The notes below the pieces were generated by a model. That model was given only the letters and a program-made list of their open reading frames with translations, was not told the origin of the DNA and made no database searches. A program made the position numbers and the translations under genes. From Myxococcales bacterium (GTDB lineage: Bacteria > Myxococcota_A > Polyangia > Polyangiales > Polyangiaceae), in assembly GCA_025351875.1 (NCBI GenBank), contig JANXVA010000246.1:1-36443 (forward strand): a stretch of DNA of 36,443 nt, read 5' to 3'. Shown here piece after piece: positions 1-36,443 of this stretch (its first letter is position 1; the number at the start of each line of letters is the position of its first letter).

Positions 1-242
1 AGATGGTGGTGACGCGCGCGAGTGACGGCGCCCCCGCCACCGGCCTCGACCTCGAGGTCGTCCCGTGGATGCCCGCGATGGGACACGGCGCGTCGGTCAA
101 GCCCACCGTGCACGCGGAGGCCCAGCCGGGCGTCTTCACCGTCACCAACGTGAACCTCTTCATGCCGGGGCTCTGGGAGATCCGCACGACGCTCGGCGGC
201 TTCGCAAGGGACCATGTCACGCCCACGTTCGAAGTTCACTGA
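1..242 (+). CDS. YtkA-like domain protein, C-terminal part (5' end outside window)
   Basis: Only the last 79 or so residues are present and the reading frame is open to the window edge. The segment holds a Met/His-containing motif (PWMPAMGHG), a conserved VKPTV, and an NVNLFMPGLWEI strand near the end, which is the pattern of YtkA-like (FixH-like) immunoglobulin-fold domains. The same pattern recurs in the complete lipoprotein at 2884-3375, which has about 80 residues ahead of the domain, so the ATG at position 3 is probably internal and not the true start. The last 29 bases overlap the next gene, so the two are probably translationally coupled. Members of this family are extracytoplasmic and are often found with copper or cytochrome oxidase genes; binding of copper by the Met/His motif is my inference. 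Confidence 0.7.
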   Translation, partial: MVVTRASDGAPATGLDLEVVPWMPAMGHGASVKPTVHAEAQPGVFTVTNVNLFMPGLWEIRTTLGGFARDHVTPTFEVH

Positions 243-1149
243 CTGTCTCGGCCTCGCGGTCGCCGTAACGCTCCTCTCGAGCGCATCGCGTGCGTCCGCG
301 CAGGCGTGCTGCGCCGGGTCAGGCGCGGTCACGCCGGGGCGCCTCGCGGTGCACGAGGACGCGATCGTCGGCCTGTCGGCGCGCGCGGCGCATGTCTTCG
401 GGTCGTACGAGAGCAACGGACACTACTCGACGCCCCCCGCGCGGTCGTCGGAGCAGAGCTTCGAGCAAGACGCGATCGGCGCGCTCCGCATGCCCGTCGC
501 GGATCGCGCGCAGATGGCGCTGCTCGTCCCGCTCGTCGAGAACCGGCGGGCGGCGCGAGGCATCTCGGAGCTCGGCGGCGGCATCGGCGACATCAACCTG
601 AGCGCGCGCTACGATTTCCTGTACGCGGGGCAGCACCGCTACGTCCCCGGGATCGGCGCGCTCATCGGAGTCACGTTCCCCACCGGGCGCGCTCCGGAGG
701 ACGCGACGCAGCCGCTCGCGACCGACGCGACCGGCGTGGGCGCCTTCCAGGGCAACGCGGGCGTCGCCGTCGAGCAGCTCTTCGGCGCATGGCTGGTGAC
801 CGCGTACGGCCTCGTCGCGAAGCGGGCGTCGCGCACGGTGCAGGGCATCAGCACCACGCTCGGAACCCAGTGGACCGCGGTCGTCGCCGTGGCGTATTCG
901 CTGCCGGATGACTACGCGATCGCGCTCTCTGCTTCGTACACGGGCGAGGGCAACGCGGAGGTCAACGGAGCCGAAGTCGGCGGGACGTCGCGTCGGGTCC
1001 CGATCGTCGGCATCAGCGCCGTCGTTCCGGTGACGGATCACTTTCGGTTCCAGGGCGGGCTCTCGGGCAATCCGCCGATCCCGACGCTCGGGAAGAACCA
1101 GCCCGCGCAGCTCGCGCTGACCGTGACCGCGGTGTACGCATGGTACTGA
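214..1149 (+). CDS. Outer-membrane beta-barrel protein (transporter-like)
   Basis: The 311-residue product has a Sec signal peptide (hydrophobic core about residues 12-24, cleavage near Ala-Ser-Ala-Gln) and then a mature chain of alternating hydrophobic and polar strands rich in Gly, Tyr and Ala, ending in Ala-Trp-Tyr. A terminal aromatic residue is typical of outer-membrane barrels. A Cys-Cys pair follows the signal peptide (QACCAGSG). Phrases such as LGGGIGDINLSARYDF and GALIGVTFPTGR resemble the MetA-pathway/phenol-degradation type of small outer-membrane barrel. It starts inside the preceding YtkA-like gene and its TGA overlaps the ATG of the next gene (TGATG at 1147-1151), so it lies in a tight operon. 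The substrate is unknown; context suggests metal or redox cargo. Confidence 0.72.
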   Translation: MSRPRSKFTDCLGLAVAVTLLSSASRASAQACCAGSGAVTPGRLAVHEDAIVGLSARAAHVFGSYESNGHYSTPPARSSEQSFEQDAIGALRMPVADRAQMALLVPLVENRRAARGISELGGGIGDINLSARYDFLYAGQHRYVPGIGALIGVTFPTGRAPEDATQPLATDATGVGAFQGNAGVAVEQLFGAWLVTAYGLVAKRASRTVQGISTTLGTQWTAVVAVAYSLPDDYAIALSASYTGEGNAEVNGAEVGGTSRRVPIVGISAVVPVTDHFRFQGGLSGNPPIPTLGKNQPAQLALTVTAVYAWY

Positions 1150-1733
1150 TGCGCCATGCAACGGCCGTGGCCGCTCTCGCCACCGCGCTCGCTGTCTCGG
1201 CGTGCGTCACGTCGCCGTTCGCGTCGCCCTCGTCCGCGCGGGTGCCGTCGCTACGGCTGGTCGACACCGCTGGCGGGACGACGACGACGCCCGAGGACCT
1301 CTCGCGCGCGCCGGTCACCGTGGTCGTGTTCTACGCCGAGCATTGCCCTTGCTTTCGGGTGCACGAGGACCGCCTCCGGGCGCTCGCGAAGGCCTATGCC
1401 GATCGCGGAGTGCGCTTGATTCTCGTCGATTCGGAGGTGTCTGCGACGGCGGAGCGCGACGCGCGCGCGGCCGCGGAGCGTGGCCTCCCAGCGATCGTCC
1501 TCGACCCGGGCGCGAGGCTCGCCGATGCGCTCGGCGCGGACTACGCGACGTACACGGTCGTGCTCGATTCGCAGGGGCGCGTCCGGTACCGCGGAGGAAT
1601 CGACTCCGACAAGGAGCGCCTGCACGACGACCCCGATGCGTATGTCCGCAACGCCGTCGACGATCTGCTCGCGGGCCGAGAGCCGAGGACGACGGAAGGA
1701 AAGGCGCTCGGCTGCGCGCTGCAGAAACGATGA
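1149..1733 (+). CDS. Thioredoxin-fold lipoprotein (redoxin family) with CPC motif
   Basis: A 194-residue protein with a lipoprotein signal ending in a Ser-Ala-Cys lipobox (Cys19). The mature part is thioredoxin-like: the strand VTVVVFYA leads into HCPCFRVH with Cys66 and Cys68 at the usual redox site, then a central ILVDSE strand, a cis-Pro-like GLPAIVLD, and TYTVVLDSQGRVRYRGGID, which is the classic AhpC/TSA-redoxin ending. The spacing is CxC rather than CxxC, which recalls metal-handling or isomerase thioredoxins. I use ATG 1149, which overlaps the upstream TGA; an in-frame GTG at 1140 would add three residues. It probably faces the periplasm from a membrane lipid anchor. A role in delivering or reducing metal at a cytochrome or copper site is inferred from the neighbours. 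Confidence 0.75.
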   Translation: MRHATAVAALATALAVSACVTSPFASPSSARVPSLRLVDTAGGTTTTPEDLSRAPVTVVVFYAEHCPCFRVHEDRLRALAKAYADRGVRLILVDSEVSATAERDARAAAERGLPAIVLDPGARLADALGADYATYTVVLDSQGRVRYRGGIDSDKERLHDDPDAYVRNAVDDLLAGREPRTTEGKALGCALQKR

Positions 1734-1789
1734 GCCTGCGTCAAAAGACCACGCGGTCATCGAGCCGCCGGTCCATTACGCTTGCGTTC

Positions 1790-2392
1790 ATGAGCTCCTC
1801 GATTCGTCCTCTCCTCGCTGGCCTCTCGACCTGCGCGCTCGGTTTCCTCGCGCTCGTGACGCCCGCGTGCTCGTCGTCGAAGACCGACGCGCCGACGTCG
1901 GGGGCGACGTCCACCGCGGCCGCCGTCGCCGGTCCCGCGTCCACACACTGCTCGGGCAAGCCCGTCGTCGTCGTGAGCCAGGCGGCGTGTCATGTCGATG
2001 CCGATGCGGGCGCCGAGCCCGCGCCAGACTACGGCCCCACGCAGTACGGCTCCGAGGGCGAGGACGACGACTGCAAGTACCACGTGAAATGGGAGTCGAC
2101 GGCGGTCGCGCTCGGGAGCGACCTGACGTTCACGGTCGTCGCCACGACCCGCCGCGACAACGCACCGCTCGCGGGCGCGACGCCCTACGCGGAGATCTAC
2201 CTCGACGAGACGCACCCTGCGCCCAACACCCCGGTGAAGACCGTGGAGAGCTCGCCCGGCACGTATACAATCGGCCCGGTGCGCTTCGACAAGGCCGGCA
2301 ACTGGAACGTGCGCTTTCACTTCCATGACGAGTGCACCGACGGCGAGGAATCCCCCCATGGGCACATCGCGTTCTTCGTGAAGGTGCCGTGA
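1790..2392 (+). CDS. Lipoprotein with predicted Ig-like (YtkA/FixH-like) domain
   Basis: From ATG 1790 the protein has 200 residues, a good lipoprotein signal (lipobox Thr-Pro-Ala-Cys at residue 27) and a Ser/Thr/Ala linker. An alternative in-frame ATG at 1730 makes an ATGA overlap with the upstream stop and would add 20 basic residues; neither start has a clear Shine-Dalgarno sequence. The mature domain carries an acidic stretch followed by CKYHVKWES, a central TPYAEIYLDETHP segment, and a GTYTIGPVRFDKAGNWNVRFHFHDEC block. The GTY...AGNWNVRF pattern resembles the last strands of YtkA/FixH-like domains. His and Cys residues cluster near the end. The exact family is uncertain. The GTG of the next gene overlaps its stop. 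Confidence 0.68.
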   Translation: MSSSIRPLLAGLSTCALGFLALVTPACSSSKTDAPTSGATSTAAAVAGPASTHCSGKPVVVVSQAACHVDADAGAEPAPDYGPTQYGSEGEDDDCKYHVKWESTAVALGSDLTFTVVATTRRDNAPLAGATPYAEIYLDETHPAPNTPVKTVESSPGTYTIGPVRFDKAGNWNVRFHFHDECTDGEESPHGHIAFFVKVP

Positions 2393-2793
2393 CGCGCGGA
2401 GTGGCGATCGCTCGTGCGGTTGCCACCTTCACGGGCGCGGTATTCCTGGCGCTGGCGGGGTGTACCAGCAGCGATGGGTCGAGCACGAGCTCGGGCTCGA
2501 CCAGCGGGAGCACGTGCCTGGATGATCTTCCCGGGGCGTGTCCGTCGACGCCACCGTCGTACGCGAAGGACGTCGCGCCGGCGATCCAGGCCTCGTGCAC
2601 GCCGTGCCACGCGCCGGGCGGCCGCGAGTCGAGCCGCCTGCTCACGGACTACGCGTCCGCGTTCGCGAACCGTGGGCCGTCGCTGAACCAGATCCATGCC
2701 TGCCGCATGCCGCCGAGGGACGCGCCGCCGCTGAGCGACGCGAACCGCAAGATCCTGCTCGATTGGCTGGTCTGCGGGGCGCCGAACAACTAG
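2389..2793 (+). CDS. Small cytochrome c-type lipoprotein (one CxxCH haem site)
   Basis: A 134-residue protein starting at a GTG that overlaps the upstream TGA (GTGA, 2389-2392). It has a lipobox (Leu-Ala-Gly-Cys), a long Ser/Thr/Gly linker, and then the phrase YAKDVAPAIQASCTPCH, which matches the start of the mono-haem c-type domain seen in myxobacterial and planctomycete secreted proteins. Later come IHACRMPP, with a Met that could be the second haem ligand, and KILLDWLVCGAP, the usual closing helix. Two further Cys flank the haem site. It closes the overlapping operon that begins before the window. An electron-carrier role for the upstream thioredoxin-like or barrel proteins is plausible but unproven. 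Confidence 0.8.
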   Translation: MTRGVAIARAVATFTGAVFLALAGCTSSDGSSTSSGSTSGSTCLDDLPGACPSTPPSYAKDVAPAIQASCTPCHAPGGRESSRLLTDYASAFANRGPSLNQIHACRMPPRDAPPLSDANRKILLDWLVCGAPNN

Positions 2794-2883
2794 TCGTGCT
2801 GGGCCCGCGGGACGAAAGCGGGGTGCGTGCTATTCTTTCGAAACAGCCTGACCTCTTCGCGCCTACGACTCGTCTAGAGCCCC

Positions 2884-3375
2884 ATGACCCGCTCCGCCCT
2901 TCGTCCGTACGTTCTCGCGCTGGCTGTCGCGACCGTCGCGAGCACGGCCTGCAGCAGCAGTGACGACACCGGAAGCAGCAGCGGGGGCACCCCTGCGACG
3001 AGCGCGTGCGCGAGGGACACTCGCAAGGACATCTACACGGCGGGCCTCGCCAAGCAGACCTCCGGCGCCCTCTCCGTCAAGCTCATGGATGCGACGCCGG
3101 CGCCCCCGGCGAAGCAGTCGAACGCCCTCACGTTCGTCGTGACCGACGCCGCGGGCAAGCCAGTCGACGGCGCCACGCTCTCGGTGACGCCCTTCATGCC
3201 CGACCACGGTCACGGCAGCTCGGTGAAGCCCACGGTCACGCCGATGGGCGGCGGCACGTACGACGTCGCGAACGTCTACCTACCGATGCCCGGGCTCTGG
3301 CGCCTCACCGTGACGGTGCAGATGCCGAACGTCGCCGCGCAGGACGTGGCCTTCTCGTTCTGCATCGAGGGTTGA
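2884..3375 (+). CDS. YtkA-like domain lipoprotein
   Basis: A 163-residue lipoprotein: hydrophobic signal, lipobox Ser-Thr-Ala-Cys at residue 23, Ser/Gly linker, then a YtkA-like beta-sandwich. The diagnostic block is TPFMPDHGHGSSVKPTV followed by GGTYDVANVYLPMPGLWRL. This aligns almost residue for residue with the truncated protein at 1-242 (MPAMGHGASVKPTV, NVNLFMPGLWEI), so the two are paralogues bracketing the same operon. The Met and three nearby His/Asp residues could bind Cu(I) or Cu(II); that is inferred from residue type. Two further Cys (in ACAR and FCIEG) may form a disulphide. A 90-bp gap separates it from the cytochrome gene, so it may have its own promoter. Confidence 0.8.
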   Translation: MTRSALRPYVLALAVATVASTACSSSDDTGSSSGGTPATSACARDTRKDIYTAGLAKQTSGALSVKLMDATPAPPAKQSNALTFVVTDAAGKPVDGATLSVTPFMPDHGHGSSVKPTVTPMGGGTYDVANVYLPMPGLWRLTVTVQMPNVAAQDVAFSFCIEG

Positions 3376-3418
3376 CTCGCGGCGACTCGCGGTGACTCGC
3401 CCAAGCGTGGGTGAATCG

Positions 3419-4825
3419 TTACTCGACGCAGCGGAAGCCGCCGGCGTTCGTCCACTCGCGGGCGGTGCCGCCGAGATCGTAGGTCGGGATACGCTCGAGG
3501 ACGGTGGGGTCGAGATCCTTGGTGGCCACCAGGTCGTCGAGGAGATCGAAGTCCATCGGGCGCATGCGCACGCGCATCGTGACGCGGTCCGGCGGAGGCA
3601 GGGGGAGGGTGAAGGTCTTCGTGACGGAGTGGAAGAACGCCGGGTCCTTCGGGTCCGCGGTGACGGCCGCGGGGAGTAGCTCGGACTCGAAGCGCGCGGC
3701 CTGCCAGAAGAGGTGGGTCTCCTTGTCGTCGGGGCCGAAGATCTTGTCGCGCAGGAGCCAGAGGTTGGGATCGACGATGCTGGTGACGGACTTTTTGTCG
3801 GGCACCACGCCCGTCGCGAAGACCTGCGCGCCGTCGCGATAGGCAACGAACTCGAGCCACGCGCGCCGGTCCTGGGCCGCACCGCTCGGGAATTTGTGCC
3901 CTGCGAACGCGTTGTCGAGCGTCACCTCGGCGAGCACGCCGACGGGCGACTGCTTCACGCAGAGCTTCGTGAGGAGCGTCGCATCGAGGAGCTTCTGTAC
4001 GGCCGTCCGCTGGGCTTCGCTCTCGGAGAAGGGCGAGACTGCGATGTCGACCGCCGCCATCGAGTGGTCGTGCACGCGGCGGATCGGCGCGCCTGCCACC
4101 CTCGCAGCGACGCCGTCGCGGCCCTCCATGTGGCACTTGCCGCACGAGAGCTGACCCGGCTTGGCGTACAGCGATGCGTTCCACTCCTCGAACGTGCGCT
4201 CGATGTGCGCGCCCGCCGGAGTGACGACGTCGTGGCACGCCCCGCACATCGTCGCGGAGGCCTGCGTCTCGCGGTCGTGGAGCGGCGAGTACGTGGCGCG
4301 ATGCGGGCCCTTGATCGGATTCGTGATCGCGCCACGCAGGGCGCCGTCCGTCGCGAGGCGGAGCGGATTGCTGTGCGTGCCCTCGACCGCGTCCGTCGAG
4401 TGGCAGAAGTAGCAGGTGACGCCGCGCACCGACGCGGGAAGGTCGGCGAGGTTGAGGCCGTCCTTCGTCAGTCCCATGCGAACCGCGACCGGTGCGTGGC
4501 AGCTGACGCATAGCGTTCCCGCCTGGCCGTTCGTCTCGCGCTGCATGCGCCTGTTCATGGCGAGGAAGACGGGGTCCTCTCCGGCGTACGCGTGCATGCT
4601 GCCCGACCACTCGCGGAACTGGTCGGCGTGGCAGGGGAGGCAGTTGTTGGGGTCGAGGAGCGCGTCGCCGGTGAGCGTGGGCGTGTCGTCGGTCCTCGAA
4701 GAGGTGCAGGACGCGAGGATCGCGGCGAGCCCGAGGAGCGGGACCGCGACCGCGGTCAGCGAGGCCCGCGAGCGCGTGCGTGGCCCCGAGGGACGCGCTG
4801 CGGTTGCGGGCTCTTCGTGGTGCAT
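3419..4825 (-). CDS. Five-haem cytochrome c lipoprotein (cytochrome c554-like)
   Basis: A 468-residue protein with a long basic N-terminus and a lipobox at Cys40 (Leu-Ala-Ser-Cys). Five CxxCH haem-binding motifs are visible, starting at residues 62 (CLPCH), 106 (CVSCH), 138 (CYFCH), 194 (CGACH) and 228 (CGKCH). The arrangement, with NCLPCHADQFREWSGSMHA first, is that of the cytochrome c554/NrfB-like multihaem domain. The C-terminal 220 residues have no haem motif and look like a beta-rich domain (VGVLAEVTLDNAFAGHKFPSG). The start is supported by AAGGA about 10 bases upstream of ATG 4825. It lies 78 bases downstream of the copper ATPase on the same strand. It probably transfers electrons at the outer face of a membrane; the partner is unknown. 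Confidence 0.85.
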   Translation of the reverse strand: MHHEEPATAARPSGPRTRSRASLTAVAVPLLGLAAILASCTSSRTDDTPTLTGDALLDPNNCLPCHADQFREWSGSMHAYAGEDPVFLAMNRRMQRETNGQAGTLCVSCHAPVAVRMGLTKDGLNLADLPASVRGVTCYFCHSTDAVEGTHSNPLRLATDGALRGAITNPIKGPHRATYSPLHDRETQASATMCGACHDVVTPAGAHIERTFEEWNASLYAKPGQLSCGKCHMEGRDGVAARVAGAPIRRVHDHSMAAVDIAVSPFSESEAQRTAVQKLLDATLLTKLCVKQSPVGVLAEVTLDNAFAGHKFPSGAAQDRRAWLEFVAYRDGAQVFATGVVPDKKSVTSIVDPNLWLLRDKIFGPDDKETHLFWQAARFESELLPAAVTADPKDPAFFHSVTKTFTLPLPPPDRVTMRVRMRPMDFDLLDDLVATKDLDPTVLERIPTYDLGGTAREWTNAGGFRCVE

Positions 4826-4903
4826 CGGGGCCCGTCCTTTTTGGCACGGCCCGGCGCCCGGCCAAGCCTTTGGGGGGGCGTCGGCGCCTCATCGTGTCCA
4901 GGC

Positions 4904-7318
4904 TCAGATCGCGCGACGCAGCCGGAGCGCGTTGCTGATGACCGAGACCGAGCTGAAGCTCATCGCTGCGGCGGCGAGCATCGGGCTGAGGAGCAGGCCA
5001 AATGCGGGGTAAAGCGCGCCCGCCGCGATCGGGATGGCGAGCGCGTTGTAGCCGAATGCCAGCGCGAGGTTCTGCCGGATGTTGCCCAGCGTCGCCCGCC
5101 CGAGCCGTACGGCGCGGACGATGCCGCGGAGGTCGCCCTTCACCAGCGTGACGCCAGCGCTCTCGATCGCGACGTCCATTCCGGTGCCCATGGCGATGCC
5201 GACATGCGCGGTCGCGAGGGCAGGGGCGTCGTTGATGCCGTCGCCGGCCATCGCGACGATCGCGCCGCCACGCTTGAGCTCGGCGACGGCGCGCGCTTTC
5301 GCGTCCGGAGCCACGCCCGCCATGACGTCGTCGGGCGCGATGCCGAGGTCGCTCGCGACGGCGAGCGCGCTCGTCTTGGCGTCGCCTGTGAGCATGATCA
5401 CGCGGATGCCGAGCTCGCGGAGGCCGGCGAGCGCCTCGCGGGTGGTCGGCTTGATGCTGTCGGCGATCGCCCAGAGCCCTGCGTACGCACCGTCGAGCGC
5501 GGCGAAGGATACCGTCGCTCCCTTCGCGCGGAGCTCCTCGGCGCGCGCCACGGCGGCAGCGGGGAGGTCGATGCCGGCGTCGGTGAGCAGCTCGCGCGTT
5601 CCGAAGAGCAACGAGGAGCCGTCGACGTCGCTCGTGATACCTCGGCCGCGCACGGCTTCGGTGCGCGGGACGCCCCCCGCCGCTTCGATCCCTTCGCCCT
5701 TCGCATGCGCGACGATCGCGCGGGCAAGCGGATGCTCGCTGCCGAGCTCGGCAAGGGCCACGCGGCCGATCAAGAGGCGCCGGTCGATGCCTTCGGCGAG
5801 CTCCACGACCTGTACCGTGGGCTTGCCCTCGGTGAGCGTGCCGGTCTTGTCGACGACGAGCGTCGTGATCTTCGAGAGCGTCTCGAGCGCCTCGGCGTCC
5901 TTCACGAGGACCCCCGCGCGCGCCCCGGTGCCCGTTGCGACCATGATCGACATCGGCGTCGCCAGCCCGAGCGCGCAGGGGCACGCGATGATGAGCACGG
6001 CGACCGCCGCGACGAACGCATGAGGGACGCGCGGGTCCGGCCCGACGAGGAGCCAGGCCACGAACGCCAGCGCGGCGGCAAGGATGACTGCGGGCACGAA
6101 GACGGCGCTCACGCGATCGACGAGCTTCTGAAGCGGCGCACGGGACCGCGCCGCGTCCGAGACCATCTTGACGATCTGAGCGAGCAGCGTCTCCTTGCCG
6201 ACGCGCTCGGCGCGTACGACGAGCGCACCGTCACCGTTGAGCGTGCCGCCGGTGACACGGTCGCCCGGGCCCTTGTCGACGGGCAGGGGCTCGCCGGTGA
6301 TCATCGACTCGTCGATCGCCGACTCTCCCGACTCGATGGTCGCATCGGTCGGAACGCGCTCACCGGGTCGAACGCGGAGCCGGTCACCGACGACGACGTG
6401 GGGAAGGAGAACGTCCTCCTCGGTGCCGTCCTGCCCGATGCGGCGCGCGGTCTTCGGCGCGAGGCGCAGGAGCGAGCGAATCGCGTCGCCCGTGCGATTC
6501 CTTGCACGGAGCTCGAGGACCTGACCGAGCAAGACCAGCGTGGTGATGACGGCGGCGGCCTCGAAGTAGACGTCGATGCTGCCACCGTGGCCGCGCATGC
6601 TCTCCGGGAAGAGGCCTGGAGCGAACGTCGCGACCAGGCTGTAGAGGAACGCCGCGCTGGTGCCGAGAGCGATCAGCGTGAACATGTTGAGCGAGCGGAG
6701 GCGCACCGAGTCGACGCCGCGAACGAAGAACGGCCAGCCGCCCCAGAGGACCACAGGCGTCGCGAGCGCGAGCTCGACCCACGTGAGGCGCCCCATGCCG
6801 AGCGCATGCCCGACCGGGTTGCCGGCGAGCATCTCGCTCATCGCGAGGAGGAAGAGGGGAACGGTGAGCGCAGCCGAGGCGACGAGGCGCCGCTGCATGT
6901 CGTGGAGCTCGGCGTTCTCTTCGGCGCTCGCCTCGGCGGTGACCTCCTTCGGCTCGAGGGCCATCCCGCAGATCGGGCACGAGCCGGGCCCCTTCTGCAC
7001 GATCTCGGGGTGCATCGGGCACGTGTACTCGGCATCGCTCGAGGCCTCGTTCACGGCGGCGAGCGGCGGCGCGTGCGCATTCGAGGCGCACGACGAGCAC
7101 GCGCGGAATTTCGCGAGGCACGCCTCGCGGCAGAACGCGAACGTCTCTCCTTCATGGACGAGCTTGTGCTTGGCGGTCGCGAGATCGACCTTCATCCCGC
7201 AGACCGGGTCGCGCGTCAGCGTCGTGAGTTCGAGGTTCGGCTCCGTCGCCGGAGTCATCTGCTCTTGGTGGTGGTTCATGGGATCTCGAGGCTGCTGACG
7301 CACCGGCCTCGATTCCAT
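4904..7318 (-). CDS. copA: Copper-type P1B ATPase with N-terminal YHS and heavy-metal-binding domains
   Basis: An 804-residue ATP-driven heavy-metal exporter. The N-terminus has a YHS domain (DPVCGMKV, residues 38-45, with [10 protein letters not shown]) and then the short heavy-metal-binding motif YTCPMHPEI...GSCPICGM (98-119), not the usual CxxC ferredoxin-like domain. The core is intact: TGEP actuator loop, CPC metal site in the membrane (Cys446-Pro-Cys448), phosphorylated Asp490 in [11 protein letters not shown] motif (SEHPLARA) and hinge [11 protein letters not shown] indicates Cu(I)/Ag(I) specificity. ATG 7318 has GAGG six bases upstream; a TTG at 7339 and an in-frame ATG at 7279 are alternatives. 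The cytochrome gene follows in the same direction. YHS/HMBD-type copies are common in environmental bacteria and are usually annotated copA or copB; the symbol is by family. Confidence 0.93.
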
Positions 7319-7414
7319 TACACGCCTCGTGCCGCGCAAGAACCCGCGGCCGCGTCGCGGAGGTGAGGCCCAGGGGCCGCAAAGGCCGCGTCACACCGCA
7401 TCGTTTGCGTGCCG

Positions 7415-7645
7415 ATGAAGACCCTGTCCATCTCTGCCGCGCTCTTCGCCGCCGCCCTCGCGGTCGCTTGTTCCTCGAGCGAGACGCCGAACCCCGTCCC
7501 GAGCACCGGTACCCCGGTCATGCGCTCGAGCTCGACCGAATCGCACGAGGGCTCGGCGTTCGGCTTCGTGGAAGGTCGTCGCCACGCTCCCCGGCGCCGC
7601 ACATGCGGAGCGATCTGCAGGTCCAGAAGGGCCTGCACGGCGTGA
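7415..7645 (+). pseudogene. Lipoprotein N-terminus running into scrambled sequence
   Basis: The ATG at 7415 (or GTG 7409) opens with a textbook lipoprotein signal: MKTLSISAALF, a hydrophobic core and lipobox Ala-Val-Ala-Cys, then a Ser/Thr/Pro linker to about base 7520. After that the frame turns into Arg/Cys-rich text (RRHAPRRRTCGAICRSRR) and stops at 7645, which looks like out-of-frame translation. Just downstream a different frame encodes a recognisable multicopper-oxidase segment. I therefore read this as the 5' end of a lipoprotein gene, possibly an oxidase, that lost its middle. A real 76-residue lipoprotein cannot be excluded. It diverges from the copper ATPase gene across about 95 bp. 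Confidence 0.45.
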
Positions 7646-7738
7646 TCCGCGTTCGCGCCGCGAACGAGCCGGCGGTCGATCACGAGCACGTGCTCATGCT
7701 CGACGACGTCCGACTGAAGCCCGACGGAACGCCGGCGC
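7603..7738 (+). pseudogene. Multicopper-oxidase fragment (cupredoxin domain 1/2 boundary)
   Basis: In the frame that reads through 7603 the sequence encodes PHMRSDLQVQKGLHGVIRV, then NEPAVDHEHVLMLDDV, then DGTPA. That order matches the end of the first cupredoxin domain in laccase/CopA/FtsP-type multicopper oxidases: a His of the HPH copper site, a GL(H/Y)GxxxV strand, and the D-x-E-x-VLxLDD strand that opens the next domain. Only about 45 residues are present; upstream and downstream in this frame the text is Arg/Ala-rich and looks non-coding. There is no start and no remaining copper-ligand domain, so this is a relic. Its position beside a copper ATPase fits a former copper-oxidation module. 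Identification is from motif memory, not a search. Confidence 0.5.
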
Positions 7739-7740
7739 GA

Positions 7741-7851
7741 CCACGCGCCTCCGCCGACGCCGTCGAAGCCGCAGGCCCCCGCGAGCATCACCGACGCCGC
7801 GAGCGCCCATGCGGTCACGCGTCTCGCCGCTGCGCGTCGAGCGAGTTTCAC
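7741..7851 (-). pseudogene. Orphan lipoprotein signal peptide on the opposite strand
   Basis: Reading the minus strand from GTG 7851 gives MKLARRAAARRVTAWALAASV followed by a lipobox Leu-Ala-Gly-Ala-Cys and then GFDGVGGGAW, which is a convincing lipoprotein leader and linker. The frame stays open but from about 7740 it runs antisense through the multicopper-oxidase fragment, with no further domain. It therefore looks like the 5' end of a lipoprotein gene joined head to tail with the oxidase relic by rearrangement. An alternative is that the leader is chance Ala/Arg-rich sequence in high-GC DNA, but the n-region, core and lipobox are all correctly ordered. Confidence 0.35.
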
Positions 7852-7950
7852 GCATAGGGAGTAGCGTATCGTGACCTCCAGGCATGAGCCTCCGAGCGTG
7901 CGCGAAGCGATGGGCGTCCGGCCCGGATCTCGTGTAAACGGTGGGTGCTC

Positions 7951-8355
7951 ATGAGCGGCACGAAGCGTAAGGGGAGCGGCGAGGCACCGGATGTCTCTCA
8001 CCACCCGACGCGCAAGGTCGACAGCATGTCCTCGCTGGTGGCCGAGATGCTCCTTCGCGATCCGGACGCGGACGTGACGTCGCCGAACGGCCTCCCGGCC
8101 GTGACCGGGAAGGCCGTCGACCCGGAGAACGACAGCGACGCGCACGACGCGGTCGGGCTCGACATGGCGCGCCTCATCGAGGTGCGGACCAGCGTGGCGC
8201 CGCCCGCCGCGGCGCACTACGCATCGGCCCCGTCGGCCGATGACTCGGCCGACATTCGCGCCTTCCGTTCACGAAGGCCGCGCGTCGTCGCGGCGGTCGT
8301 CGTCGTCCTGGTGCTGATCGGCTTCGTGGCTGCGGCGCTCTCGCTGTCGCGCTGA
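7951..8355 (+). CDS. Small tail-anchored membrane protein of unknown function
   Basis: A 134-residue protein of no recognised family. The first 105 residues are hydrophilic and probably disordered in part (lysine-rich start, Asp/Glu-rich centre, Ala/Pro/Ser stretch). A basic patch (FRSRRPR) leads into a single C-terminal membrane helix (VVAAVVVVLVLIGFVAAALSL) ending three residues later, so it is most likely a cytoplasmic protein anchored by its tail. The segment SMSSLVAEMLLRDPDADV looks like an amphipathic helix that could bind a partner. ATG 7951 follows GGTGGG; a GTG at 7945 is in frame. It is followed 39 bp later by the Acb2-like gene on the same strand, so the two may be cotranscribed. 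Confidence 0.62.
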   Translation: MSGTKRKGSGEAPDVSHHPTRKVDSMSSLVAEMLLRDPDADVTSPNGLPAVTGKAVDPENDSDAHDAVGLDMARLIEVRTSVAPPAAAHYASAPSADDSADIRAFRSRRPRVVAAVVVVLVLIGFVAAALSLSR

Positions 8356-8394
8356 CGTGATCTGATACTACTGATCGCGGAGGTGGGTATCCCC

Positions 8395-8613
8395 ATGGGC
8401 GACTTCGATCCCGAGTACGTGTTCTCGCATCACAGCTCGACGCCGGCGAAGCTCGCCGACTACGAAGCGATCCACACGGGCGCGAAGGCCTTCGCGGAGG
8501 TCATCCTCGCGCACGTGCCCGAGTGCTCCGACCGCCTGGCGGTGCTGCGGCTCCTTCGCGAGGCGTCGATGCTCGCGTGTGCCGCGGTCGCGCTCGAAGG
8601 GCGCTTGAAATAG
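8395..8613 (+). CDS. Small helical protein resembling Acb2/Tad1 cyclic-nucleotide sponges
   Basis: A 72-residue all-helical protein. After an acidic lead comes YVFSHHSSTPAKLADYEAIH, then GAKAFAEVILAHVPECSDRLAVLRLLREASMLACAA in two parts. This layout, an aromatic/His strand, a Tyr-containing first helix with A-K, a P-x-C/S turn and a second helix ending EAxMxAxAA, is the one I know from the Acb2/Tad1 hairpin family (DUF7681-like). Acb2 proteins are phage-encoded sponges that bind cyclic di- and trinucleotides and block CBASS and related defences. ATG 8395 has GGAGG ten bases upstream; GTG 8383 is less likely. No phage gene is nearby, so a chromosomal role, immune regulation or prophage remnant are all possible. 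Assignment rests on pattern alone. Confidence 0.6.
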   Translation: MGDFDPEYVFSHHSSTPAKLADYEAIHTGAKAFAEVILAHVPECSDRLAVLRLLREASMLACAAVALEGRLK

Positions 8614-8625
8614 CGGCTCGCGCCC

Positions 8626-9906
8626 CTACGGCTTGTAGCGGCTGCCCGTGCTCAGCTGCGAGGCGCCGTCGTAGCCGCCCCACACCAGCATCTCGGTGCC
8701 GGTCCACACCGCGGTGTGGTTCGAGCGACCGACCGGCGCGCTCGACGTGCTCAGCGTGGTCCACGAAGAGGTCGCCGGATCGAACGCCCCGCCCGTCGCA
8801 AAATACGAAGGCTGGTCCCAGCCGCCCCAGACGAGCATCTGCGAGCCCGTCCACACCGCCGTCGGGAAGCGACGCGCGGACGGCGCCGAGGCGCTCGGCA
8901 GTGTCTTCCACGACGACGTTGCAGGGTTGTAGGAGCCGCCGTCATTCAGCGAGATGCCGTTCAGCCCGCCCCACACGATGAGCTCCGTGCCCGTCCACAC
9001 GCTCGCATGCGCCGAGCGACCCGCCGGTGCTCCGGCGGTCGCGATCGAATCCCACGTGTTCGCCGCGCGATCATAGAGCCCGCCCGACGCCACCGCACCC
9101 GCGCCGTTCTGTCCGCCCCACACGATCAACCGCGTGCCCGTCCAGAACGCCGCCGGTGCGTTCAACCCGCGCGCCACCGGCTCGTTCGCCGTCGCGAGAG
9201 GTGCCCACGTGTTCGCCGTCGGCGCGTACGCGCCACCCGACGCGAGGTAAGACGTGCTCGCGCCGCCCCACACGAGCATCTCGGTGCCCGTCCACGCGAC
9301 GCCCGCGTACGCGCGCCCCAGCGCGGCTCCACTCGTCGACATCGGGGACCACGCGTTCGTCCCCAGGTCATAGATCGCGCCGTCGGAGAGCGGTGTCGTG
9401 CCGATGTTGCCGCCCCAGATCACCATCTTCGAACCGGTCCATACCGCCGCGTGACCGCGCCTCGCGGACGGCGCACCCGCTGCCGGGAGCGTGCGCCAGG
9501 TGTTCGTCGCCGGGGCATAAGCCGCGCCGTCGCTCTTGTTGCTCGCGCCGTCGAAGCCGCCCCAGACGATCATCTCGCTGCCCGTCCACACCGCAGAATG
9601 GAGGCTTCGGCCAGACGGCGCGCCCGCCGTGCTCAGGGAGGTCCACGGCGCAGGGGGAGGAGGAGGAGGAGGAACGTTCGCGTCGCCACCGCCGTCCTTG
9701 TGCTGGCCCGAGTCAGCCTTGCCCGAGTCCTTCGTCGCCGCGTCCGGTCCGCCGCCGGGGTCCGACGGATCCGGATCTCCCGGAAGCACCGTCCCCGCCG
9801 GATCGGTCGGGGCGCCGTCCTCGTAGGAGACGACCCGGTTCGCGCATGCGGCCACGCCCGCGAGGGCGAGGGGAATCACAAGGACCAAGGGAAAGCGGGA
9901 GCTCAT
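8626..9906 (-). CDS. Kelch-repeat beta-propeller lipoprotein
   Basis: A 426-residue surface or periplasmic lipoprotein: signal with lipobox Val-Ala-Ala-Cys, an Asp/Gly/Lys-rich linker, a seven-proline run, and then seven Kelch-type repeats. Each repeat has the core (A/S)VWTG(S/T)xM(I/V)VWGG, followed about 15 residues later by a DGAxYxPxTNTW-like strand and a GAPSxR turn; the WTG/WGG pair can be counted seven times. The repeats are similar enough at DNA level to recombine. A complete seven-bladed propeller is therefore likely. Such propellers are abundant in Polyangia and are usually binding scaffolds; the ligand is unknown. It converges on the Acb2-like gene (12 bp between stops) and lies downstream of the MAPEG gene on the same strand. 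Confidence 0.85.
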   Translation of the reverse strand: MSSRFPLVLVIPLALAGVAACANRVVSYEDGAPTDPAGTVLPGDPDPSDPGGGPDAATKDSGKADSGQHKDGGGDANVPPPPPPPAPWTSLSTAGAPSGRSLHSAVWTGSEMIVWGGFDGASNKSDGAAYAPATNTWRTLPAAGAPSARRGHAAVWTGSKMVIWGGNIGTTPLSDGAIYDLGTNAWSPMSTSGAALGRAYAGVAWTGTEMLVWGGASTSYLASGGAYAPTANTWAPLATANEPVARGLNAPAAFWTGTRLIVWGGQNGAGAVASGGLYDRAANTWDSIATAGAPAGRSAHASVWTGTELIVWGGLNGISLNDGGSYNPATSSWKTLPSASAPSARRFPTAVWTGSQMLVWGGWDQPSYFATGGAFDPATSSWTTLSTSSAPVGRSNHTAVWTGTEMLVWGGYDGASQLSTGSRYKP

Positions 9907-9963
9907 GCCCCTAGGAGCCGCCCGCGCGCCCGCGGTCGCACGAAAACGTACGCTAACGATGCA

Positions 9964-10416
9964 TCACAATGCCGCGACGAGCGCACGTACGAGGAAGCCA
10001 GCCATCACGAGGGTCGCGAGGCCGCCGAGGACGAACGTGATCGTCCGCCATGGTTGCTTCTCCCCGAGATAAGAGGCCGTGTGGCCGAGGCGTGCGACGA
10101 CGAAGACGCCGCAGAAGATCGCGGTGAGCATCGGCGAGGCACCCCAGACCACGAAGAGCAACGCGAGGATCGCGAAGGGAAGGATGTTGTCGGTCGCGTT
10201 GCGATGCGCGCGGAGGACACGCGCGACCTCGGGCGGATCCACGGCGGCCACCGACGCGCCCTTCGCGACCGTGCGCGGGTCTTCGGCGTTCGGCGTCGTC
10301 TTCGTCTTGCTCCGCACGGCTCCGCTGTAGCCCCAGAGGCCGAGCATGTTCAGGCAGAGCACCACCATTGCGGCGGAGTAGACCAGGAACGACGGATTCG
10401 CGGTCAGCGACGACAT
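9964..10416 (-). CDS. MAPEG family membrane protein
   Basis: A 150-residue protein with four predicted membrane helices (about residues 9-32, 75-92, 94-112 and 122-148). Between helices 1 and 2 it has EVARVLRAHRNATDNILPF, the hallmark of the MAPEG family (microsomal glutathione transferase/prostaglandin E synthase type; ERVxRAHxNxxENI). The later segment CGVFVVARLGHTASYL is the second family signature. Members are trimeric membrane enzymes that use glutathione or act on lipid peroxides, but bacterial substrates are mostly unknown. The start at 10416 is supported by GAGGTGAAG just upstream. The gene is divergent from the ECF sigma factor gene across a 91-bp gap that must contain both promoters. 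Confidence 0.9.
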   Translation of the reverse strand: MSSLTANPSFLVYSAAMVVLCLNMLGLWGYSGAVRSKTKTTPNAEDPRTVAKGASVAAVDPPEVARVLRAHRNATDNILPFAILALLFVVWGASPMLTAIFCGVFVVARLGHTASYLGEKQPWRTITFVLGGLATLVMAGFLVRALVAAL

Positions 10417-10507
10417 GGCTTCTTCACCTCTGCCGCTTGGACCCCGCAGGAGACGCCGCGTTACAACGAAAACGTCGGCACGCCGTCCCCGTAGTAGATT
10501 CGCCGCC

Positions 10508-11122
10508 ATGGGGGCCGCCGACAGAGAGCAGGAGGGCGCGCTCGTCGGCCGCATCCTCGCGGGAGACGCTGCCGCCCTCCGCCTCCTCATCGAGCGTGAA
10601 CATGCCACGCTCCTCCGGTTTGCCCGCGCGATCACGCGCGACGACGACCTCGCCCAGGAGGTCGTCCAGGACGCGTGGATCAGGATCCACCGCAGCCTCG
10701 CGACCTTCGAGAAGCGCTCCAGCCTCCGCACGTGGATGGCGCGCATCGTCATCAACCGCGCCAAGACCCTCACGGTTCGCGCCGCCCGCTGGGTGCCCTT
10801 CGCCGAGGAGGCGGAGGCCCACGAGGACGCCGTCGACCCGGCCTGCTTCACGCCACGCGGCTTCTGGAGGGAGTCCCCATCGCGCTGGCATGCAGAGACG
10901 CCGGAGCGCCTCCTCGACCGCCAGCAGGTGACCGCCGCAATCCAGGCCGAAATCGCGGAGCTCCCGACCGCCCAGCGCGCCGTGCTCACCTTGCGCGACC
11001 TCGAAGGCTGGGACTCGCAGGAAGTTTGTAATGCCCTCGAGATCAGCGAGTCCAACCAGCGTGTCCTCCTGCACAGGGGACGCTCGCGTGTCCGCGCGGG
11101 CCTCGCGAAGGTCATGCCATGA
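10508..11122 (+). CDS. ECF-family RNA polymerase sigma factor
   Basis: A 204-residue sigma factor. Region 2 is clear: LLRFARAITRDDDLAQEVVQDAWIRI in two parts, then FEKRSSLRTWMARIVINRAK, covering -10 recognition and core binding (about residues 33-85). Region 4 lies at about 140-200: LPTAQRAVLTLRDLEGWDSQEV, with a helix-turn-helix SESNQRVLLHRGRSRVR for the -35 element. A longer than usual linker of some 50 residues, rich in Glu, Pro and Trp, separates them. The ATG at 10508 begins with GAADREQEGALVGRI, the usual ECF start; the frame is open further upstream but that overlaps the divergent promoter region. The stop overlaps the start of the zinc anti-sigma gene (ATGA), so both are made together. 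Confidence 0.93.
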   Translation: MGAADREQEGALVGRILAGDAAALRLLIEREHATLLRFARAITRDDDLAQEVVQDAWIRIHRSLATFEKRSSLRTWMARIVINRAKTLTVRAARWVPFAEEAEAHEDAVDPACFTPRGFWRESPSRWHAETPERLLDRQQVTAAIQAEIAELPTAQRAVLTLRDLEGWDSQEVCNALEISESNQRVLLHRGRSRVRAGLAKVMP

Positions 11123-11370
11123 GCCTCGTCCTCTGCTGTCGCGACGCGATGACCCGTCTCACCGAGGGGTCCGAGGGCGCGCTCGCCGGAGCCGAAGGTG
11201 CGACCTTCGCCTTGCACCTCACGATCTGTGCGCGCTGCAAGGCGTACCGCACGCAGCTCGAGACGACGGTGGGAGTCCTTCGCGCCATGCCGCGAGAGGA
11301 GTCGGAGACCGAGGACGTCGAAGCGATCCTGCGGTTGCTCGGTGACACCGACGCGGAGCCGAGAGGCTGA
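11119..11370 (+). CDS. Short zinc-binding anti-sigma factor
   Basis: An 83-residue soluble protein overlapping the sigma gene by four bases (ATGA). It contains the ZAS zinc signature His33-x3-Cys37-x2-Cys40 (HLTICARC), with Cys6/Cys7 near the N-terminus (LCCRDAMTRL) as the fourth ligand. The first helix and the ALHLTICARCKAY helix match the zf-HC2 anti-sigma domain that clamps ECF sigma factors. There is no membrane segment and no periplasmic sensor domain, unlike most anti-sigmas. This suggests a cytoplasmic, redox- or zinc-responsive switch like the RsrA/ZAS type, although zinc release on oxidation is inferred from family behaviour. Confidence 0.85.
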   Translation: MSLVLCCRDAMTRLTEGSEGALAGAEGATFALHLTICARCKAYRTQLETTVGVLRAMPREESETEDVEAILRLLGDTDAEPRG

Positions 11371-11388
11371 GCGCGTCCGTCCCCGCCG

Positions 11389-11913
11389 CTACTGCAGACC
11401 GCACTCCTGCCTGCACGCCGCGCCGCTACACGCGCCGACGGTGGTGGTGAACAGGGAGTTCGGGTTGCCCGAGCTCGTGCAGGACTTGAGGCACTGCGCC
11501 CGATCGCCCGGCGCGCCCTGCGTGCAGTCGAGCTTGCACCCTAGCACCTTGTCGCACTCCTGGTTCAGCGAGCACGTGTCGACGTCCGTGCAGCACGCTC
11601 TGGCAAGGCACGTATTGCAGATCGTCGTCCCGTTGTAGCTCTGCAGCGTCTGGGTCGTCGCGAGGGTCTGGGCCGTCGTGCACTTGTTGGCGGCGTCCCG
11701 CGCGGCGTCGCTCGAGCCGTCGCCGCTCGCGGCTCCGTCGCCGGTCGTTGCGCCTTCGCTTGACCCGTCGCCGGTCGCGCCACCTTCGAGGTCGTAGGTG
11801 TAGTCGTCGCTGAGACCCGTGACCTGACCGCACGCCCCCACCAAGAGCGCGGTGGCGAGCGCGAGGGCGGAGAGACGAATAGGTGTAAGGTGCATCGGTT
11901 TAGAAGGTCCCAT
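11389..11913 (-). CDS. Cysteine-rich lipoprotein
   Basis: A 174-residue protein with a lipoprotein signal (hydrophobic core, lipobox Val-Gly-Ala-Cys), a Gly/Asp/Ser/Ala linker with GDGSS/GDGAA repeats, and a compact C-terminal domain with about 14 Cys (ICNTCLARACCTDVDTC, ECDKVLGCKLDC, CLKSC, CSGAACRQEC). This Cys pattern recurs in Polyangia as small surface proteins of unknown role; the Cys are probably disulphide-bonded. The longer ATG 11913 overlaps the end of the preceding gene; ATG 11895 is an equally good start. It is the third gene of a kinase, TPR/PEGA-like and lipoprotein operon, which suggests it is a target or partner of that system, though this is inferred. Confidence 0.75.
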   Translation of the reverse strand: MGPSKPMHLTPIRLSALALATALLVGACGQVTGLSDDYTYDLEGGATGDGSSEGATTGDGAASGDGSSDAARDAANKCTTAQTLATTQTLQSYNGTTICNTCLARACCTDVDTCSLNQECDKVLGCKLDCTQGAPGDRAQCLKSCTSSGNPNSLFTTTVGACSGAACRQECGLQ

Positions 11914-12922
11914 CGAGACCGAGCGAGCTCGCCGTCACGACCGGGGTGACCCGTGTCGCGGTCGGGCTGGGCTTCGACAAGAGGAAGTATCCCACGGCGG
12001 CCGCGATGAGGCCCGCTCCGCCCACTGCAAATCCGACGGTCGAGATCGTGGCCACCGTTCGGCCCGAATTGACGGTGCTCTTCGTGCCCGGCGGACAATG
12101 TGTGTCGGAGCAGGCGTTCTTCACGTCGCTCGCTTTTCCGAGCGCGAGGATGCCCGTGACCGTGCCGACTCCGATGCCCACGGCGCCGACGCCGAGCCCG
12201 ACCCAGGTGATCGGGCTGATCGTCTTGCCGGACGCATCCTGGGCGACCGGCGGGGAAGCCGCGCCCTGTCCGCCGGTGAGGTCGATCGCGAGCTCTTGCG
12301 TCTTGCCCTCTTCGAGATCGACGTTGCGCGTCTCCTCGTGGGCGCCCACGCGCGCGACGACGACGTGCTTGCCGGGGTTCGCCTTGCGGATGCCGCCGAG
12401 GCCGACGATCGGCACTGCCGCGCCGTCGACCGTCACCTGAGCGGCTGTATCGGACGCGACGCCGGTGAGCTTGACCGAGAGCGTCGGGATCCGCTTCTTC
12501 ACATCCTCCGCGAGGTCGGCGGCCTCGGCGCGAGCGGCGGCGCTCTTCTCCGTCTCGTCGGGCTGCACCTTCATGCGCGCGACGGAGAGGAGCACCTCTC
12601 GAGCCTCGATGAGGTCGCCGGCCTGCATCTGCGTGCGCCCCAGCTCCAGGGCCGTCACGGGCGTCTGTCCGTACGCGTGCGCCGCCTTGAACCGGTCGAT
12701 GGCCTTGCGAAGGTCTCCGGCCTGCCGCGCCTCGCGGCCCTCCTTGAAGAGCTCGCGGGCGGACTCGAGATCGGCCGCAGAGGGCTGCGCGGAAGGAGGC
12801 TGCGCAGGTTGCGCGGCACTCGCGCGAGGGAGAGCCAGGAGGAGCGTCGTTCCGAGCACGAAGCACGCACGCCGGGATGAGCTGGTGCCGCGCAGCGTGT
12901 GGTTCCTACTTGATGTCGTCAT
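11900..12922 (-). CDS. TPR and PEGA-like membrane protein
   Basis: A 340-residue exported protein. A Sec signal (about 20-37) is followed by TPR-like helices (SARELFKEGREARQAGDLRKA, then ALELGRTQMQAGDLIEA, about 50-115), a beta-rich PEGA-like stretch (AAQVTVDGAAVPIVGLGGIR...NPGKHVVVARVG, about 160-220) and two hydrophobic helices near residues 240-262 and 292-317 separated by a loop with a Cys pair (CSDTHCPPG). This domain order is very common in myxobacterial genomes. The start overlaps the kinase stop by 17 bases, so production is coupled. The likely job is binding a partner at the inner membrane on the periplasmic side; no enzymatic motif is visible. Confidence 0.83.
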   Translation of the reverse strand: MTTSSRNHTLRGTSSSRRACFVLGTTLLLALPRASAAQPAQPPSAQPSAADLESARELFKEGREARQAGDLRKAIDRFKAAHAYGQTPVTALELGRTQMQAGDLIEAREVLLSVARMKVQPDETEKSAAARAEAADLAEDVKKRIPTLSVKLTGVASDTAAQVTVDGAAVPIVGLGGIRKANPGKHVVVARVGAHEETRNVDLEEGKTQELAIDLTGGQGAASPPVAQDASGKTISPITWVGLGVGAVGIGVGTVTGILALGKASDVKNACSDTHCPPGTKSTVNSGRTVATISTVGFAVGGAGLIAAAVGYFLLSKPSPTATRVTPVVTASSLGLDGTF

Positions 12923-14375
12923 CGTCTCGCGTGCGGCCGGGCTTCGGGGGCTTTGCCGTCGTCGTCGTCGTCGGTCGAGGAACCGGCTTCGAGGTCGTGG
13001 CCGCCGCCGCAGGATGCGAGGGTACTACGCCCGAGATGTGAATGGCGGACTCGCTCGGCGCCGCCGAGACGGCGGCAGGCGGGTCGACCTGGCCGGTCGC
13101 GGAGGCCGATGTTCCGGCGGAGGCGAGCGTCGTCGGCGCGCCGGAGACGGATGCGGGAGGCGCGCTCGTACCCAAGCCCTTTGGCCCCGGATCGCTCGGA
13201 CGGAGGAGCGCGGGAACGGCGAAGAGCGCCGTGACGACGACGATGGCCGCGGCGGCCGCGATGAGAAGCGCTGGGCGGGGCCCGCCCGGCCGCGGCACCG
13301 GGAAGACCGACGACAGGTTGGTCGCCGCGCGCGCGTTGGACGGAGCGTCGCTCCTCGAACCGAGCATGGGATCGCTCTCGTCGCCGACGCCGACGATCGA
13401 CGCGAGCGGAGCGCGCAGGAGCCCTGCCGAGTGCGGCACGTTGCCGACCGCGGCGAGGAGCGCCTGCGAGGCCTCGCGCGGTGTCTGGAAGCGTTCCTTT
13501 GGATCGCGCGCGCAGGCTTTCGCAAACCACTCGTCGAGCGCGACCGGCGCGTTCGGCAGATGGTCCGTGATGCGCCGCGTGCCGGTGTGTATGGCGAGCG
13601 TGATCGCGCCGACCGTCGTCCCCTCGAAGGGGCGCTTCCTCGTCATCGCTTCGAAGGCGACGACTCCGAGCGACCAGATGTCGGTGCGGGCGTCGATCTC
13701 CTTGTCGCCGATGATCTGCTCCGGGCTCATGTAATAGGGCGTGCCCACGACGGCGCCCGTCGTCGTGGCGCTGCCGGCGATGAGGTACTTGTCTCGCTTC
13801 GCGATGCCGAAGTCGAGGAGCTTCACGAAGAGCTCACCGCCGTCGGAGTCGGCGTTGCAGAGGAAGATGTTGTCAGGCTTGATGTCGCGGTGGATGACGC
13901 CGACCTGGTGCGCCTTGCCGAGCGCCTTCGCGACCTGAGCGACGAGCGCGGCGACGTCGCTCGGCGACATCGGCCCGTGAGCGGCGAGATGCGCCGAGAG
14001 GTCACGCCCCTCGAGCATCTCCATGACGATGTACGCGTCACCGTCCGGGGTGACGCCGTGGTCGAACATCTGGACGACGTGCGGGCTCTTCACCGCTGCG
14101 GCGACGGAGGCCTCGCGGGCGAACCTCGCCGCGCCGTCGGCAGTGTCGGCGATCTCCTTCGCCATGAACTTCACGACGACGTTCGTGTCGAGCGTGAGGT
14201 GCTCCGCAACCCACACCCGTCCCATTCCGCCTTCGCCGAGGGGGCGGAGGAGACGGACCGTGGGGGTGACGGAAGTGCCGGGTCGAAGCTCTGTCACGTG
14301 GCCCGCTGCAAGGGAAGACCCCTCGGATGGTACCGCAATCTTCGCGTCACCGGGCGTTTGCTCGACGTCTCGCAC
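12906..14375 (-). CDS. Transmembrane Ser/Thr protein kinase (PknB-like)
   Basis: A 489-residue receptor-type kinase. The catalytic domain (about 40-310) has the Gly-rich loop GEGGMGRV (47-54), ATP-anchoring Lys69, catalytic HRDIKPDN (His162-Arg-Asp164), DFG (188-190), and activation segment ending MSPEQ (216-220); all key residues are present and the RD form implies activation by phosphorylation. A single membrane helix follows at about 369-391. The C-terminal 95 residues are a Pro/Ala/Ser/Thr-rich extracytoplasmic tail ending in a basic and Asp-rich patch, without a PEGA domain. The next gene, overlapping by 17 bases, supplies a separate TPR/PEGA-like protein, so signal input may be split between the two. 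Substrates are unknown. Confidence 0.94.
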   Translation of the reverse strand: MRDVEQTPGDAKIAVPSEGSSLAAGHVTELRPGTSVTPTVRLLRPLGEGGMGRVWVAEHLTLDTNVVVKFMAKEIADTADGAARFAREASVAAAVKSPHVVQMFDHGVTPDGDAYIVMEMLEGRDLSAHLAAHGPMSPSDVAALVAQVAKALGKAHQVGVIHRDIKPDNIFLCNADSDGGELFVKLLDFGIAKRDKYLIAGSATTTGAVVGTPYYMSPEQIIGDKEIDARTDIWSLGVVAFEAMTRKRPFEGTTVGAITLAIHTGTRRITDHLPNAPVALDEWFAKACARDPKERFQTPREASQALLAAVGNVPHSAGLLRAPLASIVGVGDESDPMLGSRSDAPSNARAATNLSSVFPVPRPGGPRPALLIAAAAAIVVVTALFAVPALLRPSDPGPKGLGTSAPPASVSGAPTTLASAGTSASATGQVDPPAAVSAAPSESAIHISGVVPSHPAAAATTSKPVPRPTTTTTAKPPKPGRTRDDDDIK

Positions 14376-14480
14376 GCTGCCTTACACAAGTAAATTCAAG
14401 CGGATGAAATCAGGCACAAGGATGAGGTCGGGTGAAATTCGCCACCGCGACGCCTCGCGGGGATGCACACGTCACCCGGA

Positions 14481-15629
14481 TCAGACGCCGAGGCCGAGGC
14501 TCGCGACCATTCCGTCGAGCAGCGCGAGCGCCTCGTCGCGGCGCGGCTGGCCGATGACCGCGCGCGCAAGTGGCTCCCCGCGCGACTCGAGCCTCTTCCG
14601 CAGTGAGTGGACCGCGCGCGCTCGCGCCGCCTGCACACGCGAACGGGCGCGCGCGTCGAGGCGCTCTTCGGCCCAGCGAGCGACCTCCCACGAGAGCGCG
14701 GCGTGCCGCGTCTCGTCGGCGGCGACGCGCGCGAAGAGCCGTCGCAGCGAGGGCTCTGCGGCGTGGGTCGCTTGCCACCGCATGAGGAGCGCGCCGAAGG
14801 TCTCCTGCACGCAGCCCTCGACCGCATTCTCGCGAGCGATCGCCTCGAGCTCGCGCGGCGTCTCGCGCTTCACGCGCGCAGGAGCGGTCTGGGCACCCGA
14901 CGTCCGCGCCCGCCGCGCCATCATCCGAGCATGGCGCCGCTCGTCGCACGCGGAGCGTTCGGCCGCTGTCACGAGCTCGGCTGGCGCCCCGAGCCGTGAC
15001 AGCTCGGTGCGCATGCGGACGAACGCGTGCACGCTCGCCGCCTCGTCGTGGGCCATGCGCGCGAAGTACGCGCCGACGACGTCGGTCGCGCGCGTCCGCG
15101 GAGCGGGGCGGAGGCCGACCGGGCGCCTTCCGCCACCACCGAAACAGTCGAGGCACTCGAAGGTGAGCGAGCCGTTCGCGGGCGGTGTGTAGACGCCACC
15201 CGAGCAGCCGTTCGCTTCGGGGATCACACAGCCGAGGGACCCATCGCCCGCGTCGGGATCGGCCGTGTAGAGGAAGAACTCGCAGCCCCTCAGCACGAAG
15301 CCACCCCCGTCCACGAGGCCACATGGCAGCGTGTACCGGCAGCCGATGTCGGCGTCGGGCGGGGAGTCGGGCCTCGCATCGAGCGTCTCGGCGGCGAGCT
15401 CGCAGGGGTCGACGACACGCAGGTTGCCATCACCGTCGCGAGCGGCGTCGCTCGCGTCGGTCGCGGGCGTCGCGTCGTCGTTCGGGGCGAGGCCGTCGGT
15501 CGTCGCGTCGGGGCCCGCCCCGCCGTCGTCGGAGGTGAGGCAGGCTTGCGCAGCGACCGCGGGGGAGGCGGCAAGGAGCAGTGCGCCGAAAGCGCGACTC
15601 AACCTTCTACTTTCTCTTCGGAGCGACAC
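14481..15629 (-). CDS. Cys-rich lipoprotein fused to a ferritin-like di-iron domain
   Basis: From GTG 15629 (GTG 15635 is also possible) the protein has 382 residues. The signal ends at a Cys near residue 30 (AAQAC). Residues 31-165 are an Asp/Ala linker and a small Cys-rich domain with at least ten Cys (CELA, CRYTLPC, CEFFL, CVIPEANGC, CLDC). From about 185 there is a four-helix ferritin-like domain: AHDEAASVHAF (Glu196, His201), ACDERRHARM (Glu230, His233), AVEGCVQETF (Glu271) and AADETRHAAL (Glu306, His309). These supply the ExxH ligands of a di-iron centre, so an oxidase or iron-binding role is likely, on the cell surface or in the periplasm. Divergent from the TonB gene across about 113 bp. 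Confidence 0.8.
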   Translation of the reverse strand: MSLRRESRRLSRAFGALLLAASPAVAAQACLTSDDGGAGPDATTDGLAPNDDATPATDASDAARDGDGNLRVVDPCELAAETLDARPDSPPDADIGCRYTLPCGLVDGGGFVLRGCEFFLYTADPDAGDGSLGCVIPEANGCSGGVYTPPANGSLTFECLDCFGGGGRRPVGLRPAPRTRATDVVGAYFARMAHDEAASVHAFVRMRTELSRLGAPAELVTAAERSACDERRHARMMARRARTSGAQTAPARVKRETPRELEAIARENAVEGCVQETFGALLMRWQATHAAEPSLRRLFARVAADETRHAALSWEVARWAEERLDARARSRVQAARARAVHSLRKRLESRGEPLARAVIGQPRRDEALALLDGMVASLGLGV

Positions 15630-15742
15630 GACCACAAGGATGGCACGCTCCCCCGCGGTGGGCGAGCCCGCCGCACCGACGAGAACGGCCAAAAAGGGGA
15701 CAGATCCGGTGCCGGGGCTGGCGCGTACATGGGCTACACTCG

Positions 15743-16555
15743 ATGGCGTTGCCCGGTCTTGTTGCCTTTGCTTCGCTGAATCTCGGGGCCCGTGCGGTCC
15801 CGATCCTCGCGTCCGTCGTGCTCCACGCCGGAATCGCGGCGGGCCTCGTCGTGTCCGCGGTAGGCCATTCGCAAGCCGCGCGAGCCGCCACGACCGTCGA
15901 GCTGACGATCGACGTCGACCCCCTCGAGCCGATCGCGCCCCCGGCACCTCCGGTGCCCGAGGCGGAGACCGTGAAGAACGTCGCCGCGCCAACGCACACG
16001 CACTCGTACCCCGTCGACCCCTCCCACGATGCGCGGCCTCACGATCCGTCGCTCGCCCACGATCACGACGACGACCACCCTGCGGCCACGCACGAGCCCG
16101 CGGCCGCCGCGCCCACCCTGGTCGCGGAGGCCACGGCGCTTCCACGGTTCGACCTCGGGTCGGGCTCGGGAGCTCCGCTCAGCACCCACGTGGCCTCGCA
16201 AGCTCCGGCGGGCGAGGGATCGCCCGCGCATGTAGGCAATGGATCAGGGGCGGGGACTGACGACGTCGTGCATGCGGCCTCGGCAGTTCAAGTCCCGGCG
16301 CATCTCGTCCAGTCGGTGGCGCCGGCGTATCCGTCGCACGCGCGCGCCGACGACGTCGAAGGCGACGTCGGTGTGGAGATCGTCGTCAACGGCGAAGGGC
16401 GCGTGGTCGAGGCTCGCGTCACGCGGCCGGCAGGTCACGGCTTCGATGCGTCCGCACTGAGTGCCGTGCGCGGCTACCGCTTCTCGGCCGCGCAGCGCGA
16501 CGGCCACGCCGTCCGCGTCCGCATGCCGTGGTCCGTGCAGTTCCGTCTTCGCTAG
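15743..16555 (+). CDS. tonB: Energy transducer TonB, with His/Asp-rich linker
   Basis: A 270-residue protein: N-terminal membrane helix (about 18-42), a Pro-rich stretch (PIAPPAPPVPEAE) and a spacer holding an unusual His-rich run (THTHSYPVDPSHDARPH, then HDHDDDHP), then a C-terminal TonB domain (about 175-270) with SVAPAYPSHARADDVEGDV, VNGEGRVVEARVTRP and SALSAVRGYRFSAAQRDGH, ending VQFRLR. TonB couples proton motive force to outer-membrane receptors. No ExbB/ExbD genes are adjacent. The His/Asp run could bind metal, hinting at iron, nickel or zinc uptake, but that is inference. No clear Shine-Dalgarno precedes ATG 15743. A terminator-like hairpin begins immediately after the stop. Confidence 0.87.
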   Translation: MALPGLVAFASLNLGARAVPILASVVLHAGIAAGLVVSAVGHSQAARAATTVELTIDVDPLEPIAPPAPPVPEAETVKNVAAPTHTHSYPVDPSHDARPHDPSLAHDHDDDHPAATHEPAAAAPTLVAEATALPRFDLGSGSGAPLSTHVASQAPAGEGSPAHVGNGSGAGTDDVVHAASAVQVPAHLVQSVAPAYPSHARADDVEGDVGVEIVVNGEGRVVEARVTRPAGHGFDASALSAVRGYRFSAAQRDGHAVRVRMPWSVQFRLR

Positions 16556-16569
16556 GGGGCTTCGGCCCC
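16556..16569 (+). terminator. GC-rich hairpin with TTCG loop after tonB
   Basis: Directly after the tonB stop (TAG 16553-16555) the sequence GGGGC-TTCG-GCCCC forms a perfect five-pair stem with a very stable tetraloop. There is no following T run, so it is either a weak terminator or an RNA-stabilising 3' end. It is also one of the hairpins of the dispersed element described at 16556-16640. Confidence 0.45.
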
Positions 16570-16640
16570 TCGCTTCGCGAGCCTCCCCAGTTCGCGGCTG
16601 GGCCGGCGTGATTCGCCTGCGGCGAGCGGCGCTGGAGACG
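16556..16640 (-). repeat. Dispersed intergenic hairpin element, copy A
   Basis: This intergenic stretch matches, in reverse orientation, the stretch at 26752-26838. A 35-bp core is identical (16598-16632 here, reverse complement of 26759-26793) and similarity continues on one side for about 45 bp with scattered changes. Read on the minus strand it contains successive small hairpins: TCGCC-GCA-GGCGA, CTCGC-GAA-GCGAG and GGGGC-CGAA-GCCCC. In the other copy the stems are kept while a loop base differs (CTCGC-GAC-GCGAG). No ORF crosses it. It resembles REP/BIME or small non-autonomous elements, though its family is not one I know. The rest of this gap to 16764 shows nothing recognisable. Confidence 0.7.
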
Positions 16641-16764
16641 GCGCCGATTTCACGCCTTGGTGGGGCGAGAGGGGTGGCATCGCCAGCAAAGAACGAGGCG
16701 GGAAACGGCGCCGCGCAAGCCACGGCCTACACGGACACGAGCGCGCCGAACCGTCCGGAGATAG

Positions 16765-17223
16765 CTAACCGAGGCGCACGAACGTCACGAGCACGAGCAG
16801 CACCACGACGAGCAAGGCGCCGATGGTGCCCATTGCGCCGTGGTTGCGCTTTCGGCGCTCGATCTCCTCGTCGGCCGAAGCTGCGCCCGACGCGCGGGCG
16901 CGCACGATCTTCCGGGCGTTGAACATCTCGAGGTGACTGAGGACGACGAGCACGAGCACGACGGTCAGCTTGCCGTGCAGCCAGCCCTGCTTCATCAGGG
17001 CGGGGTTCTGCGTGATGAATACGACGCCGCTCGCCATGGAAGCGAAGATCGCCGGCAGCTCGATCTTCGTGACGATGACGGCCGCGAGGCGCTCGTACTC
17101 GTCGCGCAGCACGGCGGCCGTTCCGTCGCGCGCCGACAGCTTCATGATCTGTGTCTGCGCGAAGCCCGCGCCGAGGTAAGCCGCGAACGCGACCAGGTGA
17201 ACGAGGAGCAGCGCCGCAATCAT
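16765..17223 (-). CDS. Small four-helix membrane protein (HemJ/CopD-like)
   Basis: A 152-residue protein with four predicted membrane helices at about residues 2-21, 50-70, 84-101 and 129-150. The second half of the chain reads LMKQGWLHGKLTVVLVLVVLSHLEMF, which resembles the W-L-H-x-K-L helix of the HemJ/UPF0093 and CopD-type haem or copper membrane proteins; His residues in helices 1 (LLVHLVAF) and 3 (WLHGK, LSHLE) could bind haem. A charged loop (RARASGAASADEEIERRKRNHG) precedes the last helix. It is shorter and more divergent than true HemJ, so the function is open. It is divergent from the BNR propeller gene across 46 bp. Confidence 0.7.
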   Translation of the reverse strand: MIAALLLVHLVAFAAYLGAGFAQTQIMKLSARDGTAAVLRDEYERLAAVIVTKIELPAIFASMASGVVFITQNPALMKQGWLHGKLTVVLVLVVLSHLEMFNARKIVRARASGAASADEEIERRKRNHGAMGTIGALLVVVLLVLVTFVRLG

Positions 17224-17269
17224 CGCTCGCACTCTACGTGATCCGCGCCGACGTGTAAGCTCGGCAGCC

Positions 17270-18580
17270 ATGCTCGCGCGGAGTGCTGTCCTCGTCGCCG
17301 CCTCGGCGCTCGCCGCGGGGTTGACGACCGGGACGAGCGCCCACGCGAACGGCCGCTTTCCGGCCTCGAGCGCGATGGTCTTCTCGCCCGCGGACGACGC
17401 GCGCGTCATGGTGCGCACGACGTTCGGGCTGCTCGTCACGAGCGACGGAGGAAGCTCATGGAGCTGGATCTGCGAACGAGCGATCGGCTTCTCGGGCCCC
17501 GAGGACCCGTCGTACGTGGTGACGCGTAGCGGCGCGATCGTTGCGGGTCTGTTCGACGGCCTGCGCGTCTCGCGGGACGGTGGCTGCAGCTGGACAGGCG
17601 TGAAGACGGACGCCACGGTGTTCGTCGACCTGACGACGCGGGCGGACGGGGCGGTCGTCGCGCTCGCGTCGAGCTACGACCGGCACAGCGATGCAGGGAG
17701 CCTCTACAGGACGCAGCTCTGGCTTTCGACCGATGATGCACGCTCCTTCACGCCGCTCGGACCGAGGTTCGACCCGACGCTCCTCGGCGAGACGGTCGAG
17801 GTGGCGCCGAGCGATCCGTCGCGCCTCTATGTCTCCGCGGTGCGAGGCGACGGAGCCGAGCGGCAGGGGGTCGTCCTCGTCTCGACCGACGGCGGAAGGA
17901 CATGGAGTGAGGGACGCTCGATGCTCGCGCCCAGAGAGCTCGCGCCCTTCATCGCCGCGGTGGACCCAAAGCGTGCAGATCGCATCTATCTGCGCACCTC
18001 GGCGTCGCCCGAGACCAGCACGCGACTCCTGGTCAGCGACGACGCGGCGAAGACCTACCGCACGCTGCTCGCCGCGAAGGGACCGCTCCTTGGCTTCGCG
18101 CTCTCGGAAGACGGCGCGAGCGTCAGCGCCGGCGGCCCGGACGACGGGCTCTACGTGGGCGCCCCTGGCGGCGAGCTCACGCAGGTGTCGGGACCGAGGC
18201 TGAAGGTGCAGTGCCTGGGCCGGAAGGGAGATGTGCTCTGGGCGTGCTCGAGCGAGGCGAGCGGCTTCGTCGCGGGCACCTCACGGAACGGCGGAACGTC
18301 GTTCGACGCGCGCTTGCATCTGCGCGACATCGCGGGGCCGCTCGCGTGCCCCGAAGGATCGGCGGTCGCCAAGGAGTGCGGGGTCGACTGGCTCAAGCTG
18401 AGGGGCGAGCTCGGTGTCGGGTCGAGCAGGGAGGGCGCGGGAGAAAGCGCAGACGGCGGAGCGGCGGTCGCGCCAGCAGAGGCTGCGCGCACGCGCGATC
18501 ACGGTGTGTGGTGGGCCGCGATCGTCGCGGCCGTCGGCGCCAGCGCGCTCCTCTTGCGCGCGCGCGGGCGCAAGCGCTGA
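17270..18580 (+). CDS. BNR/Asp-box (sortilin-like) beta-propeller protein with C-terminal anchor
   Basis: A 436-residue exported protein with a Sec signal (about 1-26, ending AHA-N). The mature part carries repeated Asp-box motifs of the S/T-x-D-G-G-x-x-W type: TSDGGSSWSW, SRDGGCSWTG, STDGGRTWSE and the degenerate STDDARSFTP and SDDAAKTYRT, spaced as blades of a BNR/VPS10 propeller. The C-terminus has a Gly/Ala linker, a single hydrophobic helix (WWAAIVAAVGASALLL) and a basic tail (RARGRKR), the plan of a cell-surface sorting tail, but without the Cys of the MYXO-CTERM signal. Five or so Cys in the propeller may form disulphides. Binding partner unknown. Confidence 0.8.
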   Translation: MLARSAVLVAASALAAGLTTGTSAHANGRFPASSAMVFSPADDARVMVRTTFGLLVTSDGGSSWSWICERAIGFSGPEDPSYVVTRSGAIVAGLFDGLRVSRDGGCSWTGVKTDATVFVDLTTRADGAVVALASSYDRHSDAGSLYRTQLWLSTDDARSFTPLGPRFDPTLLGETVEVAPSDPSRLYVSAVRGDGAERQGVVLVSTDGGRTWSEGRSMLAPRELAPFIAAVDPKRADRIYLRTSASPETSTRLLVSDDAAKTYRTLLAAKGPLLGFALSEDGASVSAGGPDDGLYVGAPGGELTQVSGPRLKVQCLGRKGDVLWACSSEASGFVAGTSRNGGTSFDARLHLRDIAGPLACPEGSAVAKECGVDWLKLRGELGVGSSREGAGESADGGAAVAPAEAARTRDHGVWWAAIVAAVGASALLLRARGRKR

Positions 18581-18625
18581 GCGGGCTTGCCCTGAGCGAG
18601 ACCGAGCGACCTGGCCCTGCGCGCG

Positions 18626-20251
18626 TCAGAAGCCGCGGTGGGTGCCGAAGGCGAGGCGGAACGAGTTCACGTTCGCGCCGTGGTCGATCGTCTCCGTGCC
18701 GATGCCGAACAGGATCTCGAACGTGTGGTCGGCCGCGCCGACGCTCTCGACGCCGATGTTTGCCGTGACCCGCAAGAGCTTCGTGTCGAAGTCCTGGAGC
18801 TGCGGTCCGAACACGTTGCCGACGGCCCCCTGGATGGTGCCGTCGAGGAAGACCCAGATCGGCCAGCGGTACTTGAGCGTCGCGATCGCCGCGCTGCGGT
18901 CGACGAGCCGGCCGTAGAGGAAGCCGCGCATCGGGCCGCTGCCGCCGAGCACGACCTGCTCGGTGAAGGGGATCGTCGCGCCCTGCGAGAGGGGCTCGAC
19001 GAACAGCGTCGTGGCCGAGAGGCTGACGGTGCGGTTGTTGTGAAGGTCGAGGAATCCGCCCACCGAGCCGCCGTAGCGGATCCAGTTGTCGGACGCGCGG
19101 CGGACGTTGGAGCCTTCCTCGACCTCCAGCTCGAGGCGCATGCCCGTCTGGTTCTGGGGTCGCGGGTCGCGGGTGTCGACGGTGAACTCGGCGCGCTCGA
19201 ACACGGCCGTGTATCCGTCGAGGAAACCGGGAGGCGCGGGGACGAGGCCCGCATCGATCTGATTGCCCAGAGACGGGCTACCGCAGCACGCGTCGCTGTT
19301 GAAGTCGACGTAGCGCACGCCGCCTTCGATCGTGACGCGGCTGCCCCTCCACCACATCGTCTCGAAGACGGGCCGCGCCTGGAGCTTGTTCTCGCCGAAT
19401 CGAGTGCGGTCCGCGTTCAAGCTCCGCGGACCGAGCCCGTGGAAGATGAAGTCGGGACGATGCACGCCCTCGAGGCGCAGGTCGAAGAAGCCGTCCTTGC
19501 CGATTGGCTGCTTGTCGGCGACCGCTCCCTGGATCCAGTCGGGGCCGAACGTCGAGAAGTGCAACCTCAGGTGATTCTTCGGAGCGAGGAGATCGTCCCA
19601 GAATGCGTAGACGCCAACGCTCGGACGAAAGCCGAGATCGAGGAAGAAGGTCGGGACGATGCCCGCCTTCTTGTCGGGACCGAACGTGAAAAAATTCGCG
19701 ATCGCCGTGGGCCACTGCTTCTGCTCGGCGGTGGTGATCAGCCAGCCGAGGGGGCGGCGGATCACGTACTCGGTGACGAAGTAGAGCGGCGAGAAAATGA
19801 TCCTCGGTACCCAGAGCGCGACGTCGCCGGCGGTTGTCGGCTCGTCACCGCGGCCGTCGTAGTCGGGGACGGCGCGCTTCGCGCTCTCACCGCCCGGGGG
19901 CGGCGGAGGGATCGTGGCGAGGGCGCCCTCGCGACCCTCGTAGCCTGCGGCCACGCCGGGCGTCTTGGAGTCCTTCGCGTCCTTGGAGTCCTTCGCGTCG
20001 GGAGGCTTCGGCGCGTCCGTCGCCGGAGGCGTGTCGGCATCGGGACGGGCGCCAACCGGCGGAGCGGTGTCGGCGGGTGCCGCGGGTGCCGCGGGTGGAT
20101 CGAGCGCGGGCGCGTCGGCAGCCGGGGGTGCAGGTGCGGGTGCAGGCGGCGGCTCGGGCGGTGCTGGCTGCGCGGCCGCAGGCGATGCGCAGAGCGTCAG
20201 CGCCGCGACGAGCGCGCTCCCTCGCAAGACCCGAAAAAACCGCAAGCGCAT
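18626..20251 (-). CDS. Omp85/BamA-like outer-membrane barrel protein with long Pro/Ala-rich N-terminus
   Basis: A 541-residue protein. A signal peptide (to about residue 28, ASPAAAQ) is followed by some 120 residues of Pro/Ala/Asp-rich low-complexity sequence, including a KDSKDAKDSK run encoded by an 18-bp tandem repeat. The rest is a barrel with signatures of the bacterial surface antigen (Omp85/D15) C-terminal domain: RAEFTVDTRDPRPQNQTGMRL, VVLGGSGPMRGFLYGRLVDRSA (the conserved RGF loop) and KYRWPIWVFLDGTIQGAVGNVF. Terminal Phe fits an outer-membrane barrel. POTRA domains are not evident, so it resembles lipid- or protein-exporting relatives such as TamA/patatin-type barrels, not BamA. ATG 20251 is preferred because the signal peptide begins there. 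Confidence 0.82.
   Translation of the reverse strand: MRLRFFRVLRGSALVAALTLCASPAAAQPAPPEPPPAPAPAPPAADAPALDPPAAPAAPADTAPPVGARPDADTPPATDAPKPPDAKDSKDAKDSKTPGVAAGYEGREGALATIPPPPPGGESAKRAVPDYDGRGDEPTTAGDVALWVPRIIFSPLYFVTEYVIRRPLGWLITTAEQKQWPTAIANFFTFGPDKKAGIVPTFFLDLGFRPSVGVYAFWDDLLAPKNHLRLHFSTFGPDWIQGAVADKQPIGKDGFFDLRLEGVHRPDFIFHGLGPRSLNADRTRFGENKLQARPVFETMWWRGSRVTIEGGVRYVDFNSDACCGSPSLGNQIDAGLVPAPPGFLDGYTAVFERAEFTVDTRDPRPQNQTGMRLELEVEEGSNVRRASDNWIRYGGSVGGFLDLHNNRTVSLSATTLFVEPLSQGATIPFTEQVVLGGSGPMRGFLYGRLVDRSAAIATLKYRWPIWVFLDGTIQGAVGNVFGPQLQDFDTKLLRVTANIGVESVGAADHTFEILFGIGTETIDHGANVNSFRLAFGTHRGF
19964..19999 (-). repeat. 18-bp tandem repeat, two copies
   Basis: Two exact adjacent copies of an 18-base unit (19964-19981 and 19982-19999) inside the Omp85-like gene encode the KDSKDA/KDSK part of its low-complexity linker. 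The length is a multiple of three, so copy-number change would lengthen the linker without a frameshift. Confidence 0.8.
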
Positions 20252-20308
20252 GCCGACCAAAGCCTCCGCAACATACCCCAAAGACATTGGCTGCGAGCGA
20301 TTGATTCG

Positions 20309-22660
20309 TCAGCGAGGAGGTCGTGCGATGGATGCACTCGAACGGAGGAGCTCGTCGGCGAGCTCCTTCGTCCCGCGTGCCTCCCTCCCTGCTGCGGCAG
20401 CTCGCTTCACGTCACCCAGCAGCGGGAGGATCACCTCGCGTACGCGAGGCGGGAGCACGACCTCGAGATATTCGTGAGCTGTCCCGCGCAAGCCCGCGTC
20501 TTCCGATCGCATCGCGCGATAGGCGATCGAGAGCGGCTCGCGTTCGAGCGCGAGCCCGAGGACGGAGAAGACGTGTGCGAGCCCTCGATGCAGCTCCTCG
20601 GTCGTAGCTCCGCGCGCTGGGCCACTGTCGCGGTAATGGCCGCCCGCGGCGTGCGAGCGCACGTCGAGCCGCGCCGCCTCGTCGTCATCGTCAGGCGTCA
20701 TCGCGGGCGCGGGGATCGAGTGCAGCACCGCGGCTTCGCTCGCCGAGGTGACCGGCTCACGCCAGCCCGAACGACCGGCGGTAAGCTCGTGGACAGCGAT
20801 GTCGCAGACATCCTCCCGCGCGAAGACGACGTGAGCCTCGTCTTGAATCTGCGCGAGCGCGAGGGCGACCTGCACGCGGACGTCGAACACCGGATCGCGG
20901 AGCGCCAGCAACAGGCCGCTTGCCGCACGCTGCGTGCGACACACCTTGAGCACACGCGGAAGACGGCGCCGAACGCGCGGGTCGACCGCGGGGTCGAGCA
21001 GCGCGTCGAGCAGCTGACCGGTCGCCTTTGGCGCGATCTTCCGTAGGGCGCGCACGGCATCGCGGACGACAGCGTCGTTCGCGAGCAGCGGGATCGCGAA
21101 CGACGCGAGGGAGGCATCGAGCGGGGCCACGAGCGCGGCCTTGATGCGCGCCACGTCACCTCCGCGCAAGGTGGCCGCGCGTGCGACGACCAGGTCGGCG
21201 GGGAGGTCGGGAGGCCAAGCCGGCGCGAGGCTCGCGGGCCCGCCGGGGACTCTCGGGCCGCTGGCCTCGGCGAGGGGCACCGCATCCTTGTCCTTGTCCG
21301 TCTTCGCGCGCTGAAATTGCTCGATGCGCTGGAGGAGCTTCTCGCGATCGAGGAAGGCGGTCGTCTCCGCAAGCGTCTTGCGGGTGGTGAGGTCCTCGGC
21401 CTCATCGTCTCCGAGCGCGACCGCGCCAGATTTCAGGCTCGAAGCGAGCGCGGCCACGTAGCCCTCGTGAAGCCGCGTGGCGACGAGCCAGGCGAGCGCC
21501 GCCATCGCGATCGACGCGATGAGCACCGTGCGCGTCGCGACATCGGTTCCGAAGTGGACGATCACGAGGAGCGCCACGCTCCCGAGCATCGTACCGATGC
21601 GGTCGACTCCGACGTCGATGAGCGTCTTGGTCGCGCGCTTCTTCGCGGTCGGGAGCGGCGTATAGAAGAGCTCGTATGCGGAGCGGTAGAGCGAGTTGCG
21701 GGTGACCGCCTCGCCTCCACGGAGGAGCACCACCGTCCAGAGCTGCGGCGACGCGAGCGCGAGCACCGCGCCGAGAGCGACGGTGAGCGGCTGCGACTTC
21801 ACCGTGCCGGCGAGCCCACGCCACTCGAGCAGCGGTCGGGAGAGCCCGGTCTGCGCGATGAACGAGAGCACGCCGACGATCATGTTGAAGAGCGCGAAGA
21901 AGGCGAGCAGCCGTGGTCCCTTGCCGTAGACCTCGCTTGCGTGAGCGCTGAGCAGCCAGTCGAGAAGCGCCTGGATCACGGCGCCAGCGAGCACGAGGAG
22001 CGCGAGGTCTCGCAGGTAGGGCGTCTCACGGACGATCTTCCAGCCGCCGCCGGCCAGAAGCTCGGGGGCGTGCGCCGCGCTCTGCCTGACGCCTGACATC
22101 AACCTGAGCGCGCCCCACAAGCCGACGGCGTTGATCGCCGCGAGCAGCGCCAGCATCATCGGCACCGAGAGATGGGCCGAGGCTCGCCACACGACGACGC
22201 CGCCGATCACGCCGCCGATCGTGCCACCGCTCGCGATGCGCCCGACCACCTTCTTGGCGACGTGCGGGTCGAAGCGCTCGTTCACGAGCGACCAGAATGC
22301 GCTGACGCTGGCCGAACCAAAAATTGCGGTATGCACGTAGACGGCGATCGCCGCGCCGCGCGCGCTGTGCAAGCTGAGCCACCACTCGGCGAGGAACAGT
22401 ACGGCCGCGCTTCCGAACAGGATGGGCACGAGCCGCGCCGGGCCGTAACGACCGAGCGCACGGGAGATCCCGATGACGGCCACCGACGAGACGAGCGCCG
22501 CTCCGATCATCGCAGCGGGAAGGAGGGCCAGACCGAAGTGCGACAGAAAGAGCGTGTCACGTGTGGCCTTGCCGGCCACGTGCTGGGCGACCAGCGCGCC
22601 TGACGCGATCGACGCCTGCCATACGGCCGCACTCACGTCGCTCTGCGATGCCCCCTTCAT
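20309..22660 (-). CDS. Nucleotide-translocase-like (MFS) transporter fused to HEAT-like repeats
   Basis: A 783-residue protein from ATG 22660. The first 440 residues have about 12 hydrophobic helices and resemble Npt1/Tlc-type ATP/ADP translocases and their MFS relatives (HVAGKATRDTLFLSHFGLALLP, FWSLVNERFDPHVAKKVVGRIASGG, TVVLLRGGEAVTRNSLYRSAYELFYTP in parts). A charged linker follows. Residues about 520-700 are alpha-helical repeats of HEAT type (RDAVRALRKIAPKATGQLLDALLD, LLLALRDPVFDVRVQVALAL). A transporter with such a cytoplasmic scaffold is unusual but occurs in Bacteroidota and Myxococcota. The frame remains open for another 1.4 kb upstream, but that is antisense to the next transporter and is not coding. 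It is divergent from that transporter across 156 bp. Confidence 0.8.
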   Translation of the reverse strand: MKGASQSDVSAAVWQASIASGALVAQHVAGKATRDTLFLSHFGLALLPAAMIGAALVSSVAVIGISRALGRYGPARLVPILFGSAAVLFLAEWWLSLHSARGAAIAVYVHTAIFGSASVSAFWSLVNERFDPHVAKKVVGRIASGGTIGGVIGGVVVWRASAHLSVPMMLALLAAINAVGLWGALRLMSGVRQSAAHAPELLAGGGWKIVRETPYLRDLALLVLAGAVIQALLDWLLSAHASEVYGKGPRLLAFFALFNMIVGVLSFIAQTGLSRPLLEWRGLAGTVKSQPLTVALGAVLALASPQLWTVVLLRGGEAVTRNSLYRSAYELFYTPLPTAKKRATKTLIDVGVDRIGTMLGSVALLVIVHFGTDVATRTVLIASIAMAALAWLVATRLHEGYVAALASSLKSGAVALGDDEAEDLTTRKTLAETTAFLDREKLLQRIEQFQRAKTDKDKDAVPLAEASGPRVPGGPASLAPAWPPDLPADLVVARAATLRGGDVARIKAALVAPLDASLASFAIPLLANDAVVRDAVRALRKIAPKATGQLLDALLDPAVDPRVRRRLPRVLKVCRTQRAASGLLLALRDPVFDVRVQVALALAQIQDEAHVVFAREDVCDIAVHELTAGRSGWREPVTSASEAAVLHSIPAPAMTPDDDDEAARLDVRSHAAGGHYRDSGPARGATTEELHRGLAHVFSVLGLALEREPLSIAYRAMRSEDAGLRGTAHEYLEVVLPPRVREVILPLLGDVKRAAAAGREARGTKELADELLRSSASIARPPR

Positions 22661-22816
22661 CGGCACGGTCAGGCTATCAAGAAGGGAGCTCGCGCGCCGC
22701 GCAGGACGATGCTGCAGAAGCGGCGTTCGGGAGGTGGCCACCGGCGCTCGACTTCCGCTATCGTGCGGGGGTTCGAGCGGCGACGGGCCTCCGCTCACCG
22801 AGAACGAGGACGAGCA

Positions 22817-24193
22817 ATGGCGAACGAACTGAAGCCGCACGACGACAGCCCGGGTTCTTCGAGTCTCATCGTCAAGCTGCTGTCCGTCTTTGCGGTCGTG
22901 CACCCGAGCGAGGTGTTCTCGACGTTGCTCCTCACGCTCGACGGCATCCTGCTGCTCGCGTCCTACTACTTCCTGAAGGTCATTCGCGAGCCGCTGATCC
23001 TCGCTGCCCCCGGCGGCCCGCAGACCAAGAGCTACGCGACGGCGTTCCTCGCCGTGCTCCTCATCTTCGTCTTCTACGGCTACCGCGCGCTCGCGCAGCG
23101 CGTCGATCGCCTGCGGCTCATCACGTACACGAAGCTGTTCTGCATCGGCTGCCTGGTGCTGTTCTGCGTGCTCGGCCACATGGGCGTGAAGATCGGCATC
23201 CCGTTCTTCCTGTGGGTCGGCTGCTACAGCCTGACGATCCTCGCCCAGTTCTGGGCGTTCGCGAACGACATCTACACGCCGGAGCAGGGCAAGCGCGTCT
23301 TCGCGATCATCGGCGTCGGCGCCTCCATCGGCGCGCTCCTTGGCTCGCTGCTCGCGAAGCCCGCGGTCGAGCCGCTCGGCTACTACAACATGATGCTCGT
23401 ACCCGCGGGCGTCTTGCTCGTGTGCCTCCTCATCGTGCGCCTCGTGAATGCGCACGAGACGAAGAGCGAAGAGCGGAAGACGGAAGCCGCGAAGCCGCCC
23501 GGAGGGAAGGGCGGCATGTCGATGATCTTCCAGCACAAGTACTTGATGCTGATCGCGGCCATCATCCTGATGGTCAACCTGATCAACACGAACGGCGAGT
23601 TCATCCTCGACACCACGCTTGCGGCCGTCAAGGAGCAGCGCGGTCTCGACGCCGCGCAGTACAAGGTGTGGCTCGGCAAGTTCAAGGCCGACTACTTCTT
23701 CTGGGCGAACCTGCTCGGCGTGATCTTGCAGCTCTTCGTCACGTCGCGCGTCTTCAAGTACCTCGACGTCCGCGGCGCGCTCTACATCTACCCGCTCATC
23801 GTCATCTGCAGCTACACGGGTATGACCCTCTTCCCCGTGCTGATGATGGTCGAGATCGGCAAGATCACCGAGAACGCGAACGACTACTCCATCTACAACG
23901 CCGCCAAGCAGGCGCTGTGGTTGCCCACGTCGCGTGAGCAGAAGTACGTCGCGAAGCAGGCGATCGACACGTTCGTGGTTCGCGCGGGAGATCTCATCTC
24001 GGGCGGCGTGGTCTACGTCGGCTCCGAGCTCCTGTCGTTCAACACGACGAAGTTCACGATGCTCAACGTCGCGCTCGGCGTCGTCTTCTTGCTCGTCGTC
24101 GTCCGCATGGGGCGCGAGCACAAGAAGCGCACTGCGGAGGCCGCGGCGGAGGGTGGTACGGCGGGCAAAGAGGAGAAGCCTGCCGCCGCATGA
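22817..24193 (+). CDS. Npt1/Tlc-like nucleotide translocase family transporter
   Basis: A 458-residue membrane protein with about 11-12 helices. Family signatures are the opening ASYYFLKVIREPLILAAPGG, the VDRLRLITYTKLFC loop, WVGCYSLTILAQFWAFANDIY, and the late segment NDYSIYNAAKQALWLPTSREQKYVAKQAIDTFVVRAGDLI in parts, which parallels the FxNxxRQALYxPxxRExKYKAKAxIDxxxxRxGD block of ATP/ADP and NTP/NDP antiporters. Free-living bacteria keep such proteins with unknown substrates. ATG 22817 has GAGGA eight bases upstream. The first 16 residues and the last 30 (Lys/Glu/Ala-rich) are soluble. The divergent neighbour is a paralogue with a HEAT-like extension, so the two may work together. Transport of nucleotides is inferred from family only. 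Confidence 0.85.
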   Translation: MANELKPHDDSPGSSSLIVKLLSVFAVVHPSEVFSTLLLTLDGILLLASYYFLKVIREPLILAAPGGPQTKSYATAFLAVLLIFVFYGYRALAQRVDRLRLITYTKLFCIGCLVLFCVLGHMGVKIGIPFFLWVGCYSLTILAQFWAFANDIYTPEQGKRVFAIIGVGASIGALLGSLLAKPAVEPLGYYNMMLVPAGVLLVCLLIVRLVNAHETKSEERKTEAAKPPGGKGGMSMIFQHKYLMLIAAIILMVNLINTNGEFILDTTLAAVKEQRGLDAAQYKVWLGKFKADYFFWANLLGVILQLFVTSRVFKYLDVRGALYIYPLIVICSYTGMTLFPVLMMVEIGKITENANDYSIYNAAKQALWLPTSREQKYVAKQAIDTFVVRAGDLISGGVVYVGSELLSFNTTKFTMLNVALGVVFLLVVVRMGREHKKRTAEAAAEGGTAGKEEKPAAA

Positions 24194-24221
24194 GCCTCAA
24201 CCGAACATCGCGGAGCTAACG

Positions 24222-25868
24222 TTACTCGTCGAGCGCGATCTTGATGCGGGACGTCGCACCTTCCTGGATCGTCACGCTCGTCGTCTTGACCTTGCCGCCG
24301 GGGGCGTCGCAGCGGAGCTGATGCGCTCCCGCCGGGAGGTCGATGCCGGCGACCGGCGTGGGGCCGCGCTCCTTGCCGTCGACCGTGAGGTTGCACCAGC
24401 CCGGCGAGGCCGTCACGAGCAGACGACCGGCGCCGCGTGGGACCGGGCCGAGGGCCTTGCTGGTGTTCGTGCCGGGAAGCGAATCGACGCTGATCGACGG
24501 GGGCTCGTTCGACGTCGAGGCCGAGCTGGCCTGGGTCCCGGGCAGAGGCGAAGTCGCCGGCGGAGCGACGGCTGTCTTTGCCGCGGTAGCGGGCTTCGCA
24601 AGCGCTGCGCTGCTCGACGGGCCGCGGCCCTTCCATCCGAGCCCGACACCCGCACCGAGGGCCACGACGGCGAGGGTGACGCCGCCGAGCGCGAGCCACG
24701 CGTTGCTGCGCGCGCGCGGTGCGGACACCGTGATCGAAGCGTAGGACGTGTTGGGGGTGTGCCACGACGGCCCTGTACCGCCGGACCCGGGGTAGGGAGG
24801 GATCGTGCCCGGCGGGATGCTTCCCGAGAGCGAGAGCGGCTGCGCAGGGGTCGGCAGCGACGGCCTCATCGAGCCGTGACCGCCTTGATTGGGCGTGTAT
24901 GGAGCGGCCGGCGGCGGGCGATCGCTAGCGCGCATGACCGGGAGCGCGTTCGTCGCGTCGGGGTCGACGACCGACGTGGCGATCAGCGGCGTCGGCAGGC
25001 GCAGAGGAGACGCCTCGAGCTCGGGCAGCACCGCGCGAATCCGCGCGGTGATGTCCTCGAAGTTCTGGAAGCGCTTCTTGAGGTCCACCTCGAGGCATCC
25101 GCGCACGAGCGCGCGGAACGAGTCGGGGACGTGCGGCACGCACTCGTCGATGCTCTTCGGCTTCGTCGTCGCGATCTTCACGATCAGCGCGTTGAAATTC
25201 TTCGCCTCGTAGGCGCGGTAGCCGCAGAGCGCCTCGAACAGGATCGCGCCGAAGGCGAACACGTCAGTGCGGCCGTCGAGGTGGCTCTCGCCGCGCGCTT
25301 GCTCGGGGCTCATGTACAGCGGCGAGCCGAGGACGGTACCGGCGATCGTGAGCGCGTGGTTCTGGTCGTCTTCGAGGAACTTGCTGACGCCGAAGTCGAG
25401 CAGCTTCGGCATCGGCGTGCCGGTCTGCGGCTTGTGCAGGAAGATGTTCGTCGGCTTCAGATCGCGATGGACGATGCCGCTCTTGTGCGCGGCGGCGAGC
25501 GCGTCGCCGACCTCGACCATGACGATCGCGAACTCGTAGATCGTCATCGGCGGGTTCTGGCGACGGAGTGCGACCTCGAGCGGGAAGCCCGTGAGCAGCT
25601 CCATGACCAGGAACAGCTGCCCTTCGTCGGTCTGACCGACGTCGTGGATCTCGATGACGTTCGGGTGATTCACCCGCGCGGAGACCTTGGCCTCCTTCAG
25701 GAATCGGGCGGCGGCCTCGGGGGTCTTCGCCACCTGCATGTTCATGAACTTGATGGCGAGCTGGCGCTCCGTGAACGTGTTGGTCGCCGACCACACCTCG
25801 GCCATACCCCCGCTGCCGAGCAGCTGGTTCAGCCGATACTTTCCTGCGACGACCTTCCCGGACTCCAT
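24222..25868 (-). CDS. Transmembrane Ser/Thr protein kinase with C-terminal PEGA domain
   Basis: A 548-residue kinase. Catalytic domain about 10-285: Gly loop LLGSGGMAEVW, Lys40 (LAIKFM), HRDLKPTN (134-141), DFG (158-160), activation segment GSPLYMSPEQARG, and the DVFAFGAIL helix. All catalytic residues are intact and it is of the RD type. A Pro/Ser-rich linker (290-385) with SSS/PP runs leads to one membrane helix (about 390-412), another Ala/Ser/Pro linker, and a PEGA domain at about 480-548 (GRLLVTASPGWCNLTVDGKERG...DLPAGAHQLRC). PEGA domains are extracytoplasmic and often bind sugar polymers or other envelope components, so this is likely a sensor kinase. The gene converges on the transporter (28 bp between stops). 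Confidence 0.94.
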   Translation of the reverse strand: MESGKVVAGKYRLNQLLGSGGMAEVWSATNTFTERQLAIKFMNMQVAKTPEAAARFLKEAKVSARVNHPNVIEIHDVGQTDEGQLFLVMELLTGFPLEVALRRQNPPMTIYEFAIVMVEVGDALAAAHKSGIVHRDLKPTNIFLHKPQTGTPMPKLLDFGVSKFLEDDQNHALTIAGTVLGSPLYMSPEQARGESHLDGRTDVFAFGAILFEALCGYRAYEAKNFNALIVKIATTKPKSIDECVPHVPDSFRALVRGCLEVDLKKRFQNFEDITARIRAVLPELEASPLRLPTPLIATSVVDPDATNALPVMRASDRPPPAAPYTPNQGGHGSMRPSLPTPAQPLSLSGSIPPGTIPPYPGSGGTGPSWHTPNTSYASITVSAPRARSNAWLALGGVTLAVVALGAGVGLGWKGRGPSSSAALAKPATAAKTAVAPPATSPLPGTQASSASTSNEPPSISVDSLPGTNTSKALGPVPRGAGRLLVTASPGWCNLTVDGKERGPTPVAGIDLPAGAHQLRCDAPGGKVKTTSVTIQEGATSRIKIALDE

Positions 25869-25890
25869 CTTTAGCCTCGACGACTCCGCA

Positions 25891-26658
25891 TCACGTAATC
25901 GTCATACCTCCGTCGATCACAAGGGTATGTCCGGTCAAGTAACTGGCCGAATCGGAGGCCAGGTAAAGGGCCCCTCCGGCGATCTCTTCGGGCTGCGCGT
26001 ACCGCTTCATCGGTGTGATTCTCATCACTTCTTCGAGGAGCGCTTCGTTCTTGAGGACCGCCGCAGCAAATCGTGTGTCGACGAACCCGGGAGCGATGGC
26101 GTTCACGCGGATCTTGTTGGCCGCGAGCTCGTACGCGAGCGTCTTGGTCATCGAGAGGATCGCCGCCTTGGTCATCGCGTAGACGCCCTGGAGCGGCGAG
26201 GCTACGAGGCCCGCGACGCTCGCGACGTGGACGATCGAGCCGGGGGCCTCGCGCGAACGCAGATGCTTCACGACCTCGCGGGTCATCCAGAAGTAGCCCT
26301 TCACGTTGACCTCGAAGGTCTTGTCCCAGGCGCCTTCGTCGACATCGACCATCGGGCCGAAATACGGGTTCGTCGCGGCGTTGTTGACGAGGACGTCGAC
26401 CTTGCCGAACTTCGCGACCGCGGCCTCGACGAGCGCGGCGCAGTCGGCCTCGCGCCCGGTGTGAGCCGCAATCGGGTGGGCGATGCCTCCACCGGCGTTG
26501 ATGGAGTCGGCGACGGCGGTGAGGCCTTCGATCTTTCTCGCGGCGAGGATGACCTTCGCGCCGTTGTCGGCGAAGCAGCGCGCGATGGCCTCGCCGATCC
26601 CGCGGCTCGCCCCCGTGACGATGGCGACCTTGTCCTGGAGGGAGATCGTTGCCGACAT
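25891..26658 (-). CDS. Short-chain dehydrogenase/reductase (SDR) family oxidoreductase
   Basis: A 255-residue classical SDR from ATG 26658. The NAD(P) motif TGASRGIG lies at 15-22, the NNAA structural motif at 92-95, catalytic Ser147, and Tyr160-x3-Lys164 (YAMTK), then IRVNAIAPGFVDTRF and the closing YLASDSASYLTGHTLVIDGG. All catalytic residues are present. It most resembles 3-oxoacyl-ACP reductase/glucose dehydrogenase-like SDRs and could act on a fatty-acyl or steroid substrate; the substrate cannot be read from sequence. It runs in the same direction as accA but is separated from it by the repeat-bearing 300-bp gap, so they are probably separate units. Confidence 0.9.
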   Translation of the reverse strand: MSATISLQDKVAIVTGASRGIGEAIARCFADNGAKVILAARKIEGLTAVADSINAGGGIAHPIAAHTGREADCAALVEAAVAKFGKVDVLVNNAATNPYFGPMVDVDEGAWDKTFEVNVKGYFWMTREVVKHLRSREAPGSIVHVASVAGLVASPLQGVYAMTKAAILSMTKTLAYELAANKIRVNAIAPGFVDTRFAAAVLKNEALLEEVMRITPMKRYAQPEEIAGGALYLASDSASYLTGHTLVIDGGMTIT

Positions 26659-26959
26659 GTGGGCCAAGCGATAGCACGTCCCGGGACGAGCGGCAGTCTC
26701 CCCCACGCAACACCGCGGAATAATTAGCCACCCACGCGTGCCCTGCCTGCGCGTCTGCGCGCCGCTCGCCGCAGGCGAATCACGCCGGCCCAGTGGCGAA
26801 ATCGGGCGGCTCGCGACGCGAGGGGCGAACCCCCCAGATTCATCCCATTTCGACGCGGCGGCCGCTCGCAGGTCGAGACCAGCTCACGGCGAACGCTCTG
26901 CTCGGACGCTCTGCTCGGTACCGATCTGACGAATCCTCAGGGCGAAGCCCCAACGAGGA
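26659..26959. other. Intergenic gap with repeat element and terminator-like hairpin
   Basis: No coding sequence is convincing here; short Arg/Ala-rich ORFs are shadows. It holds the second copy of the dispersed hairpin element (26752-26838), a 13-bp exact tandem duplication (26893-26905 and 26906-26918), and the hairpin below accA. An A/T-rich patch at about 26718-26726 (GGAATAATTAG) is unusual for this genome and could be part of a promoter for the minus-strand oxidoreductase gene. Confidence 0.5.
26752..26838 (+). repeat. Dispersed intergenic hairpin element, copy B
   Basis: Inverted second copy of the element at 16556-16640, about 10 kb away. The 35-bp block 26759-26793 is identical to the reverse complement of 16598-16632, and similarity continues to about 26838. 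Hairpins on this strand are TCGCC-GCA-GGCGA, CTCGC-GAC-GCGAG and GGGG-CGAA-CCCC. The stems correspond to those in the other copy although some flanking and loop bases have changed. Both copies are in gaps between genes. Nothing in the flanks looks like a target-site duplication. Confidence 0.7.
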
Positions 26960-26960
26960 T
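26933..26960 (-). terminator. Nested hairpin after accA
   Basis: On the minus strand, at the accA stop, ATCCTC and GAGGAT pair around an inner GGGC-TTC-GCCC stem (inner hairpin 26940-26950). It lacks a T run but its position at the end of accA suggests a terminator or 3'-stabilising structure. The stem overlaps the stop codon by one base. Confidence 0.4.
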
Positions 26961-27913
26961 CAAGCGACGAATGCGCCGAGGGCTCGGAAGCGGTCGTAGC
27001 GATCGCGAACGAGCTCGTCCGGGGTGAGCTGGAGGAGCTGGCCGAGGGCCTCGCTCATCGCGCCGTCGACGAGCTTTGCGGCCTGCGCCGGGTCCTGATG
27101 CGCGCCGCCGGCGGGCTCCTCGAGGACCCTGTCGACGACCTTGAGACCGAGCAGCTCGGGCGCGGTGATCTTGAGGCGCATCGCAGCCTCGTCGGCCTTC
27201 GCTCCGTCCTTCCAGAGGATCGAAGCGCATCCTTCAGGTGAGATCACGCTGTAGGTGCCGTACTCGAGGACGTGGACGCGGTTGGCGACGCCGAGGGCGA
27301 GGGCACCGCCGGAGCCGCCCTCGCCGATGATCGTCGCGATGATCGGCACGGGCGCGCGCGCCATCGCGGCGAGGCACGCGCCGATCGCCTCGCTCTGGCC
27401 GCGCTCCTCGGCGCCGAGGCCGGGGTAGGCGCCGGGCGTGTCGATGAACGTGAAGATCGGCAGGCCGAAGCGGGACGCGAGCTCGTAGATGCGGCGGGCC
27501 TTGCGATAACCCTCCGGGTGCGGCATCCCAAAGTTGCGCTTCACGTTCTCCTTCGCGCCGCGGCCCTTCTGGTGGCCGAGCACCACGACGCTGCGCCCGT
27601 GGAAACGCGCGAGGCCCGCGACGATCGACGGGTCGTCGGCGAAGCTGCGGTCGCCGTGGAGCTCGACGAAGTCCTCGAAGAGGAACCCGATGTAGTCGAG
27701 CGTGTAAGGCCGGTTGGGGTGACGCGACAGCTGGACCTTCTGCCAGGGCGAGAGGTCGGCGAAGAGCTCGCGCGCGAGTCGACCGGCCTTCTCCTCGAGG
27801 CGACGGAGCTCACCCTCGAAGCGGCGGTCCGTCTCCGCGAGCGCGCGCAGCTCGCGGACGCGCGTGACGAGCTCGACGACGGGTTTTTCGAAAGGCAGGA
27901 CGTGCGATGCCAC
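26960..27913 (-). CDS. accA: Acetyl-CoA carboxylase carboxyltransferase, alpha subunit
   Basis: A 317-residue protein, the usual length for AccA. It begins FEKPVVELVTRVRELR and contains WQKVQLSRHPNRPYTLDYI, FVELHGDRSFADD, GHQKGRGAKENVKRNFGMPHPEGYRKA in parts, FIDTPGAYPGLGAEERGQSEAI, and GEGGSGGALALGVAN, all diagnostic. The last two surround the acetyl-CoA/oxyanion site of the crotonase fold. AccA and AccD together transfer CO2 from carboxybiotin to acetyl-CoA to make malonyl-CoA in fatty acid synthesis. accD is not in the window. The next gene upstream on this strand is citrate synthase, whose substrate is also acetyl-CoA, 78 bp away, so cotranscription is possible. Confidence 0.97.
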   Translation of the reverse strand: MASHVLPFEKPVVELVTRVRELRALAETDRRFEGELRRLEEKAGRLARELFADLSPWQKVQLSRHPNRPYTLDYIGFLFEDFVELHGDRSFADDPSIVAGLARFHGRSVVVLGHQKGRGAKENVKRNFGMPHPEGYRKARRIYELASRFGLPIFTFIDTPGAYPGLGAEERGQSEAIGACLAAMARAPVPIIATIIGEGGSGGALALGVANRVHVLEYGTYSVISPEGCASILWKDGAKADEAAMRLKITAPELLGLKVVDRVLEEPAGGAHQDPAQAAKLVDGAMSEALGQLLQLTPDELVRDRYDRFRALGAFVA

Positions 27914-27991
27914 GGCTACGCGAGGCTATACACCGGCGCCGAGGGGTCGTCACGCGATCGCGAGGACGGGGCTCCCGCGCGGCGCCGTGGG

Positions 27992-29104
27992 TCACCGCGT
28001 CGGGGCGGGCAGGTTCACGTAGCGTGACTTCGGTCGGATGAGTCGGCCGTGCGTCCTCTGCTCGTCGACGTGCGCGCACCACCCCGCGGCGCGGGAGGAC
28101 GCGAACGTCGGCGTGAAGAGCGTTCGCGGGAGGCCGAGCGCCTCGAGCAAGACCGCCGTGTAGAACTCGACGTTCGCCTTGAGCGGCCGATCCGGATGAC
28201 GCGCGGCGAGCTGAGCCTCGGCTTCCTTCTCGACGGCGCGCGCGAGACGGAGCCGGCGGCCGATGGGGGAGGAGGCGTTGGAGGATGCCTCGAGCTCCGC
28301 GATGGCGCGCTCGAGCACGAAGGCACGCGGGTCACGGACGCGGTAGACGCGATGGCCCATGCCCATGACGCGCTCCCCGCGTGCGAGCGCCGCGGTCACC
28401 CAGGCGCGCGCCTGCTCCGGCTCGCCGATGGCGTCGAGCATGTCGAGCACGGGCCCGGGGGCGCCGCCGTGGAGCTTCCCCTTCAGCGCACCGATGGCGG
28501 CAACGACGGCCGAGACGGTGTCCGAAGCGGTGGAGGCGACGACCCTCGCCGCGAAGGTCGAGGCGTTCATTCCGTGGTCGATCACGGTCACGAGATAGGC
28601 ATCGAGCGCGGCGACCTCGGCCGTGGTCGGAGTGCGCCCCGCGACCATGCGGAGGTAGTCCGCCGCGTGCGGCAGGCGCGGGTCCGGGCGAAGGGGCGCG
28701 GGCTGGTGAGCCCAGGCCGCCGCGAAGACGGCAACCGCGGAGACGATGCGGACGGCCTCGGAGAGGGGCTCCTCGCCAGCGACGACTCCGAGATGGGCGA
28801 CCGATGCCCGGAGTGCGTCCATGGCATCCGGAAGCGCGAGCGCGTCTCCGAGCTCGCCCATGCGTTCGAAGGCGGCCTCGCGCGCATCGCCGAGCGCCTC
28901 ACGCAGAGAGGATCGCTGCGCCGCGGTGGGGAGCGCGCCAGTGAAGAGCAGGTAGATGGCGTCCTCGAAGTCGACGCGCCCGGCGATGTCCTCGACGGGG
29001 TAGCCCGCCAGGACGAGCCGGCCATGTTCGCCGTCGACGTCGCTCAGCCTGGTCGTCGCTGCGACGACCTCCTCGAGCCCGCTTCCTTCGATCCGTGCAC
29101 TCAT
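27992..29104 (-). CDS. Citrate synthase / methylcitrate synthase family protein
   Basis: A 370-residue protein from ATG 29104, with AAGGTGG eight bases upstream. It starts GLEEVVAATTRLSDVDGEHGRLVLAGYPVED in parts, the usual opening of short (type I/CitA-like) citrate synthases, which condense acetyl- or propionyl-CoA with oxaloacetate. Of the catalytic triad, His177 (DHGMNAST) and His251 (GMGHRVY) are present, but the third position is Glu313 (ANVEFY) where the canonical enzyme has Asp (NVD). Glu at this place occurs in some actinobacterial-type relatives, so activity is likely but may be altered. The gene is divergent from an HTH/citrate-synthase fusion across a promoter region full of TTGAT/ATCAA motifs, which suggests that the fusion regulates it. 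accA follows downstream. Confidence 0.9.
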   Translation of the reverse strand: MSARIEGSGLEEVVAATTRLSDVDGEHGRLVLAGYPVEDIAGRVDFEDAIYLLFTGALPTAAQRSSLREALGDAREAAFERMGELGDALALPDAMDALRASVAHLGVVAGEEPLSEAVRIVSAVAVFAAAWAHQPAPLRPDPRLPHAADYLRMVAGRTPTTAEVAALDAYLVTVIDHGMNASTFAARVVASTASDTVSAVVAAIGALKGKLHGGAPGPVLDMLDAIGEPEQARAWVTAALARGERVMGMGHRVYRVRDPRAFVLERAIAELEASSNASSPIGRRLRLARAVEKEAEAQLAARHPDRPLKANVEFYTAVLLEALGLPRTLFTPTFASSRAAGWCAHVDEQRTHGRLIRPKSRYVNLPAPTR

Positions 29105-29152
29105 TGGGTCCACCTTTCTTCGTGATTCGAGCCAGTTCGCGAACGGATGACC

Positions 29153-29267
29153 TTGATCAGAGGGAAGTCATTGATCGGAACCATCAATGTTGATCAATGT
29201 GGACAGGACCCGCTGACGCGGCATCATGGATTCGTGAATCAACGTCCCGGGATCGTCGATCAACGTC
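29153..29267. promoter_or_regulatory. Operator-like cluster in the divergent citrate synthase promoter
   Basis: The 186-bp gap between the two citrate synthase genes has many copies of TTGAT/ATCAA. TTGATCA lies at 29153-29159. A perfect inverted repeat CATTGAT-7-ATCAATG lies at 29169-29175 and 29183-29189. A TTGATCAA palindrome follows at once at 29190-29197. ATCAACGTC then occurs twice as an exact direct repeat 21 bp apart (29238-29246 and 29259-29267), two helical turns. The A/T content stands out against this genome. The most likely binder is the MerR-type HTH of the adjacent fusion gene, as autoregulator and regulator of the opposite citrate synthase; that is inferred. Confidence 0.6.
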
Positions 29268-29290
29268 GGAGCGGTGCGCGCGATGCGCGG

Positions 29291-30517
29291 ATGCGCGAAT
29301 GGGTCACCACCGCCGAGGCCACGCGGCTCCTGGGCGTGAAGCGCGAGACGCTCTACGCTTACGCAAGTCGCGGTCTCGTCCGCGCCGCTGCGTCGGGCGA
29401 GGGGCCGCGAGGGCGGGTCTACAACGTCGAGGACATCGAGCGGCTCCGCGCGCGGAGCCAGGCGCGGGCGGGCCACGGACCCGTGGCAGCGAGCGCGCTG
29501 CGCTGGGGCGAGCCGGTTCTCGAGACGCAGATCGGCTCGATCGGACGCGAAGGCCCGATCTACCGCGGGCGCCTCGCGGTCGAGCTCGCGCGCGAGGGCG
29601 CGTCCTTCGAGGACACTTGTTCCCTGCTCTGGGGCGCGCCGTGCCGGCCGGAGGCGGAGCTCGACGCGCACCGCCTCGGCGCGCCGATCGCACATCTCCG
29701 TGCCCTCCTCCGAACGAACGCCGAGCCTTTCGACGGCATCCTCGTCACTGCCGGGGTGCTCGCCGCGTCGGAGCAGTATGCGGAGCCGTCGCTGGAGGTC
29801 GCGCGGGCGCGAGCGGCGGTGCTGATGAGGCGACTCGTGGCCGCCTGCGGGCTGGTGAGCGGTGCGGACGCGGTGTCGGCCTCCCTCGAGGCCACGAGCA
29901 CCGCCCGCGCGCTGCTGGCGGCGCTGGGGGGCCGCACGACGCCGCCTCGCGTGGCGGCCATCACCGAAGCGCTCGTCCTGGCCGCTGACCACGAGCTCAA
30001 CCCGTCGACCTTCGCGGCGCGCGTCGCCGCGTCGGCGGGCGCGAGCTTAGCCGCGTGCACGCTGGCCGCGCTCGCGGTCGCATCGGGGCCTCTCCACGGA
30101 GCCGCGACGGCCCGTGTCGAGGCGTTCGTCGCCGAGGTCGCGCGACCGGAGCGCGGCGCGGCGGCGGTCGGCGAACGACTTGCCAGGGGTGAGTCGGTGC
30201 CGGGGTTCGGCCATCAGGTGTATCCCGAGGGCGATCCGCGGGGAGCGCGGCTGCTCGAGATCGCCGAACGGATGGGAGGACGCTCCCGCGGCGTTCGCAT
30301 CATCCTGTCGGTGGTGAACGCGATGGAGCTCGTCGCGCGCGAGCGTCCGACGATCGACGTAGGGCTCGTCGCGCTCTCGGCGGCGCTCGGCCTCCCGCGC
30401 GGCGGTGCGCTCGCCATGTTCGCGTGTGGGCGCGTCGCGGGCTGGATTGCCCATGCCCTCGAGCAGCGCGCCGCGGGCTTCATCCTCCGGCCGCGCGCCC
30501 GCTACGTCGGCGTGTGA
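29291..30517 (+). CDS. MerR-type helix-turn-helix fused to a citrate synthase domain
   Basis: A 408-residue fusion. Residues 1-55 are a MerR/excisionase-type winged HTH: WVTTAEATRLLGVKRETLYAYASRGLVRA in parts, with VYNVEDIERLRAR as the wing helix. From about 70 the chain is a citrate synthase fold (LETQIGSIGREGPIYRGRLAVELA in parts). The three catalytic residues seem retained: His234 (DHELNPST), His308 (GFGHQVY) and Asp356 (TIDVGL). I choose ATG 29291 since the HTH begins there; ATG 29147 is in frame but would translate the operator region. Such HTH-citrate synthases are known as a family of unassigned role. It could sense acetyl-CoA or oxaloacetate and control the divergent gene, be an enzyme, or do both. 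Confidence 0.88.
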   Translation: MREWVTTAEATRLLGVKRETLYAYASRGLVRAAASGEGPRGRVYNVEDIERLRARSQARAGHGPVAASALRWGEPVLETQIGSIGREGPIYRGRLAVELAREGASFEDTCSLLWGAPCRPEAELDAHRLGAPIAHLRALLRTNAEPFDGILVTAGVLAASEQYAEPSLEVARARAAVLMRRLVAACGLVSGADAVSASLEATSTARALLAALGGRTTPPRVAAITEALVLAADHELNPSTFAARVAASAGASLAACTLAALAVASGPLHGAATARVEAFVAEVARPERGAAAVGERLARGESVPGFGHQVYPEGDPRGARLLEIAERMGGRSRGVRIILSVVNAMELVARERPTIDVGLVALSAALGLPRGGALAMFACGRVAGWIAHALEQRAAGFILRPRARYVGV

Positions 30518-30539
30518 GGGCCGCCCGTCGGACGACCCA

Positions 30540-31598
30540 TCACCAGCTCTCCAGCTCCACGCTCCTCACGGTCTCTTCGATCGCCACCTCCGGCTCGTAC
30601 CCGAGATCCTCGCGCGAGCGACGATCGTCGACCATGCAGACGTATCGAATGTGGTCGAGCTCCGGCGCCGGGAACGTCGTGAGGCGCAGCGCCCACAACC
30701 GCTTCAGCAGCGCGCGCCCGAACGTGTACGGGATCGGAATGCTCGGTTTGCCGAGGATTTTCACGATGTGCGAGAGGGGCAGCGGATCCGGTCCTGCCAC
30801 GTTGTAGATGCCTCGTTGGCCCGGCGCGAGCGCCCGACCGATCGCCCGGACCACGTCTGACTCGTGGACGATCTGCACCATCGGATCGAACCCGAGCAAT
30901 GTCGGAATCGTCGGCAGACGCATGAAATTCGACGCCGCGTTGTGCACCGCGCCGACGATGTGGACGGGCCGCAGGATCACCGTCTCCGTCTCGGGGTGCT
31001 TCCAGAAGAAGCCCTGCGCCAGCATGTCGACCTCGATGAGGTCGCGGATCTCGCTGAAGCGTGCGCCGCCGAGAAGCGGAGCGTCCTCCGTCAGGAACTG
31101 CGCGTTGTCCGGCTGCGGTCCGTAGACGTTCGCGCTCGAGAGCACGACGAGCTTCGGCACCTGGAAGTGCGCCACGTACTCGAGCAGCTTCTGGAAGCCC
31201 GCCACGTTCCAGGAGTGATGCTCCGCCTGCGACGCCCGCGGGTCGTGCATCACGCCAAGGTGGATGACCGCTTCGATCGGCTCTGCGCGGAACAGGTCCT
31301 TCAGCTTCTTCCGCCGGATGTCGACCTGCTCGTGAACGACGTCCTTCGGCTTGTCCGGAAACGGGCGACGATCCACGCCGATCACGCGCCGCTCCCGGTG
31401 CTGGATCCGCACGACGTGCTTGCCGAGCCGCCCGCACGCGCCCGTCACGAGGATGGTCCCCGTGCCTCGCGGTAGCGCCGCCGCCTTTGGCATCGCGTTC
31501 GGCGGAATGCTCCCCGGCCCGCGCTGCGACCGGGCCTGCGCCGACGACTGCGGCGGCGAGCTCGGCGGCCTCTGCGAGGGACGAGTGAGGTCCGCCAT
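30540..31598 (-). CDS. NAD-dependent epimerase/dehydratase family protein
   Basis: A 352-residue extended-SDR protein. The first 40 residues are Pro/Ser/Gln-rich and probably disordered. The Rossmann motif is ILVTGACGRLGKHV, followed by an acidic strand VIGVDRRPF, an AVIHLGVMHDPRAS segment, VVLSSANVYGPQ and VILRPVHIVGAVHN. The usual catalytic Tyr-x3-Lys is not clear: the Tyr in NVYGP lacks Lys four residues on, and the equivalent region reads FSEIRDLIEVDML. The fold is therefore sure but the activity is not. Its ATG overlaps the TGA of the acyltransferase gene (TGATG), so they are coupled; a role in lipid or sterol-like modification is plausible. Confidence 0.83.
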   Translation of the reverse strand: MADLTRPSQRPPSSPPQSSAQARSQRGPGSIPPNAMPKAAALPRGTGTILVTGACGRLGKHVVRIQHRERRVIGVDRRPFPDKPKDVVHEQVDIRRKKLKDLFRAEPIEAVIHLGVMHDPRASQAEHHSWNVAGFQKLLEYVAHFQVPKLVVLSSANVYGPQPDNAQFLTEDAPLLGGARFSEIRDLIEVDMLAQGFFWKHPETETVILRPVHIVGAVHNAASNFMRLPTIPTLLGFDPMVQIVHESDVVRAIGRALAPGQRGIYNVAGPDPLPLSHIVKILGKPSIPIPYTFGRALLKRLWALRLTTFPAPELDHIRYVCMVDDRRSREDLGYEPEVAIEETVRSVELESW

Positions 31599-32512
31599 CA
31601 GAAGAAGACGCTCTTCCGCGCCTTGAGGCCGCGATTGATCATCGACTGGATCGTCGCCTTCACCACGAAGACCTTCTCCTCGATGACAGCGTCGTCGTCG
31701 TCGGGGTCGCCTTCGAAGCGCATCGGCTCGCCGAAGTAGATCCGATAGCGCGTCGGCAGGGGGAGCGCCCCGAAGGGGAGGAGTAGCTGCGGAAGGATCG
31801 GCATGGTCGGCATGCGGAGCAGCTTCGCGAGTGACGCGAAGTTGCCGATCGAGATGTACTGCTCCTCGCCCCCGATGACCGCGACCGGGATGATCGGCGT
31901 GCCCGTCTCGAGGGCGAGGCGCATGAAGCCGAGCCCGAAGTCGACGAGGTTGTAGCGCTGGTCGAACGACTTCGAGATCCCGCGCGCTCCTTCCGGGAAG
32001 ACGAGGAGCGCCTCGTCGCTCTCGAGCAATCGCTTCGCGTTCTCCGGCACGCCGACCACCTGCCCGACTCGCGCGAACAGCAACGAGACGAACGGGAGTG
32101 TCTGCGTCCACTTCTCGACCATGGCCCGCGTGAACCGAGGCGGCTCGACGTCCATGAACAGCGACGCACCGATGAGTGCCGCGTCGATCGGAATCTGCCC
32201 CGAATGGTTCGAGATGAGCAGCACGCGCCCCGCCGGTACGTGCTCCTTGCCGAAGATCTCGGTGCGGAAGTACTTGCGGTGGAGGAACGCGACGGACGCC
32301 AGCGCGTACTTCGTCCACTGCGGGTCGAGCCCGAACTCGTCGACGCCCGTCGCCGTGAGGTTGAGCGGGACGCGCGCGAGTCGCTCGTTGAACTCCTCGC
32401 CGAGCTTGCCGGTCATCCAGTCGTCGATGCCCGACGTCGCGCCGTCGACGATCCGGCGCGCGAGCGGCGCGATGGCCCTCAGCGTTCCCCCGAGGCGCGT
32501 CAGCGATCGCAT
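31598..32512 (-). CDS. Lysophospholipid acyltransferase family protein (PlsC-like)
   Basis: A 304-residue protein with the glycerolipid acyltransferase motifs: LLISNHSGQIPIDAAL (the His/Asp site; spacing H-x6-D, not the H-x4-D of PlsC, as in myco- and myxobacterial relatives), a VEPPRFTRAMVEKW segment, LLVFPEGARGISKSFDQRY (the phosphate-binding FPEG motif), and TPIIPVAVIGGEEQYISIG. Likely transfers an acyl chain to a lipid or sterol acceptor at the inner face of the membrane. The stop overlaps the start of the epimerase gene. ATG 32512 is chosen; an upstream GTG near 32572 overlaps the LD-carboxypeptidase stop. The gene order LD-carboxypeptidase, acyltransferase, epimerase suggests one operon. 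Confidence 0.87.
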   Translation of the reverse strand: MRSLTRLGGTLRAIAPLARRIVDGATSGIDDWMTGKLGEEFNERLARVPLNLTATGVDEFGLDPQWTKYALASVAFLHRKYFRTEIFGKEHVPAGRVLLISNHSGQIPIDAALIGASLFMDVEPPRFTRAMVEKWTQTLPFVSLLFARVGQVVGVPENAKRLLESDEALLVFPEGARGISKSFDQRYNLVDFGLGFMRLALETGTPIIPVAVIGGEEQYISIGNFASLAKLLRMPTMPILPQLLLPFGALPLPTRYRIYFGEPMRFEGDPDDDDAVIEEKVFVVKATIQSMINRGLKARKSVFF

Positions 32513-32561
32513 CGCGAGGTGTCCATCACCCGCCCAGCTATCGCCCTCCCGGCTGCAGTGG

Positions 32562-33467
32562 TCAAGAGGCACCTCGACGCGCGAGCCTGAGCGTGCGCCC
32601 CGTGAGGTCGGCCGTTGCGCCGAGGACGAAGGGTCGGTTTGGTGCGCCGTGGCCGAAGGGCGCGGCGGCGACGACGGGGATGCCGAGGCCGGAGGTACAA
32701 TCGGTCAGGACGTCGCGTGCGGTCACGCCGTCCGGGCCTGCCTCACACTGAGTGAAGCCTCCGAGGACGATCGCGGAGAGACCCGAGAAGTGTCCTCCGA
32801 GCCGGAGCGAGGTGAGCATCCGGTCGAGACGGTACGGCCGCTCCGTGACGTCCTCGAGGGCAAGGATGGCCCCCCTGGGAAGGGTGAGCCGACCGCCTGC
32901 GGCCATCGACGCGACGAGCGACAAGTTGCCACCGACGAGCACACCGCGGGCCGACGGGGCACCGGCGCCGTGGATGACGTCGAGGTCGTCCCAGCTCGCG
33001 GCCGGGCGGCCCTCGAGCGCGTCGATCAGCGCGAGGCGCTCGCCTGCCGTGATCGATCGGCCGAGGCCGGTCACGTTGGGTGCGTGCAGAGTACACACGC
33101 CACGGCCGTTTGCCGCCACGTGGAGCGCGGTCACGTCGCTGAAGCCGACGAGCCACTTCGGGCGCGCGACGAAGGCCTCCCAGGGCAGCGCGTCGAGGAT
33201 GCGCATCGCCCCGTAGCCGCCGCGGGCGCAGAGGATGGCTTCGACAGCAGGGTCGGTCATCGCGTCCCTGAGCTCGGCGGTCCGGCGGGCGTCGTCGCCG
33301 GCAGTGTAGCCGGTGCGCGCGAGGATGCTGCCGGAGACCCTCAGCGTGTAACGGGTACGGAGCCACGCCAGCCCGCGGAACAGCTCCTCGCGCGCGAACG
33401 GGCTCGCGGGCGCGACGATCGCGACGAGCGATCCGGGGCGCAGCGGCGGCGGCTGAACGAGCTCCAC
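32562..33467 (-). CDS. LD-carboxypeptidase (peptidase family S66)
   Basis: A 301-residue cytoplasmic serine peptidase from GTG 33467. Order of motifs: PGSLVAIVAPASPF, the ILCARGGYGAMRILDAL segment, WLVGFSDVTALH (the Ser of FSD is the expected nucleophile), GVLVGGNLSLV, ILALEDVTERPYRLDRML (the Glu of the triad), a GGFTQC turn and AAPFGHG (the His). All three catalytic positions appear filled. LdcA removes the terminal D-Ala from tetrapeptide muropeptides during peptidoglycan recycling; a related branch (MccF) cleaves microcin-type antibiotics and cannot be ruled out. A palindrome lies 12 bp upstream of the start. The acyltransferase gene follows closely. Confidence 0.9.
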   Translation of the reverse strand: MELVQPPPLRPGSLVAIVAPASPFAREELFRGLAWLRTRYTLRVSGSILARTGYTAGDDARRTAELRDAMTDPAVEAILCARGGYGAMRILDALPWEAFVARPKWLVGFSDVTALHVAANGRGVCTLHAPNVTGLGRSITAGERLALIDALEGRPAASWDDLDVIHGAGAPSARGVLVGGNLSLVASMAAGGRLTLPRGAILALEDVTERPYRLDRMLTSLRLGGHFSGLSAIVLGGFTQCEAGPDGVTARDVLTDCTSGLGIPVVAAAPFGHGAPNRPFVLGATADLTGRTLRLARRGAS

Positions 33468-33478
33468 GGTGCCGCAGA

Positions 33479-33512
33479 CTAAATCAGCGAGCGCGGCGCT
33501 CGCTGAATTAGT
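33479..33512. promoter_or_regulatory. Near-perfect palindrome upstream of the LD-carboxypeptidase gene
   Basis: Two 15-base arms (CTAAATCAGCGAGCG and CGCTCGCTGAATTAG) flank a CGG centre; only one base pair in each set is mismatched. It ends about 12 bp from the GTG start, where an operator would overlap the promoter or the ribosome-binding site. It could equally form a strong RNA hairpin. No known regulator motif is recognised. Confidence 0.5.
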
Positions 33513-34172
33513 TCTCGCTGGAGAAGGGACCATCGGCGATGCGGCGAGCGCGAGCGGCAGTGCCCTCGACTTGACGAGCGGCGGCACTTGCGCGACGCCG
33601 CCTGGATGAGCGACCAAGGACGCGAGGTGCTCGACGGGCTTCGAGCGAAGCTGATGGGCTCTCGGAGTGCGCCGGCGTTTCTGGATGACTGCCGACGCTG
33701 AGCGCCAAGAACGCGAACGACGCCATCCGTCGTTCTCGACAAGCTCAGGGCCTATGGGTGGACTGCTCTCGAAGGAGAGAGACCTCGCCTCGAGCACGAG
33801 CGCGCATCCGTGTTCAGTCTGCTTCCGAGCGCATCGATCGATGGCTGCGATGCCTCCGGCGGCTACGCGCGCCGAGCCGCAGGCTTTCAAGGCGGTGACG
33901 AGGTGCAGCTATCGGTGTACCGCGATGGAAACGAGGTCTGGTGGGTCGTCTACGAGCACGAATACCAACCCGTCGCGCAGAAGCCGCTCCAGCTTCAGCG
34001 GCTGCTGAGATTCGCATTGCAACGGATGCGGGCGGCGTCCTTCGAAGCGCTCGACGAAGCGGACCGCTCGTGGCCACGCTACTTCGATAGGACCGACCCA
34101 TGATGTCTCGCAAGTGATCGCCATCCCTCTGTTCTGAGGATCACGACGAGCGCAGGGGACGACTCGGCCTTC
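33513..34172. other. Poorly coding 660-bp stretch
   Basis: Codon bias is weaker here than elsewhere and no family is recognised. On the plus strand a frame runs from 33507 to a TGA at 33699 (containing the 31-codon ORF MSDQGREVLDGLRAKLMGSR...), then continues open to 34103. The two halves could be one gene broken by a stop, or unrelated chance ORFs. The second half is described separately. No tRNA, repeat or insertion element is visible. Confidence 0.4.
33810..34103 (+). CDS. Hypothetical small protein, possibly a gene remnant
   Basis: A 97-residue ORF from GTG 33810. The part from residue 28 on looks like a real folded domain: GGDEVQLSVYRDGNEVWWVVYEHEYQP in parts, an aromatic beta-hairpin, then helices LQLQRLLRFALQRMRAASFEAL and a polar tail ending YFDRTDP. 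No family recognised. There is no in-frame ATG upstream and no clear Shine-Dalgarno, and the same frame carries a TGA at 33699 with coding-like text before it, so it may be the surviving 3' part of a longer gene. Confidence 0.35.
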   Translation: MFSLLPSASIDGCDASGGYARRAAGFQGGDEVQLSVYRDGNEVWWVVYEHEYQPVAQKPLQLQRLLRFALQRMRAASFEALDEADRSWPRYFDRTDP

Positions 34173-36443
34173 TCAGCTACCGCTACGGAAGGGGGGCAAC
34201 GTTCCGCCGCCGACGTCGGTGTGCTCCTCCTCGGCGTCGCGCTCGTGTGGACCCTTGACGGCGTCTTCGTCGTCCATCTCGGCGAGGTCGTCCGCGATGA
34301 CGATCTCGTCCTCCTCGTTCTTGCCGCTCGCTTGCGTCGACTCGAGGACGTGTGCGATCTCGATCCCCGTTCCGGTGGGGTCGTCGAACTCGACGAGATC
34401 ACCCGAGCCCATCTCCTCGTGTGTGATCGGCGACTCACCGGTTGCGGCCGGGTCCTCGCTCGTCACGGGACCTCCCGGAACGGTGACGGGCGGGGGATGG
34501 ATGCTATCGACCTCGCCGGTGACGTGCGGTCGCTCGGTCACGCTGGGATCGCTCGACGAGCGCAGGCTGTCGCGCACCGTGTGCGGCATGAGCTGGGCGC
34601 TCTGCGTCGCCTCGTCCGTGCCCACCCCGAACGTCACCTCGGGGCGCGTACCGCGATTGCCGGACGGGTCGAGGGTCGACGGGGCGTCGTCTCGACCGAG
34701 CGCATCGACCGGTGAGGAGCCCGCCGGCGGACTCTCGAGCTCGAGACTATCGAGCGATGCGTCGATCTCCGCCTCGAGGACGGTGTCCTTCGTCTTGATG
34801 GACACCGGCGGCAACGGCGGAGGCACCGAGCGCGGCTTCTCCGAGGGGCGCGCCGTGCGCTGACCGGCGTCCGCCACGGTGGTCGGTGCGGTCCGTGTCG
34901 CCTCGCCGGCGGGCATGACGCCCACTCGTGGCGACGACGACGACGCAGCGGGGCGCTTCGAAGCTGCCGATACTGCCGCACCTGCAGTGCTCGTAGGTGC
35001 CGCCGCGCGCGACGGCGCCCCGTCACCCGACGCCGGAGTCGCCGCATCCTTGCTCCGCGCGGGCGCGGCGACAGGCTGGTCGCTGACGAGCTTCGGCGGT
35101 GCGTAGACGAACTTGGGGTCGCCCTCGGCCTTCTTGAGGGCGCCGCTCTTGGCGCGCTCGAGGCCCTGCGTCGCCTCGGTGTCGCCGGCCTTCATGCGCA
35201 GCACGCGACGCCACGCGTCGGCGGCTTCACGAGCGTCCGCAAGCTGCTCCTCCCAGACGCGCGCGACCTTGCGGGCGAGCTCGGCGCGCGCGTTCATGTC
35301 CTTGCCGCGGAGGATCTGATCCTCGTAGAGCTGAACGAGCGACTTGTAGTCGTTGAGCTCCATGAGGAGCCCGGCGAGCTCGTCCATGACGCCCTGGTCC
35401 TGAGGCGAGAGGTCGTGGAGCTTCTTGAGGTCGGCCGCGGCGTTGACGGGCTCGACCAGCTGATCGCGGCGGATCTTCGCGCGGCGCGCGAGGAGCTGCT
35501 TCACGAGCGGGCCGTCGAAGACCTCGCCGAGCGCGTGGCTCAGCGCCGCCTCCGCGCGACGCGGGTCGCCGCCGTCGATCCCGAGCGACTCGAGCATGTC
35601 GAGCGTCAGCGAATCGACGTGGGCGACGAGAGCGTCACCGAGCCAGGAGAACGCTTGCTCGATGTCGTGGAGGTCGCGGTGGGCGATCATCGCTGCGCGG
35701 CGCAGCAGGTTCGCGCGCGTACGGCCGCCGTCGCGTGCGCCGTGTCCGCCCGCGGAGAGCGCCTGACAGAGCGCGCGACGCAAGCGATCGCCGCCGCTGA
35801 ACTTGTCGCCCTCGCGAGCCGCCGTCTCGAGGGAGATGAGGGTCTCGTCGGCGGGGGCGCCGGTCAACGCGAGCTCGAAGAAGCCGCGCGCCCGCTCGGG
35901 CTGACCGCGCATCGACGCGACCTGCGCGGCGCGAGCGAGCGCGCGATTGCGGTCGACCGGGGCCTTGCTGCGTGTGACCTGACGTTCGTAGAGATCGATG
36001 ACGTCGACGGGCTTCGCCGCGAGCTGAGCGAGACGCTCGAGCAGCGGTTCGGCATCGGCCGGCGGGATGAACGGGAGGCCTTGCTCGCCGTGATTGATGG
36101 CGTCAGCGCGCGGCATGCCCGCCTTTGCGCGGATCTCGGCCTGGCGAACGAGCTCGTTGCCGCGGTCCTCGCCCTGCACCTCGCGCGCGAGCAGCTCGTG
36201 CGCGACGATGAGCGCGTCGTGGTCGCCCGTCTTCACGGCGAGCTCCTCGAGATGCTCGGCGAGCTTCTTGTCGGCGCCCTTCGTGCGAATCAGCTCGATA
36301 GCCACCTGCACTGCGTCGGCGTCGCGACCGACATCGGCGAAGCGCTCGAAGGCGCCGCGGAGAGCGCCGGTGCGCTCGGAGCCGTGACGCGCGTCGAACC
36401 ACCACTCCTTCAGCTTGCTGGCGACGATGCCCTTCCAACCGAG
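34173..36443 (-). CDS. Large TPR-like repeat protein, C-terminal part (5' end outside window)
   Basis: The frame is open to the window edge, giving at least 756 residues; the GTG at 36311 is internal. The N-terminal 430 visible residues are all helical and repetitive, with TPR-like units such as VDRNRALARAAQVASMRGQPERARGFFELAL in parts, LVQLYEDQILRGKDMNARAELARKVARVWE in parts, and EAADAWRRVLRMKAGDTEATQGLER in parts. The C-terminal 320 residues are low in complexity (Ala/Ser/Pro/Thr, then Asp/Glu-rich, DEEDEIV-like) and probably disordered. There is no visible signal peptide or membrane helix. This layout is typical of very long scaffold proteins in Myxococcota. Function cannot be assigned. 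Confidence 0.75.
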   Translation of the reverse strand, partial: LGWKGIVASKLKEWWFDARHGSERTGALRGAFERFADVGRDADAVQVAIELIRTKGADKKLAEHLEELAVKTGDHDALIVAHELLAREVQGEDRGNELVRQAEIRAKAGMPRADAINHGEQGLPFIPPADAEPLLERLAQLAAKPVDVIDLYERQVTRSKAPVDRNRALARAAQVASMRGQPERARGFFELALTGAPADETLISLETAAREGDKFSGGDRLRRALCQALSAGGHGARDGGRTRANLLRRAAMIAHRDLHDIEQAFSWLGDALVAHVDSLTLDMLESLGIDGGDPRRAEAALSHALGEVFDGPLVKQLLARRAKIRRDQLVEPVNAAADLKKLHDLSPQDQGVMDELAGLLMELNDYKSLVQLYEDQILRGKDMNARAELARKVARVWEEQLADAREAADAWRRVLRMKAGDTEATQGLERAKSGALKKAEGDPKFVYAPPKLVSDQPVAAPARSKDAATPASGDGAPSRAAAPTSTAGAAVSAASKRPAASSSSPRVGVMPAGEATRTAPTTVADAGQRTARPSEKPRSVPPPLPPVSIKTKDTVLEAEIDASLDSLELESPPAGSSPVDALGRDDAPSTLDPSGNRGTRPEVTFGVGTDEATQSAQLMPHTVRDSLRSSSDPSVTERPHVTGEVDSIHPPPVTVPGGPVTSEDPAATGESPITHEEMGSGDLVEFDDPTGTGIEIAHVLESTQASGKNEEDEIVIADDLAEMDDEDAVKGPHERDAEEEHTDVGGGTLPPFRSGS

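Follow-up and report, generated by a model that had tools for sequence, protein, structure and literature searches.

The window analysed here, a stretch of 36,443 nucleotides from a genome of the Myxococcales (contig JANXVA010000246.1), carries a short gene whose product resembles the Acb2 and Tad1 sponges of phages, and the question raised by this locus is whether such a gene is a leftover of a prophage, a safeguard for the CBASS defence of the host or a component that the host has turned to another use. The answer favoured below, to which we give an even chance of being correct, is that the gene encodes a domesticated sponge with an altered pocket, which would buffer an endogenous nucleotide signal and would not act as a CBASS antagonist. 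The features on which the argument turns are collected in Table 1.

Table 1. Positions of the hairpin gene, its pocket codons and the adjoining upstream features within the window.
Feature	Position	Strand	Basis or remark
Acb2-family hairpin CDS, stop included	8395..8613	+	Pfam PF24729, PHROGs, 13-row alignment, model
Shine-Dalgarno-like GGAGGTGGG	8379..8387	+	7 bases before the ATG, from sequence
His12 codon	8428..8430	+	Equivalent to T4 Acb2 Tyr8 (hhalign, residue tables)
His27 codon	8473..8475	+	Equivalent to T4 Acb2 Lys23 and to residue 26 (Lys) of the solved Pseudomonas phage p26
134-residue ORF, hydrophobic C-terminus	7951..8355	+	Ends 39 bases upstream of the hairpin gene

The reading frame opens with an ATG at 8395 and closes with a TAG stop at 8611-8613, giving a product of 72 residues. 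The first-pass annotation had assigned this product to the Acb2/Tad1 family and had proposed a profile search as a check; in the Pfam scan the Acb2/Tad1 hairpin family PF24729 was matched with 34.3 bits (E 2.7e-8), over its curated cut-off of 27 bits, and the assignment was upheld, with weaker support from the structure and profile matches described below. Matches were also obtained to PHROG 31113 (E 9.7e-11) and PHROG 1454 (E 5.4e-8), both families of unknown function, and 12 further intact homologues with 56-78% identity to the window protein were recovered, so the frame is not a chance one. Comparison of the window protein alone with the PDB using phmmer returned a single weak and unrelated match. 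A pattern search for promoters and terminators between 7700 and 8750 found none, and an Rfam scan of the whole window returned zero families over threshold. One copy of the hairpin gene is present in the window's genome (an 8.9-Mb draft in 805 contigs, 94.75% complete), and a search of plasmid sequences gave one weak match. The gene had been described as lone, which is right for its copy number within the draft genome but not for the order, 13 other genomes of which hold the gene or a broken copy.

A structural model was predicted using AlphaFold from an alignment of 68 sequences (mean pLDDT 94.9, pTM 0.78). In this single-chain model a short N-terminal helix (residues 6-9) leads into two long antiparallel ones (17-40 and 45-66), in agreement with the helical-hairpin pattern that had been read from the sequence. 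According to the accessible text of PMC12043709, Tad1 has an N-terminal antiparallel beta sheet before its hairpin, whereas the model of the window protein contains no beta strand; an identity as Tad1 was therefore rejected, and the protein resembles Acb2 rather than Tad1. Foldseek listed 62 matches for the deep model, of which the first two were chains of T4 Acb2 (Vs.4) with cGAMP (PDB ID: 7uq2), likewise a hairpin with a short N-terminal helix, from which the window protein differs by a shorter stretch between the long helices. The top chain was matched with a probability of 0.87 and a TM-score to the query of 0.65, but with an E-value of 1.2 and an rmsd of 6.9, and the second chain with a probability of 0.77, a TM-score to the query of 0.61, an E-value of 1.6 and an rmsd of 5.2; these model-based matches would not stand alone. 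A shallower model built from 13 sequences (pLDDT 83.2) had a Tad1 chain at E 7.2 and no Acb2 chain in its listing of 50 Foldseek matches. When the 68-sequence profile was compared with solved structures, Acb2 homolog 43 (PDB ID: 9ptq) was the best match (E 0.0011), followed by a designed helical bundle (E 0.014), which ranked above T4 Vs.4 (E 0.065). Tad1 chains (PDB IDs: 7uav, 7uaw, 8kbe-8kbh), which share the Pfam family by name, were matched very weakly (E 0.78-0.92) and over part of the C-terminal helix.

The window protein was aligned with T4 Acb2 using hhalign over 62 columns (probability 87). A weak phmmer match (E 0.027) places Tyr8 and Lys23 of T4 Acb2 on Tyr11 and Lys26 of the Pseudomonas phage protein, in which Lys26 presumably provides the phosphate contact, a salt bridge. 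According to the available portion of PMC12657218, the Y8A mutation of T4 Acb2 disrupts the binding of cyclic dinucleotides, on whose bases Phe82 stacks; Y8A is also termed binding-deficient in that of PMC12657230, and the accessible part of a review (PMC10419184) gives a salt bridge with the cGAMP phosphates. In the window protein the three T4 residues Tyr8, Lys23 and Phe82 are replaced by His12, His27 and Ala66, respectively. All 13 host rows have a His/His pair at the Tyr8 and Lys23 equivalents, and none of the 165 listed viral rows does, the latter carrying Tyr/Arg (154), Tyr/Asn (5), His/Arg (3), Cys/Arg (1), Tyr/Lys (1) or Phe/Arg (1), with Tyr at the first position in 160 of the 165. 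This viral sample comprised 206 loci and 165 distinct extracted strings, to which two scans contributed the best 80 of 195 and the best 80 of 292, the latter using the C-terminal pattern only. As the patterns of the other viral scans include the pocket region, they favour the query's letters there; the C-terminal-pattern scan gave the same answer (68 rows listed: Tyr/Arg 65, His/Arg 2, Phe/Arg 1), and after rows of identical core were merged 149 of 160 listed rows were Tyr/Arg and none His/His. Acb2 homolog 43 carries Thr and Lys at the two positions. Three viral loci (L163, L202 and L219) have His at the Tyr position and keep the Arg, and may represent intermediates toward the host change.

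Before the His/His pair the host proteins share an invariant F-[DN]-P-x-Y-V-F segment, and their invariant Tyr8 and Pro6 occur seldom or never among the listed viral letters; at position 62, 8 of the 13 host rows have Cys and all 165 listed viral rows have Asn. Conserved in host and phage alike are, for example, F10, H13, Y23, A34, P42, M59 and A61; His13 does not vary among the 13 host rows and recurs in 163 of 165 listed viral rows. The usual Acb2 pocket residues (Tyr8 and Lys23 in T4, mostly Tyr/Arg in viral homologues) are absent from the host clade, and because both equivalents have changed, binding of the classical ligands cannot be assumed. The change at both positions could have abolished nucleotide binding. 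Judged from the sequences, two positions that changed together and were then kept fixed by purifying selection point to a new or narrowed ligand more than to decay, although this reading is weakened by the Thr at a pocket position of Acb2 homolog 43 and supposes that His12 and His27 line the pocket.

The same 14 genomes were matched by a profile of the host clade whether the search covered 183 genomes of the order or 317 of the class; 13 of the 14 belong to the family of the window's genome, and the other to a second family of that order. Thirteen of these copies are intact. The remaining one, in genome G005, is a decayed congener copy (L025, G005:C49, 985-1136) whose start is missing and whose frame shifts part-way, perhaps owing to pseudogene formation or an assembly error, and it was left out of the 13-row host alignment. 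PF24729 itself was matched over cut-off in 13 of the 183 order genomes; the matches in G117 and G098 were dropped, as they fell below the cut-off with partial profile cover inside long frames. Across the phylum sample PF24729 was over cut-off in 5 of 377 genomes: two belong to the host clade, and of the other three, two (G187 and G420) have matches that are phage-like in sequence. The hairpin genes of these two genomes (L060 and L061, respectively) have Tyr/Arg at the pocket positions and are perhaps prophage genes. Presence within the window's own genus is patchy, with an intact gene in 2 of 12 genomes and a broken one in a third. Twenty columns are invariant among the 13 host proteins. The gene occupies the same chromosomal site, with most neighbours in order, in two pairs of species (L033/L034, over ~15 kb, and L030/L032), and dN/dS was 0.066 in both. 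Among the 25 of 78 pairs for which values were given, two of them without a defined dS, the ratio otherwise reached up to 0.40 in more distant pairs, the window gene giving 0.20 against L024 and 0.14 against L023, its two nearest relatives.

The surroundings were examined by scanning 10 neighbouring proteins against PHROGs and 10 against Pfam, 11 different ones encoded between 2884 and 14375, and no recognisable phage structural or replication gene was found among them, which bears out over this range the earlier statement that no phage genes surround the locus. Pfam identified a multihaem cytochrome, a heavy-metal P-type ATPase, a kelch protein, a MAPEG protein, a sigma-70-type factor, a Ser/Thr kinase, a YtkA-like protein and a weak TPR match, with two proteins lacking a match, and PHROGs matched 4 of the 10 (ATPase, sigma factor and kinase; the kelch protein, and the kinase again, matched families of unknown function). 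The ATPase gene (4904-7339, minus strand), whose product has YHS and HMBD domains, adjoins the multihaem cytochrome gene (3419-4825, minus strand). The nearest same-strand neighbour had been described as tail-anchored, and its sequence does read as ending in a hydrophobic segment; this upstream ORF matched no Pfam family over cut-off and no PHROG. It was found in 3 of 108 family genomes, the window's own included and the other two as short weak matches, and was rejected as an operon partner; as it is not conserved, it probably lies outside the hairpin system.

Elsewhere in the clade, a Pfam scan of 10 neighbours in 7 other loci, from which the neighbours of L027, L029, L031, L033 and L035 were excluded, found no recognisable phage gene. 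At L030 and L032 the hairpin gene begins 10-11 bases past the stop of a dehydrogenase-like gene, and at L032 an acyl-CoA-binding-protein (ACBP) gene follows 6 bases downstream. The search for a partner gene conserved across the clade found none, except for the RNase H gene beside three loci (L026, L033 and L034), where an RNase HI gene stands divergently within ~100 bases of the hairpin gene. Within the genus of G145 this RNase H locus was matched in 7 of 8 genomes; the copy in G149 has no significant trace of the hairpin gene alongside, with the contig end ~480 bases off, and three other genomes of the genus have distant RNase H relatives only (38-42%). Phage Tunturi_1 (L067) also has an RNase H gene two genes away from its hairpin gene, an arrangement that is probably coincidental, and a phage source for the pairing was set aside.

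Descent was assessed with a midpoint-rooted tree of 91 rows and 72 columns, consisting of the 13 host rows and 78 of the 165 viral rows (every sixth one in addition to the 60 that lie closest to the host set, which were all included). The host genes formed one branch (100/97) inside the viral diversity and grouped with the viral pair L056/L057 (99/89). L056 (IMGVR_UViG_3300022745_000062) is a 43.5-kb viral contig on which genes for a phage-type DNA polymerase, an exonuclease and an HNH endonuclease adjoin the hairpin gene. The protein of L056 and its near-copy L057 is 52% identical to the window protein, but differs in having Tyr/Arg in the pocket and no F-[DN]-P-x-Y-V-F start, and in the setting of L056 among phage replication genes. 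Transfer from phage to host is the likeliest reading of this tree and not a proof, given the midpoint root, the 72 columns, a still unsettled bootstrap and the program's long-branch warning. Among viral relatives, gp211 of Mycobacterium phage Myrna (L066, 1444-1941) is a product of 165 residues in which the hairpin domain carries a long C-terminal extension.

Two of the explanations put forward in the first-pass annotation lose ground on this evidence. A host-owned buffer that sets a threshold against accidental CBASS activation would fit the binding of CBASS signals by phage Acb2 proteins, as described in the available parts of PMC12043709 and PMC12657218, and a SMODS CD-NTase does occur in 2 of 14 clade genomes. 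However, the enzyme was also found in 20 of 169 other genomes of the order (22 of 183 in all; Fisher p 0.68) and not in the window's own, AGS_C and the Cas10 palm over cut-off were each found in 0 of 14 clade genomes, and the pocket residues are unlike those of signal-binding Acb2, all of which makes such a buffer very unlikely. The Cas10 palm search gave three matches below cut-off, and the one in G145 is, by motif, a GGDEF protein. A CBASS role of whatever kind for the host protein is put no lower than unlikely, as the CD-NTase search consisted of SMODS and AGS_C, with other CD-NTase families, Thoeris and Panoptes outside its scope, and the genomes are drafts (72-98% complete). The second explanation, a last prophage gene carried along passively, would agree with the many viral relatives, the decayed copy in G005 and the patchy presence. 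Against it stand the 13 intact copies in a single, monophyletic chromosomal clade, the 20 invariant columns, the sites shared in two species pairs together with the low dN/dS measured there, and scanned neighbours free of recognisable phage genes, so a prophage remnant is very improbable. The remaining branch of the earlier alternatives, in which the gene is host-owned or co-opted, gains support.

For a gene owned by the host, the changed pocket may still be read in more than one way. It is a tentative proposition, which we take seriously while doubting it, that the histidines form a pocket for a ligand other than that of phage Acb2, the protein serving either as a dedicated receptor or reservoir for an endogenous nucleotide messenger of myxobacteria or as an anti-sponge that spoils the hexamers of phage sponges. 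As an anti-sponge the host protein would co-assemble with the sponge of an incoming phage, spoil its pockets and so protect signalling defences. A change at both pocket positions while the phage-shared positions stay is what would be expected if assembly were kept and binding altered, but signal-using defences were detected in few clade genomes and an invariant His/His pair points to a pocket with a positive role rather than to simple loss, and this particular role appears improbable. The pair could also form a metal or catalytic site together with His13, making the product a metal-binding protein or a cyclic-nucleotide hydrolase. All three histidines are invariant in the 13 host rows; the near-universal conservation of His13 in the listed viral rows, however, renders this idea very doubtful.

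In the domestication that we favour, a gene for a phage Acb2-type sponge would have been captured once by an ancestor within the myxobacterial order, mainly in one family, and then retained as a chromosomal gene. The host protein most likely still makes a compact Acb2-type oligomer, in which the cyclic-dinucleotide pocket would be altered from the phage Tyr/Arg(Lys) to the invariant His/His, residues that probably line it. It would bind and buffer a nucleotide signal of the cell itself, candidate signals being c-di-GMP or 3',3'-cGAMP from GGDEF enzymes.

In the accessible parts of the literature Acb2 is described as a protein of phages, with 239 tailed phages listed in PMC12043709, 198 homologues in other phages in PMC10449767, the phrase 'relatively rare phage proteins' in PMC11722364 and a Microbacterium phage in PMC13348362. 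No host-owned Acb2 was found in these parts, most subscription papers and all supplements being outside reach, and a search of PMC gave no paper describing Acb2 homolog 43, although the deposit 9ptq indicates that work on Acb2 homologues is under way. Acb2 is a homohexamer that sequesters cyclic di- and trinucleotides and blocks CBASS. It is encoded by phages and prophages, whereas the gene described here is chromosomal and keeps its site in two species pairs. What is new is the His/His pair at the Tyr8 and Lys23 equivalents throughout the host clade. The literature, so far as accessible, treats such sponges as weapons of phages. A chromosomal match to PF24729 is not, taken alone, evidence of a prophage or of anti-CBASS activity. 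The host clade, conserved on the chromosome and with its pocket changed systematically, would constitute a natural experiment in the conversion of a sequestering protein into a host component, and its small protein would allow a test of whether protein sponges serve bacteria as buffers for second messengers of their own.
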